Positions 1 to 64,000 of a stretch of DNA of 64,000 nucleotides are shown here, one piece after another. Origin of the DNA: Buttiauxella warmboldiae (GTDB lineage: Bacteria; Pseudomonadota; Gammaproteobacteria; Enterobacterales; Enterobacteriaceae); assembly GCF_003818135.1 (NCBI RefSeq), contig NZ_RPOH01000015.1, positions 1 through 64,000 of the forward strand, in the 5' to 3' direction. The notes below the pieces were generated by a model, which worked only from the letters and a program-made list of their open reading frames with translations, searched no databases and was not told the origin of the DNA. Position numbers and translations under genes: made by a program. Position 1 is the first letter of the stretch, and the number at the start of each line of letters is the position of its first letter.

Positions 1-87
1 GCGAAGGTGGCGGAATTGGTAGACGCGCTAGCTTCAGGTGTTAGTGTCCTTACGGACGTGAGGGTTCAAGTCCCTCTCTTCGCACCA
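1..87 (+). tRNA. tRNA-Leu, anticodon CAG
   Basis: An 87-nt class II tRNA with a long variable arm and an encoded 3' CCA. The acceptor stem pairs the first seven bases with bases 77-83 (one G-U pair). The anticodon CAG is at 35-37 and reads CUG. The T arm has GAGGG-TTCAAGT-CCCTC. It closely resembles the E. coli leuQ/leuP/leuV tRNAs, which also lie near yjjZ-fhuF, so it is probably the last gene of a tRNA array that begins outside the window. Confidence 0.97.
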
Positions 88-140
88 ATTCTTATCATCA
101 TCTGCACGTAAGAGTCTGTTTATCCCCTGCTTTATCCCCC

Positions 141-383
141 CTATTTTAGGTTGTCCAGATTCATCATCACCAGCGCAAGCCCACTGGCAAACGCCACGCA
201 TGATGGCAACAGCACAAAATGGCGTAACCGTTTGTGGTACAGCATAGCGGTAGTGGCCAGTAACCCTAATACAATCAACACCCGCCACTGGCTGAACGAA
301 AGTTCCAGACACAGCAGTGCAGCGACAATGCCTCCCGGAATCAACACCCCCCAGGCGCTTTCTAACTGCCGTTGTAATATCAT
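141..383 (-). CDS. yjjZ: DUF1435 family small membrane protein YjjZ
   Basis: An 80-aa, mostly hydrophobic protein with three likely membrane segments (about residues 12-28, 31-47 and 53-74). Content and location match the DUF1435 protein YjjZ, which sits beside fhuF and the leu tRNA cluster in E. coli. Its function is unknown. It runs against the tRNA and has no co-directional neighbour in the window. The start ATG is the only one that keeps the whole first hydrophobic segment. The ribosome site is poor. Confidence 0.72.
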   Translation of the reverse strand: MILQRQLESAWGVLIPGGIVAALLCLELSFSQWRVLIVLGLLATTAMLYHKRLRHFVLLPSCVAFASGLALVMMNLDNLK

Positions 384-649
384 CGCTATCGCACCAATTG
401 AAAATGATAACCAATATCATATGATATAATTTCTCGTTTGTCAGCATGGTGTATTCACCGTTTTACATTAGAAATGTTAAGCATTCCTTATCATCTGATG
501 ACATATTTTCATTAAGGTGATAGATTGAGCAGCGATGTTAACTCCATGATTAAAAAATATATAATGACATCAAATAATCACCCATTTTATTTTTTTATAC
601 TATTATTCAACAGCATAATGTTGAGCATGAGTCGAAAGAACGATTTGAT

Positions 650-1717
650 ATGACAGCAACTACCTGGCGTGCATTACTGAAAGAGAAACATCAACTCTCG
701 TTGCGTTTATTTTTATTACTGAACGCGGTTTCTGCGGGATTCAGCATGGTGTCGCCATCGGTTAACACTCAACGTTTCACCTTGCCCGTCATTATATTGC
801 TGGTGCTGAGCCTGTCGTGCCTGCTCTGGCAGTGGGGGAGTAAAAAGCAGTTAATCAATATTAATGCGGTGTCGTTAATCATCGGATTACTTTGGGCGTG
901 GCATATCTATATCAAAGCGAGCGCTATGCCCGCGATAGATCTTAATTTTTTAATTATTGCTTTATTAGCGATATTATTTATTGGCTCAATTTCTTTTATC
1001 AATAATATCCAGGCCTTTTTTGCCGCATGCCTGCCCGTCACCACCATGATTTTATGGCTCGATCAGGGCGCTCACTGGCCACGTGTCCTGTATTCCGTGG
1101 CCCTCCCGGGTTTTGGCATTACGGTTCAACATATCATTCAGAAACGTAATGATAATTTTACCCGTCGCTTGATGGATAAATTACTCGAAGAAAAAGAAAC
1201 GCTGACTGATTTGAGCATGCTGGATCCGCTCACCGGTTTGTATAACCGCCGTGGTTTCCGTAACCGCCTCGACACCATTCTGGGGCTGGATGCGGGCCAG
1301 CACTTCGTGCTGCTATTAGATATCGATCATTTCAAAGCCTACAACGACAACTACGGTCACAGCATGGGCGACCAGGCGCTCACCCGTGTCTCAGCAGCGA
1401 TTCGGGATGCGGTGCGCTCACGCGATATCGTCACGCGCTACGGTGGCGAAGAGTTTATGGTGCTGCTGACAGATATTGATGCCGAGCGCGCGATACAAAC
1501 GGCCGAGCGCATTCGACAGCGCGTCTATGATTTAAACATCCCTCATCTGTTTAACGATACCGATACTCATGTCACCCTCAGTATCGGTATCGCAGCCCTT
1601 GAACAGCAGAATATTGAAGAGGCGTTACGCGAGTCTGATACCGCGCTTTATCAGGCAAAACGCCAGGGGCGCAACAGTATTTTTGTTAGCGAGGCACTGT
1701 TTTCGACCAGAGCTTAA
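650..1717 (+). CDS. membrane-anchored diguanylate cyclase (GGDEF)
   Basis: A 355-aa protein. The N-terminal ~165 residues form several membrane segments of no recognised sensor family. A short linker helix (about 170-192) follows, then a C-terminal GGDEF domain. The active-site loop is G265-G-E-E-F269, the metal site is DID at 224-226, and the product-inhibition site R256-S-R-D259 lies five residues before GGEEF. It should therefore make cyclic di-GMP from two GTP and be feedback-inhibited. There is no EAL domain. The upstream 200 bp is very AT-rich and the ribosome site is weak, which may mean H-NS silencing (inference). E. coli has no such gene between yjjZ and fhuF, so this is a lineage-specific insertion. 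The signal sensed cannot be told. Confidence 0.93.
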   Translation: MTATTWRALLKEKHQLSLRLFLLLNAVSAGFSMVSPSVNTQRFTLPVIILLVLSLSCLLWQWGSKKQLININAVSLIIGLLWAWHIYIKASAMPAIDLNFLIIALLAILFIGSISFINNIQAFFAACLPVTTMILWLDQGAHWPRVLYSVALPGFGITVQHIIQKRNDNFTRRLMDKLLEEKETLTDLSMLDPLTGLYNRRGFRNRLDTILGLDAGQHFVLLLDIDHFKAYNDNYGHSMGDQALTRVSAAIRDAVRSRDIVTRYGGEEFMVLLTDIDAERAIQTAERIRQRVYDLNIPHLFNDTDTHVTLSIGIAALEQQNIEEALRESDTALYQAKRQGRNSIFVSEALFSTRA

Positions 1718-1785
1718 ACCGGCCGCTACCGGCAGTAAAACACCAGACACATAAAATGGCCTTGCTTATGGCCTTGCCTATAGAT

Positions 1786-1805
1786 AGGATTGGCAATCAT
1801 TATCA
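1786..1805 (+). promoter_or_regulatory. Fur box upstream of fhuF
   Basis: Bases 1786-1804 match 13 of 19 positions of the Fur consensus. The core TGGCAATCATTATCA matches 13 of 15 positions of the 7-1-7 model. It lies about 26 bp before the fhuF start, where iron-loaded Fur would block transcription. Iron repression of fhuF is established in E. coli. Confidence 0.8.
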
Positions 1806-1830
1806 TTTGTATTAGTGGTCTGATTTGTCG

Positions 1831-2619
1831 ATGGCGTTACCGTCCTCACAGCATATTGATGTTCTGACATGGCAGATGCCGTTTAACCGCTCGCACTCAG
1901 CGCTTGCTGATGAGCTGTGCGCCTGTTTCACCGCACATCGCCCGTACTTCAACGATATCGTCAGACTCAATCAATCCGCTCCGGCCACCAGCCAGACCCT
2001 GCATCAGTGGGCACAGCCCGCGGCGCTAACCTCCCTGCTCGCCTGTTACAGCGATCATATTTACCGTAATCAACCACAGCTTGCCCGGGAAGGAAAACCG
2101 CTTAAGTCACTCTGGGCACAATGGTACCTTGGCTTACTGGTGCCGCCGCTGGTCATGGCGCTGGTTACCCAACCCCGCGCGCTGGATATTGACCCGCAGC
2201 ATATTCAGGTCGAGTTTCATGAAACAGGCCGAGCCGCGACTTTCTGGATTGAAGTTCACGAAGATAAAATGGCGACCACCCTGCCGCTCACCCAACGTCT
2301 GGAAAAGCTTCTTATTCAGGGGCTAATGCCCGTGGTTGATGCGCTGGAGAAGAGCGGCGAGATTAACGGGAAACTTATCTGGAGTAACACCGGATATTTA
2401 CTGAACTGGTTTTTTGGCGAGCTAAGGGAGCTGCTGGATGAAGCAACCATCGCCGCATTGCGCCACGCCTGTTTCTTTGAAAAACAGCTGCGTAATGGGC
2501 AGGATAACCCCCTGTATCGCACCGTTATTCCGCGCGAAGGGTTACTGGTTCGCCGCACCTGCTGCCAGCGCTATAAGCTGCCGGATGTACAGCGTTGCGG
2601 TGATTGCACCCTGAAGTAA
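1831..2619 (+). CDS. fhuF: siderophore-iron reductase FhuF
   Basis: A 262-aa protein, the same length as E. coli FhuF when the ATG at 1831 is used. A TTG two codons upstream is an alternative. FhuF is a cytoplasmic [2Fe-2S] protein that reduces ferric hydroxamate siderophores so that iron is released after uptake. The unusual cluster motif is intact at the C-terminus: C244, C245, C256 and C259 (CC-x10-C-x2-C). The family motif around WSNTGYLLNW is also present. It stands alone under a Fur box and ends in a hairpin shared with the convergent PTS gene. Confidence 0.95.
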   Translation: MALPSSQHIDVLTWQMPFNRSHSALADELCACFTAHRPYFNDIVRLNQSAPATSQTLHQWAQPAALTSLLACYSDHIYRNQPQLAREGKPLKSLWAQWYLGLLVPPLVMALVTQPRALDIDPQHIQVEFHETGRAATFWIEVHEDKMATTLPLTQRLEKLLIQGLMPVVDALEKSGEINGKLIWSNTGYLLNWFFGELRELLDEATIAALRHACFFEKQLRNGQDNPLYRTVIPREGLLVRRTCCQRYKLPDVQRCGDCTLK

Positions 2620-2644
2620 AACGGCGGGCTTCCCCCACCGTTTT
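2618..2644. terminator. bidirectional terminator between fhuF and PTS IIC
   Basis: An inverted repeat of AAAACGG-c-GGG against CCC-a-CCGTTTT (one mismatch) begins just after the fhuF stop. It has an A-run on one side and a T-run on the other, so it can serve both converging genes. Confidence 0.65.
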
Positions 2645-2665
2645 ACCCCATCGCTCCCCGGCCGG

Positions 2666-4006
2666 TTAAGCAGCCTGTTGATTCTCGTCCTCGGATGCTT
2701 TCTGTGCCGCTTCTTGTTCCAGCAGCTGCTTCTCGTACACTTTAAAGAACGGGAAGTAGATAATGGCGGAAACTACGGCCAGCAATATCACCAGAATCGC
2801 CGCCCGGAAATCCCAGCCTAAGGCCCATGCCGCACCGATCGGTGCCGGGGCAGTCCAGGGAACCACCGAAATCACCCGCCCAATCAGATCCATCTTCATG
2901 GCGCCCCACGCCAGTACCGCGTTAACCATCGGTGCCAGCAGGAAAGGAATGAAGAACACCGGGTTCATCACGATGGGCGTACCAAAAATGACCGGCTCGT
3001 TAATATTGAAGCAGCTTGGGACGATACTCAGGCGGCCAATGGAGCGCAGATGGGCAGATTTACTGCGCAGGTAGCAAATGACCAGCCCCATCGTCGCGCC
3101 CGATCCTCCCACCACGATAAAGAACGTCCAGAACGCCTCCATAAAGATATGCGGCAAAGGCGCGCCCTGCGCCAGCGCGCTCTGGTTCATTCCCAGATTG
3201 GTCAGCCAGAACATTTGCAGCATTCCGGAAACAATCGCCGCGCCGTGAATTCCAGCAAACCACAGCAGATGGCCAATCAGCACCGCCAGCAGAATCGCAG
3301 GTAATGAATCAGCCGCAGAAACCAGCGGTTTAAACACCGACATAATCGCTTGCGGAATCAACATCTCGAACTGGGACTGAATAAACAGGCTCAGCGGGTA
3401 AAGCGTCAGCACCACCACCAGAACCGGAATCAGCAGATCAAAAGAGTTTTTGATCATCGGGGGAACCTGGTCAGGCAGTTTGATGCCAATATTGTGCGCT
3501 TTGAGGAAACGCATCATCTCAACGCAGTAAATCGCCACCAGAATCGCGGTAAAGATCCCCGTTCCCCCCAGGCTATCAACCGGCAGAGTACCTTTCGTTT
3601 TCGGAGCCGCCACCAGCAGAAATGCCATCAGTGAAAGCATCGCACACATAAAGGGGTCAAGCCCGTGCGACTTCACATAATGTTTGCCGAGGTTATAGGC
3701 GATGGCCGCGCAAATGTAGATAGACATAATGCCCATCGTCATATCAAACGGCGTCAGAATTTGCCCCTCAAACTGTTTCGCCATATCCAGCCACGCGCGG
3801 GCAAACCCCCAGGTGGTGGTTGGCGAAAATGGCGGATAGGCAAACACCAGCAGAAACGAGCCGACAATCATAAAAGGCATCGCCGAGATGAAGCCATCGC
3901 GGATCGCCATCACATGGCGTTGCGCGGAGATACGCCCGGCGATGGGGCTGACGTAATTCTCCACAAAGCGGAAAATCAAATTAAAAGCTGCATGATTCGA
4001 AGACAT
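2666..4006 (-). CDS. PTS lactose/cellobiose-family IIC permease
   Basis: A 446-aa polytopic membrane protein of the lactose/cellobiose PTS IIC family (ChbC/LicC type). It has about ten membrane segments, the family-typical GIHG stretch in the middle (WFAGIHGAAIVSG) and the NINEPVIFG(T)P motif at about two thirds of its length. It would carry a beta-linked or aryl-glycoside sugar across the inner membrane with coupled phosphorylation. No IIA, IIB or glycosidase gene is adjacent, so it must borrow partners encoded elsewhere. The ATG at 4006 follows an AGGAG site. Upstream lie tandem AscG-like operators, which suggests co-regulation with the asc genes 7 kb away (inference). Confidence 0.9.
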   Translation of the reverse strand: MSSNHAAFNLIFRFVENYVSPIAGRISAQRHVMAIRDGFISAMPFMIVGSFLLVFAYPPFSPTTTWGFARAWLDMAKQFEGQILTPFDMTMGIMSIYICAAIAYNLGKHYVKSHGLDPFMCAMLSLMAFLLVAAPKTKGTLPVDSLGGTGIFTAILVAIYCVEMMRFLKAHNIGIKLPDQVPPMIKNSFDLLIPVLVVVLTLYPLSLFIQSQFEMLIPQAIMSVFKPLVSAADSLPAILLAVLIGHLLWFAGIHGAAIVSGMLQMFWLTNLGMNQSALAQGAPLPHIFMEAFWTFFIVVGGSGATMGLVICYLRSKSAHLRSIGRLSIVPSCFNINEPVIFGTPIVMNPVFFIPFLLAPMVNAVLAWGAMKMDLIGRVISVVPWTAPAPIGAAWALGWDFRAAILVILLAVVSAIIYFPFFKVYEKQLLEQEAAQKASEDENQQAA

Positions 4007-4042
4007 AGCGAAGCTCCTGTCAGGCTATCAACACCGGGGTAT

Positions 4043-4165
4043 CTACGGGCGAGTATTGCCGTATAACTTTGCACAATTCATAGGCTTTCTTCCCGTAACC
4101 GGGATCTTATTAGCGACAGCTTTACGTTCGATGGCGGTGGCACAGCACAACAAAATCTTTTTCAT
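4043..4165 (-). CDS. possible leader peptide or degraded PTS IIB fragment
   Basis: A 40-codon open frame between the operators and the PTS IIC gene, on the same strand. The start, MKKILLCCATAI, looks like the first strand and Cys loop of PTS IIB subunits, and VANKI further on also fits a IIB helix. The frame stops long before the ~95 residues of a whole IIB. It may be a remnant of a lost partner subunit or a leader. The ribosome site is only fair. The resemblance rests on about 20 residues and could be chance. Confidence 0.25.
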   Translation of the reverse strand: MKKILLCCATAIERKAVANKIPVTGRKPMNCAKLYGNTRP

Positions 4166-4228
4166 AGGCTGCTCTTATTATTGGGAAGAGGGAGGTGACC
4201 ATGGCAGTATTCATCGCTCTTTCACCTA

Positions 4229-4257
4229 CTGCAACCGGTTACTGAAACCGGTTGCAG
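4229..4257. promoter_or_regulatory. tandem LacI-family (AscG-like) operators
   Basis: A perfect 12-bp inverted repeat (CTGCAACCGGTT, 5-bp spacer, AACCGGTTGCAG). Each arm is centred on the palindrome AACCGGTT. Bases 4243-4256 (TGAAACCGGTTGCA) match 13 of 14 positions of the AscG operator TGAAACCGGTTTCA as I recall it. The site lies about 220 bp upstream of the PTS IIC start, within a 413-bp region that otherwise holds only the short frame at 4043-4165. Confidence 0.6.
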
Positions 4258-4419
4258 TGATTGTGAAGAAGATCCAGAAATCGCTGAAAACCTCACCTTT
4301 TTGGCCTGCTCACATCACAATCCTGCCCCTGTATCCAGCCTGCTCCGGGCAGATTTCACTGATTTACAGGTGGCATCGACTTATGCCAAATTATTTGCCG
4401 GCCACAACGGGAGAAAAAC

Positions 4420-4884
4420 ATGAGCCTGCAGTCTGTCCGGCAATTTTTTGCCGAAAAAGCCCCTGATATCGACATCATTGAAATGAATCAAAGTACCGCA
4501 ACCGTAGCGTTAGCCGCCGTTGCCCATAACGTCGAACCGGGCCAAATTGCCAAAACATTGTCGTTGAAAATCAAGGATCGGGTGGTGCTGATTGTCGCGA
4601 AAGGTGACGCACGCCTGGATAATAAAAAACTGAAGGCGGTGTTTGGGGCTAAAGCCAGGATGCTGAGCAGCGACGAAGTGGTGATCTGGACCGGCCACCC
4701 GGTGGGTGGAGTCTGTCCTTTTGGACTGGAAAATCCGTTAACGATTTACTGTGATATTTCCCTGCAGCAGTACGCAGAGGTTTTACCTGCTGCCGGAGCC
4801 ATTCATAGCGCAGTGCGTATTTCACCTGGCCGTCTGGCCGAACTCACCGCCGCGCAGTGGGTCGATGTTTGCCAGTCATCATAG
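4420..4884 (+). CDS. YbaK/EbsC-family aminoacyl-tRNA deacylase-like protein
   Basis: A 154-aa single-domain protein of the YbaK/ProX (prolyl-tRNA editing-like) fold. Family landmarks are the early Lys in QIAKTLSLK, the basic stretch ARLDNKKLK, and GHPVGGVCPFG, which shapes the active-site pocket. Relatives hydrolyse mischarged aminoacyl-tRNAs in trans. Specificity cannot be read from the sequence. The start follows a GGGAGA site. The gene stands alone and ends at a strong terminator. Confidence 0.88.
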   Translation: MSLQSVRQFFAEKAPDIDIIEMNQSTATVALAAVAHNVEPGQIAKTLSLKIKDRVVLIVAKGDARLDNKKLKAVFGAKARMLSSDEVVIWTGHPVGGVCPFGLENPLTIYCDISLQQYAEVLPAAGAIHSAVRISPGRLAELTAAQWVDVCQSS

Positions 4885-4926
4885 CCTGAGGATGGGTTCT
4901 TAGCGCCCTATAAGCCGAACGCGGTG

Positions 4927-4958
4927 AAGAAGGAAAACCCTGCTTTTTCCTTCTTTTT
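4927..4958 (+). terminator. Rho-independent terminator
   Basis: An 11-bp perfect stem, AAGAAGGAAAA with TTTTCCTTCTT, with loop CCCTGCT and then a run of T. It lies 43 bp after the stop of the YbaK-like gene. Confidence 0.8.
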
Positions 4959-4978
4959 CAGTTATCTGTACGGTTAAT

Positions 4979-5857
4979 TTACAAGTCTCGCAGCGGCTGT
5001 TGGCGAAAATCTTTCGCCGTGGTTGCCGTATAGCGGCGAAAAAAGCGTGAAAAATAGGTCGCATCGCTAAAACCAAGATAGTCAGAAATCTGGCTAATCG
5101 TCATGCTGGTGTAAAGTAAACTGCGCTTCGCTTCGAGCAACACGCGTTGATGCAGGACATTAAGCGCACTCTCGCCATAAAACTCATGACACAGATTATT
5201 TAAAGATACGCTCGATACCCCCACGGCACGGGCATAATAGGTGACCGGCAATTGCTCCCGGTAGTGCTGTTCAACCAGCCGGTTAAAGCGCTGAACCACG
5301 GCGCGTTTACGCTCACCATGCGAGCCGCCTCCCGGCACCGGAGCGCACTGGCGATTGAGCCAGACCAGCAGCGTGCCGATCAGCGAATGCAGCATCATAT
5401 CGCGTGCCTCTCCCTGGCCTTGATACTCGCTCTGCAATGCCTTAAACAAGGTTTTTATTTGCCGGTGCGAATTTTTCACCGGTATACACGCCGCCTGGGT
5501 AAGCACCTGCAAAGGGCGGCCAAATTGCTGTTCAAACTGCGTAATTAACGGAGCAGAAAGCGAGAGTGAATAGCCCTGAGCGCCGGGGGAAAATTGAAAC
5601 CCATGTACACATAGCGCTGGCACAATCTGAATACAGGCGTGCTCCACAGGGTGATTCACGCCTTCAATGTCTATCTCCACCTGCCCTTTATGCAAATAGA
5701 GCAGCTGAACCAAATCTGCATGTTGATGAGTCCGGATATGCCATTCATGCAGACTGCTGCGGCTATGGATAGACTCACAGTGCAGCAAATCTGACGCAGG
5801 CCAGTTCCGGCTTTCGCCATAAAGTTTAAATACCGGAATGCTGCTGCTCAGACTCAT
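4979..5857 (-). CDS. AraC-family regulator, probable PobR-type activator of pobA
   Basis: A 292-aa protein with an N-terminal cupin-like effector domain (HTHQHADLVQLLYLHKG) and a C-terminal pair of AraC helix-turn-helices (about residues 195-285, with the typical SQISDYLGFSDATYFSRFFRR signature). The start at 5857 is chosen because GAGGG lies five bases before it. A longer frame from 5896 lacks a ribosome site. The gene follows pobA on the same strand, so activator and target may be co-transcribed. AraC-type PobR proteins activate pobA in the presence of 4-hydroxybenzoate in other proteobacteria. The assignment here rests on that context. Confidence 0.85.
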   Translation of the reverse strand: MSLSSSIPVFKLYGESRNWPASDLLHCESIHSRSSLHEWHIRTHQHADLVQLLYLHKGQVEIDIEGVNHPVEHACIQIVPALCVHGFQFSPGAQGYSLSLSAPLITQFEQQFGRPLQVLTQAACIPVKNSHRQIKTLFKALQSEYQGQGEARDMMLHSLIGTLLVWLNRQCAPVPGGGSHGERKRAVVQRFNRLVEQHYREQLPVTYYARAVGVSSVSLNNLCHEFYGESALNVLHQRVLLEAKRSLLYTSMTISQISDYLGFSDATYFSRFFRRYTATTAKDFRQQPLRDL

Positions 5858-5905
5858 AACGCCCTCGTTCGGCATAAACACCATGCAATGTTGCATAACT
5901 ATAGT

Positions 5906-7394
<1,489 letters not shown>

Positions 7395-8171
7395 ATGTCA
7401 GCCGAGGTAAACCCACAACGTGAAGTGACGCGCCTGTGCATCCAGTGCGGCCTTTTTTTGCTGCAACATGGGGCGGAAAGCGCGCTGGTTGAAGAACTCT
7501 CCTGCCGCCTGGGGATCGCTCTGGGCATGGATAGCGTTGAAAGCTCGATTTCTGCGAACGCGATTGTGCTTAGCACCATTAAAGATAATCAGTGCCTGAC
7601 CACCACGCGCAAAAATATCGATCGCGGCATCAATATGCATGTGGTGACGGAAGTCCAGCACATTGTCATTCTCGCAGAGCACCAGCTTCTGGATCATAAA
7701 GGCGTGCTGAAACGCTTCGAACATATTAAGCCGCTGCGCTACCCGCGCTGGCTAGTCGTATTGATGGTTGGCCTCTCCTGCGGCTGCTTCTGTAAGATTA
7801 ATCGCGGCGGCTGGGATGGGGCAATGGTGGCATTTCTTGCCAGCTCAGTCGCCATGTACGTCCGGCTGGTGCTGACGGCGCGTCACCTCCATCCGCAAAT
7901 TAACTTCTGTATTGCGGCGTTTGTCGCCACCACGATTTCGGGCTTGCTGATCGCCAAAGGCCCGTTCGCCAGCACGTCCAACATTGCCATGGCGGCGAGC
8001 GTGCTGCTGCTGGTGCCGGGTTTTCCATTAATTAATGCCGTAGCCGATATGTTTAAAGGCCACGTCAATACCGGGCTTGCCAGGTGGGCAATGGCGAGTC
8101 TGCTCACCCTTGCCACCTGCATTGGCGTGGTGATGGCAATGTCAGTATGGGGGTTGCGCGGATGGGAATAG
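7395..8171 (+). CDS. yjjP: YjjP, large subunit of the YjjPB transporter (ThrE family)
   Basis: A 258-aa protein, near-identical in arrangement to E. coli YjjP. It has a cytoplasmic N-terminal half ([22 protein letters not shown]) and a C-terminal half of five membrane segments ending WGLRGWE. Together with YjjB it forms the split ThrE-type carrier, shown in E. coli to export succinate. The start at 7395 is preceded by AGGACAGG and matches the family N-terminus. The gene overlaps yjjB by 10 bp, so translation is coupled. Confidence 0.94.
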
Positions 8172-8635
8172 TCGACTTCTTACTGGCGTTGCTGCAGGAC
8201 ATGGTGCTGGCCGCCATTCCTGCGGCAGGCTTTGCGCTGGTGTTTAACGTGCCGCAGCGTGCTTTACCTTACTGCGCCTTGCTGGGGGCGATTGGCCATG
8301 GCGCCAGAATGGCGATGATGACGGCAGGCATGAATATCGAATGGAGCACTTTTATCGCCTCTATTCTGGTGGGCAGCATCGGCATCCAGTGGTCGCGCTG
8401 GTATCTGGCCCACCCGAAAGTGTTCACCGTGGCAGCGGTTATTCCCATGTTCCCGGGTATTTCGGCCTACAGCGCGATGATTTCAGCGGTAAAACTGAGC
8501 CACTTTGGCTACGCCGAAGATCTCATGATTCAGCTGCTCACCCATTTTCTGAAAGCTTCGTTTATCGTCGGCGCATTATCGATTGGCCTGTCCATTCCCG
8601 GCCTGTGGCTTTACCGTAAACGCCCGCGAGTGTGA
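8162..8635 (+). CDS. yjjB: YjjB, small subunit of the YjjPB transporter
   Basis: A 157-aa membrane protein, the same length as E. coli YjjB, with the family motif FPGISAY and the C-terminal [10 protein letters not shown]. It corresponds to the C-terminal half of full-length ThrE proteins and works with YjjP in the inner membrane. The ATG at 8162 lies inside the end of yjjP and matches the family start MGxxxFLLAL. In E. coli dnaT and dnaC follow; here a TetR gene follows instead. Confidence 0.94.
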
Positions 8636-8744
8636 TGCAATTCAGGGCTTCACTTACCCGTCAGTGCTTTGTCTGCACAAACTTGTTTTAATGTCGTCAG
8701 GCCAGGGCGTTACCCGCGGCCTGCTGACCATTAAGGAGCCCAGC

Positions 8745-9386
8745 GTGGAAACCCACGAAATTTATCTTCCTGAGCGTTTTGATGACGCCAGCCTGAAAGA
8801 AAAGATTTTCTTCAGCGCCATTAGTTTATTCGCTGAGTTTGGCCTGAACGGCGCCCGCATGGAGCAAATTGCCGAAAAGGCCAGCACCACCAAACGCATG
8901 GTGGTGTATCACTTCAAAAGCAAAGAGCTGCTGTATGTCCAGGTGCTGGAGTATGTGTACACCCAAATCCGCAGCTGCGAGCGCAGGCTAAATCTCACCG
9001 GCCAGCCGCCGGTAGAAGCGATGGTCGAACTGGTGGAATGGACGTTTGATTTCCACGCCACCCACCCGGACTTTATTCGCATCATCTGTATGGAGAACAT
9101 GCAACGCGGACGCTTTGTGAAACAGTCTGCCTATCTGCGCGAGATTAACCGCAGCGCGCTGGAATTGCTGGAGGGAGTGCTAAAGCGTGGCCAGCAAAAA
9201 CAGCTGTTTAATAAGCAGGTTACCGCTAAAGATGTCCATCGTCTGATCAGTAGTTTTAGCTTCTATCATGTCGCCAACAGTTACACCTTCTCCAACTTCT
9301 TTGAAGACGGCGCAGAGCCGATTGACAGCACCGCTCATTACCGGGAAATGGCGGTCAAAGTGGTGCTGCGCTATATCGGACCATAA
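8745..9386 (+). CDS. TetR/AcrR-family transcriptional regulator
   Basis: A 213-aa protein using the GTG at 8745, six bases after AAGGAG. The N-terminal helix-turn-helix spans about residues 20-65 (ISLFAEFGLNGARMEQIAEKASTTKRMVVYHF). An all-helical ligand-binding domain with a DFIRIICMENMQRG segment follows, seen in TetR proteins linked to aromatic or fatty-acid catabolism. The ligand is unknown. It lies 109 bp after yjjB on the same strand. The gene may be autoregulated or control the yjjPB-yjjA area. E. coli has dnaT-dnaC at this point. Confidence 0.88.
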   Translation: METHEIYLPERFDDASLKEKIFFSAISLFAEFGLNGARMEQIAEKASTTKRMVVYHFKSKELLYVQVLEYVYTQIRSCERRLNLTGQPPVEAMVELVEWTFDFHATHPDFIRIICMENMQRGRFVKQSAYLREINRSALELLEGVLKRGQQKQLFNKQVTAKDVHRLISSFSFYHVANSYTFSNFFEDGAEPIDSTAHYREMAVKVVLRYIGP

Positions 9387-9498
9387 ATAACCGGCTATCT
9401 GGCGGCTTTAAGAATGCTCTGACCCCCAATAAACCTACAGAAAACGGTATACTCGGCGGAACTTCTCCTGCGAGGCAGGTTAGCAAAAAAGAGTATCA

Positions 9499-9999
9499 AT
9501 GATGAAAGCAAGCAAACAGGTTATATGCGCTCTGGCGCTGGCAACGTCCGTCTTCACCGGCCAGGCGCTGGCGGCAAGCTGGCAGGATCAGCTGTCAAGC
9601 GCGGCAAGCGAACTAAGTAAAACCACCGCCGGTAATACAGCTAGCACCGGTAACTCTGTGGCCTCGCTGACCAGCCTGCTGGGCGGCGGCACAAAAGCCC
9701 TGAGCGCTGACAGCATGACCAACGCGGCGGGTATTTTGCAGTACTGCATGAAAAATAAGCTGGTGTCAGCCACCAATAGCGCCAACATCAAAAATCAGCT
9801 TCTGGATAAGCTGGGCCTGGATAGCGGCACTAAGCAGACTCAGCCGGAAGATTACACTCAGGGTTTGATGGGGATGCTTAATACCGGTAAAGGTCAGCAG
9901 CTGGATCTGAAAACCATCGGCAGTTCACCGCTGGCAGAAAAAGTGAAAACGCAGGCGTGCGATTTTGTGCTGAAGCAAGGCATGAACTACCTCTCTTAA
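9499..9999 (+). CDS. yjjA: DUF2501 periplasmic protein YjjA
   Basis: A 166-aa protein with a clear signal peptide (basic start, hydrophobic core, cut expected after GQALA at residue 25) and a mature part rich in Ser, Ala, Thr and Gly. Two Cys (in LQYCMKN and TQACDFV) may form a disulfide, as in the DUF2501 family. The function is unknown. In E. coli yjjA is next to dnaC-dnaT-yjjB-yjjP, so its place here fits apart from the missing dna genes. The second codon is also ATG, so the start may be three bases downstream. Confidence 0.87.
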   Translation: MMKASKQVICALALATSVFTGQALAASWQDQLSSAASELSKTTAGNTASTGNSVASLTSLLGGGTKALSADSMTNAAGILQYCMKNKLVSATNSANIKNQLLDKLGLDSGTKQTQPEDYTQGLMGMLNTGKGQQLDLKTIGSSPLAEKVKTQACDFVLKQGMNYLS

Positions 10000-10028
10000 T
10001 CAGTAAACCTGCGTTTTCCAACCAGCCG

Positions 10029-11471
<1,443 letters not shown>

Positions 11472-11476
11472 CTAAA

Positions 11477-12940
11477 TTAGTTCGCTTGCGCGGCAGCTTG
11501 CTGTGGTGCAACCGCGGCGTTTGGCAGGGGCTGCTGTTGCTCATCGCTGTGCTCAACCGGAATATCTTCAAAGCCCAGGACTAATGTCAGGATGAAAGAG
11601 AGCACCACGGCCAGAAGCATCACGCCAAACACCCAGACAATGCTCATCGGGTTAGCCGGATCAAAGAACTGCACGCTGGTAAATAGACCAGGTGATGCCA
11701 TGGAGTGGCTCGCAAGCCCGCCGATCCCCGCCACCGCACCACAGACAAAGCCACTGATTAATGCCGCAATTAACGGGCGTTTCAGGCGAACGGCAACGCC
11801 GTAAAGGGCCGGTTCGGAAATACCCGCAACAATCGCTGATGCCGCAGCGGCCAGCGCAGTCTGGCGCAGTTCAGGGTTTTTCGTTTTCCACGCCACCGCT
11901 AAAGATGAACCGCCAAGCGACAGATTAGCGCCAATTTCAGACGGCATAACCATCCCTTCTTTGCCCGTCTCAGCAATGGTCTGAATGATAGACGGCGTAA
12001 ATACGCGGTGCATGCCCGTCATCACCAGCAGCGGCCACAGCGCGCCCATAATTGCTACCGACAGCCAGCCTAAATAGTGGTGAATGGTATAAACCAGCGA
12101 AGAGATACCGGTACCAATCCAGATACCCAGCGGGCCAATCAGCATGATGGCAATCGGTGCGGAGATAAGCACAATCAGCATCGGTTTCAGGAAGTTTTTT
12201 GTCACCGCAGGCGTAATGCGGTCAACCCAGCGCTCGATATAAGAGAGTATCCAGGTCATGCACAATGCAGGAATAACGGTGTAGGTGTATTTCACCGCAG
12301 TGACCGTCATCCCCATAAATTCAACGTGTTGGCCCTGCGCAGCTTTCGCCATCAGGTCAACAAAGTTTGGGTGAACCAACACGCCCGCGATGGCAATCGC
12401 CAGCGACATATTGGTTTTAAATTTAACCGCCGCAGAAGCCGCTACCATGACCGGCAGGAAGAAGAATGCGCCGTCGCCGATAACATTAAGAATAATGAGC
12501 GTGGAGGAGCCTTTTTCGAAGACTCCGGTCATATCCAGTATCATCGCCAGCAGTTTCACCATCGAGCCGCCGATAATGGCAGGAATCAATGGCGACATGG
12601 TGCCAATCAGCGCATCCAGAATGCCGGCGCCGATGCGTTTGAGGGTGATTTTATTTTTGCCTGATGCGGGTGCGGCGGGCTGCATCCCTTCCGGCAGCAG
12701 TTTCAAAACCTCGGCATAGGCCTGGGAAACGGTGTTGCCAATAATGACCTGGCACTGATTTTCGCTACGAACTACGCCCATTACGCCACTGATAGCTTTC
12801 AGCTTCGCGCTGTCCACAAGGCTGTCGTCGTTTAATACAAACCGTAAACGCGTCATACAGTGCGTCACGGCGCCTACGTTACCTGCGCCACCAATTGCAT
12901 CGACGATCGCCTGCGAAACTGCCGCATAATTCTTAGCCAT
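11477..12940 (-). CDS. ascF: PTS IIBC component for aryl-beta-glucosides AscF
   Basis: A 487-aa inner-membrane transporter. The N-terminal IIB domain carries the phosphocysteine C28 in THCMTRLRFVL. The IIC domain follows from about residue 105. There is no IIA domain (the end is a Gln/Ala-rich tail), so it needs IIA-Glc from elsewhere, as E. coli AscF does. It imports and phosphorylates arbutin- or salicin-like sugars for AscB. It is the first gene of ascFB and is divergent from ascG, with an operator between. Confidence 0.95.
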   Translation of the reverse strand: MAKNYAAVSQAIVDAIGGAGNVGAVTHCMTRLRFVLNDDSLVDSAKLKAISGVMGVVRSENQCQVIIGNTVSQAYAEVLKLLPEGMQPAAPASGKNKITLKRIGAGILDALIGTMSPLIPAIIGGSMVKLLAMILDMTGVFEKGSSTLIILNVIGDGAFFFLPVMVAASAAVKFKTNMSLAIAIAGVLVHPNFVDLMAKAAQGQHVEFMGMTVTAVKYTYTVIPALCMTWILSYIERWVDRITPAVTKNFLKPMLIVLISAPIAIMLIGPLGIWIGTGISSLVYTIHHYLGWLSVAIMGALWPLLVMTGMHRVFTPSIIQTIAETGKEGMVMPSEIGANLSLGGSSLAVAWKTKNPELRQTALAAAASAIVAGISEPALYGVAVRLKRPLIAALISGFVCGAVAGIGGLASHSMASPGLFTSVQFFDPANPMSIVWVFGVMLLAVVLSFILTLVLGFEDIPVEHSDEQQQPLPNAAVAPQQAAAQAN

Positions 12941-12987
12941 GAGTTACCACTCTTTCTTATTTAAATTCATTAAGTTGTGAGTATCTT

Positions 12988-13042
12988 TTACCGGTAATTT
13001 CACGCCAGGTTGTAGGGTGCTGAATAGAGGTAACCGGTTTCA
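12988..13042. promoter_or_regulatory. AscG operator region between ascF and ascG
   Basis: Bases 13029-13042 (GGTAACCGGTTTCA) match 12 of 14 positions of the AscG operator TGAAACCGGTTTCA. A second palindrome, TTACCGGTAA, is at 12988-12997. Both fall in the divergent promoter region, where AscG would repress ascFB. Confidence 0.65.
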
Positions 13043-13217
13043 CATTAGATTGACCAGGCAAAACAAACAGATCAAACAATAATTTTACATATTATTAATT
13101 TTGTGATGTTGATCGCCATAGGTGGCGCTGACAGCAACCGACAAAGCCGTCCAGGCGGTATTTTGTCGCCCCGGAACGTGTAAAATGGGCGCATTCAAAA
13201 CAAGCCAGGATGCCTCA

Positions 13218-14237
13218 ATGTCGACAATGCAAGAAGTGGCAAAAAAAGCCGGTGTCTCAAAGGCCACCGTTTCACGCGTTTTATCCGGCAAGGGATACGT
13301 TAGCGAAGCGACGAAAGAGCAGGTCTATAAAGCCATTGAGGAGGCGGGGTATCGGCCAAATTTACTGGCGCGCAACCTGGCATTGAATAAGTCGCAATGT
13401 ATTGGGCTGGTGGTAACCAATACGCTGTATAACGGCAGTTATTTTAGTGAAATACTTTCTCAGGCCGCCAAAAAATTAGCCGACAATGGCCGTCAGCTGA
13501 TTCTGGTGGATGGTAAACACAGCGCGCAGGAGGAACGCGAAGCTATTCAGTTTCTACTCGATTTACGCTGTGACGCGGTGATTATTTATCCGCGTTTTTT
13601 AACCGTTGATGAAATGGACGAAATCATTGAGCAGCACAAACAACCTATTATGGTGGTCAACCGCAAATTAAGAAAACATCAAAGCCACTGTATTTTTTGT
13701 GACCATAAAGGCTCCGGTTTTCTGGCGACAAAATACCTTATTGAGCGCGGGCACCGCGCTATAGCCTTTATTACCGGCTCAATGGATTCCCCTACGGCCA
13801 TCGAACGCCTGTCTGGCTATAAAGAAGCTTTGAATCAATACGATATCGGTGTTAACGACAATTTGATTGCACACGGGAAGTGGTCGCCCGCCAGCGGGGT
13901 AGCCGCGGTGGAATCTCTGCTGGCACACCGGGAAAAATTCAGCGCGGTCGTTGCCAGTAATGATGAGATGGCGATTGGCGTCATGAAAAAACTAAACGAT
14001 CTGGGGATTTCGGTTCCTGATGAAATATCAATAATCGGCTTCGATAATATTCCCACCGCGCCTTATTTATCACCGGCGTTATCCAGCGTTAAAGATCCGG
14101 TCAGCGAAATGATTAGCCAGGTGATTAGCCGCTTAATAGCTATGCTGGATGGCGGCTATTTATCGAAAGAGAATATATTCATCTCGGATTTACAGGTAAG
14201 AAATTCAGTGGCGGATGGCCCTTTTACCGCCAAATAA
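13218..14237 (+). CDS. ascG: LacI-family repressor AscG
   Basis: A 339-aa protein. The N-terminal LacI helix-turn-helix is at residues 4-25 (MQEVAKKAGVSKATVSRVLSG), followed by the hinge helix (RPNLLARNL) and a periplasmic-binding-like effector domain with SNDEMAIG and IGFDNIP motifs. It is expected to repress ascFB until an aryl-glucoside is present. The start at 13218 aligns with E. coli AscG and has CCAGGA seven bases before it. An upstream in-frame ATG at 13122 would add a non-family extension. The PTS IIC gene at 2666 may be a second target, judged from its operators. Confidence 0.94.
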   Translation: MSTMQEVAKKAGVSKATVSRVLSGKGYVSEATKEQVYKAIEEAGYRPNLLARNLALNKSQCIGLVVTNTLYNGSYFSEILSQAAKKLADNGRQLILVDGKHSAQEEREAIQFLLDLRCDAVIIYPRFLTVDEMDEIIEQHKQPIMVVNRKLRKHQSHCIFCDHKGSGFLATKYLIERGHRAIAFITGSMDSPTAIERLSGYKEALNQYDIGVNDNLIAHGKWSPASGVAAVESLLAHREKFSAVVASNDEMAIGVMKKLNDLGISVPDEISIIGFDNIPTAPYLSPALSSVKDPVSEMISQVISRLIAMLDGGYLSKENIFISDLQVRNSVADGPFTAK

Positions 14238-14239
14238 AT

Positions 14240-14262
14240 GCGGCGCAAGATGCGCCGCTCCC
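14240..14262. terminator. hairpin between ascG and the CurA-like gene
   Basis: The inverted repeat GCGGCGCAagATGCGCCGC lies between the two convergent genes. It has no long T-run, so it is at best a weak bidirectional terminator. Confidence 0.4.
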
Positions 14263-14266
14263 TACA

Positions 14267-15298
14267 TTACTGCGCGACTTTGATGATCAACTTGCCGAAA
14301 TTCTTACCCGCCAGCAAACCACAGAACGCTTCCACGCTGTTTTCCAGGCCATCGACAATATCTTCACGGAACTGGATTTTTCCTTCCGCCAGCCACTGGC
14401 TCATCTGCTTAAAGAATTCCGGGTAACGATCGCTATAATCCTGGGAAATAATAAACCCCTGCACGCGCAGCCGCTTTTTCAGAATAGTCCCCATTAAAAG
14501 CGGTAAACGATCCTGTTCAAACGCGCTATTAGCCCCGTTGTACTGGCTAATTAAGCCACACACCGGAATACGCGCCTGGGTATTAAGCAGTGGCAGAACC
14601 GCATCAAACACCGCGCCGCCGACGTTTTCAAAATAGACATCAATGCCTTTATCACAGGCTTTTTTCAGCTGTTCGGCAAAATCTGGCGCTTTACGATCGA
14701 TACAGGCATCAAATTTCAGCGTTTCGGTGACGTAGCGGCATTTATCGGCGCCGCCTGCAATTCCTACAACTTTTGCACCGAGCAATTTCGCCACCTGCCC
14801 GACCACCGAACCTACTGCACCACTGGCTGCGGCGACAACTACGGTTTCTCCGGCCTGCGGCTGGCCGATATCGGTCAGCCCCATATAGCCGGTAAAACCA
14901 GGCATGCCGAGCAAACCAAGCGCATACGAAGGATGCTCCATATTGGGATCGAGTTTCTGCAAATCGCCGCCATCAGACAGCGCATAATCCTGCCAGCCGG
15001 TGTAGGCCAGCACCAGGTCTCCCGCTTTGTAATCCGCATGTTCGGACTTTTCGACCCGACATACGGTTCCTGCACCAATCACATCGCCAATGGCGAGCGG
15101 CGGCGTATAGGATTGCGCATCATCCATGCGCCCGCGCATATACGGGTCGAGAGACAAATAGAGGGTGCGCAACAAGAGCTGGCCTGCTGCGGGCTGGGGA
15201 ACCGGCCCTTCTTCCAGGCGAATATCCCGATCGTCAGGCATACCTTGTGGGCGCTGCGCCAGCACAAAGCGGCGGTTAATATGGGACGACTGTGTCAT
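14267..15298 (-). CDS. NADPH-dependent oxidoreductase, CurA-like (MDR superfamily)
   Basis: A 343-aa zinc-free medium-chain reductase of the leukotriene B4 dehydrogenase/CurA group. Features are LSLDPYMRGRM near the N-terminus, the nucleotide site AASGAVGSVVGQ in the middle and YFENVGG after it. E. coli CurA (YncB) reduces curcumin and other enones with NADPH. This protein resembles it throughout, but the true substrate is not known. The start at 15298 is preceded by GGAG, while the ATG at 15310 is not. It converges with ascG. Confidence 0.9.
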   Translation of the reverse strand: MTQSSHINRRFVLAQRPQGMPDDRDIRLEEGPVPQPAAGQLLLRTLYLSLDPYMRGRMDDAQSYTPPLAIGDVIGAGTVCRVEKSEHADYKAGDLVLAYTGWQDYALSDGGDLQKLDPNMEHPSYALGLLGMPGFTGYMGLTDIGQPQAGETVVVAAASGAVGSVVGQVAKLLGAKVVGIAGGADKCRYVTETLKFDACIDRKAPDFAEQLKKACDKGIDVYFENVGGAVFDAVLPLLNTQARIPVCGLISQYNGANSAFEQDRLPLLMGTILKKRLRVQGFIISQDYSDRYPEFFKQMSQWLAEGKIQFREDIVDGLENSVEAFCGLLAGKNFGKLIIKVAQ

Positions 15299-15432
15299 AA
15301 CGCTCTCCATTGATTAGGGTCGTGATTCTAGTCCCAGACTAGCTAAAAAAAACCGGCGCAGGGGTAAAAACGTGCGGTTATCGATTTTTAAAGCTCAATG
15401 CAAAACCGTTACCGCCTCTTCCAGGCTCATAG

Positions 15433-15573
15433 CTAATCAACGATGCCGGACGGCACTTTAACGAAAGTCTCGTTTGCCTGGACGATGATGCTTTTCAAAT
15501 TGGTGCCAGGCATTCTTAGGGTGTGATCATTGGACAGGTATTCATGCCGTGTAGCAGCCGTGTGCGCAGTCAT
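15433..15573 (-). CDS. possible 46-aa protein of unknown function
   Basis: A 46-codon frame in the 570-bp space between the CurA-like gene and proP. A GGAG ribosome site lies five bases before its ATG. The product is hydrophilic and balanced in composition, with LSNDHTLRMPGTNLKSIIVQ in its centre. It has no signal peptide, membrane segment or Cys. I do not recognise it. Support is the good ribosome site, plausible codon use and the lack of another gene here. The frame is divergent from proP and could share its control region. Confidence 0.4.
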   Translation of the reverse strand: MTAHTAATRHEYLSNDHTLRMPGTNLKSIIVQANETFVKVPSGIVD

Positions 15574-15661
15574 AACAACTCCATCTTTAGGTTATTTAAT
15601 TGTTAATCACTTTAGATGCGTTGTTGTTTTGGCGCTGCAAAGATTTACTTTTGCGGTTAAA

Positions 15662-15677
15662 CTTGATGACGATCACA
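15662..15677. promoter_or_regulatory. CRP-type site upstream of proP
   Basis: CTTGA-N6-TCACA matches 8 of 10 conserved CRP positions. It lies about 190 bp before proP. E. coli proP P1 is known to bind CRP, which supports the call. The rest of this 570-bp gap holds the 46-codon frame and AT-rich promoter-like sequence. Confidence 0.5.
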
Positions 15678-15867
15678 CTTTTTTAACTAAGCCCTATTTT
15701 TAAAATGACTTTAGAAAGCTGACATTTTTCCCATTAATTTCATGCTGTTATTAATGGAATTGCCATAATGACGTTAAGTGCTGGAGTTTTAACCTTCAAC
15801 TTGTAACCAGCCCACTACACTTAGTCAGGAGCACCTTTTCGCTCCCGCAAGGAAAAAGAGGATAATA

Positions 15868-17373
15868 ATGTTAAAAAGGAAAAAGAAAGTCAGACCTATC
15901 AAGGTCAGTGACGTTACCATTATCGATGATAGCCGCCTGAAAAAGGCGATTACTGCCGCATCCCTCGGTAACGCGATGGAATGGTTTGACTTCGGCGTAT
16001 ATGGCTTTGTTGCCTATGCCCTCGGTAAGGTTTTCTTCCCGGATGCCAGCCCAAGCGTGCAGATGATCGCCGCGCTGGGCACTTTCTCTGTCCCCTTCCT
16101 GATTCGTCCGTTGGGCGGCCTGTTCTTCGGCATGCTGGGCGATAAGTACGGACGCCAGAAGATCCTCTCCATTACCATTATCATTATGTCATTGAGTACC
16201 TTCTGTATTGGCCTGATCCCATCGTACGCGACCATCGGTATCTGGGCGCCAATCCTGTTGTTACTTGCCAAAATGGCGCAAGGGTTCTCGGTGGGGGGTG
16301 AATATACCGGCGCTTCTATTTTCGTTGCAGAATACTCGCCGGACCGTAAACGCGGCTTTATGGGCAGCTGGCTGGACTTCGGTTCGATTGCCGGTTTCGT
16401 CTGCGGTGCGGGCGTGGTGGTGCTGATTACCGCCATCGTCGGTGAAGATAACTTCCTCGACTGGGGCTGGCGCCTGCCGTTCTTCCTGGCGCTGCCGCTA
16501 GGGGTTATCGGTCTGTATCTGCGCCATGCGCTGGAAGAGACGCCTGCGTTCCAGCAGCACATTGATAAGCTCGAACAGGGTGATAAAGAAGGCCTGGCTG
16601 AAGGGCCAAAAATCTCCTTTAAAGAGATTGCCACCAGGCACTGGCGCAGCCTGCTGACCTGTGTCGGTATCGTTATTTCGACCAACGTGACCTACTACAT
16701 GCTGCTCACGTATATGCCGAGCTATCTCTCTCACAACCTGCACTATTCCGAAGAGCATGGCGTACTGATCATTATCGCCATTATGATTGGGATGCTGTTT
16801 GTTCAGCCGGTGATTGGCCTGCTGAGTGACCGCTTCGGTCGCCGCCCATTTATCCTCGGCGGCAGCCTCGCATTGCTGTTGCTGGCCATTCCGGCCTTTA
16901 TTCTGATTAACAGTAATGTGCTGGGGCTGATATTTGCCGGGCTGCTGATACTGGCTGTGATCCTTAATGCCTACACCGGGGTGATGGCCTCCACGCTGCC
17001 GGCCATGTTCCCAACGCATATCCGTTACAGCGCGCTGGCCAGCGCCTTTAATATTTCGGTACTGGTAGCCGGCGTGACCCCAACGGTTGCCGCGTGGCTG
17101 GTGGAGTCCACCGAAAACCTGATGATGCCGGCTTATTATCTGATGGTGGTGGCGGCTATTGGCCTGGTGACGGGGATCACCATGAAAGAAACCGCGAATA
17201 AGCCGCTGAAAGGGGCGACGCCTGCGGCATCGGATATTGCCGAAGCGCGAGAAATCGTTCAGGAGCATCACGATAATATTGAGCAAAAAATCGAAGAAAT
17301 CGATCGTGAGATTGAAGAATTACAGGCAAAACGGACCAATCTGGTACATCAGCATCCGCGTATTAACGAATAG
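15868..17373 (+). CDS. proP: proline/betaine:H+ symporter ProP
   Basis: A 501-aa major facilitator superfamily transporter with 12 membrane segments. The MFS loop motif is present twice (GDKYGRQ and SDRFGRRP). The C-terminus (about 455-495) is a heptad-rich coiled coil ending in EIDREIEELQAKRTNLV. In E. coli ProP this antiparallel coiled coil tunes osmotic activation. The protein takes up proline, betaine and ectoine under high osmolality. The start has AGAGGATAATA before it. A strong terminator follows. Confidence 0.96.
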   Translation: MLKRKKKVRPIKVSDVTIIDDSRLKKAITAASLGNAMEWFDFGVYGFVAYALGKVFFPDASPSVQMIAALGTFSVPFLIRPLGGLFFGMLGDKYGRQKILSITIIIMSLSTFCIGLIPSYATIGIWAPILLLLAKMAQGFSVGGEYTGASIFVAEYSPDRKRGFMGSWLDFGSIAGFVCGAGVVVLITAIVGEDNFLDWGWRLPFFLALPLGVIGLYLRHALEETPAFQQHIDKLEQGDKEGLAEGPKISFKEIATRHWRSLLTCVGIVISTNVTYYMLLTYMPSYLSHNLHYSEEHGVLIIIAIMIGMLFVQPVIGLLSDRFGRRPFILGGSLALLLLAIPAFILINSNVLGLIFAGLLILAVILNAYTGVMASTLPAMFPTHIRYSALASAFNISVLVAGVTPTVAAWLVESTENLMMPAYYLMVVAAIGLVTGITMKETANKPLKGATPAASDIAEAREIVQEHHDNIEQKIEEIDREIEELQAKRTNLVHQHPRINE

Positions 17374-17391
17374 CGCTTCTTAATACCCATT

Positions 17392-17422
17392 AATGCCGGG
17401 GCTCTTACCCCGGCATTTTTTT
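17392..17422 (+). terminator. Rho-independent terminator of proP
   Basis: A 10-bp perfect stem AATGCCGGGG/CCCCGGCATT with loop CTCTTA and seven T. Confidence 0.9.
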
Positions 17423-17439
17423 GCAGCTGTATCACGCAA

Positions 17440-17456
17440 TGCACCATGATGTAGCA
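17440..17456. promoter_or_regulatory. NtrC-type enhancer site upstream of patA
   Basis: TGCACC-N5-GTAGCA matches 10 of 12 conserved NtrC positions. It is about 190 bp upstream of the predicted sigma-54 start site of patA, a normal distance for an enhancer. Confidence 0.5.
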
Positions 17457-17604
17457 TGACGCATGGTGATAGGGCAAAGAAACCAGATAACCCAGAGCAA
17501 AGCGGCTTTATGCCAGAGTTTTTAGCCAAAAAGCACCTTTGTTTATGATTAATTATTACGCAACCACCCTTAGTTTAGATCGTTTATCCTGATTTCATGG
17601 GTGA

Positions 17605-19074
<1,470 letters not shown>

Positions 19075-19122
19075 TCCAGTTCCCCTGCCCGGATGAGGTT
19101 GTCTCTTATACATAACTTGCAC

Positions 19123-19149
19123 CTCACTCTGGCAATTTGTCAGAGTGAG
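19123..19149 (+). terminator. stem-loop after patA
   Basis: A 9-bp perfect inverted repeat, CTCACTCTG/CAGAGTGAG, with a 9-nt loop. There is no T-run, so it may act as a 3'-end stabiliser or a weak terminator. The rest of the 447-bp patA-fadH gap holds a Tn5-end-like 19-mer (19099-19117) and the fadH leader hairpin. Confidence 0.4.
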
Positions 19150-19422
19150 ATCTGTAAGTTTCGCAGGTTTTCCATTCACCTGAACGCAGGGTTATCTTTG
19201 TAGCTTCCGTATACGATAAACGTGTCAGGGGGGCGTTAGCGTCAGTGTTGCTGACAATTTACCTACTCACAAAGATGTGACTAAAAGACAACCTCCGATA
19301 AAAAGGGGGAACACCGCCGTTCTTTGAGTCACGTCACAATCATTTGATGACTTTCCCCCCTTTTCGCGACTTCCCGCTAAATTACTCACTCATCCGACCA
19401 CATAATAATAACGGACTGATAA

Positions 19423-22673
<3,251 letters not shown>

Positions 22674-22757
22674 CGGCCCTCCTGGATGGTAAAATTTCGG
22701 CTAATCCCCGAATGGGGGCGTGAGTATACCTTTTTTCCCCTTACTTTGAGCAGACGA

Positions 22758-23270
22758 ATGAGCAATTTAACTTACCTGCAAGGCTACCCGGAACATTTAC
22801 TCGCCCAGGTCAGGACTCTGATTGCGGAACAGCGTCTGGGCGAAGTACTGCAAAAACGCTATCCGGACACTCATAACATCACCACGGATAAAGCGCTGTA
22901 TGCCTGGACGCAAGAGCTGAAGAACCAGTATCTGCGCCATGCCCCTCCGGTGAATAAAGTGGCGTACGACAGCAAAATTCATGTCTTGAACAATGCCCTG
23001 GGCCTGCACACCGCAGTATCACGCGTGCAGGGCAGCAAGCTAAAAGCCAAGGCAGAGATTCGCGTGGCCACGGTATTTAAAAACGGGCCGGAAGCCTTTT
23101 TGCGCATGATTGTGGTTCACGAGCTGGCGCACCTGAAAGAGAAAGACCACAACAAAGCGTTTTATTCATTGTGCTGCCATATGGAGCCGCAGTATCACCA
23201 GCTGGAGTTTGACACGCGGCTTTGGTTGACGCACATGGCGTTAAGCGGGTCAGCTTTAAACCAGAGCTGA
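22758..23270 (+). CDS. ygjP: YgjP, WLM/M48-type metal-binding phosphohydrolase
   Basis: A 170-aa protein of the YgjP (DUF45) family. It has the zinc-type motif HELAHLKEKDH and the conserved CHMEPQYHQLEFD tail. The family looks like a metalloprotease, but E. coli YgjP is reported as a UTP pyrophosphatase. The ATG at 22758 matches the family N-terminus MSNLTYLQGYPE. It is the last gene of the block homologous to the E. coli 69-min region. The next gene, yjgR, belongs to the 97-min region there. Confidence 0.92.
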   Translation: MSNLTYLQGYPEHLLAQVRTLIAEQRLGEVLQKRYPDTHNITTDKALYAWTQELKNQYLRHAPPVNKVAYDSKIHVLNNALGLHTAVSRVQGSKLKAKAEIRVATVFKNGPEAFLRMIVVHELAHLKEKDHNKAFYSLCCHMEPQYHQLEFDTRLWLTHMALSGSALNQS

Positions 23271-23420
23271 TGGCGCCTGCGCTAATTCAACACACAATCC
23301 TGATATACCTGTCCCGGGCATCGCCTTTGCTGTGAGAGAAACAGCAAAGCGGCGGTTTTGCAGATACCGTTCTCCAGGCGCTTGCTATGCTTATGAAAAT
23401 GTCGCTACAGGGAACAGATC

Positions 23421-24917
23421 ATGATTGCCCCACTCCTGATTGCCAGAACCACTGAACAAGCACTGCATTTGCTGCCCGGCATGGCGAACCGTCACGGGCT
23501 TATCACCGGAGCGACCGGCACCGGTAAGACCGTCACGCTGCAAAAACTGGCTGAATCCTTTTCAGAAATCGGCGTACCGGTATTTATGGCCGACGTAAAA
23601 GGCGATCTCACTGGTATCGCGCAGGAAGGCGTCGGGTCAGAAAAACTGCTCGCAAGGCTTGCCAAAATTGGGGCGAATGACTGGTCGCCACACGGTAATC
23701 CCGTGGTGTTATGGGATATTTTTGGCGAAAAGGGTCACCCGGTGCGGGCCACCGTATCCGATCTCGGCCCGCTGCTGCTTGCACGCCTGCTCAATCTCAA
23801 CGATGTGCAAGCGGGGGTACTGCAAATCATCTTCCGCATCGCCGACGATCGGGGTTTATTGCTGCTCGATTTTAAAGACCTGCGGGCCGCTACGCAGTTC
23901 ATCGGTGATAACGCCAAGTCGTTCCAGAACCAGTATGGCAATATCAGCAGCGCGTCAGTAGGCGCTATCCAGCGCGGGCTGTTGCAGCTTGAGCAACAGG
24001 GGGCCGAATATTTCTTTGGCGAACCTATGCTGGAGATCAAAGACTGGATGCGTACCGATGCCAACGGCAAAGGCGTCATCAATATTCTGTCTGCCGAAAA
24101 ACTCTACCAGATGCCAAAACTGTATGCCGCCAGCCTGCTGTGGATGCTGTCAGAAATCTATGAGCAGCTGCCGGAAGCGGGCGATCTGGAGAAACCGAAG
24201 CTGGTGTTCTTTTTTGATGAGGCGCATTTGTTGTTTAACGAGGCTCCTCAGGTGCTGCTGGACAAAATCGAACAGGTTATCCGCCTGATCCGCTCCAAAG
24301 GGGTGGGCGTCTATTTTGTTTCGCAGAACCCCTCTGATATCCCGGATGCCGTGCTGGGGCAGCTTGGCAACCGTATCCAACACGCCCTGCGAGCCTTTAC
24401 CCCCAAAGATCAGAAAGCCGTTAAAACCGCAGCACAAACCATGCGTGCCAATCCAAAATTTGATACCGAAAAAGCCATACAGGAGCTGGGGACTGGGGAA
24501 GCGCTCATCTCATTGCTGGATGAAAAAGGCAGTCCGACGGTGGTGGAACGAGCCATGGTTATCGCGCCATGCTCCCGTATGGGGCCAGTCACGGATGACG
24601 AGCGCAACGGGCTATTGAACCATTCACCACTGTATGGCAAATACGATGAGGCTGCCGATCGTGAATCAGCCTATGAGCGCTTACAGCAGGGCGTACAGGC
24701 AGCAGGCGAGCAACAAAACGCGCCGCCAGCGAAAAGTGAAACAGTAGACGGTGGAATTCTGGGCGGGTTGAAAGATATTCTGTTTGGCACCACCGGGCCG
24801 CGTGGCGGCAAGAAGGATGGCGTGGTGCAGACCATGGCGAAGAGCGCGGCACGCCAGGTGACGAATCAAATCATTCGCGGGGTCTTGGGCAGTATTATGG
24901 GCGGGCGTAAACGCTAA
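23421..24917 (+). CDS. yjgR: YjgR, HerA-like ATPase (DUF853)
   Basis: A 498-aa P-loop ATPase. Walker A is GATGTGKT (residues 30-37) and Walker B is [13 protein letters not shown] near residue 260. [10 protein letters not shown] segment follows, matching the sensor region of HerA/FtsK-type motors. The Gly/Arg-rich tail ends in MGGRKR. The role of YjgR is not established; relatives are DNA-pumping ATPases. It converges with lptG across a strong hairpin, as in E. coli. It is a single-gene unit. Confidence 0.93.
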
Positions 24918-24970
24918 TCAGGCGGGGGTTGTCAGCCAGATTCGCGTCTAACAACCCACCACAACGGGGT

Positions 24971-25000
24971 ATTGATGGGTGGATAAACCCACCCATCAAT
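24971..25000. terminator. bidirectional hairpin between yjgR and lptG
   Basis: A 12-bp perfect stem ATTGATGGGTGG/CCACCCATCAAT with loop ATAAAC between two convergent genes. The T-run is poor. Confidence 0.6.
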
Positions 25001-25009
25001 CTCAAGCGC

Positions 25010-26089
25010 TTAGCCTGAACGCTTCATCATCATCCACAGGCTAATCAGGAAGAAGCTGGCGCTTGGGAGTAACGCCCCCAGAACCGGCGGGATGTTATAC
25101 ACCAGGCTTAGCGGGCCGAAAATCTGGTCAAGCACGTAGAACACAAAACCAAAGCTGATACCGGTGACGACACGTACCCCCATCGGCACGCTACGCAGCG
25201 GGCCGAAGATAAATGACAGCGCCATCAGCATCATCACCGCCACGGAGACGGGGGCAAAGATTTTGCTCCACATATTGAGCTGGTAGCGCCCGGCATCTTG
25301 CCCACTGGATTTCAGATATTTCACATAGTTGTGCAGGCCGCTGATCGACAACGCGTCCGGGTCCAGCGCCACCACACCCAGCTTGTCTGGTGTCAGGTTG
25401 GTTTTCCATTCGCCGCTCACGGTCTGAGCGCCGGTAATTTGCTTCTCATTGCTCAGGTTTGATTCATCAACCTGAGACAGGCGCCATACCTTATGCTCCA
25501 CATCATATTGCGCAGAGGCGGCGTAACGCACCGATTGCAGACGGCGCTCTTTGTTAAAGCTATAAATGCTCACGCCAGCAAGATCGTTATCGCTTTTTAC
25601 GCGCTCGATATAGACAAAGCTCTGGCCATCTTTCGCCCATAACCCCTGCTGCGTAGTGAGCAAAGAGCCACCGTACATTTGTTGCGCGCGATAGTTACGC
25701 GCCATCTGCTCGCCTTGTGGCGCTATCCACTCACCAATCGCCATAGTTAACAGCACCAACGGGATGGCGGTTTTCATCACCGACAGAGCGATTTGCAGAC
25801 GCGTAAAGCCGGAAGCCTGCATCACCACCAGCTCGCTACGTTGCGCCAGCATCCCCAGCCCCAGTAAAGCCCCAAGCAGCGCCGCCATCGGGAAGAAGAT
25901 CTGGATATCTTTTGGAATGCTAAGTACCGTGTACACGCCTGCGCCCATCGCCGAATAGCTGCCCTGCCCGGCCTTCTTCAGCTGGTCGACAAACTTAATA
26001 ATGCCCGACAGCGACACCAGCATAAAGAGCGTCATCATGATGGTGGTAAAGATGGTTTTACCGATATAACGGTCGAGAACACCAAACAT
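25010..26089 (-). CDS. lptG: LPS export ABC permease LptG
   Basis: A 359-aa inner-membrane protein of the LptF/LptG (YjgP/YjgQ) family. It has six membrane segments, three at each end, around a periplasmic beta-jellyroll domain (about residues 130-265). With LptF and LptB2 it extracts lipopolysaccharide from the inner membrane and passes it to LptC and LptA. It is essential in E. coli. Its ATG directly follows the lptF stop with no gap, so translation is coupled. Confidence 0.97.
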   Translation of the reverse strand: MFGVLDRYIGKTIFTTIMMTLFMLVSLSGIIKFVDQLKKAGQGSYSAMGAGVYTVLSIPKDIQIFFPMAALLGALLGLGMLAQRSELVVMQASGFTRLQIALSVMKTAIPLVLLTMAIGEWIAPQGEQMARNYRAQQMYGGSLLTTQQGLWAKDGQSFVYIERVKSDNDLAGVSIYSFNKERRLQSVRYAASAQYDVEHKVWRLSQVDESNLSNEKQITGAQTVSGEWKTNLTPDKLGVVALDPDALSISGLHNYVKYLKSSGQDAGRYQLNMWSKIFAPVSVAVMMLMALSFIFGPLRSVPMGVRVVTGISFGFVFYVLDQIFGPLSLVYNIPPVLGALLPSASFFLISLWMMMKRSG

Positions 26090-27193
26090 TTATGCCGCTC
26101 CTCGAGTTTTGCTAAAGCGCGCACGTAGCTGGCGCATCGGCACCGTATCCCACACATTGAGCACAATCGCGATGACAAAATAAACCAGGTTAACCAGCCA
26201 TAGCCAAATCATCGGATCGATTTTCCCCTTCGCCGCATTCGATTTCAGCGAGGTCTGGAGCAGGAAGAAAACCAGATACAGCAACATGGCCGGCAGCATG
26301 GAAAGCACACGCCCCTGGCGAGGGTTGACCACGCTTAGCGGCACCACCATCAGCGCCATCATCACCACGGCCACGATAAGCGTTAAACGCCAGTGCAGCT
26401 CGGCACGCACGTTCGGAGAGTCATTTGACCACAGCGCTTTCAGATACATCTGGCTGGAATCATCAGGGTCAAGCGCTACGGTCTGGTGCCCGACAATCGC
26501 CTGGTAATCCTGGAAGTCGGTAATGCGGAAATCACGTAGCAGCGCCGTTCCTTCAAAACGGGTCCCGGTATTGAGCGTCACCACCTGCGAACCATCAGGG
26601 CGCTGGGATAAATGGCCGGAATCAGCCACCACTACCGATGGCCGGGCATTACCTTTCGGGCGCAGCTGCGCAAGGAAAACCTCTTTAAAGCTTGAGCCGT
26701 CAACGCTTTCAATAAACAGCACTGAGTTCCCATCGGTGGCCTGCTGAAACTGCCCCTGGGCCAGTGCGGCCATACCGGGGTTTGCCTTAGCTTCAGCCAG
26801 CACTTCGTCCTGATGGCGAGAGGACCACGGGCCAAGCCACATCACGTTGACTGTCGCGATGGCGCCGGTAAAGAGTGCGAGAATCATTGCAGCTTTGATC
26901 AGCACCGCTTTACTCAAGCCACAGGCATGCATTACCGTGATTTCACTTTCGGTATACAGTCGGCCAAGCGTCATCAGCAGCGCCAGGAAAAGGCTAAGCG
27001 GCAGGATGAGCTGCGCCATTTCAGGCACGCCTAGCCCCAACAGAGAAAGTACGAGGTTTGTCGGAATATCGCCGTCAACCGCCGCCCCGAGGATCCTGAC
27101 CAGCTTCTGACAAAAGAAGATCAGCAGCAGGATAAAGAGGATCGCAAGTTGGCTTTTGAGCGTCTCCCGAACCAGATATCTTATGATTATCAC
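26090..27193 (-). CDS. lptF: LPS export ABC permease LptF
   Basis: A 367-aa protein with the same six-helix plus periplasmic domain layout as LptG. The start MIIIRYLVRETLKSQ is typical. It is the partner of LptG in the LptB2FG transporter. It is the first gene of lptFG and is divergent from pepA across 277 bp, which must hold both promoters, as in E. coli. Confidence 0.97.
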   Translation of the reverse strand: MIIIRYLVRETLKSQLAILFILLLIFFCQKLVRILGAAVDGDIPTNLVLSLLGLGVPEMAQLILPLSLFLALLMTLGRLYTESEITVMHACGLSKAVLIKAAMILALFTGAIATVNVMWLGPWSSRHQDEVLAEAKANPGMAALAQGQFQQATDGNSVLFIESVDGSSFKEVFLAQLRPKGNARPSVVVADSGHLSQRPDGSQVVTLNTGTRFEGTALLRDFRITDFQDYQAIVGHQTVALDPDDSSQMYLKALWSNDSPNVRAELHWRLTLIVAVVMMALMVVPLSVVNPRQGRVLSMLPAMLLYLVFFLLQTSLKSNAAKGKIDPMIWLWLVNLVYFVIAIVLNVWDTVPMRQLRARFSKTRGAA

Positions 27194-27470
27194 ATTAAAT
27201 ACGCCTGTGAAAACGAGTCTTTTTGCAGGAAAATCGCTTGTTTCATCGCTTATACGTCATTTATTCTCTTGAGTCGTCGAAAACATCGCTAAGATTAAAA
27301 AACCCGCCTGCATACTGGTGCGGGGCAATTTACATGACGTTGCCTAAACGGTAAAAAAACATACTCGTAAGATTAACACGAAGTCATCGCAACCGCGGAG
27401 ATGAGTTACGAAAGCTTGTAATTCTAGCTGTAGCTGCCGCCGTTGTCTTTAAGATTCAGGAGCGTAGTGC

Positions 27471-28982
27471 ATGGAGTTCAGTGTAAAAAGCGGTAGCCCC
27501 GAGAAACAGCGTAGTGCCTGCATCGTTGTGGGAGTCTTTGAACCGCGTCGCCTGTCCCCGGTCGCCGAACAACTCGATAAAATCAGCGATGGCTACATCA
27601 GCGCGCTTTTACGCCGTGGGGAGCTTGAAGGGAAACCCGGTCAAACTTTATTGCTTCACCACGTTCCGAACGTGCTCTCCGAGCGCATTCTGCTGATTGG
27701 GTGCGGCAAAGAGCGTGAGCTGGATGAGCGGCAGTATAAGCAGGTTATTCAGAAAACCATTAATACTCTGAATGATACCGGATCGATGGAGGCCGTCTGC
27801 TTCCTGACCGAACTGCACGTGAAAGGCCGTAATACTTACTGGAAAGTACGCCAGGCGGTAGAAACGGCAAAAGAGTCGCTGTACTGCTTCGACCAGCTGA
27901 AAACCAACAAAAGCGAACCGCGTCGGCCGCTGCGTAAAATGGTGTTTAACGTGCCGACCCGCCGCGAACTGACCAGCGGCGAGCGCGCGATCCAGCACGG
28001 TCTGGCCATCGCTGCCGGTATTAAAGCGGCAAAAGACCTTGGCAATATGCCGCCCAACATCTGTAACCCTGCGTATCTGGCCTCCCAGGCACGCCAGCTG
28101 GCCGATGCTTTCAGCAAAAACGTAGTGACTCGCGTGATTGGCGAACAGCAGATGAAAGAGCTGGGTATGCACTCCTATCTCGCGGTGGGGGATGGTTCCC
28201 AGAACGAATCGCTGATGTCCGTTATCGAATATAAAGGCAGCGCCGATCCTGAGATGCGGCCAATCGTGCTGGTCGGTAAAGGTCTGACGTTCGACTCCGG
28301 CGGTATTTCCATCAAGCCTTCCGAAGGCATGGACGAGATGAAATACGACATGTGCGGTGCGGCTTCCGTTTACGGCGTGATGCGTATGGTGGCCGAACTT
28401 AACCTGCCGATTAACGTAACCGGCGTGCTGGCGGGCTGTGAGAACATGCCTGGGGGGCGCGCTTATCGTCCGGGTGATGTGCTAACCACCATGTCCGGCC
28501 AGACGGTGGAAGTGTTGAACACCGATGCGGAAGGCCGTCTGGTGCTGTGTGATGTGCTGACTTACGTCGAACGCTTCGAACCGGAAGTGGTCATTGACGT
28601 GGCGACGCTGACCGGCGCATGCGTGATTGCCCTGGGCCATCACATCACCGGTTTGATGTCTAACCACAATCCGCTGGCCCACGAGCTGATTGGGGCTTCT
28701 GAGCAAGCCGGTGACCGCGCATGGCGCCTGCCAATCAGCGACGAGTATCAGGAACAGCTGGAATCTAACTTTGCGGATATGGCCAACATTGGTGGCCGTC
28801 CAGGTGGTGCGATTACCGCGGCTTGCTTCCTGTCGCGCTTTACCCGCAAGTACAACTGGGCGCACCTGGATATTGCCGGCACCGCCTGGCGTTCTGGCAA
28901 AGCCAAAGGTGCGACCGGCCGCCCGGTAGCGCTGCTGTCGCAATTCCTGTTGAATCGTTCAGGGTTTAACGGCGAAGAGTAA
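27471..28982 (+). CDS. pepA: leucyl aminopeptidase PepA (aminopeptidase A/XerAB co-factor)
   Basis: A 503-aa M17 metallo-aminopeptidase. The family signature NTDAEGRL and the metal-binding [16 protein letters not shown] are present. It removes N-terminal residues from peptides. In E. coli it also binds DNA, serving Xer recombination at ColE1 cer and repressing carAB. The second role links it to the pyrimidine and arginine genes in this window (established for E. coli, inferred here). An AGGAG site precedes the ATG. Confidence 0.97.
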
Positions 28983-28986
28983 TCAG

Positions 28987-29075
28987 CGCCCTCACTCTGG
29001 CCCTCTCCCCCGGGAGAGGGGATTGGCCGGTTTTCTCCTTCTCCTGGGGGAAGGCCGGGATAAGGGGGAAACCCC
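28987..29075. repeat. REP-like palindromic intergenic repeat
   Basis: CCCTCACTCTGGCCCTCTCC followed by GGGAGAGGGG, then an inner CTCC..GGGGGAAGG hairpin and a closing GGCCGGGATAAGGGG. The same plan occurs at 38044-38120, with CCCTCACCC at one end and GGGGTGAGGG at the other. It fills the gap between pepA and holC. Confidence 0.65.
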
Positions 29076-29129
29076 ATGAAAATTAAAAGCTGGCTTAATG
29101 AAAAACGCGACGTTCTACCTGCTCGATAA
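29076..29129 (+). CDS. possible 17-aa leader frame overlapping the holC start
   Basis: An ATG at 29076 preceded by AAGGGGG opens a 17-codon frame (MKIKSWLNEK...) that ends inside holC in another frame. holC itself has no good ribosome site. The short frame could feed ribosomes to holC by coupling. It may also be chance, because the purine run belongs to the REP-like repeat. Confidence 0.3.
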   Translation: MKIKSWLNEKRDVLPAR

Positions 29130-29556
29130 CGACACGCCCTGCGGCGAGTTGAGCGCCGTTGAAGCGTTGGTTTGTGAACTGGCGGCAGAAAACTTTCGCG
29201 CAGGGAAACGCCTGCTGATTGCCTGTGTTGATGAACAACAGGCTATCCGTCTGGATGAAGCGCTCTGGCAGCGGGATGCACACGCGTTTGTGCCGCATAA
29301 TCTTGCCGGTGAAGGGCCACGTTACGGTGCCCCGGTAGAATTGGCCTGGCCGCAGCGTCGTGGCAGCTCACCGCGCGATGTGCTGATTAGCCTGCTGCCG
29401 CAGTTCGCAGATTTTGCCACCGCTTTCCATGAAGTGATAGACTTCGTACCTTACGAAGACACTCAAAAACAACTGGCCCGCGATCGCTATAAGGCGTACC
29501 GCGTTGCTGGTTTCCACTTGACTACGGCGACGCATACCGCGCCGGGAACAACATAG
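29098..29556 (+). CDS. holC: DNA polymerase III chi subunit HolC
   Basis: A 152-aa protein (E. coli 147). Chi binds psi (HolD) and single-strand binding protein, and ties the clamp loader to SSB-coated DNA. The family stretches FVPHNLAGEGPR and FVPYEDTQKQLARDRYKAYR are intact. The final ~10 residues (TATHTAPGTT) differ from E. coli. It lies 6 bp before valS, and the two are surely co-transcribed. Confidence 0.95.
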   Translation: MKNATFYLLDNDTPCGELSAVEALVCELAAENFRAGKRLLIACVDEQQAIRLDEALWQRDAHAFVPHNLAGEGPRYGAPVELAWPQRRGSSPRDVLISLLPQFADFATAFHEVIDFVPYEDTQKQLARDRYKAYRVAGFHLTTATHTAPGTT

Positions 29557-29562
29557 CAGACA

Positions 29563-32418
29563 ATGGAAAAGACATATAACCCGCAAGATATCGAACAGCC
29601 GCTTTACGAGCACTGGGAACAGCAGGGCTACTTTAAGCCAAATGGCGACACCAGCCAGCAAAGCTTCTGCATCATGATCCCGCCGCCGAACGTTACCGGC
29701 AGCTTGCATATGGGTCACGCCTTCCAGCAGACGATCATGGACACCATGATCCGTTACCAGCGCATGCAGGGTAAAAACACCCTGTGGCAGGCGGGCACCG
29801 ACCACGCCGGCATCGCAACGCAAATGGTCGTTGAGCGCAAAATTGCCGCCGAAGAGGGGAAAACACGCCACGATTATGGCCGTGATGCCTTTATCGACAA
29901 AATCTGGCAGTGGAAGGCAGAGTCTGGCGGCACCATTACCCGTCAGATGCGTCGTCTTGGCAACTCCGTAGACTGGGAGCGCGAGCGTTTCACCATGGAT
30001 GAAGGCCTGTCCAACGCGGTGAAAGAAGTGTTCGTTCGCCTGTACAAAGAAGATCTGATTTATCGCGGTAAACGCCTGGTCAACTGGGACCCTAAACTGC
30101 GCACGGCAATTTCCGATCTGGAAGTTGAAAACCGCGAGTCCAAAGGTTCCATGTGGCACCTGCGTTATCCGCTGGCTGACGGCGCAAAAACCGCTGACGG
30201 CAAAGATTATCTGATTGTCGCCACCACGCGTCCGGAAACCGTGCTCGGTGATACCGGCGTAGCAGTGAACCCGGAAGATCCGCGTTATAAAGATCTGATC
30301 GGTAAATTTGTGGTGCTGCCGCTGGTTAACCGTCTTATTCCGATCGTTGGCGATGAACACGCCGATATGGAAAAAGGCACCGGCTGCGTGAAGATCACGC
30401 CTGCACATGACTTTAACGACTATGAAGTTGGCCGCCGTCATGCGCTGCCAATGATCAACATTCTGACCTTCGACGGTGATATCCGCGAAGCGGCAGAAGT
30501 GTTCGATACCAACGGCGAAGAAGCCGATGTGTATAGCAATGAAATCCCAGCTCAGTTCCAGAAATTAGAACGTTTCGCGGCGCGTAAAGCCGTGGTTGCT
30601 GCGTTCGATGAAATGGGTCTGCTGGAAGAGATCAAACCCCACGATCTGACCGTTCCTTACGGCGATCGTGGTGGCGTGGTTATCGAACCAATGCTGACCG
30701 ACCAGTGGTACGTGCGTACGGCACCGCTGGCGAAAGTGGCGGTTGAAGCGGTTGAGCAAGGCGACATTCAGTTCGTGCCGAAACAGTACGAAAACATGTA
30801 CTTCTCCTGGATGCGCGATATTCAGGACTGGTGTATCTCTCGTCAGCTGTGGTGGGGTCATCGTATCCCGGCCTGGTACGATGCCGAAGGCAACGTTTAC
30901 GTTGGCCGCAACGAAGCCGAAGTACGCGCGGAAAACAACCTGGGCGATGACGTTGTACTGAACCAGGACGAAGACGTGCTGGATACCTGGTTCTCTTCCG
31001 GTCTGTGGACCTTCTCCACGCTCGGCTGGCCTGAGAACACCGAAGCGCTGCGCACCTTCCACCCGACCAGCGTGATGGTCAGCGGCTTCGACATCATCTT
31101 CTTCTGGATTGCGCGCATGATCATGCTGACCATGCACTTCATCAAAGACGAAGACGGCAAGCCGCAGGTTCCGTTTAAAACCGTCTACATGACCGGTCTT
31201 ATCCGCGACGACGAAGGGCAGAAAATGTCCAAGTCCAAGGGTAACGTTATCGATCCGCTGGATATGGTTGACGGTATCTCGCTGGAAGATCTGCTCGAGA
31301 AGCGTACCGGTAACATGATGCAGCCGCAGCTGGCGGAGAAAATCCGCAAGCGCACCGAGAAGCAGTTCCCGAACGGCATCGAACCGCACGGCACCGATGC
31401 GCTGCGCTTTACGCTGGCGGCACTCGCCTCTACCGGCCGCGATATCAACTGGGACATGAAGCGCCTGGAAGGTTATCGCAACTTCTGTAACAAGCTGTGG
31501 AACGCCAGCCGCTTCGTGATGATGAATACCGAAGACCAGGATTGCGGCTTTAACGGCGGTGAAATGGTTCTGTCGCTGGCAGACCGCTGGATTCTGGCGG
31601 AATTCAACCGCACGGTGAAAGCGTACCGTGAAGCGCTGGACAGCTATCGCTTTGATATTGCTGCCAACATTCTGTACGAATTCACCTGGAACCAGTTCTG
31701 TGACTGGTATCTGGAGCTGACCAAGCCGGTGATGAACAGCGGCACTGAAGCGGAACTGCGCGGCACGCGTAATACGCTGATTAACGTGCTGGAAGGTCTG
31801 CTGCGTCTGGCGCATCCGATCATTCCGTTCATCACTGAAACCATCTGGCAGCGCGTGAAAACCTTCAAAGGCATCACGGACGATACCATCATGCTGCAGC
31901 CGTTCCCGGCGTATAACAGCGACCAGGACGATGAAGCGGCGTTTGCGGATACCGAGTGGCTGAAAGATGTGATCACCGCGGTGCGTAATATTCGTGCCGA
32001 AATGAACATCGCGCCGAGCAAGCGCCTGGAAGTGCTGCTGCGCGGCTGTACCGAAGAGGCTATCCGTCGCGTAACCGACAACCGCACCTTCCTGCAAAAC
32101 CTGGCGCGTCTGGAAAGCATCACCATTCTGCCGGTTGAGGATAAAGGCCCGGTTTCGGTGACCAAAATTATTGACGGTGCAGAGCTGCTGATCCCGATGG
32201 CAGGCCTGGTCGATAAAGCCGCCGAGCTTGCGCGTCTGGATAAAGAGATGGCGAAGCTGGATGTTGAAATTACCGCCATCGAAAACAAGCTCTCTAACGA
32301 AGGTTTTGTGGCGCGCGCGCCAGAAGCCGTGGTCGCCAAAGAGCGCGAACGTCTGGCTGCCTGCGGTGAAGCGAAAGCGAAGCTGGCTGAGCAAAAAGAA
32401 ACTATCGCTGCTCTGTAA
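29563..32418 (+). CDS. valS: valyl-tRNA synthetase ValS
   Basis: A 951-aa class Ia synthetase, the exact E. coli length. The HIGH motif reads HMGH in the N-terminal part and the KMSKS motif is intact in [10 protein letters not shown]. The CP1 editing domain lies between them. The C-terminus is a long coiled coil (about 880-945) that binds tRNA. It charges tRNA-Val and clears mischarged Thr. It is in one operon with holC and ends at a strong terminator. Confidence 0.98.
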
Positions 32419-32435
32419 GCGCGTTAGCTGACCTT

Positions 32436-32466
32436 AAAAGCCGGGAAACTTCCCGGCTTTTTTTTG
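32436..32466 (+). terminator. Rho-independent terminator of holC-valS
   Basis: An 11-bp perfect stem AAAAGCCGGGA/TCCCGGCTTTT with a 4-nt loop, followed by more T. Confidence 0.92.
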
Positions 32467-32552
32467 TCGCTGATTGCAATATCCTCCCTTGCGCCAGCCC
32501 AGCTGGAGTGCTATTAACTTCGGCTTATGTTCCACCAGATCTTACGAGTCAT

Positions 32553-33059
32553 ATGATGAATATCACTGCTCCGGTTAAAATCGCACTGCGCCGGATAACC
32601 GCCCAGGACAACGCGGCTATCGCTCGTGTTATCCGTGAAGTCTCTGCTGAATACGGCTTAACGGCTGATAAAGGCTACACCGTAGCAGATCCCAATCTCG
32701 ATGAGCTTTATCAGGTTTACAGCCAGCCGGGCCATGCTTACTGGGTAGTAGAGCTGGATGGGGAAGTCGTGGGTGGCGGCGGCGTTGCGCCATTAACCTG
32801 TAGCGAACCGGATATTTGTGAATTGCAAAAGATGTATTTCCTGCCTACGGTGCGGGGTAAAGGACTGGCAAAACGGCTGGCGCTCCAGGCGATGGATTTC
32901 GCGCGTGCTGAAGGGTTTAAACGCTGCTATCTGGAAACCACGGCCTTTTTGACCGAAGCCATCGCGCTATATCAACGTTTAGGTTTTGAGCACATCAGCG
33001 AACCGCTGGGCTGTACCGGACACGTGGATTGTGAAGTGCGGATGCTGAAATCGCTGTAG
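32553..33059 (+). CDS. yjgM: GNAT-family N-acetyltransferase YjgM
   Basis: A 168-aa GNAT protein. The acetyl-CoA loop is [14 protein letters not shown] and the C-terminal strand is [26 protein letters not shown]. It closely matches E. coli YjgM, which also lies between valS and argI. The acceptor substrate is not known; an O-acetylserine link has been proposed for E. coli. Adjacent ATGs at 32553 and 32556 are both possible starts. E. coli yjgN and yjgL, also in this interval there, are absent here. Confidence 0.88.
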
Positions 33060-33119
33060 CCTTGCCATCCTGTTGATGGGTCGGAAAATGCAGCGGTGGG
33101 GAGCCGCTGCACGGGGAAC

Positions 33120-33545
33120 CTAGTGGCGAATGCCGTCGTCGTCTTCGTCAACGACATCGTCGTCATCGCCTTCATCACCCTCTTCGCCATTCGGATCTTC
33201 GAAGTAAGTGCCCCAGCCGTCGTACTCAACGCCAAATTTCTCGGCAAGGTTTAGCAGCTGTTCCACCTGTTCATCCAGCAGCTCGGCCTTCAGCGCGCTT
33301 TCGCTCAGTACGTCGCAGCAGATAACGGTATCGCCCTCTTCCACTTCCAGCTCTTCCGGGTCCGTGACTTCGTAACCCATTTTGAACGCTTCAACAGCGG
33401 CTTTTTCAAGCGTTTCGAAATCGTCTGCGGAAAGGTGATGCTCGATGGTGTACAGCGCGTCAGGATCGCTGCCGTCTTCCAGTAATTCTTCAATAATCAG
33501 GCGCGTTTCTTCGCGTTGTTCTTCGAGCAGTTCTGGATTTGCCAT
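33120..33545 (-). CDS. rraB: ribonuclease E inhibitor RraB
   Basis: A 141-aa very acidic protein. The last 30 residues are almost all Asp, Glu and Gly. It matches E. coli RraB (YjgD), which binds the C-terminal scaffold of RNase E and changes mRNA turnover. The start at 33545 fits the family ([14 protein letters not shown]). A longer frame upstream is not conserved. It is divergent from argI, as in E. coli. Confidence 0.94.
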
Positions 33546-33642
33546 GGCCTTTCCCTCAATTTGTCGGCAGATGCTGCTATTTTCACACACGGCAGAGATT
33601 GCCTCCACCTTTCCCGGCAAAGTTTTTACACACGGGGTTGCA

Positions 33643-33681
33643 AATGAATATCCATACATATAAATTGAATTTATATTCAAT
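33643..33681. promoter_or_regulatory. two ARG boxes (ArgR sites) upstream of argI
   Basis: An 18-bp box at 33643-33660 (AATGAATAT...CATA) and a second at 33664-33681 (ATTGAATTTATATTCAAT, a full consensus match) are separated by 3 bp. Paired boxes with a 3-bp gap are the standard ArgR hexamer target. They sit 28 bp before the argI start, over the expected promoter. Confidence 0.9.
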
Positions 33682-33708
33682 AAACAGTGTATGCCATGCG
33701 AGGGAAAT

Positions 33709-34716
33709 ATGAGTCACTTTTATCAAAAGCATTTTCTGAAATTACTGGATTTCACCCCTGCCCAGCTTCATGAACTACTCGCTCTTTCTAGCAAACTAAA
33801 AAATAACAAGAAAAAAGGCACTGAAATTCAGTGTCTTGCTGGAAAAAACATCGCGCTCATCTTCGAAAAAGACTCGACCCGTACGCGGTGCTCTTTCGAA
33901 GTTGCCGCATTTGACCAGGGCGCTCGCGTCACTTATCTCGGCCCAAGCGGAAGCCAGATTGGGCATAAAGAATCAATTAAGGATACGGCGCGTGTTTTAG
34001 GCAGAATGTACGACGGTATTCAGTATCGCGGCTTTGGTCAGGAAGTGGTTGAAACGCTGGCGCAGTATGCCGGAGTGCCGGTATGGAACGGGCTGACTAA
34101 CGAGTTTCACCCCACGCAATTGCTGGCGGACCTGCTGACCATGCAGGAACAGTTGCCGGGTAAAACCTTCCAGCAGATGACGCTGGTTTATGCTGGCGAT
34201 GCGCGCAATAACATGGGCAATTCAATGCTGGAGGCGGCGGCCTTAACCGGGCTGGATCTGCGTCTGGTGGCACCACAGGCCTGCTGGCCGGATGAAAAAC
34301 TGGTGGCCGAATGTCAGGCGCTGGCCGCGCATAACGGTGGCAAGATAACCCTGACGGAAGATGTCGCCACCGGCGTAAAAGGGGCCGATTTCATTTATAC
34401 CGACGTGTGGGTATCCATGGGCGAGGCCAAAGAGAAATGGGCCGAGCGCATTAATCTGTTACGTCCTTATCAGGTTAACAGCAGGATGCTGGCATTAACC
34501 GATAATCCAGACGTGAAGTTTATGCATTGCCTGCCTGCTTTCCATGATGACCAGACAACGCTGGGCAAACAAATGGCTGAGCAGTACGGCATGCACGGGG
34601 GAATGGAAGTGACCGATGAGGTGTTTGAGTCGGCCAGTAGCGTGGTATTCGACCAGGCTGAAAACCGGATGCATACCATTAAAGCCGTGATGGTCGCGAC
34701 GCTTGCGGATATTTAA
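33709..34716 (+). CDS. argI: ornithine carbamoyltransferase, anabolic (ArgI)
   Basis: A 335-aa enzyme with the carbamoyl-phosphate motif STRTR, the HPTQ motif and the ornithine motif HCLPAFH. It joins ornithine and carbamoyl phosphate to give citrulline in arginine synthesis. It is judged anabolic from the two ARG boxes in front, its own promoter and its place beside rraB, as in E. coli. A GAGGGAA site precedes the ATG at 33709. A second, catabolic copy (arcB) lies 3.4 kb downstream. Confidence 0.95.
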
Positions 34717-34725
34717 TCAAAGATA

Positions 34726-34747
34726 GCGGATGGTTTAAACCATCCGC
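34726..34747. terminator. hairpin between argI and tabA
   Basis: An 8-bp perfect stem GCGGATGG/CCATCCGC with loop TTTAAA between two convergent genes. No T-run is present. Confidence 0.5.
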
Positions 34748-34759
34748 CCTGTTCAGCTG

Positions 34760-35881
<1,122 letters not shown>

Positions 35882-37102
35882 ATGGACAAACATTTTGTCG
35901 GTTCAGAAATTGGTCAATTACGTAGCGTTATGCTGCACCGCCCCAACCTCAGCCTGAAAAGATTAACGCCATCAAACTGCCAGGAATTATTGTTTGACGA
36001 TGTCTTATCCGTAGAGCGTGCGGGTGCCGAGCATGATATATTCGCCAATAATTTACGCCAGCAAGGTGTCGAAGTTTTATTATTAACCGATCTCATTACT
36101 GAGACTTTAGATAATCGCGAAGCAAAAGACTGGTTGCTTGAAACACAAATTTCCGATTACCGTTTAGGCCCCACTTTCGCCTCTGACGTTCGCAGTTGGC
36201 TGGCGGATATGCCGCACCGTGAGCTGGCAAGACGCCTGAGTGGCGGCCTGACTTACAGTGAAATCCCAAATTATGTAAGCAATATGGTGGTGGATATTCA
36301 TCAGGCCTCTGACTTTATCATAAAGCCATTACCGAACCATTTATTTACTCGTGACACCTCTTGCTGGATTTATAATGGCGTGTCAATCAACCCAATGGCT
36401 AAACGTGCTCGCCAACGCGAAACAAATAATTTAAGAGCTATTTATCGCTGGCACGAAAAATTCGCTAATGGTGATTTCATTAAATATTATGGCGATGAAA
36501 ACATTAATTACGATCACGCCACTATTGAAGGCGGTGATGTATTAGTTATTGGTCGTGGTGCGGTATTAGTTGGCCTGTCTGAGCGCACCACGCCACAGGG
36601 TGTCGAGTTCCTCGCTCAATCTTTATTTAAGCATCAGCAGGCGACCCGCGTTATTGCCGTTGAATTACCAAAACACCGTTCCTGCATGCACCTCGATACG
36701 GTTATGACGCATATCAATGTGGATACTTTCTCGGTTTATCCCGAAGTAGTGCGTAAAGATTCACAATGCTGGACGCTGACACCAGACGGGCGCGGCGGCA
36801 TTAAGCGTCATCAGGAGCCGCACCTGCTGCACGCCATTGAAGTGGCGCTCGGAATTGACCAGGTTCGGTTGATTACCACCGGCGGCGATGCGTTTGAAGC
36901 CGAACGTGAGCAATGGAATGACGCCAATAACGTCCTGACCGTGCGTCCAGGAGTCGTGATCGGCTACGAGCGCAATATCTGGACCAACGAAAAATATGAT
37001 AAAGCCGGTATCACCGTGCTGGCAATTCCAGGTGACGAACTCGGCCGCGGTCGCGGCGGCGCACGCTGCATGAGCTGCCCATTAGAGCGTGATGGAATTT
37101 GA
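35882..37102 (+). CDS. arcA: arginine deiminase ArcA
   Basis: A 406-aa guanidine-modifying enzyme. The catalytic Cys is C396 in [11 protein letters not shown]. The other active-site groups are in FTRDTS, EGGDVL and [14 protein letters not shown]. It cleaves arginine to citrulline and ammonia. AAGGGAAT precedes the ATG. It is the first gene of a cluster that degrades arginine to ornithine, ammonia and CO2 while making one ATP. The same cluster stands next to argI in Salmonella but is absent from E. coli K-12. Confidence 0.97.
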
Positions 37103-37118
37103 GATAAGGAGTTTCAGG

Positions 37119-38030
37119 ATGAAGATAAAACCCACTCTCGTCGTCGCTCTGGGCGGTAATGCGCTGTTAAAACGCGGCGAGCCACTGGAAGCGGATATCC
37201 AGCGTAAGAATATTGATATCGCAGCAAAAACTATCGCCGCATTAACCGAACAATGGCGCGTGGTACTGGTGCATGGTAATGGGCCGCAGGTGGGCTTACT
37301 GGCATTACAAAACAGCGCTTACAGCAAAGTAGCCGCCTATCCGCTGGATATTCTGGGGGCGGAAAGCCAGGGAATGATCGGCTATATGCTGCAACAGTCG
37401 CTGAAAAACCAGCTGCCGAACCGCGAAGTCAGCGTGCTGCTGACGCAGGTTGAAGTGGATGCAAACGACCCTGCGTTCCAGAACCCGACCAAATACATCG
37501 GCCCGGTGTATGACAAGGCGCAGGCCGACATATTGACTGCGGAAAAAGGCTGGACAGTAAAAGCCGACGGCCACTATTTCCGCCGCGTGGTGCCGTCACC
37601 TCAGCCGATGCGCATCGTAGAAAGCGATGCGATTACTGCACTCATCCAGCGTGACCATTTGGTGATTTGTAACGGCGGCGGCGGTGTGCCGGTGGTAGAA
37701 AAAACCGGTGGCTTACACGGTATTGAAGCCGTTATTGATAAGGATCTTTCAGCGGCCTTGCTGGCACGCCAGATTGAAGCCAGCGCCCTGCTTATTCTCA
37801 CCGATACTGATGCGGTGTATCTCGACTGGGGCACCGCAACGCAACGCCCAATTTCTCAAATCACTCCGCAAGAGTTAGACGCCATGGTATTTGATGCCGG
37901 TTCGATGGGGCCAAAAGTTGCCGCCTGTAGCAAGTTCGTGGCGCAGTGCCACGGGATTGCGGGAATTGGGCCGCTTGAGGATGGCCCGGCGATTCTGGCC
38001 GGTGAGAAAGGGACGCTGATTCGCGAGTGA
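37119..38030 (+). CDS. arcC: carbamate kinase ArcC
   Basis: A 303-aa amino-acid-kinase fold protein. It starts [17 protein letters not shown] and has the conserved [11 protein letters not shown] and [11 protein letters not shown]. It moves phosphate from carbamoyl phosphate to ADP, giving ATP, ammonia and CO2. The ATG at 37119 is six bases after AAGGAG, 16 bp downstream of the arcA stop. It is the second gene of the arc operon. Confidence 0.96.
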
Positions 38031-38043
38031 GCGTTGAGTTTAA

Positions 38044-38120
38044 ACCACCCTCACCCTCTCCTGGAGGAGGACTGTACGACCTTCTCCCCCAACTGGGGGA
38101 AAGGACCGGGGTGAGGGGAA
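38044..38120. repeat. REP-like palindromic repeat between arcC and arcB
   Basis: The outer arms CCCTCACCC and GGGGTGAGGG enclose two inner hairpins (CTCCTGGAGGAG and CTCCCCCAACTGGGGGA). It is the same design as at 28987-29075. Inside an operon it can protect upstream mRNA or lower downstream expression. Confidence 0.65.
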
Positions 38121-38149
38121 AAAAATCAATAATCAAAGGGACAACTAAA

Positions 38150-39154
38150 ATGACTATCAACTTGAAAAACCGCAATTTTCTGAAACTTCTCGATTTCAAA
38201 TCTGAAGAAATCCAGCATCTGATCGACCTGGCTCTGCAACTGAAAGCCGCAAAATATAACGGGACTGAAAAGAAAACCCTGGTCGGCAAAAATATTGCGC
38301 TGATATTTGAAAAAAGCTCCACCCGCACCCGCTGTGCATTTGAGGTCGCCGCCTTTGATCAAGGCGCGCTGGTCACTTACCTCGGCCCAAGCGGCTCGCA
38401 GATTGGCCATAAAGAGTCAATGAAAGATACCGCACGCGTTCTGGGCCGCATGTATGACGGCATCGAATATCGCGGTTTTGGCCAGGCTATCGTTGAAGAG
38501 CTTGGTGAATTTGCCGGAGTTCCGGTGTGGAACGGCCTGACCAACGAATTCCACCCAACGCAAATCCTGGCCGATCTAATGACCATGCTTGAGCATTCGC
38601 CGGGTAAAAAACTCAATCAACTCTCCTTCGCTTACCTGGGCGATGCCCGCAATAACATGGGCAACTCGCTGATGGTCGGGGCGGCGAAAATGGGGATGGA
38701 TATCCGCCTTGTGGCGCCAAAAGCTTTCTGGCCGGAAAGCGCCCTGGTTGAGCAATGCCAGGCTATCGCCAGGCAAACAGGAGCTCGCATCATGCTGACC
38801 GACAGCGTGGAAGAAGGGGTCGCAGGGGTCAATTTCCTCTACACCGATGTGTGGGTATCGATGGGTGAGCCAAAAGAGGCGTGGGCTGAACGCGTCAGTT
38901 TGATGACGCCGTACCAGGTCAATCAGCAAGTGGTGAATGCCACCGGCAATCCCGAGGTGAAATTTATGCACTGCCTGCCCGCGTTCCATAACGAGCACAC
39001 CACGATGGGCCGCGAAATCGAAGAAACCTACGGCCTTAAAGGACTGGAAGTCACAGAAGAAGTCTTTGAGTCACCAAACTCCATCGTCTTCGACGAAGCC
39101 GAAAACCGCATGCATACCATCAAAGCAGTAATGGTTGCCACGCTTGGCGAGTAG
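38150..39154 (+). CDS. arcB: ornithine carbamoyltransferase, catabolic (ArcB)
   Basis: A 334-aa enzyme with STRTR, HPTQ and HCLPAFH motifs. In the deiminase pathway it works in reverse, splitting citrulline into ornithine and carbamoyl phosphate. It is called catabolic from its place between arcC and the antiporter. The sequence is very close to argI in this window, with long identical runs such as the IGHKES and [13 protein letters not shown] regions, so it is a recent or gene-converted paralogue. The start at 38150 follows AAAGGGA. Confidence 0.94.
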
Positions 39155-39223
39155 TTAGCAGGAGGATAACCGGGGCACCTTCCCCGGTTATCCCTACCCT
39201 GAAGTTCATAAGGAAGCTGAACC

Positions 39224-40627
39224 ATGACTAAATTCAAGTTCCCCTCAGCCTACACCATCCTGTTTGTGTTAATTGCCCTGGTCGCTGCAATGAGTTGGGT
39301 CGTCCCCGCAGGTCAATACGATATGGCAATGAATGAGGTGTTGGGCAAAGAAGTTCCGGTAGCGGGCACTTATCAGAACGTTCCCGCCAACCCACAAGGG
39401 TTAGTCAACGTACTGATGGCACCGATTAACGGCCTGTATAACCATGAAACCAACGAAGCGGGTGCGATTGATGTTGCGCTGTTCATTCTGATCATCGGTG
39501 GCTTTTTGGGGATCGTGACAAAAACCGGAGCCATTGATGCCGGTATTGAACGTGTAACAGAACGACTACGCGGCCGCGAAGAGTGGATGATCCCAATCCT
39601 GATGGGGCTATTTGCCGCAGGCGGCACTATCTATGGCATGGCCGAAGAATCACTTCCGTTCTATACCCTGTTAGTTCCCGTCATGATTGCCGCCCGTTTT
39701 GATCCGGTGGTTGCGGCAGCCACAATATTACTCGGCGCCGGGATCGGAACGCTCGGCTCCACGATCAACCCTTTCGCTACCGTTATTGCCGCTAACGCCG
39801 CAGGCATTCCCTTTACCCATGGTATTGGGCTACGCGTTGCGATGTTAGTCGTCGGCTGGTTTATCTGCGTCGCTTATGTCATGCGCTATGCCCGCATGGT
39901 ACGTAAAGATCCAGGCCGCTCGCTGGTCGCTGATAAATTAGAAGAAGATCGCGCCTGGTTCCTGCGTAACCGAAAACAAGACGCCCTTGAGTTCACCACC
40001 ACTCGCAAAATTGTGCTGGCAATCTTTACCCTCGCCTTCGCCGTAATGATTTATGGTGTTTCGGTTCTGGGCTGGTGGATGGCAGAAATTTCCGCCGTCT
40101 TCCTCGGCTCAGCGATTGTTGTCGGGCTAATCGCCCGCATGAGCGAAGAAGAGATCACCGGTAACTTTATTGACGGCGCGCGCGATCTGCTCGGCGTGGC
40201 GCTGATCATCGGTATCGCTCGTGGGATCGTGGTGATTATGGACAGAGGTATGATCACCCATACCATTCTGCATAGCGCCGAAGGTCTGGTGGCGGGCCTC
40301 CCGAGCGTCATGTTTATCAACGTGATGTACTGGCTGGAAGTGGTGCTCTCTTTCCTGGTGCCTTCATCTTCAGGTTTGGCGGTTTTGACCATGCCAATTA
40401 TGGCGCCGCTGGGTGATTTTGCCGGTGTTAGCCGCGATTTAATCGTCACCGCCTATCAATCAGCATCCGGCATCGTCAATCTTGTCACACCGACTTCTGC
40501 GGTAGTCATGGGGGGCCTGGCCATTGCCCGCGTGCCCTATATGCGCTGGCTCAAATGGGTCGCTCCGCTGCTCGGCATCCTGACCGTGCTGGTAATGGCG
40601 ACCCTGAGTATTGGCACCATGTTATAA
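39224..40627 (+). CDS. YfcC/DcuC-family carrier, probable arginine/ornithine antiporter
   Basis: A 467-aa inner-membrane protein of the YfcC (DcuC superfamily) type with about 12 membrane segments. Conserved GSTINPFATVIAANAAGI and PSSSGLAVLTMPIMAP loops form its two pseudo-symmetric re-entrant regions. In arc operons these proteins fill the place of ArcD and are taken to swap arginine for ornithine. That role is from context and not shown by motif. An AAGGAAGC site precedes the ATG. It is the fourth gene of the arc unit and is followed by a strong hairpin. Confidence 0.85.
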   Translation: MTKFKFPSAYTILFVLIALVAAMSWVVPAGQYDMAMNEVLGKEVPVAGTYQNVPANPQGLVNVLMAPINGLYNHETNEAGAIDVALFILIIGGFLGIVTKTGAIDAGIERVTERLRGREEWMIPILMGLFAAGGTIYGMAEESLPFYTLLVPVMIAARFDPVVAAATILLGAGIGTLGSTINPFATVIAANAAGIPFTHGIGLRVAMLVVGWFICVAYVMRYARMVRKDPGRSLVADKLEEDRAWFLRNRKQDALEFTTTRKIVLAIFTLAFAVMIYGVSVLGWWMAEISAVFLGSAIVVGLIARMSEEEITGNFIDGARDLLGVALIIGIARGIVVIMDRGMITHTILHSAEGLVAGLPSVMFINVMYWLEVVLSFLVPSSSGLAVLTMPIMAPLGDFAGVSRDLIVTAYQSASGIVNLVTPTSAVVMGGLAIARVPYMRWLKWVAPLLGILTVLVMATLSIGTML

Positions 40628-40640
40628 CGGGCTGCGACAT

Positions 40641-40675
40641 TTCACTCAGGTTAGCGGTGGCAGAACCTGAGTGAA
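40641..40675 (+). terminator. hairpin at the end of the arc operon
   Basis: A 12-bp perfect stem TTCACTCAGGTT/AACCTGAGTGAA with an 11-nt loop, 14 bp after the carrier stop. There is no T-run, so it may slow RNA decay and not terminate. Confidence 0.55.
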
Positions 40676-40802
40676 TAGCGAAATACGCCTTGTTTTACTA
40701 CTTGTTATCTAACAAAAAAGTAAAACTACGATCCAGTAAACAGTTTAAAACTATCCATCGCGTAAATTATTAACCTGAATAACACATGGAATGGTGAATA
40801 TT

Positions 40803-41282
40803 ATGAGGGTTTCCAACGTAACCTCAGACAAAGAACAAGGTCAACTCGCCCTTTGCCAGAGACTTATCGTACATAAGAGCTATTTTTCACAAGAAGAGAT
40901 CCGCCAGGATTTACGGCGCCACGGCTATAACGATATCAGCCAATCAACGGTGTCCCGCCTGTTAAAACTGCTCGACGTTATCAAAATGCGCAACGCCAAA
41001 GGGCAGAAAATTTATGCATTAAACCCGCAATCCCAACCCGAGCCAGATGCCGCACGTTCGGTGGCAGAGATGGTGATTAGCGTGGAGCATAATGCCGAAT
41101 TTGTCCTTATTCACACCGCTCACGGATACGGCCGTGCCGTGGCCAGAATTCTTGACTATCACGCCCTGCCGGAAATTTTAGGGGTCGTTGCGGGCAGCAG
41201 TATCGTGTGGATTGCGCCACGTGAAGTGCAGAAAACCGCGCAGGTACATCGGCGTATAGTGCAGGCCCTTGGATTGCATTAA
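40803..41282 (+). CDS. ArgR-family regulator of the arc cluster
   Basis: A 159-aa ArgR paralogue. The N-terminal winged helix spans about 20-75 (FSQEEIRQDLRRHGY..ISQSTVSRLLKLL). The C-terminal arginine-binding, hexamer-forming domain has HTAHGYGRAVARILDYH and ILGVVAGSSIVWI in place of the E. coli HTSPGAAQLIARLLD and ILGTIAGDDTIF. The change of GDD to GSS alters a residue next to the arginine site, so ligand response may differ. Salmonella has an equivalent gene at the end of its arc cluster. The ATG at 40803 is preferred; ATG 40791 adds four residues. Confidence 0.9.
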   Translation: MRVSNVTSDKEQGQLALCQRLIVHKSYFSQEEIRQDLRRHGYNDISQSTVSRLLKLLDVIKMRNAKGQKIYALNPQSQPEPDAARSVAEMVISVEHNAEFVLIHTAHGYGRAVARILDYHALPEILGVVAGSSIVWIAPREVQKTAQVHRRIVQALGLH

Positions 41283-41341
41283 CCCTGGATAAATATTCAC
41301 AGCAATCGATTGCTAACGCTAAAAAGTTGTGAATTAATCGC

Positions 41342-41382
41342 TTGAAGTGTCCTTTGAGATGCGTATAATGCGCCACAATTTG
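41342..41382 (+). promoter_or_regulatory. pyrBI promoter with UTP-sensitive start
   Basis: TTGAAG (41342-47), 16 bp, TATAAT (41364-69), then AATTTG at 41377-41382. In E. coli the pyrBI transcript begins AAUUUG, and slippage on the U tract at high UTP lowers productive starts. The identical start sequence is kept here. Confidence 0.8.
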
Positions 41383-41394
41383 CCGGGAGGAAGC

Positions 41395-41484
41395 ATGGTC
41401 CAGTGTGTTCAAAAAAATGCCACACCACGTCGTCTGCAAGACGGCGCTAGCCTGTTTTCTTTCCGTTGCTGCAACCCATTCTAA
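41395..41484 (+). CDS. pyrL: pyrBI leader peptide PyrL
   Basis: A 29-aa frame ([13 protein letters not shown]) after a GGGAGGAAGC ribosome site. It ends at the base of the attenuator hairpin. In E. coli low UTP stalls RNA polymerase in the leader so that translating ribosomes stay close and block the terminator. The N-terminal MVQCV is the same as in E. coli PyrL (44 aa). This copy is shorter and stops before the terminator stem, while the E. coli frame runs through it. Confidence 0.85.
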
Positions 41485-41485
41485 A

Positions 41486-41512
41486 GGCCCCTCGTTGAGG
41501 GGCTTTTTTTTG
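41486..41512 (+). terminator. pyrBI attenuator
   Basis: The stem GCCCCTC/GAGGGGC with loop GTT and eight T lies between pyrL and pyrB. Confidence 0.92.
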
Positions 41513-41539
41513 CCCGACGCCCGAGAGCAGGAGATAAAC

Positions 41540-42472
41540 ATGGCTAACCCCCTATATCAAAAACATATCATTTCCATCAACGATCTCAGTCGTGAAGAAC
41601 TTGAACTGGTGTTGTCTACCGCGGCAAAACTGAAAGCGAATCCGCAACCCGAACTGTTGAAACACATCGTTGTTGCCAGCTGTTTCTTTGAAGCATCAAC
41701 GCGCACGCGCCTCTCTTTTGAAACCGCCATTCACCGTCTGGGGGCGTCGGTGGTCGGGTTCTCAGACAGCAGCAATACCTCGCTGGGCAAAAAAGGGGAA
41801 ACGCTGGCCGATACCATTTCGGTTATCAGCACCTATGTCGACGCCATTGTGATGCGCCACCCACAGGAAGGGGCCGCGCGTCTGGCGACAGAGTTCTCAG
41901 GCCGTGTGCCGGTGCTCAATGCGGGCGACGGTGCCAACCAGCATCCAACGCAAACGCTGCTGGATCTGTTCACCATTCAGGAGACGCAGGGCCGTCTGGA
42001 GAACCTGAATATCGCCATGGTCGGTGACCTGAAATATGGCCGCACCGTGCATTCACTGGCGCAGGCGCTGGCGAAATTCGAGGGTAATCGCTTCTACTTT
42101 ATCGCCCCCAATGCGCTGGCTATGCCGCAGTACATTCTCGATATGCTGGACGAAAAAGGCATTGAGTGGAGCTGTCACGAAGGCATCGATGATGTGGTAG
42201 CTGAGTTGGATATTCTGTACATGACACGCGTGCAGAAAGAGCGCCTCGACCCCTCGGAATACGCCAACGTGAAGGCGCAGTTTGTGCTGCGCGCCGCAGA
42301 CCTTGCTGATGCCCGCGAAAACATGAAAGTGCTGCACCCGCTGCCACGCGTGGATGAAATTACCACGGATGTCGATAAGACTTCCCACGCCTGGTATTTC
42401 CAGCAGGCAGGCAACGGCATTTACGCCCGCCAGGCACTGCTGGCGTTAGTTTTGCAACCGGAACTGGTTTGA
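41540..42472 (+). CDS. pyrB: aspartate carbamoyltransferase catalytic subunit PyrB
   Basis: A 310-aa catalytic chain. The carbamoyl-phosphate motif is STRTR, with HPTQ and HPLPRVDEI following. It makes N-carbamoyl-aspartate, the committed step of pyrimidine synthesis, as a trimer within the PyrB6-PyrI6 holoenzyme. The ATG at 41540 has AGCAGGAGA before it. It is controlled by the attenuator just upstream and is co-transcribed with pyrI. Confidence 0.97.
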
Positions 42473-42489
42473 GTGAGAGGAAAATTAAG

Positions 42490-42951
42490 ATGACACACGA
42501 CAACAAATTACAAGTTGAAGCGATTAAACGCGGCACGGTTATCGACCATATTCCTGCACAGGTTGGCTTTAAGCTGCTGACCCTGTTCCAGCTGACGGAA
42601 ACCGACCAGCGTATCACCATTGGCCTGAACCTGCCTTCTCACGAGCAGGGCCGTAAGGACCTGATCAAAATTGAAAATACCTTCCTGACGGATGAGCAGG
42701 TTAACCAACTGGCGCTGTACGCCCCGCACGCAACCGTGAACCGTATTGACGAATATGAAGTGGTGGGTAAGAGCAAACCAAGCCTGCCTTCACGCATCGA
42801 TAAAGTGCTGGTGTGCCCGAATACCAACTGCATCAGCCGTAGTGAACCGGTTCACTCATCGTTTGCCGTGAAAAAACGCGACGAGACCATCAGCCTCAAA
42901 TGCAAATACTGTGAAAAAGAGTTTGCCCACCACGTTGTGCTGGCGGATTAA
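42490..42951 (+). CDS. pyrI: aspartate carbamoyltransferase regulatory subunit PyrI
   Basis: A 153-aa regulatory chain. The N-terminal allosteric domain (binding CTP or ATP) precedes the zinc domain, whose four Cys are in CPNTNC and CKYCEKEF. The dimer links two PyrB trimers and gives feedback control. The start at 42490 fits the family and has a GAGAGGAAA site. It lies 17 bp after pyrB. Confidence 0.97.
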
Positions 42952-43016
42952 ACGTTGCTGCTAAAGCTCTCGCCTCTATAATGGGCGGAGCTTTAAAACC
43001 ATTCAGAGGAGTTCTC

Positions 43017-43403
43017 ATGTCTCGTACCATCAGCACCGAAAACGCACCAGCAGCTATCGGCCCCTATGTTCAGGGCGTTGATCTTGGCAGCATGATCATC
43101 ACCTCGGGCCAGATCCCGGTCGATCCGAAAACCGGTAGCGTGCCGGAAGATGTGGCAGCGCAAGCGCGCCAGTCTCTGGAAAACGTGCAGGCGATTGTTG
43201 AAGCGGCCGGCCTGAAAGTGGGCGATATCGTTAAAACTACCGTTTTCGTAAAAGACCTCAACGACTTTGCTCTCGTCAACGCCACTTACGAAGCCTTCTT
43301 TAATGAGCACCATGCTACTTTCCCTGCGCGCTCTTGCGTGGAAGTCGCTCGTCTGCCTAAAGATGTGAAGATTGAGATCGAAGCGATTGCCGTTCGCCGC
43401 TAA
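43017..43403 (+). CDS. ridA: enamine/imine deaminase RidA
   Basis: A 128-aa YjgF/YER057c/UK114 trimer-forming protein. It has the substrate-binding Arg in FPARSCVEVARLPKDVKIEIEAIA. It hydrolyses reactive 2-aminoacrylate and other enamines to ketoacids, protecting PLP enzymes. GAGGAG precedes the ATG. It follows pyrI, as in E. coli. mgtA, next in E. coli, is missing. Confidence 0.96.
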   Translation: MSRTISTENAPAAIGPYVQGVDLGSMIITSGQIPVDPKTGSVPEDVAAQARQSLENVQAIVEAAGLKVGDIVKTTVFVKDLNDFALVNATYEAFFNEHHATFPARSCVEVARLPKDVKIEIEAIAVRR

Positions 43404-43669
43404 AGATTCTATCCAGGGCCGCTCTCGCGGCCTTAATACAGTTATTGCTTTACGCTCGCAACAATTGCCCCGGCTTACGTTTGTGCCGCCTCAGCAAAGC
43501 GTTTCCCACCGCCGGGAACGGCAAGCCAACCTTCGCCATCGCTAATCTCATGCCCGCGGGCTTTGTATGGCGGCAAATATTAACCTCACGTAAACCAGAT
43601 TTTTTCCATTGTGATATCGTTGGGCTGCCGTACTCTGATAAGCAATTGATTGCCGGGAAAACCATCACT

Positions 43670-44617
43670 ATGCAAAGCCGCCTCACGATAAAAGATATCG
43701 CCCGTTTAAGCGGCGTAGGTAAATCGACTGTCTCTCGTGTTTTAAATAATGAAAGCGGGGTTAGCGCCCGTACGCGAGCACGCGTGGAAGCGGTGATGCA
43801 GCAAGAGGGGTTTTCCCCTTCCCGTTCGGCGCGCGCGATGCGTGGGCAGAGCGATAAAGTCGTCGCCATTATCGTGACGCGCCTGGACTCGCTATCAGAA
43901 AACCTGGCGGTGCAAACCATGCTGCCGTCGCTGTACGAGCAGGGTTACGATCCGATCATGATGGAAAGTCAGTTTTCCCCAAAACTGGTTGAAGAACATC
44001 TTGGCGTCCTGCAACGGCGCAATATCGACGGCGTGATTTTATTTGGTTTCACCGGCATTAACGAAAAGATTTTGCAGCCGTGGCAGTCAACGATGGTGCT
44101 GATGGCGCGGGATGCCAAAGGGTTTGCCTCGGTGTGTTATGACGACGAAGGGGCAATCAATATCTTAATGTCGCGTCTTTATGAGCAAGGCCATCGCCAC
44201 ATCAGCTTCCTTGGCGTCCCCCATAGTGATGTGACCACAGGTTTACGCCGCCACCAGGCGTATCTCGCTTTTTGCCAGCGCCACGCGCTGACGCCCAACT
44301 TCTCTTTGCCGGGTCTGGCGATGAAACAAGGCTACGATCGCGTTGCTGAAGTGCTGACCCCACAAACCAGCGCGCTGGTTTGCGCCACAGATACCCTCGC
44401 GCTGGGTGCCAGTAAGTATTTGCAGCAACGGCCGCTCGGCGCCTTGCAGCTGGCGAGCGTGGGAAGCACGCCGCTGATGAAATTCCTCCACCCCGAGATT
44501 ATTACCGTCGATCCCGGTTACGCCGAAGCCGGACGTCAGGCCGCCAGACAGCTAATCGGCCAAATCACCCACTCCTGCGATCTGCGCCAGATAGTGATCC
44601 CCAGTTCATTACAATAA
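43670..44617 (+). CDS. treR: trehalose operon repressor TreR
   Basis: A 315-aa LacI-family protein, the exact E. coli length. The helix-turn-helix is at residues 4-26 (RLTIKDIARLSGVGKSTVSRVLNN), and the effector domain binds trehalose 6-phosphate. It represses treBC until trehalose is imported. The frame is open far upstream, but ATG 43670 is the family start. It is followed after 124 bp by treB. Confidence 0.96.
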   Translation: MQSRLTIKDIARLSGVGKSTVSRVLNNESGVSARTRARVEAVMQQEGFSPSRSARAMRGQSDKVVAIIVTRLDSLSENLAVQTMLPSLYEQGYDPIMMESQFSPKLVEEHLGVLQRRNIDGVILFGFTGINEKILQPWQSTMVLMARDAKGFASVCYDDEGAINILMSRLYEQGHRHISFLGVPHSDVTTGLRRHQAYLAFCQRHALTPNFSLPGLAMKQGYDRVAEVLTPQTSALVCATDTLALGASKYLQQRPLGALQLASVGSTPLMKFLHPEIITVDPGYAEAGRQAARQLIGQITHSCDLRQIVIPSSLQ

Positions 44618-44659
44618 TCCCCCGCTCCTCACGGTTTATTGTGATCGTCACCCGGTTTC

Positions 44660-44671
44660 GGGAACGTTCCC
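44660..44671. promoter_or_regulatory. TreR operator upstream of treB
   Basis: The perfect palindrome GGGAACGTTCCC lies 70 bp before treB. A TGTGA half-site lies about 20 bp upstream and may be part of a CRP site. E. coli treB is controlled by TreR and CRP. Confidence 0.75.
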
Positions 44672-44741
44672 ATTTTAGTGAAAAAGATTAAAAGATAACC
44701 TTGCAGCCAGATACCCCTACTCACTACTGCGGAACATCATC

Positions 44742-46160
44742 ATGGCCAAAGTGAAACAACAGGACATAGACCAGCTGATTGAGCTGGTCGGCGGGCGGGA
44801 GAATATCGCCACCGTCAGCCACTGTATTACCCGGTTGCGTTTTGTCTTAAACAATAGCGCTATTGCCCGGCCAAAAGAGATTGAAGAGCTGCCGATGGTC
44901 AAAGGCTGCTTTACCAATGCCGGGCAGTTCCAGGTGGTGATTGGCCCCGAAGTGGGTGATTACTACAAGGCGCTGATCGCCACCAGCGGCCACAGCAATT
45001 CAGACAAAGAGCAGGCGAAACTCGCGGCACGCCAGAATATGAAATGGCATGAGCGCACAATCTCCCATTTTGCAGAGATCTTCTTCCCTCTGCTACCCGC
45101 GTTAATCAGCGGGGGTTTGATCCTCGGCTTCCGTAACGTGATTGGCGATCTGCCAATGAGCAACGGGCAGACGCTTGCGCAAATGTACCCTGCACTGCAA
45201 TCCATCTATGACTTTTTATGGCTGATTGGCGAGGCGATCTTCTTCTATCTGCCGGTGGGTATTTGCTGGTCAGCGGTGCGAAAAGTCGGTGGAACACCTA
45301 TCCTTGGGATTGTACTGGGCGTCACACTCGTGTCACCGCAGTTGATGAATGCCTATGAATTGGGTAGCAAAATTCCTGAGGTCTGGAATTTTGGCCTGTT
45401 TACCATCGAGAAGGTGGGCTACCAGGCGCAGGTGATCCCGGCGCTGCTGGCAGGTCTGGCTCTGGGGATGATTGAGACGCGTCTGAAACGCATCGTGCCA
45501 GATTACCTCTATCTTGTAGTAGTGCCGGTCTGCTCCCTGATTGTGGCGGTATTCCTGGCCCATGCGTTTATCGGCCCGTTTGGTCGCTGGATTGGTGATG
45601 GCGTGGCCTTTGCGGTTCGCCATTTGATGACCGGAAGTTTTGCCCCGGTTGGCGCCGCGCTGTTTGGCTTCCTGTATGCCCCGCTGGTGATTACCGGGGT
45701 GCATCAGACCACCCTCGCTATCGACATGCAGATGATTCAGAGCATGGGCGGTACGCCGGTGTGGCCACTGATTGCGCTGTCGAACATTGCTCAGGCATCG
45801 GCGGTGGTTGGCATCATCATTTGCAGCCGCAAGCATAACGAACGTGAGATTTCAGTTCCGGCGGCGATTTCCGCCTTCCTCGGCGTCACCGAACCGGCGA
45901 TGTACGGCATCAATCTGAAATACCGCTTCCCGATGCTGTGCGCGATGATTGGCTCAGGGCTGGCAGGCTTGCTGTGCGGCCTGAGCGGCGTGATGGCGAA
46001 CGGGATTGGCGTTGGCGGGCTGCCTGGCATTCTGTCCATTCAGCCGAGTTACTGGCAGGTTTATTCCCTGGCGATGCTGACTGCGGTGGCGATCCCAATC
46101 GTGTTGACCAGCGTTATGTATAAGCGTAATCACCGTCAGGGCACGTTGTTGGTGGTGTAG
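44742..46160 (+). CDS. treB: trehalose PTS IIBC component TreB
   Basis: A 472-aa transporter. The IIB phosphocysteine is C28 in SHCITRLRFVL. The IIC domain has about ten membrane segments with GVHQTTLAIDMQ and ISAFLGVTEPAMYGIN. It imports trehalose as trehalose 6-phosphate, using IIA-Glc as phosphate donor because no IIA domain is present. It is the first gene of treBC. Confidence 0.97.
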   Translation: MAKVKQQDIDQLIELVGGRENIATVSHCITRLRFVLNNSAIARPKEIEELPMVKGCFTNAGQFQVVIGPEVGDYYKALIATSGHSNSDKEQAKLAARQNMKWHERTISHFAEIFFPLLPALISGGLILGFRNVIGDLPMSNGQTLAQMYPALQSIYDFLWLIGEAIFFYLPVGICWSAVRKVGGTPILGIVLGVTLVSPQLMNAYELGSKIPEVWNFGLFTIEKVGYQAQVIPALLAGLALGMIETRLKRIVPDYLYLVVVPVCSLIVAVFLAHAFIGPFGRWIGDGVAFAVRHLMTGSFAPVGAALFGFLYAPLVITGVHQTTLAIDMQMIQSMGGTPVWPLIALSNIAQASAVVGIIICSRKHNEREISVPAAISAFLGVTEPAMYGINLKYRFPMLCAMIGSGLAGLLCGLSGVMANGIGVGGLPGILSIQPSYWQVYSLAMLTAVAIPIVLTSVMYKRNHRQGTLLVV

Positions 46161-46226
46161 TTCGCTTCAGGTTTGGTGTGTTTTACCAGGGGCCCGGTGC
46201 GGCCCCTTATATTCGGGACCCGTAAT

Positions 46227-47885
46227 ATGAATACAACTCCTCCCTGGTGGCAGCATGGTGTCATCTACCAGATCTACCCGAAGAGTTTCCAGGATACCAC
46301 CGGCAGCGGCACCGGTGATTTGATTGGCGTGATTAAGCGTCTCGACTATCTCAAACTGCTGGGCGTTGATGCCATTTGGCTGACGCCGTTTTATGTCTCA
46401 CCGCAGGTGGATAACGGCTATGACGTGGCGAACTACTGCGCCATCGACCACACCTATGGCACCCTGGATGATTTTGATCTGTTAGTCGCCGGCGCCCATG
46501 AGCGCGGCATCCGCATTATTCTGGATATGGTGTTTAACCATACCTCCACACAGCACGCCTGGTTCCATGAGGCGCTCAATAAAGAGAGCCCCTACCGCGA
46601 ATTTTATATCTGGCGTGACGGCACCCCGGAAATTTTACCCAATAACTGGCGCTCTAAATTTGGCGGCAACGCCTGGCGCTGGCATGCGGAAAGCGGCCAG
46701 TATTATCTGCACCTTTTCGCGCCTGAGCAGGCGGATCTCAACTGGGAAAACCCACAGGTTCGCGCTGAACTGAAAAAAGTGTGTGAATTCTGGGCCGATC
46801 GCGGCGTGGACGGTTTGCGTCTTGATGTGATCAATCTGGTTTCTAAGGATCAGGATTTCCCCTGTGATATTGCAGGCGGCGACGGGCGTCGTTTCTATAC
46901 CGACGGGCCGCGTATTCATGAATATCTGCAAGAGTTCAGCCGCGATGTGTTTGTGCCGCGCGAACTGATGACGGTAGGCGAAATGTCATCAACCACGCTC
47001 GATAACTGCCAGCAATATGCGGCGCTCAACAGCAATGAACTGTCGATGACGTTTAACTTCCACCACCTGAAGGTGGACTATCCGGGCGGGCAAAAATGGG
47101 CGCTGGCCGCACCTGATTACGTGGCGCTGAAAGCCATTTTCAGCCACTGGCAGCAAGGGATGCATAACGTGGCGTGGAATGCGCTGTTCTGGTGCAACCA
47201 TGACCAGCCGCGCATCGTGTCGCGCTTTGGTGATGAAGGCGAACTGCGTGTTCCGGCGGCAAAAATGCTGGCGATGGTGCTACATGGTATGCAGGGCACG
47301 CCGTACATTTATCAAGGCGAAGAGTTGGGGATGACCAATCCACACTTCAAACGCATCACTGATTACCGCGATGTGGAAAGCCATAACATGTACGCCGAGC
47401 TGCGCGCCCAGGGCCGGGATAGCGACAATTTGCTGGCGATTCTTGCCGGTAAATCACGCGATAACAGCCGTACGCCGATGCAGTGGGATGAGGGTGAACA
47501 TGCGGGATTCACTGATGGTACGCCGTGGATAAACCTGTGCGATAACTACCAGAGCATCAATGCTAAAGCCGCGATCGATGACCCGGACTCCGTATTTTAC
47601 GCCTATCAAAAACTGATTAAGCTGCGCAAGGCTAACCCGGTCTTCACCTGGGGAAACTATCAGGACCTGCTGCCGGAGCATCCGTATTTATGGTGTTACC
47701 GCCGCGAATGGCAGGGACAAACGCTGGTGGTTGCCGCCAATCTCAGCCGCGAAAATCAATGGTGGATGCCGGAAGCCTTCACCGGCGACTGGGATGTGCT
47801 GATGAGCAACTATTGTGATGCTGCGGGTGAACCGGGTGACATGAGTTTACGGCCATTTGAAGCGGTTTACTGGTTGCAAGGTTAA
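46227..47885 (+). CDS. treC: trehalose-6-phosphate hydrolase TreC
   Basis: A 552-aa GH13 enzyme. The catalytic nucleophile Asp is in GLRLDVINL, the acid/base Glu in TVGEMSS, and the third Asp in FWCNHDQPR. It splits trehalose 6-phosphate into glucose and glucose 6-phosphate. The ATG at 46227 aligns with E. coli; the ribosome site is weak (GGGAC), so it may rely on coupling to treB, which ends 66 bp upstream. Confidence 0.96.
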   Translation: MNTTPPWWQHGVIYQIYPKSFQDTTGSGTGDLIGVIKRLDYLKLLGVDAIWLTPFYVSPQVDNGYDVANYCAIDHTYGTLDDFDLLVAGAHERGIRIILDMVFNHTSTQHAWFHEALNKESPYREFYIWRDGTPEILPNNWRSKFGGNAWRWHAESGQYYLHLFAPEQADLNWENPQVRAELKKVCEFWADRGVDGLRLDVINLVSKDQDFPCDIAGGDGRRFYTDGPRIHEYLQEFSRDVFVPRELMTVGEMSSTTLDNCQQYAALNSNELSMTFNFHHLKVDYPGGQKWALAAPDYVALKAIFSHWQQGMHNVAWNALFWCNHDQPRIVSRFGDEGELRVPAAKMLAMVLHGMQGTPYIYQGEELGMTNPHFKRITDYRDVESHNMYAELRAQGRDSDNLLAILAGKSRDNSRTPMQWDEGEHAGFTDGTPWINLCDNYQSINAKAAIDDPDSVFYAYQKLIKLRKANPVFTWGNYQDLLPEHPYLWCYRREWQGQTLVVAANLSRENQWWMPEAFTGDWDVLMSNYCDAAGEPGDMSLRPFEAVYWLQG

Positions 47886-47899
47886 ACTTCCCTCAATTT

Positions 47900-47920
47900 C
47901 TCCCTCTTATTTTGAGGGAG
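47900..47920 (+). terminator. hairpin after treC
   Basis: A 7-bp stem CTCCCTC/GAGGGAG with loop TTATTTT, 14 bp after the treC stop. Only a broken T-run follows. Confidence 0.55.
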
Positions 47921-47985
47921 ATCTCTTCTCCAAAATTTTAAGATTTGTCCTTGTTGCCCATCCCTCCTGCTACGCCCGATTTACC

Positions 47986-48030
47986 TTGTCCTGCATCAAT
48001 AAAATCGCAAACTTGTTTGATGCAAATCAC
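47986..48030. promoter_or_regulatory. two FNR sites upstream of nrdD
   Basis: Site 1 is TTGATGCAAATCAC (48017-48030), 9 of 10 conserved bases. Site 2 is TTGTCCTGCATCAA (47986-47999), 8 of 10. The centres are exactly 31 bp apart. E. coli nrdDG has FNR sites at -33.5 and -64.5, the same spacing. With TAAAAT at 48044-48049 as the -10 box, the start would be near 48057. Confidence 0.85.
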
Positions 48031-48056
48031 TACATATAGACCTTAAAATGCATCCC

Positions 48057-48231
48057 GCCCCCATATATTGTATTTTTCGCTTATTATAGCAACAAGAGAC
48101 ACCGACATCTCTGGGGATTATCTGTGGATAAAGCCTGGGGCAAAATCAGCAAGCCTGCGGCAGTGCGAGCTCGTCGCGGCTTGCTGACAACGACATCCCT
48201 TTGTGGATAACCTTTTTAAAATGGAGAAATC
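48057..48231 (+). promoter_or_regulatory. nrdD leader with two DnaA boxes and a long hairpin
   Basis: The predicted 175-nt leader holds a NrdR-box-like CATATATTGTAT near the start, and DnaA boxes TGTGGATAA (TTATCCACA on the other strand) at 48123-48131 and 48202-48210. Between them a hairpin has a perfect 10-bp base stem, TCAGCAAGCC (48146-48155) with GGCTTGCTGA (48178-48187). The DnaA box matches are exact. Function is not known. Confidence 0.6.
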
Positions 48232-50367
48232 ATGACGCCGCATGTGATGAAAAGAGACGGGTGCAAAGTGCCTTTCACTTCAGAGCGCATTAAAGAAGCT
48301 ATTCTTCGTGCAGCTAAAGCAGCGGGAGTCGATGACGCAGACTATTGCAGCCGCGTCGCAGATATTGTCCGCGCTCAGATGGAAGGCCGCAGCCAGGTTG
48401 ATATTGGTGAGATCCAGACGGCTGTAGAAAATCAGCTGATGGCCGGCGACTATAAGCAGCTGGCGCGCGCTTATATCGAATATCGCCACGACCGTGATAT
48501 CGAGCGTGAGAAGCGTGGCCGTCTGAACCAGGAAATCCGCGGTCTGGTAGAACAAACCAACTCCGCTTTGCTCAATGAAAATGCCAATAAAGACAGCAAA
48601 GTTATTCCGACGCAGCGCGACTTATTAGCCGGTATCGTGGCAAAACACTACGCTTCACAGCACCTGCTGCCGCGTGATGTGGTGCTGGCGCACGAACGCG
48701 GTGACATTCACTATCACGACCTGGATTACTCGCCGTTCTTCCCGATGTTTAACTGCATGCTTATCGATCTCAAAGGCATGCTGACGCAAGGCTTTAAGAT
48801 GGGGAATGCGGAGATTGAACCGCCAAAATCCATCTCTACCGCAACCGCCGTTACCGCGCAAATTATCGCCCAGGTTGCCAGCCACATTTACGGCGGCACC
48901 ACGATTAACCGCATTGACGAGGTGCTGGCGCCGTTTGTGAGCGCAAGCTTTGAAAAGCATCGCCAGACGGCTGAAGAGTGGCAGATCCCGGATGCCAAAG
49001 GCTATGCGCTCTCGCGCACTGAAAAAGAGTGCTATGACGCCTTCCAGTCGCTGGAATATGAAGTCAACACCCTGCATACCGCCAACGGTCAGACGCCGTT
49101 TGTGACCTTTGGCTTTGGCCTGGGAACCAGCTGGGAATCGCGCCTGATCCAAACCTCGATTCTGCGCAACCGCATCGCGGGCCTGGGCAAAAACCGTAAA
49201 ACGGCGGTGTTCCCAAAACTGGTCTTCGCCATTAAAGACGGCCTGAATCACAAAGCTGGCGATGCCAACTACGACATCAAACAGCTCGCGCTGGAGTGCG
49301 CCAGCAAGCGCATGTATCCCGATATTCTGAACTACGATCAGGTGGTAAAAGTCACCGGCTCGTTTAAAACGCCGATGGGCTGCCGTAGCTTCCTGGGTGT
49401 GTATGAAGAGAACGGCGAGCAGATTCACGATGGCCGTAACAATATCGGGGTGATCAGTCTGAACCTGCCGCGTATTGCGCTGGAGGCCAAAGGGGATGAA
49501 GCCACCTTCTGGCAGCTGCTCGATGAGCGCCTGGAGCTGGCTTATAAAGCCCTGATGACGCGCATCGCTCGCCTTGAAGGGGTGAAAGCTCGCGTGGCGC
49601 CAATCCTGTATATGGAAGGGGCCTGCGGTGTGCGCCTGAAAGCAGACGATGACGTTGCGGAGATTTTCAAAAATGGCCGCGCGTCGATTTCCCTGGGCTA
49701 CATCGGTATTCACGAAACGGTGAACGCGCTGTTCGGCAATCAGCACGTGTACGATAGCGCAGAGCTGCGTGCCAAAGCCGTCGCCATTGTCGAACGCCTG
49801 CGCCAGGCAACCGACAGCTGGAAAGAGGAAACCGGCTACGGTTTCAGCCTGTACAGCACGCCGAGTGAAAACCTGTGCGACCGCTTCTGCCGTCTGGACA
49901 CCGCCGAATTTGGCATTGTCCCGGGCGTGACGGATAAGGGCTATTACACCAACAGCTTCCATTTAGACGTTGAGAAGAAAGTTAACCCTTACGACAAAAT
50001 CGATTTTGAAGCGCCGTATCCACCGATCGCGAATGGTGGTTTCATCTGTTATGGCGAATACCCGAACATCCAGCACAACCTGCAGGCGCTGGAAGATGTC
50101 TGGGATTACAGCTATCAACACGTGCCGTATTACGGCACCAATACGCCAATTGATGAGTGCTACGAGTGCGGCTTTACCGGTGAGTTTGAGTGCACCAGCA
50201 AAGGCTTCACCTGCCCGAAATGCGGCAACCACGACGCCGCACGCGTCTCGGTAACGCGCCGCGTTTGTGGCTATCTCGGCAGCCCGGATGCACGTCCGTT
50301 TAACGCCGGTAAGCAAGAAGAGGTGAAGCGTCGCGTCAAGCATCTTGGCAACGGGCAGATTGGCTAA
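48232..50367 (+). CDS. nrdD: anaerobic ribonucleoside-triphosphate reductase NrdD
   Basis: A 711-aa class III reductase. The N-terminal ATP-cone (about 3-95) sets substrate choice and activity. The C-terminal zinc site has CYEC and CPKC. The glycyl radical is G680 in RRVCGYLG. It makes dNTPs without oxygen, with formate as reductant. Its leader is described separately. The next gene, nrdG, starts directly at the stop codon. Confidence 0.98.
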   Translation: MTPHVMKRDGCKVPFTSERIKEAILRAAKAAGVDDADYCSRVADIVRAQMEGRSQVDIGEIQTAVENQLMAGDYKQLARAYIEYRHDRDIEREKRGRLNQEIRGLVEQTNSALLNENANKDSKVIPTQRDLLAGIVAKHYASQHLLPRDVVLAHERGDIHYHDLDYSPFFPMFNCMLIDLKGMLTQGFKMGNAEIEPPKSISTATAVTAQIIAQVASHIYGGTTINRIDEVLAPFVSASFEKHRQTAEEWQIPDAKGYALSRTEKECYDAFQSLEYEVNTLHTANGQTPFVTFGFGLGTSWESRLIQTSILRNRIAGLGKNRKTAVFPKLVFAIKDGLNHKAGDANYDIKQLALECASKRMYPDILNYDQVVKVTGSFKTPMGCRSFLGVYEENGEQIHDGRNNIGVISLNLPRIALEAKGDEATFWQLLDERLELAYKALMTRIARLEGVKARVAPILYMEGACGVRLKADDDVAEIFKNGRASISLGYIGIHETVNALFGNQHVYDSAELRAKAVAIVERLRQATDSWKEETGYGFSLYSTPSENLCDRFCRLDTAEFGIVPGVTDKGYYTNSFHLDVEKKVNPYDKIDFEAPYPPIANGGFICYGEYPNIQHNLQALEDVWDYSYQHVPYYGTNTPIDECYECGFTGEFECTSKGFTCPKCGNHDAARVSVTRRVCGYLGSPDARPFNAGKQEEVKRRVKHLGNGQIG

Positions 50368-50832
50368 GTGAATATGCATCAGTATTACCCGGTAGACATC
50401 GTGAATGGGCCGGGTACCCGCTGCACGCTGTTTGTCTCCGGCTGCGTGCATGAATGTCCCGGGTGCTATAACAAGAGCACCTGGCGGGTCAATTCAGGTG
50501 TGCCATTTACCCAGCAAATGGAAGACCAGATCGTTGCCGATCTGAACGATACGCGTATTCGTCGCCAGGGGTTGTCGCTTTCGGGCGGCGACCCGCTGCA
50601 TCCGCAAAACCTCGCCGATGTACTGAAGCTGGTAAAACGGGTAATCGCGGAATGTCCCGGCAAAGATATCTGGATGTGGACGGGTTATAAAATTGATGAA
50701 TTAACCGCGGCTCAGCGTGAAGTGGTGGATTTAATCAATGTGCTGGTCGACGGCAAATTTGTTCAGGATCTCAAAGACCCGGCGCTTATCTGGCGCGGCA
50801 GCAGCAATCAGGTTGTTCATTATTTGCGGTAA
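50368..50832 (+). CDS. nrdG: anaerobic RNR activating enzyme NrdG
   Basis: A 154-aa radical-SAM protein, the exact E. coli length. The [4Fe-4S] Cys are in CVHECPGC (C-x3-C-x2-C). It makes the glycyl radical of NrdD. It begins with GTG directly after the nrdD stop, so translation is coupled. In this genome it converges with yraR after 6 bp, unlike E. coli. Confidence 0.97.
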   Translation: MNMHQYYPVDIVNGPGTRCTLFVSGCVHECPGCYNKSTWRVNSGVPFTQQMEDQIVADLNDTRIRRQGLSLSGGDPLHPQNLADVLKLVKRVIAECPGKDIWMWTGYKIDELTAAQREVVDLINVLVDGKFVQDLKDPALIWRGSSNQVVHYLR

Positions 50833-50833
50833 G

Positions 50834-50848
50834 CCTCTTTATGAGGCT
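50834..50848. terminator. small hairpin at the nrdG/yraR junction
   Basis: GCCTC-TTTAT-GAGGC spans the 6-bp gap and the end of yraR. It is a candidate shared 3' end for two convergent genes. Confidence 0.4.
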
Positions 50849-51480
50849 GTTGCCCTTTCTCGTAACTGACGCGAGTCGAGAATATTCACCCCTTCGCACG
50901 CAGGTGCAAGCGCCGCGTGCAGCATCGCCTTTGCCACATCCCGCGCTTCAATAGACTTCCATTTTCCAGGCATAATTTTAAACAATGGCGCAAGCAACGC
51001 TTCGTTAAAGCGTTGCGATTCGCGATGCCCAAGCAACATGGACGGGCGCGCAATGGTCAGACACGGCCAGCTCTGCGCGATTAACGCTTCTTCCATTTTG
51101 CCTTTCACCCGATTGTAGAAAAACGGTGATTGACGGTTAGCCCCGATCGCGCTGACCACCAGCATATGCTTCGCGCCAAGACGCTGACCGGTAATTGCAG
51201 TATCGACCACCAGCGTGTAATCCGCCAGCACAAACGCTTCTTTACTGCCCGCCTCGCGCAAAGTGGTGCCAAGGCAGCAAAAAACGACGTCCAGCGGTGC
51301 GCTTAATTGGGTGAGCACATCGCTTAATTGCGGATCGTGGGGATTGGTGACTTTATGCATCGGCGTCATCGGCCGCCGCGTCGCCGCAACGATATGGCTG
51401 ACCTGTGGCTCATTAACCAGCATGCGTAACAGATGCCCGCCAATCAGGCCTGTGGCTCCGGTAATCAATACACGCGTCAT
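50839..51480 (-). CDS. yraR: YraR, NAD(P)-binding atypical SDR protein
   Basis: A 213-aa Rossmann-fold protein with the nucleotide motif GATGLIGG at residues 7-14 and the [12 protein letters not shown] segment holding the Tyr-x3-Lys pair. It resembles E. coli YraR, whose function is unknown. The gene is divergent from yhbO with a 101-bp gap. It opens the block that corresponds to the E. coli 71-min region. Confidence 0.9.
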
Positions 51481-51581
51481 GGAAACTCCTTATTCAGATG
51501 AATCTAAGTCTAGCCCGCTCGCTTGCAAAGTCAGCCCCGTCGTCCAGGATTAATCACTGAAACCATCAAACCGGAGGCGCT

Positions 51582-52100
51582 ATGAGCAAGAAGATTGCAG
51601 TCTTGATCACCGACGAATTTGAAGATGCTGAGTTTACCTCGCCTGCACAAGAGTTCCGCAAAGCGGGCCATGAAGTGGTGACCATTGATAAACAGGCGGG
51701 AAAAACGGTGACCGGCAAAAGAGGCGAGGCAAAAGTCACTATCGACAAAGCTATTGATGAAGTACGGCCGGCTGATTTCGACGCCCTGCTGTTACCCGGC
51801 GGCCATTCACCAGATACCCTGCGCGGGGATCAACGTTTCGTCACCTTCACGCGGGATTTTGTGAATAGCGGCAAGCCCGTATTTGCTATCTGTCACGGCC
51901 CGCAGCTTTTAATCAGCGCGGATGTCATTCGTGGGCGTAAATTAACCGCCGTGAAGCCTATTATTATTGACGTAAAAAATGCCGGAGCCGATTTTTACGA
52001 TAAAGAAGTGGTGGTGGATAAGGACCAGCTGGTCACCAGCCGAACGCCGGGCGATCTGCCGGCATTTAATCGCGAGGCGCTGCGCCTGTTAGGGCGTTAG
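51582..52100 (+). CDS. yhbO: YhbO, DJ-1/PfpI-family stress protein
   Basis: A 172-aa PfpI-like protein with the nucleophile Cys in FAICHGPQ, the nearby Glu in DEFEDAEF and the following His. E. coli YhbO is reported as a glyoxalase/deglycase that guards proteins and nucleic acids from methylglyoxal; the deglycase claim is debated. It is a stress-protection gene. It overlaps yhbP tail to tail by 4 bp. Confidence 0.94.
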
Positions 52101-52531
52101 CTTTCCCGCAGCCAGTGAAGTTTTTTCCCGAAGCCGAGAGTGTTGTCGGTCATTTTCAGTTCATCAAGCCGAATTTCCCACACCGGCGCCTTCATCACTC
52201 TCGCCACCGGGAAGCGCTTGCAGTAGCGATTACGAACGGCGGCTGCCGCCTCTTCCTCAATTAGCGTGATTTCGCCACGAAACTGTATGCCACGAATCAA
52301 CGCAACCGTTTTGGGCTGCCCGTTGATGGTGCCAGCCACCCGCGCCTGTTTGCCAATTAGCTCGCCATGCCGGGTATGGGTTTCGCTTAGCAAATAAAAA
52401 GCGATTCGCTGTGCGTCGTATAAATAGAAGGCATTGGCGCACCATAAATCATCGTGACTGCCGACGCAGTATGTCAGTACATGCTGTTTGTTCAGCCAAC
52501 GGCTGATGGCATTGAGCGTTTCCATGAGCAA
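52097..52531 (-). CDS. yhbP: YhbP, pyridoxamine-oxidase-like FMN-fold protein
   Basis: A 144-aa protein of the UPF0306 (YhbP) family, with a split-barrel flavin-binding fold. [29 protein letters not shown] is the typical N-terminal half. No catalytic role is known. It is divergent from yhbQ by 47 bp. Confidence 0.9.
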
Positions 52532-52578
52532 CCTGAAGAGTGATATTCTGCGGGAAACATCAATTATGCGCCTGACCT

Positions 52579-52887
52579 ATGTCTCTGTGGTATCTCTATT
52601 TAGTCCGCACGCCAGATAACCGTTTATATACCGGTATTACCACCGATGTGGAACGCCGTTTCTCACAGCATCAGAGCGGTAAGGGTGCGAAAGCGTTACG
52701 GGGAAAAGGCGAGCTAGCCCTGGCCTTCAGCCATCCGGTGGGCGATCGTTCCAGCGCACTGCGCCTGGAGTATCGCATCAAACAGCTCACGAAGGGGCAG
52801 AAAGAGAAGCTGGTGACGGGAACCCTGGCTTTTGAAGACCTGCTGACAGGTCTTCAAAAGCGCCTGGAGATCAAAAAGCTCGATTGA
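52579..52887 (+). CDS. yhbQ: YhbQ, GIY-YIG nuclease-fold protein
   Basis: A 102-aa single-domain GIY-YIG protein of the UPF0213 group. [17 protein letters not shown] holds both half-motifs, followed by the conserved Arg of VERRFSQH and Glu of LRLEYRIK. E. coli YhbQ has reported DNA-cleaving activity. It overlaps yhbS tail to tail by 17 bp. Confidence 0.93.
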
Positions 52888-53377
52888 AGCGTTCGTGATA
52901 TTCCACCAGCCCGGAAACACCGTTAAGCGCATCGTCGGCTAACGGATGGATCAGGAAGTGAGCTTCGGTATCAGGCCAGGCACAACGTAGGCCAAACTGT
53001 GCGGCGGGAACAAAGCCAAAGCGCTGATACAGCGCCGCTTCACCTAAAGTCACCACCGCCGCATAGCCAAATTCATTGAGCGAATCCAGCCCTTCATACA
53101 CCAGTTTCTTTGCCAGCCCCTGGCCGCGGTAAGCTTCATCTACGGCAAGGGGGGCCAGGCCCACCCACTGTAGCTCTTCACCTGCGACCGCAACCGGACT
53201 GAATGCGGCATAACCGACAATCTGACCTTCCTCGTCCGTAGCAACCACGCCTAACGTCAGCAGGCCGTCTTCCCGTAAATCTTTCACCAAATCCGCTTCA
53301 CCGTTGCCATGGAAGGAACGGCGAAGTAAAGCATCAATGCCGGGAGCATCAATAGGTATTTCTACACGAATTAGCAT
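52871..53377 (-). CDS. yhbS: GNAT-family acetyltransferase YhbS
   Basis: A 168-aa GNAT protein with the acetyl-CoA loop [15 protein letters not shown]. The substrate is not established. It overlaps the upstream gene ubiT by 7 bp on the same strand, so the two are one operon, as in E. coli. Confidence 0.93.
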
Positions 53378-53895
53378 GGCTCACCCACCGAGTTACGTTC
53401 TGGAACAGGTTTGTATTTCATCCCTGCTTCAACAAAATCAGCCAGTTGTAGCAACAGTATGCGTAAGGGTTTCGGCATCGCATCCAGCTCAATGGCATCC
53501 ATTAAATTTTTGACGTACAGACCCAGCTCAGTATCACCTTCAATCATCAGGCGGCGCTGGAAAAACAGGGTATCGGGATCTTGCTTGCGGGCGGCGATCA
53601 GCAAAAGATCGTTGGCGGTGGCGCTAAAGCTCACATCCGCCGGGGCATCTTCACACACCACCAGCTTATTATCCTGGACTGAAGTCAGCCACTTCAGCCC
53701 GAGGTCGCGCACTTCAATACTCAGCCAGCGTCCCTCAAGGAACTCGAGCTCGCCCTCTTCCATTGCCTGACGAAACTGCCAGCCCAGCACCTGTTCCAGC
53801 ACCTGGCGCTTCAGAGCAAAGGGCGTCAGTTTAACCGGGGTTCTTAACAGTGACGGGCCAAGATGGACCAGGCGTGAACGCAATTTATCCAACAC
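53371..53895 (-). CDS. ubiT: UbiT (YhbT), SCP2-domain ubiquinone-synthesis factor
   Basis: A 174-aa protein with one sterol-carrier (SCP2) domain from about residue 45. In E. coli UbiT takes the place of UbiJ in O2-independent ubiquinone synthesis by holding lipid intermediates. It is divergent from ubiU across 248 bp holding FNR-type sites, which fits joint anaerobic control. It is co-transcribed with yhbS. Confidence 0.92.
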   Translation of the reverse strand: MLDKLRSRLVHLGPSLLRTPVKLTPFALKRQVLEQVLGWQFRQAMEEGELEFLEGRWLSIEVRDLGLKWLTSVQDNKLVVCEDAPADVSFSATANDLLLIAARKQDPDTLFFQRRLMIEGDTELGLYVKNLMDAIELDAMPKPLRILLLQLADFVEAGMKYKPVPERNSVGEPC

Positions 53896-53971
53896 AAGCT
53901 TTACTCCTTGAGAAATTTAACCGCTATTTTGCCACACCAGCCATTCTCCGTAGCGGTGTAAATCAACAAGT

Positions 53972-54008
53972 TTGCGGGTTATCAATACCACCAGTTTGAT
54001 TTCATCAA
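53972..54008. promoter_or_regulatory. FNR-type sites between ubiT and ubiU
   Basis: TTGCG-GGTT-ATCAA (53972-53985) matches 8 of 10 FNR bases. TTGAT-TTC-ATCAA (53996-54008) has both half-sites perfect but a 3-bp spacer. Anaerobic FNR control of ubiUV is reported in E. coli. Confidence 0.55.
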
Positions 54009-54143
54009 TACGCCATTAGCTGCCTTAAATCAAAATTTGTCGCGGACGGGTTAACTAAAATCCCAGTTCGTTAACAATTTTGCCGCCCGACACCGGGTGG
54101 CAAGGGTGGCCCGCTAAGGCGACCCGATGATTCAGGATAAATT

Positions 54144-55139
54144 ATGGAGTTGCTTTGCCCAGCTGGAAACTTACCGGCGTTGAAAGCGGCCATCGATAAT
54201 GGCGCCGATGCGGTTTACATTGGTCTTAAAGATGATACCAACGCTCGCCATTTTGCTGGACTGAATTTCACGGAGAAGAAACTGCAAGAAGCGGTGAGTT
54301 ACGTGCATCAACATCGCCGTAAACTGCACATCGCTATCAATACGTTTGCGCACCCGGACGGCTACGTGCGCTGGCAGCGAGCAGTGGATATGGCAGCGCA
54401 ACTCGGAGCCGACGCGTTAATTCTTGCTGACCTCGCCATGCTTGAGTACGCGGCAGAACGTTATCCACACATTGAGCGCCACGTCTCGGTACAAGCCTCC
54501 GCCACCAATGAAGAAGCGATTCGTTTTTATCATCGCAACTTCGAGGTTGCGCGTGTTGTATTACCACGCGTGCTCTCTATCCATCAGGTCAAACAGCTAG
54601 CCCGGGTCACGCCAGTGCCGCTGGAGGTTTTTGCATTCGGCAGCCTGTGCATCATGGCTGAAGGGCGCTGCTACCTCTCTTCCTATCTGACGGGTGAATC
54701 GCCGAATACCGTGGGCGCCTGCTCCCCGGCGCGCTTTGTGCGCTGGCAGCAAACACCGCAGGGGCTGGAATCACGCCTTAACGATGTGCTGATCGACAGA
54801 TATCAGGATGGCGAAAACGCGGGTTATCCCACGCTGTGTAAAGGCCGCTACCTGGTTGACGATCAGAAATATCACGCGCTGGAAGAGCCAACCAGCCTGA
54901 ACACCCTGGAGCTGCTGCCGGAGCTGCTGGCGGCCAATATTGCCTCGGTAAAAATCGAAGGCCGCCAGCGCAGCCCGGCCTATGTCAGCCAGGTGGCAAA
55001 AGTCTGGCGTCAGGCAATCGACCTGTGTATGGCCGATGCGGAAAACTATCGTGCTCAACCGGCATGGATGGAAGATCTCGGTGCGATGGCCGAAGGTACG
55101 CAAACCACTCTCGGTGCCTATCACCGTAAATGGCAGTAG
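54144..55139 (+). CDS. ubiU: UbiU (YhbU), U32-family O2-independent hydroxylase subunit
   Basis: A 331-aa peptidase-U32-like protein, the same length as E. coli UbiU. The [4Fe-4S] Cys are visible in LCIMAEGRCYLS, VGACSPARF and PTLCKGRY. With UbiV it hydroxylates ubiquinone precursors without oxygen, using prephenate as hydroxyl source. AGGATAAATT precedes the ATG. ubiV follows after 8 bp. Confidence 0.95.
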   Translation: MELLCPAGNLPALKAAIDNGADAVYIGLKDDTNARHFAGLNFTEKKLQEAVSYVHQHRRKLHIAINTFAHPDGYVRWQRAVDMAAQLGADALILADLAMLEYAAERYPHIERHVSVQASATNEEAIRFYHRNFEVARVVLPRVLSIHQVKQLARVTPVPLEVFAFGSLCIMAEGRCYLSSYLTGESPNTVGACSPARFVRWQQTPQGLESRLNDVLIDRYQDGENAGYPTLCKGRYLVDDQKYHALEEPTSLNTLELLPELLAANIASVKIEGRQRSPAYVSQVAKVWRQAIDLCMADAENYRAQPAWMEDLGAMAEGTQTTLGAYHRKWQ

Positions 55140-55147
55140 GAAAACCC

Positions 55148-56032
55148 ATGAAATATTCATTAGGGCCGGTGCTGTACTACTGGCCAAAAGAGACGCTGGA
55201 AAAATTCTACCAGGCGGCGGCAAGCAGCAGCGCCGAGACCATCTATCTTGGCGAGTCGGTATGCAGCAAGCGCCGCGCTACCAAAACCGGCGACTGGCTG
55301 GATATGGCGAAAAGCCTCGCAGACCAGGGGAAACAGATTGTGCTTTCGACCCTTGCGCTGGTCCAGGCCCCGTCTGAATTAAACGAGCTGAAACGCTATG
55401 TCGAAAACGGCGATTTTCTGATTGAAGCCAACGATATTGGCGCGGTGAATATGGCGGCCGAGCGTAAGCTGCCCTTTGTCGCAGGCCATGCGCTTAACTG
55501 CTATAACGCGGTGACTCTCCGTCTGTTACTCAAGCAAGGGATGATTCGCTGGTGCATGCCGGTTGAGCTGTCGCGCGACTGGCTGGCGAATATGCTGGCT
55601 CAGTGTGATGAGCTGGGCATCCGCAACAAGTTTGAAGTGGAAGTGCTTAGCTACGGGCACCTGCCGCTAGCCTACTCCGCACGCTGCTTTACCGCGCGTT
55701 CAGAAGATAAGCCAAAAGATGAATGCGAAACCTGCTGCATTAAATATCCCGTCGGGCGCAACATGCTGTCGCAGGAAAACCAGCAGGTGTTTGTGCTCAA
55801 CGGTATTCAGACCATGAGCGGCTATGTATATAACCTCGGCAATGAGCTGGCATCGATGAAAGGCTTAGTCGATATGGTGCGCCTGTCGCCGATGGGTATG
55901 GAAACACTGCGCGTGCTGGAAGCCTTCCGTAAAAATGAGAATGGCAATGCTCCGTTGTCACTGGCGCAGCAAAGTGATTGTAATGGTTACTGGCGACGCG
56001 TGGCGGGCTTAGAACTGGTGACTCAGAGCTGA
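55148..56032 (+). CDS. ubiV: UbiV (YhbV), partner of UbiU
   Basis: A 294-aa U32-family protein. The [4Fe-4S] Cys are in ESVCSKRR near the start, then ARCFTARSEDKPKDECETCC. It forms the UbiU-UbiV heterodimer. AGGAAAACCC precedes the ATG at 55148. The pair is one operon. Confidence 0.95.
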   Translation: MKYSLGPVLYYWPKETLEKFYQAAASSSAETIYLGESVCSKRRATKTGDWLDMAKSLADQGKQIVLSTLALVQAPSELNELKRYVENGDFLIEANDIGAVNMAAERKLPFVAGHALNCYNAVTLRLLLKQGMIRWCMPVELSRDWLANMLAQCDELGIRNKFEVEVLSYGHLPLAYSARCFTARSEDKPKDECETCCIKYPVGRNMLSQENQQVFVLNGIQTMSGYVYNLGNELASMKGLVDMVRLSPMGMETLRVLEAFRKNENGNAPLSLAQQSDCNGYWRRVAGLELVTQS

Positions 56033-56037
56033 GAAAA

Positions 56038-56120
56038 GGCTCACTTTGTTACTTAATTGTTGGTAATTTTGCGTAATACTGAAAGGCAATTATCAGCAAA
56101 CGAAACCAACAAAGTGAGCC
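56038..56120. repeat. 83-bp element with perfect 13-bp terminal inverted repeats
   Basis: GGCTCACTTTGTT (56038-56050) and AACAAAGTGAGCC (56108-56120) frame the ubiV-yhbW gap. An inner TAATTG/CAATTA pair extends the symmetry. The right arm covers the GTGAG ribosome site of yhbW, three bases before its ATG. Confidence 0.7.
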
Positions 56121-56123
56121 GTT

Positions 56124-57134
56124 ATGTCTGACATCACCCAAGTTCCGTTCTCTCTACTCGATTTAGCCCCCATCCCACAAGGCGCAACGCCTCGTGATGC
56201 ATTTCACCGCTCGCTGGATTTAGCGCGTCTTGCCGAACAGCGGGGTTACCACCGCTACTGGCTGGCCGAGCACCACAATATGACCGGTATCGCCAGCGCA
56301 GCAACATCCGTGCTGATTGGCTATCTGGCGGCGAACACCGAGACTTTACGCCTTGGCTCCGGCGGCGTGATGCTGCCGAACCATTCCCCGCTGGTGATTG
56401 CCGAGCAGTTCGGCACCCTGGAAACGCTCTATCCCGGACGTATTGATTTGGGATTAGGCCGCGCACCGGGCAGCGACCAGCGCACCATGATGGCGCTGCG
56501 CCGCCACATGAGTGGCGATATCGACAATTTCCCACGTGATGTGGGCGAGCTGATTTCGTGGTTTGACGCAACCGATCCAAACCCGGCGGTGCGCCCGGTT
56601 CCCGGCTATAACGCGAAAATCCCCGTCTGGCTGCTGGGCTCCAGCCTTTATAGCGCACAGCTTGCCGCACAGCTCGGGCTGCCGTTTGCCTTTGCCTCAC
56701 ACTTTGCGCCCGATATGTTGTTCCAGGCGCTCCAGCTTTACCGCGCGCAGTTCAAACCCTCTGCTCGCCTGCAAAAACCCTATGCGATGGTGTGCATTAA
56801 TATCATCGCCGCAGACAGTAACCGCGACGCCGAATTTCTGTTTACCTCGATGCAGCAAGCGTTTGTCAAATTGCGCCGTGGTGAAACAGGCCAGCTCCCG
56901 CCGCCGATTGAAAATATGGATAACTTCTGGAGCCCGGCGGAGAAGTATGGCGTGCAGCAGGCGCTGAGCATGTCGCTGGTGGGAGATAAAGCGAAAGTTC
57001 GCCACGGGCTGACTGCATTACTGCGGGAAACCCAGGCCGATGAAATTATGGTTAACGGGCAAATTTTTGATCCCCAGGCACGGCTACACTCATTTGATTT
57101 GGCGATGGATGTGCATGAAAGTTTGACCAGTTAA
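56124..57134 (+). CDS. yhbW: YhbW, luciferase-like flavin monooxygenase
   Basis: A 336-aa bacterial-luciferase-fold protein. It has [40 protein letters not shown] and the [16 protein letters not shown] flavin-phosphate region. It probably oxidises a small molecule with reduced FMN and O2; the substrate is unknown. It follows ubiV on the same strand after the 83-bp inverted-repeat element, so read-through is possible. It converges with mtr. Confidence 0.93.
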
Positions 57135-57138
57135 TGAT

Positions 57139-57162
57139 GTCGCCCCTCAATGGAGGGGCGAC
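57139..57162. terminator. bidirectional terminator between yhbW and mtr
   Basis: A 10-bp perfect stem GTCGCCCCTC/GAGGGGCGAC with a 4-nt loop, flanked by AT-rich sequence. Confidence 0.75.
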
Positions 57163-57166
57163 AAAT

Positions 57167-58411
57167 TTAATCATAAACCGGTAATAGATCGAAGCTTGAA
57201 AGGATATGAATTGCTGCGTTTGTCACACCAAAGATCAGAATCAGCGCAATCATTTTATTGCCGCCCCACACCCGATAAATTGGGCTACCAAACTTTTTAC
57301 GTGAGGCTTTTGCCAACAGAGCGGGAACGATTGCCGCCCAGATAGTGGCTGCCAGCCCCGCAAAACCAATCGCGTAGATAAACCCGTCAGGCCAGATAAC
57401 GCCGCCTAACATTGGCGGGATAAATGTCACCAGAGCGGTTTTCAGGCGGCCAATGGGGGAGTCATCAAACTTAAACAGGTCAGCCAGATAATCGAACAGG
57501 CCCAATGTCACCCCGAGGAAGGAGCTGGCAACGGCGAAGTTTGAGAAAACGATTAGCAGTAAATCCAGCGCACGACTGTTCAGCACGCCGCTCAACGCGC
57601 CGACCAGCACATCAATATTGCCGCCTTTATCCGCAATGGCGATAAAGTCGCTGCGTGGAATATTTCCCATGCTGCCCATCAACCAAATGATATACAGCCC
57701 CAGCGCCATCAGCGTTCCCCAGACAAGGCAACGCTTAATAGTCTGTGGATCTTTGCCGTAATACTTCATCAGGCTGGGTACGTTACCGTGATAGCCAAAT
57801 GAGGCAAGACAAAATGGCAGTGTCATAAAGAGATACGGCAAATAGCTCGGATTAATCGCTTTGCTATCCAGCAATGTTGCCGGTTCGACGTGCCACACCA
57901 AACCGCCAAACGTCATAAAGAAAGTGAGGATCTTGGCGCCAAGCACAATCGTCGTCATGCGGCTTACTGCGCGGGTGCTGAGCCAGACGATAAAAGCGAC
58001 GACAAAAGCAAAAATCAATCCCGCCAATCGCGCCGGGAAATCGACAGACATTTTACCGAGCGTATGATGAATCACCGAACCGCTCGCCGAAATATAGGCG
58101 TAGGTCAGGATGTAGAGCACAAACGCGATGGACAGCCCGTTAATCAGATTCCAGCCTTTACCCAATAAGTCTTTAGTCACGGTATCGAAACTCGAGCCAA
58201 CTCGATAATTAAGATTGGCTTCGAGAATCATCAAACCAGAGTGCAGCATACAAAACCAGGTCACCAGCAACGCCGCCACAGACCAGAAAAACCACGCCCC
58301 AGACATCACTACCGGCAAGGAAAACATCCCCGCGCCAATGATAGTGCCGCCAATGATCATCACACCGCCGAAAATAGACGGCGAGGCCTGAGTGGTGGAT
58401 AAAGTTGCCAT
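57167..58411 (-). CDS. mtr: tryptophan-specific permease Mtr
   Basis: A 414-aa inner-membrane permease of the aromatic amino acid (ArAAP) family with 11-12 membrane segments. It starts with the family [21 protein letters not shown]. It imports tryptophan and indole by proton symport. A TrpR-type operator overlaps its promoter. It sits between yhbW and deaD, as in E. coli. Confidence 0.97.
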
Positions 58412-58467
58412 ACAAATTCCTGAAACATTGAACGACTGCCGGAGCGACAGGTTTACTGCGATACATT

Positions 58468-58485
58468 GTACCAGTACATGAGTAC
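58468..58485 (-). promoter_or_regulatory. TrpR-type operator of mtr
   Basis: On the minus strand GTACTCATGTACTGGTAC agrees with the trp operator GNACTAGTTAACTAGTNC at 11 of the 16 defined bases, and a TACAAT -10-like box overlaps it. TrpR repression of mtr is established in E. coli. Confidence 0.65.
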
Positions 58486-58494
58486 AATTTGGAT

Positions 58495-58525
58495 AAAAAA
58501 AATCCCGGTCGCAATAACCAGGATT
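58495..58525 (-). terminator. Rho-independent terminator of deaD
   Basis: On the minus strand AATCCTGG pairs with CCGGGATT around a 9-nt loop (one mismatch) and is followed by a run of T. Confidence 0.8.
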
Positions 58526-58570
58526 TTTATCACTGCCTGCTGATTAACAGCAGGCATAAACTTCTGTCAA

Positions 58571-60559
58571 TTAAGCTTCGGTAGTACGACGACGCGCAGG
58601 TGCTGCACCGCCATCTTCACGACGTGGGCCACGACCGCCATCACGACGTTCGCCGCTGAAGCTACGTGGAGCACCGGCACCTGCAGGGCCATCACGACGT
58701 GGACCGCGACCGCCTTCACGACGTTCGCCACCAGCACCACCGAAACCACGGCCAGCACCGCCGCCACGGCGTTCGCCACCGCGGTCAGTACGTGGCTGCG
58801 CATCGCCCATCAGCTGCATATTCATCGGTTTGTTCAGAATACGAGTACGGGTAAAGTGCTGCAGGATTTCGCCCGGCATGCCTTTTGGCAGTTCGATAGT
58901 TGAGTGGGTACCGAACAGCTTGATGTTACCAATGTAGCGGCTGCTGATATCGCCTTCGTTAGCGATAGCGCCAACGATGTGACGAACTTCAACACCGTCA
59001 TCACGGCCCACTTCAATGCGGTACAGTTCCATATCGCCAACGTCACGACGTTCGCGACGTGGTGCATCACCATCACGCTGTGGACGATCTGAACGCTCTG
59101 GACGGTCACCGCGTGGTGCGCGGTCTGGACGATCGCCACGTGGAGCACGGTCTGAACGCTCGAAACGCTCATCACGTTCACGGAATTCACGACGTGGACG
59201 CATTGGTGCATCCGGTGGCAGGATCAGAGGACGTTCGCCCTGTGCCATTTTCAGCAGTGCTGCAGCCAATGTTTCCATATCCAGCGCTTCTTCTGATTCA
59301 GTAGAAGGTTGGATTTTTGCCAACAGACCACGGTACAGATCCAGATCGCTGCTTTCCAGCTGCTGCTGAACTTTAGCGGCAAACTTAGCCAGACGACGCT
59401 CGCTCAGCAGATCACGGTTTGGCAGTTCAACTTCAGGAATAGTCAGCTTCATGGTACGTTCGATGTTACGCAGCAGACGACGCTCACGGTTCTCAACGAA
59501 CAGCAGAGCACGGCCAGCACGACCCGCACGACCGGTACGACCGATACGGTGAACGTAAGACTCGGAGTCCATCGGGATATCGTAGTTAACCACCAGACTG
59601 ATACGCTCAACGTCCAGGCCACGGGCCGCAACGTCGGTGGCAATCAGGATGTCCAGACGACCATCTTTCAGACGCTCCAGAGTCTGCTCACGCAGTGCCT
59701 GGTTCATGTCGCCGTTCAGTGCAGCACTGTTATAGCCGCTTTGTTCCAGAGCTTCAGCCACTTCCAGAGTCGCGTTTTTGGTACGCACGAAGATGATCGC
59801 CGCATCAAAATCTTCAGACTCAAGGAAACGAACCAGCGCTTCGTTTTTACGCATACCGTGCACGGTCCAGTAGCTCTGGCTGATGTCCGGACGTGTAGTC
59901 ACGCTTGATTGAATGCGCACTTCCTGCGGATCTTTCATGAAGCGACGGGTAATACGACGAATCGCTTCTGGCATGGTTGCAGAGAACAGAGCGGTCTGAT
60001 GACCTTCTGGGATCTGAGCCATGATGGTTTCAACGTCTTCGATGAAGCCCATACGCAGCATTTCATCAGCTTCGTCCAGTACCAGACCTTTCAGGCTGGA
60101 CAGGTTCAGCGTACCGCGTTTTAAGTGGTCAAGCAGGCGGCCCGGGGTACCAACAACGATCTGTGGTCCCTGACGCAGGGCGCGCAGCTGCACGTCATAA
60201 CGCTGGCCGCCGTAAAGGGCTACCACGTTTACGCCGTGCATATGTTTAGAGAAATCCGTCATGGCTTCAGCAACCTGAACCGCCAGTTCGCGGGTCGGTG
60301 CCAGCACCAGAATTTGTGGCGCTTTCAGCTCAGGAGAAAGGTTGTGCAGCAGCGGTAAAGAGAACGCTGCGGTTTTGCCGCTACCCGTCTGGGCCATACC
60401 CAGTACATCGCGGCCAGCCAGCAGCTGTGGAATACATTCTGCCTGGATAGGTGATGGTTTTTCGTAACCCAGATCGTTCAGGGCTTTAAGAATGGAGTCG
60501 TTAAGACCCAGGTCGGTAAAAGTAGTTTCGATAGTAGTAGTCTCGATGATATCAGTCAT
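58571..60559 (-). CDS. deaD: cold-shock DEAD-box RNA helicase DeaD (CsdA)
   Basis: A 662-aa helicase. It has the Q motif, Walker A AQTGSGKT, the DEAD box ([13 protein letters not shown]), SAT, and [11 protein letters not shown]. Next comes the DbpA/CsdA-type RNA-binding domain (about 480-560). The tail is low-complexity, with repeated Arg-Gly-Asp-Arg-Pro units before that domain and RRxGGRGPRR units after it. It unwinds RNA in ribosome assembly and cold-shock decay. The start at 60559 follows E. coli re-annotation; yrbN overlaps it by 8 nt, so translation is coupled. Confidence 0.96.
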
Positions 60560-60629
60560 GTAGTACACGTGCCTCGTAGATGGCGGCCAGTCTACATAAC
60601 TCATCGTGAAATTGACCTGCAATTTTCAT
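60552..60629 (-). CDS. yrbN: small protein YrbN
   Basis: A 25-aa frame ([25 protein letters not shown]) just upstream of deaD. It ends at TGA within the first codons of deaD (ATGACTGA overlap). E. coli has a small gene yrbN of similar sequence and the same overlap. Its role is not known, but it is likely to feed ribosomes to deaD, which lacks a well-placed ribosome site. Confidence 0.8.
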
Positions 60630-60667
60630 TGAAAAGTGTGAACCGGCTCAAATTTGGTTGATTAACG

Positions 60668-60695
60668 AACAAAAACGCCCTCACCGGTTAAGGCG
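60668..60695 (-). terminator. terminator after nlpI
   Basis: On the minus strand CGCC...GGGCG (stem with a wobble pair) is followed by TTTTTG. It lies between nlpI and yrbN-deaD. Confidence 0.65.
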
Positions 60696-60739
60696 ATGAC
60701 TTTAATAAAAAAGTTTATGGGCTGATCGATGTTCGTCAG

Positions 60740-61624
60740 CTATTGCTGGTCCGATTCTGCCAGGTCATCTTGCTCCTGGCCCAAGAGCGCTAATTCCAAC
60801 AATGCATAACGATGCTCAACGTAGTTATGTACGTTATTAGCGACCGCTAACTTGAACAGTGCCGTGGCGCTGTCCTTTTCCCCCAGACTTAGGTAGTACT
60901 TACCTAAATAGAAGTTGGTTTCACTGAGATGCTCAGCGAGCGAGGTGTTATCCGTTGCGTCCGCCTTGAGGCGTTCCATTAACGTTTTTTCGTTAATGTT
61001 CCCCAGGTAGAACTCGACAATGTTCCATCCCCATTGCTCTTTATCCGATTTATCGAGGCGCTGTTGTAACGCCACCTTAGCCTGCTTTGCATCGACATTG
61101 CGTTGAGCAATATAGAGCCACAGACTACGGAAAGGATCATTGGGATCGTCTTGATAAAACGCTAGCAGATCATCTTGCGCTAAACGATAACGACCACCGT
61201 AGTAGAGGGCGATACCGCGATTTAAATGCGCGTAGTTGTAAGTTGGATCAAGCTCAAGTACAGAATCAAACGCTTCATAGGCAGCATCAAAATTGCCTGC
61301 CTGCGTTAAATATATACCTAAGTAATTGAATACTTCAGGCATATCGGGGCGGATTGCCAACGCTTGTGAAAAATCATTTCGCGCCAGAGCCCGCAAGCCG
61401 AGGCTATCATACAACACTCCGCGCTCATATAAAAGCTGTGCGCGTTCATCATCGGTTAAAGCCCGGCTGGCAAGTATCTGCTCCATGCGCGCAAGAATCA
61501 CTTCCTGCTGCAAAGTCGGCTGCAGTGGCACCGCCAGGACTTCACTTTCACGCCAGGCAGAGTTGCTGCATCCTGCCAGCGTGAGAGCTGTCGCAACGAA
61601 ACACCAGCGCAAAAAAGGCTTCAT
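60740..61624 (-). CDS. nlpI: outer-membrane lipoprotein NlpI
   Basis: A 294-aa lipoprotein, the exact E. coli length. The signal peptide ends in the lipobox LTLAGC with C19 as the lipid site. Several TPR repeats follow (about 60-200). In E. coli NlpI is an adaptor that brings the murein endopeptidase MepS to the protease Prc and scaffolds cell-wall hydrolases. It lies downstream of pnp, separated by a hairpin. Confidence 0.96.
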
Positions 61625-61704
61625 TTCCCACTCCCGAAGACAACATATTGGATGACGTCCTGTCCGCCGGCCCTAAAACGAGACTCCCTGCCCCGTAATA
61701 AAAT

Positions 61705-61730
61705 AGCTCTCCATGTCGCCATGGAGAGCT
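61705..61730 (-). terminator. terminator after pnp
   Basis: An 11-bp perfect stem AGCTCTCCATG/CATGGAGAGCT with a 4-nt loop. On the minus strand ATTTTATT follows. Confidence 0.75.
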
Positions 61731-61743
61731 TAATCGGTATCGC

Positions 61744-63873
61744 TTACTCAGCTTCTGGCGCAGCAGGTGCAGCACTGTCTGCCGGAGACTGCTCAGTGGC
61801 TTCCTTGATGCTCAGACGGACACGGCCCTGACGGTCAACTTCCAGTACTTTAACTGGAACTTCCTGACCCATTTGCAGGTAGTCAGTCACTTTCTCTACG
61901 CGCTTGTCAGCGATTTGAGAGATGTGCACCAGACCTTCTTTGCCGCCGCCGATGGCAACGAATGCACCGAAATCTACGATACGAGTCACTTTACCCTGGT
62001 AGATACGGCCCACTTCGATTTCAGCAGTGATCTCTTCGATACGACGAATAGCGAATTTCGCTTTCTCGCCGTCGGTCGCAGCAATCTTAACTGTGCCGTC
62101 GTCTTCGATTTCAATGGTAGTACCGGTTTCTTCGGTCAGCGCACGAATCACAGAACCACCCTTACCGATCACGTCTTTGATCTTGTCCGGGTTGATTTTG
62201 ATTGTGTGAATACGTGGAGCGAACTGAGAGATATCGCCACGCGGAGCGTTGATAGCCTGTTCCATTACGCCCAGGATATGCAGACGCGCACCTTTAGCCT
62301 GGTTCAGAGCCACCTGCATGATTTCGCGGGTGATACCTTCGATTTTGATATCCATCTGCAGGGCAGAGATACCTTCACGGCTACCGGCCACTTTAAAGTC
62401 CATGTCGCCCAGGTGATCTTCGTCACCCAGAATGTCAGACAGAACCACAAAGTTTTCGCCTTCTTTCACCAGGCCCATCGCAATACCGGCTACGGCGGCT
62501 TTGATTGGCACGCCTGCATCCATCAGTGCCAGAGAAGCACCGCATACGGAAGCCATGGAAGAAGAACCGTTAGATTCGGTGATTTCAGACACCACACGCA
62601 CGGTGTACGGGAAGCGGTCAGCTTCTGGCATAACAGCCAGTACGCCACGCTTAGCCAGACGACCATGGCCAATCTCACGACGCTTAGGAGAACCGACCAT
62701 GCCGGTTTCGCCTACGGAGTACGGAGGGAAGTTGTAGTGGAACAGGAAGTTGTCGGTACGTTCGCCCATCAACTCATCCAGGTTCTGTGCATCACGAGCG
62801 GTACCCAGAGTAGCGGTAACCAGCGCCTGAGTTTCACCACGGGTGAACAGTGCAGAACCGTGAGTACGCGGCAGAACGCCAGTACGCACATCCAGACCAC
62901 GGATCATGTCTTTTTCGCGGCCATCGATACGCAGTTCACCAGCCAGAATACGGCTACGAACCACGTTTTTCTCGATAGCGTGCAGAATGTCGCTCACTTC
63001 GCCAGCGTCAATTGAATCGTCTTCAGCTGACAGCGCAGCGATAACGTCAGATTTGATGATGTCGACTTGTGCGTAACGCTCTTGCTTATCAGTAATACGG
63101 TAAGCATCGCTCAGGCGAGATTCAGCAAGGGCAGCAACGCGCGCATTCAGCGCTTCGTTAGCGGCTTCTGGCTGCCAGTCCCAACGTGGTTTGCCCGCTT
63201 CAGCAACCAGAGAGTTGATGTTCTGGATAACAACCTGCTGCTGTTCGTGACCGAATACGACCGCGCCCAGCATTTGGTCTTCGCTCAGCAGTTCAGCTTC
63301 GGATTCAACCATCAGCACCGCACCTTCGGTACCGGCAACCACCAGGTCCAGCTTACTGATTTTCAGTTCGTCAGCCGTCGGGTTCAGAACGTACTGGTCA
63401 TTGATATAACCCACACGAGCAGAACCAATTGGGCCATTGAACGGAATACCCGACAGGCTGAGCGCTGCAGAAGCACCGATCATGGCAACGATGTCCGGGT
63501 GAACCTGTGGGTTCACGGAAACAACGGTGGCGATAACCTGAACTTCGTTGACGAAACCTTCCGGGAACAGCGGACGCACCGGGCGGTCAATCAGACGCGC
63601 GATCAGAGTTTCGCCTTCGCTTGGACGGCCTTCACGACGGAAGAAGCTACCCGGGATACGACCAGCAGCGTAAGTACGCTCCTGATAGTTAACGGTCAGC
63701 GGGAAGAAGTCCTGGCCTGCTTTCGCTTTTTTCTGACCGACAACGGTCACGAATACAGCGGTGTCGTCCATGCTGACCATTACTGCTGCGGTAGCCTGGC
63801 GAGCCATCATACCGGTCTCTAAAGTGACCGTATGCTGGCCGTATTGAAATTTACGGACAATCGGATTGAGCAA
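61744..63873 (-). CDS. pnp: polynucleotide phosphorylase PNPase
   Basis: A 709-aa exoribonuclease. It has two RNase PH domains, the second with the conserved [16 protein letters not shown], a KH domain (about 555-615 with [11 protein letters not shown]) and an S1 domain (about 620-690). The tail is Ala/Pro/Glu-rich. It degrades RNA 3' to 5' with phosphate and is part of the RNase E degradosome. It begins with TTG, as in E. coli, after AAGGAT. The leader hairpin upstream is the RNase III target through which PNPase represses itself. Confidence 0.98.
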
Positions 63874-63944
63874 AATAATATCCTTAATAATCTTTGGTAG
63901 CAGGTGATTGCACCCGCTCCGTTTAACCCGATCTCTGCCGCATC

Positions 63945-64000
63945 CTCGCGACTAATGACAACCCTGACCCGCCCCTGCGGATAAAGCCTCTCATTAGCCG
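63945..64000 (-). promoter_or_regulatory. pnp leader stem (RNase III site region)
   Basis: CTAATGA (63952-63958) and TCATTAG (63991-63997) pair, extending to 10 bp with one mismatch, within the pnp leader. In E. coli such a leader stem is cut by RNase III and then used by PNPase for autocontrol. The window ends inside this region. Confidence 0.6.

Follow-up and report, generated by a model that had tools for sequence, protein, structure and literature searches.

The nrdDG leader of Buttiauxella warmboldiae

The window analysed here is a stretch of 64,000 nucleotides from Buttiauxella warmboldiae (contig NZ_RPOH01000015.1, positions 1 to 64,000), and we concentrate on the leader of its nrdD gene, which encodes a class III ribonucleotide reductase (Table 1). 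The ORF behind nrdD was named nrdG from its translation and position and is presumably the activase gene. Among named relatives, the N-terminus of NrdD is closest to those of Buttiauxella (97-99% over 183 residues). An intrinsic-terminator-like hairpin (47899-47921, plus strand) just 3' of a treC-like ORF separates this ORF from nrdDG; a scan of the nrdD leader itself returned no intrinsic terminator.

Two FNR-like sites, assigned by their resemblance to the FNR motif, have their centres at 47992.5 and 48023.5. Their distance of 31 bp is the same in E. coli K-12, as a preliminary description of this DNA had stated. A consensus scan of positions 47860-48260 found no sigma-70 consensus promoter, and we assume that transcription starts near 48057, applying the FNR geometry known for E. 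coli. The preliminary description mentioned a single NrdR-like box; such a box is present, but it is one of two. They are 15 bp apart, as are the NrdR boxes of E. coli nrdDG (PMC12176259), and the leader has both the two FNR sites and the two NrdR boxes at this spacing that mark an enterobacterial class III reductase promoter.

Further downstream, yet upstream of the nrdD ORF (start 48232), two perfect copies of the DnaA box TTATCCACA are located on the minus strand, their starts 79 bp apart, as given in the preliminary description, with 70 bp between them. Its statement that the 9-mer occurs exactly twice was wrong, as a third copy was found at 54461-54469 on the plus strand. This copy lies inside an ORF (54144-55139) that we presume to encode a protein resembling the peptidase-U32 protein UbiU, and is probably a chance occurrence. 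Shuffled versions of the window contained 0.35 copies on average and 2 at most, and the probability of finding at least two copies in the 175-bp leader by chance is about 5e-7, uncorrected for the search of the whole window. Members of the E. coli DnaA regulon have been described by a double-box rule, a perfect or near-perfect 9-mer upstream of the gene with a second box 2 or 3 bp away (PMC11317965). The leader contains two perfect 9-mers, and the 7/9 partner of the distal one is located at 2 bp.

Table 1. Features of the nrdDG locus, with positions counted from the first letter of the window
Feature	Position	Strand	Basis or remark
FNR-like site 1 (TTGTCCTGCATCAA)	47986-47999	plus	Read from sequence; 31 bp from site 2
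FNR-like site 2 (TTGATGCAAATCAC)	48017-48030	plus	Conserved in leader alignment
NrdR-like box 1	48027-48042	plus	Matches E. coli nrdDG probe of PMC12176259
Putative -10 (TAAAAT), start near 48057	48044-48049	plus	Inferred from E. coli FNR geometry
NrdR-like box 2, 15 bp from box 1	48058-48073	plus	Sequence comparison
Weak DnaA partner TAATCCCCA, 7/9, 2 bp from distal box	48112-48120	minus	Partner scoring
Distal DnaA box, perfect TTATCCACA	48123-48131	minus	9-mer search
Spacer, 70 bp, self-complementary	48132-48201		Near-fixed length, co-evolving arms
Hairpin, 10-bp perfect stem and further inner pairs	48146-48187		Folding
Proximal DnaA box, perfect TTATCCACA	48202-48210	minus	Orthologue of E. 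coli ChIP-seq double box
Proximal partner position, weak: TTTTAAAAA, 5/9 (E. coli has TTAAGAACA)	48213-48221	minus	Partner scoring
nrdD, class III ribonucleotide reductase	48232-50367	plus	ORF; E. coli orthologue annotated nrdD
nrdG-like ORF (activase)	50368-50832	plus	ORF

Conservation and variants of the box pair

The preliminary description would have given up its idea had the boxes been absent from close relatives and DnaA not bound; the boxes are kept in close as well as distant relatives. We compared 81 nrdD leaders, those of E. coli K-12 and 80 named loci. Two minus-strand boxes, an arrangement that we call type A, are found in 77 of them, both boxes being perfect in 75, and the distance between the box starts is 76 (1 leader), 77 (43), 78 (28) or 79 bp (5). 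The E. coli K-12 leader, which is orthologous to the one described here, carries the same two boxes. Edwardsiella hoshinae has a plus/minus pair, and three leaders have no boxes. In one of these three, from Escherichia sp. ESNIH1 (L086), the segment comprising both boxes and the spacer is missing while the FNR and NrdR sites are kept, and the comparison suggests a natural deletion.

A second set overlaps with the first, so that the counts are not additive. It comprises 114 genomes of the same GTDB family, obtained from 120 DNA matches by removing the window's own genome, G068, G115, G175 and two others that were left out for want of a recognisable nrdD start (G012 and G160), and was counted by NrdD type with no pre-filtering on boxes. 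Among the 57 genomes with a TPHV-type NrdD, the pair is present in 51, a single degenerate box in 2 and no box in 4. Within E. coli, a 106-bp segment of the leader was found in 5372 of 5426 genomes (4910 at 99% identity or more), a figure that describes conservation of the segment and not letter-for-letter retention of both boxes in each genome.

For column statistics, spacing, partner scoring and the chimera test described below, type-A leaders were selected at no more than one mismatch per box and a pitch of 70-85 bp. In 116 unique leaders, the information content is 1.8-2.0 bits in the box columns and below 1 bit in most columns of the spacer; both boxes are perfect in 109 of the 116, which is partly circular, as the leaders were pre-selected on boxes. 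The spacers are only 55% identical on average in pairwise comparison, and their length is 67-70 bp among type-A relatives. In the 74 of 116 unique leaders with recognised flanking anchors, the box-to-box distance has a standard deviation of 0.71; that of the interval between NrdR box 2 and the distal box is 1.98, and that of the interval between the proximal box and the ATG 3.07. The interval between FNR site 2 and NrdR box 2 is 56 in 67 of these 74 leaders, its large standard deviation coming from a few outliers with probably misplaced anchors, and the promoter spacing is therefore as rigid as that of the box pair. The near-fixed distance between the boxes suggests that two DnaA complexes touch.

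The weak partner box differs in position among the lineages. For 104 unique type-A leaders, we scored each box by its best partner at a distance of 2 or 3 bp, on whichever side this lay. The distal box has a 7/9 partner in 15 of them and a 6/9 partner in 7, the proximal box a 7/9 partner in 1, a 6/9 partner in 28 and a 5/9 partner in 48; shuffled flanks reach these scores in 0.3% (7/9), 2.8% (6/9) and 12.9% (5/9). For comparison, the published partners at purH and nrdD score 7/9 and 6/9 (sites from PMC11317965, scoring ours). The strong distal partner TAATCCCCA was found, among the rows listed, in the window, Buttiauxella, Cedecea, Dryocola and one "Enterobacter" (L017), and the proximal partners in these leaders score 4-5. 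E. coli has a 6/9 partner at the proximal box and a 4/9 partner at the distal box; the double box listed for E. coli nrdD is the proximal one (PMC11317965), whereas here the distal box is the better provided (7/9 against 5/9). The 2-bp-spaced weak partner belongs to the proximal box in E. coli and to the distal box in Buttiauxella and Cedecea. Since Buttiauxella, Cedecea and the other bearers are related, this switch represents one or a few events.

Other leaders contain DnaA boxes in different arrangements. In the 53 genomes with a KPVV-like NrdD, a plus-strand box is followed by a minus-strand box 35-75 bp on in 32 (both perfect in 25), while 5 have a single box and 16 have none. Together with Edwardsiella, these 32 leaders form type B (n = 33). 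The plus box has a partner with 7-9 matches in 31 of the 33, at 2 bp (11 leaders) or 3 bp (20), and in 29 of the 33 the plus-strand double box starts 2 bp after the core of NrdR box 2 (e.g., L141 and L149). DnaA and NrdR, both of them nucleotide-sensing, would in this layout have a common operator or be rivals for it. Beyond the family, 40 leaders from 15 families of the same order were examined, and 4 of these leaders carry a perfect box within 400 bp. Two of these four belong to the family f21, and after the addition of ten more genomes (a thirteenth, G310, was left out) 11 of the 12 genomes proved to have one perfect minus-strand box behind NrdR box 2, at -38 to -41 relative to nrdD. In the family f10, a perfect box was detected in 1 of 12 genomes. 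Of 148 genomes with a match, the leaders of 58 were examined. The recurrence of DnaA sites in differing arrangements argues for selection on DnaA binding and not on an RNA sequence.

The self-complementary spacer

The hairpin with a 10-bp stem noted between the boxes in the preliminary description was recovered, with its arms at 48146-48155 and 48178-48187. The full predicted helix has 18 pairs, and a folding energy of -54.5 kcal/mol (z -2.58) was obtained for the 175-nt leader. While the exact stem is absent from nine other Buttiauxella leaders, the helix co-varies in this genus: 55.1% of cells pair, against 22.7-32.4% when the helix is slid, and both sides have changed in 7 pairs, where shuffles give 3.8 (1 of 500), although the helix was defined from the window's own sequence, which favours the window helix.

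Pairing within the spacer extends beyond Buttiauxella. The halves of type-A spacers pair better with their own than with a chimeric other half (-2.28 kcal/mol, 32 of 44 clusters, Wilcoxon p 3e-4). In the controls, shuffled arms gave -0.09 (sd 0.56, minimum -1.03 of 60), a reversed arm -0.26 (22 of 44) and two upstream segments -0.55 (25 of 44) and +0.31 (15 of 43). The result was retained in 28 of 39 clusters when Buttiauxella was omitted and in 17 of 26 (p 0.003) at 0.70; with just 8 or 7 clusters, the p-values were 0.04 and 0.05. The spacer ends also pair with each other above shuffles. These data show a type-A spacer that is evolving as an imperfect inverted repeat, and the hairpin of the window exemplifies it strongly. 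Folding of single type-A spacers gave a mean z of -0.90, with 19% below -2. Many type-B spacers are hairpin-like as well (mean z -1.25), and the chimera test was not significant for type B, neither by MFE (8 of 12 clusters, p 0.08) nor by duplex energy (6 of 12, p 0.43). Two spacers (L127 and L204) form a very strong hairpin directly 5' of a degenerate proximal box, TTATACACA.

No shared RNA structure was detected by RNAalifold among 110 type-A spacers, and the covariance models of Rfam 15 gave no hit within 47000-51500 at E values of up to 1. A search for phage relatives of the leader gave no match at E 0.01. Plus and minus strands fold equally well, with no strand bias, which favours neither DNA nor RNA as the acting molecule and leaves templated mutation of quasi-palindromes as an alternative. 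The self-complementarity could hence be a functionless by-product of template switching, an explanation that concerns the hairpin and not the boxes. It would account for a pairing that is kept while the sequence is not conserved, and for the absent strand bias, but a spacer length held at 67-70 bp is unexpected under drift with template switching. We regard this origin of the hairpin as a serious possibility, somewhat short of an even chance.

DnaA at nrdD and a candidate operator

The preliminary description proposed that DnaA links the anaerobic dNTP supply to replication. The conservation of the boxes supports this link, as does DnaA binding in E. coli, for which a ChIP-seq peak at nrdD was reported at 62-fold over control (Stringer, Fitzgerald & Wade 2024, PMC11317965); with this report, the link is no longer the novelty that the description had believed it to be. 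The double box TTAAGAACAggTTATCCACA within 200 bp of the peak corresponds to the proximal box and its partner, and the authors call earlier nrdD sites predicted but undemonstrated, citing Messer & Weigel 1997 and Torrents 2007. The accessible parts of that article mention neither a second perfect box nor a fixed pitch or a spacer hairpin, and no description of these features or of the other layouts was found in the open-licence literature searched. Elsewhere, a regulator list of 2025 gives H-NS and FNR at nrdDG, with DnaA absent from the part available (PMC12176259), and DnaA boxes are marked at nrdAB and FNR boxes at nrdDG for Salmonella (PMC2892513). To DnaA at nrdD, already known in E. coli, the present analysis adds how the sites are laid out across relatives, the switch of the partner box and the self-complementarity of the spacer. 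Judged from its sites, the nrdD leader of B. warmboldiae is very likely bound by DnaA, too.

We think that the transcribed nrdDG leader probably contains a DnaA operator, which would lower transcription when ATP-DnaA is high. DnaA would bind cooperatively at one perfect box and its weak partner at 2 bp, which is the distal box here (48112-48131) and the proximal box in E. coli, and would also occupy the second perfect box, some 7.3-7.5 helical turns away. If transcription starts near 48057, RNA polymerase would have to pass the boxes at about +67 and +146, and a complex downstream of the promoter would lower nrdDG transcription at high ATP-DnaA, either as a roadblock or as a loop. When ATP-DnaA falls after initiation, DnaA would release the leader, and a replication-cycle input would thereby be added to those of oxygen (FNR) and ATP/dATP (NrdR). 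Looping between the boxes and the timing of the release are steps that we infer.

The DnaA boxes of nrdAB form a single close pair 5' of the promoter, unlike the two sites of nrdDG, which are 77-79 bp apart and downstream of the inferred start. Both are nonetheless reductase operons with DnaA sites and NrdR boxes (PMC2773459, PMC12176259). For nrdAB, activation by DnaA has been reported, as has repression by its ATP-bound form (PMC12371093, PMC2773459), and ATP-DnaA was proposed to repress the operon before initiation (PMC2773459). DnaA at box 2 of datA attenuates read-through transcription (PMC10950094), and at the asnC terminator, a roadblock cited in the same article, DnaA likewise stands in the path of RNA polymerase, while a roadblock at nrdD is deduced from position alone. 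Boxes in the path of the polymerase, attenuation at datA and asnC and the repression proposed for nrdAB together led us to take repression of nrdDG by ATP-DnaA as what would be the most likely effect.

NrdD is raised in a datA-DARS1-DARS2 triple deletion at intermediate and fast growth and in a DARS2 deletion at slow growth (PMC12371093), which would fit repression by ATP-DnaA. However, the DARS2 deletion left the DnaA-bound fraction and the activity of the dnaA promoter unchanged at slow growth (PMC12371093), so that the rise of NrdD may not act through DnaA, and the authors of that study hold that altered DnaA-ATP or titration affects the DnaA regulon little. Against an operator also stand the leaders with no boxes (3 of 81, and 4 of 57 of the TPHV type) or degenerate ones (2 of 57), as well as the 4/9 partner of the E. 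coli distal box and a published table that gives the proximal double box only.

The genome of B. warmboldiae (4.30 Mb, 135 contigs) contains 50 perfect boxes, against 12 of the reversed pattern, and only three pairs within 150 bp, where 0.085 would be expected under uniform placement. Besides nrdD (79 bp), these are a pair at 67 bp between ORFs resembling orn and queG (G000:C30:8179-8254; L207) and one at 118 bp between ORFs resembling mutH and rppH (G000:C40:7033-7159; L208), the gene names having been read off the translations. We call the former datA-like, as E. coli datA lies between orn and queG. The latter is DARS2-like, E. coli DARS2 being located upstream of mutH (PMC11317965).

With such loci as the only other close pairs, the leader could bind DnaA mainly to hold or remodel it, by titration or in the manner of datA and DARS, with little effect on nrdDG. 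It shares with datA a pair of perfect boxes on the same strand, which are transcribed and keep a near-fixed pitch, and the authors of PMC12371093 suggest that regulon sites could aid titration. The pitch is about one helical turn longer than that of datA in this genome (79 against 67 bp, 77-78 bp being common at nrdD). We consider this role unlikely. datA needs an IHF site and has four boxes, three of them essential (PMC10950094), whereas a scan of the nrdD spacers, itself a weak one, showed no clear IHF site: the IHF consensus was matched with up to 2 mismatches in 58 of 110 unique spacers against 43.2 expected, a modest excess. In the spacer of the window, the closest approach to the consensus has 3 mismatches, and five datA-like spacers taken as a yardstick were no better (2-3). 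In the 300 bp upstream of the start codon, no datA-type extra boxes besides the pair were found at up to one mismatch. Moreover, the sites remain beside the nrdD promoter in lineages that arrange them differently.

Less probable still is that DnaA activates nrdDG, or acts both ways depending on its ATP state, as its two reported roles at nrdAB would allow (PMC12371093, PMC2773459), given that the boxes come after the inferred start of transcription and that NrdD goes up, not down, without DARS2 (PMC12371093). Least probable of all, despite the leader's z of -2.58, the co-variation in Buttiauxella, the co-evolving type-A arms and the many hairpin-like type-B spacers (mean z -1.25), is a hairpin that controls nrdD translation or decay as RNA, with the boxes secondary, for it has no Rfam match, no RNAalifold consensus and no difference between plus and minus, the boxes are far more conserved than it is, and the type-B distal box lies on the opposite strand, which an RNA motif would not tolerate.

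Returning to the DnaA operator as the preferred reading, a more far-reaching form of it, which we offer as a long shot, would make the pitch and the inverted-repeat spacer one device. Two DnaA complexes, kept at a set distance by the spacer, would close the nrdDG leader into a loop of defined size that senses the level of ATP-DnaA, and the layout would be intermediate between datA and an operator of the promoter type. In other lineages, this loop would be rebuilt with the dimer site at the other box or directly behind NrdR box 2, where two ATP/dATP sensors, DnaA and NrdR, would share one operator.

Comparison across relatives shows that the DnaA sites of the anaerobic reductase are ancient, have been maintained and are no oddity of E. 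coli. Any mechanism must explain the pitch of 76-79 bp, the switch of the partner box, the abutment with NrdR box 2 and the inverted-repeat spacer. The finding makes it directly testable whether the supply of dNTPs is coupled to the replication cycle in the absence of oxygen, a coupling already proposed for the aerobic reductase.
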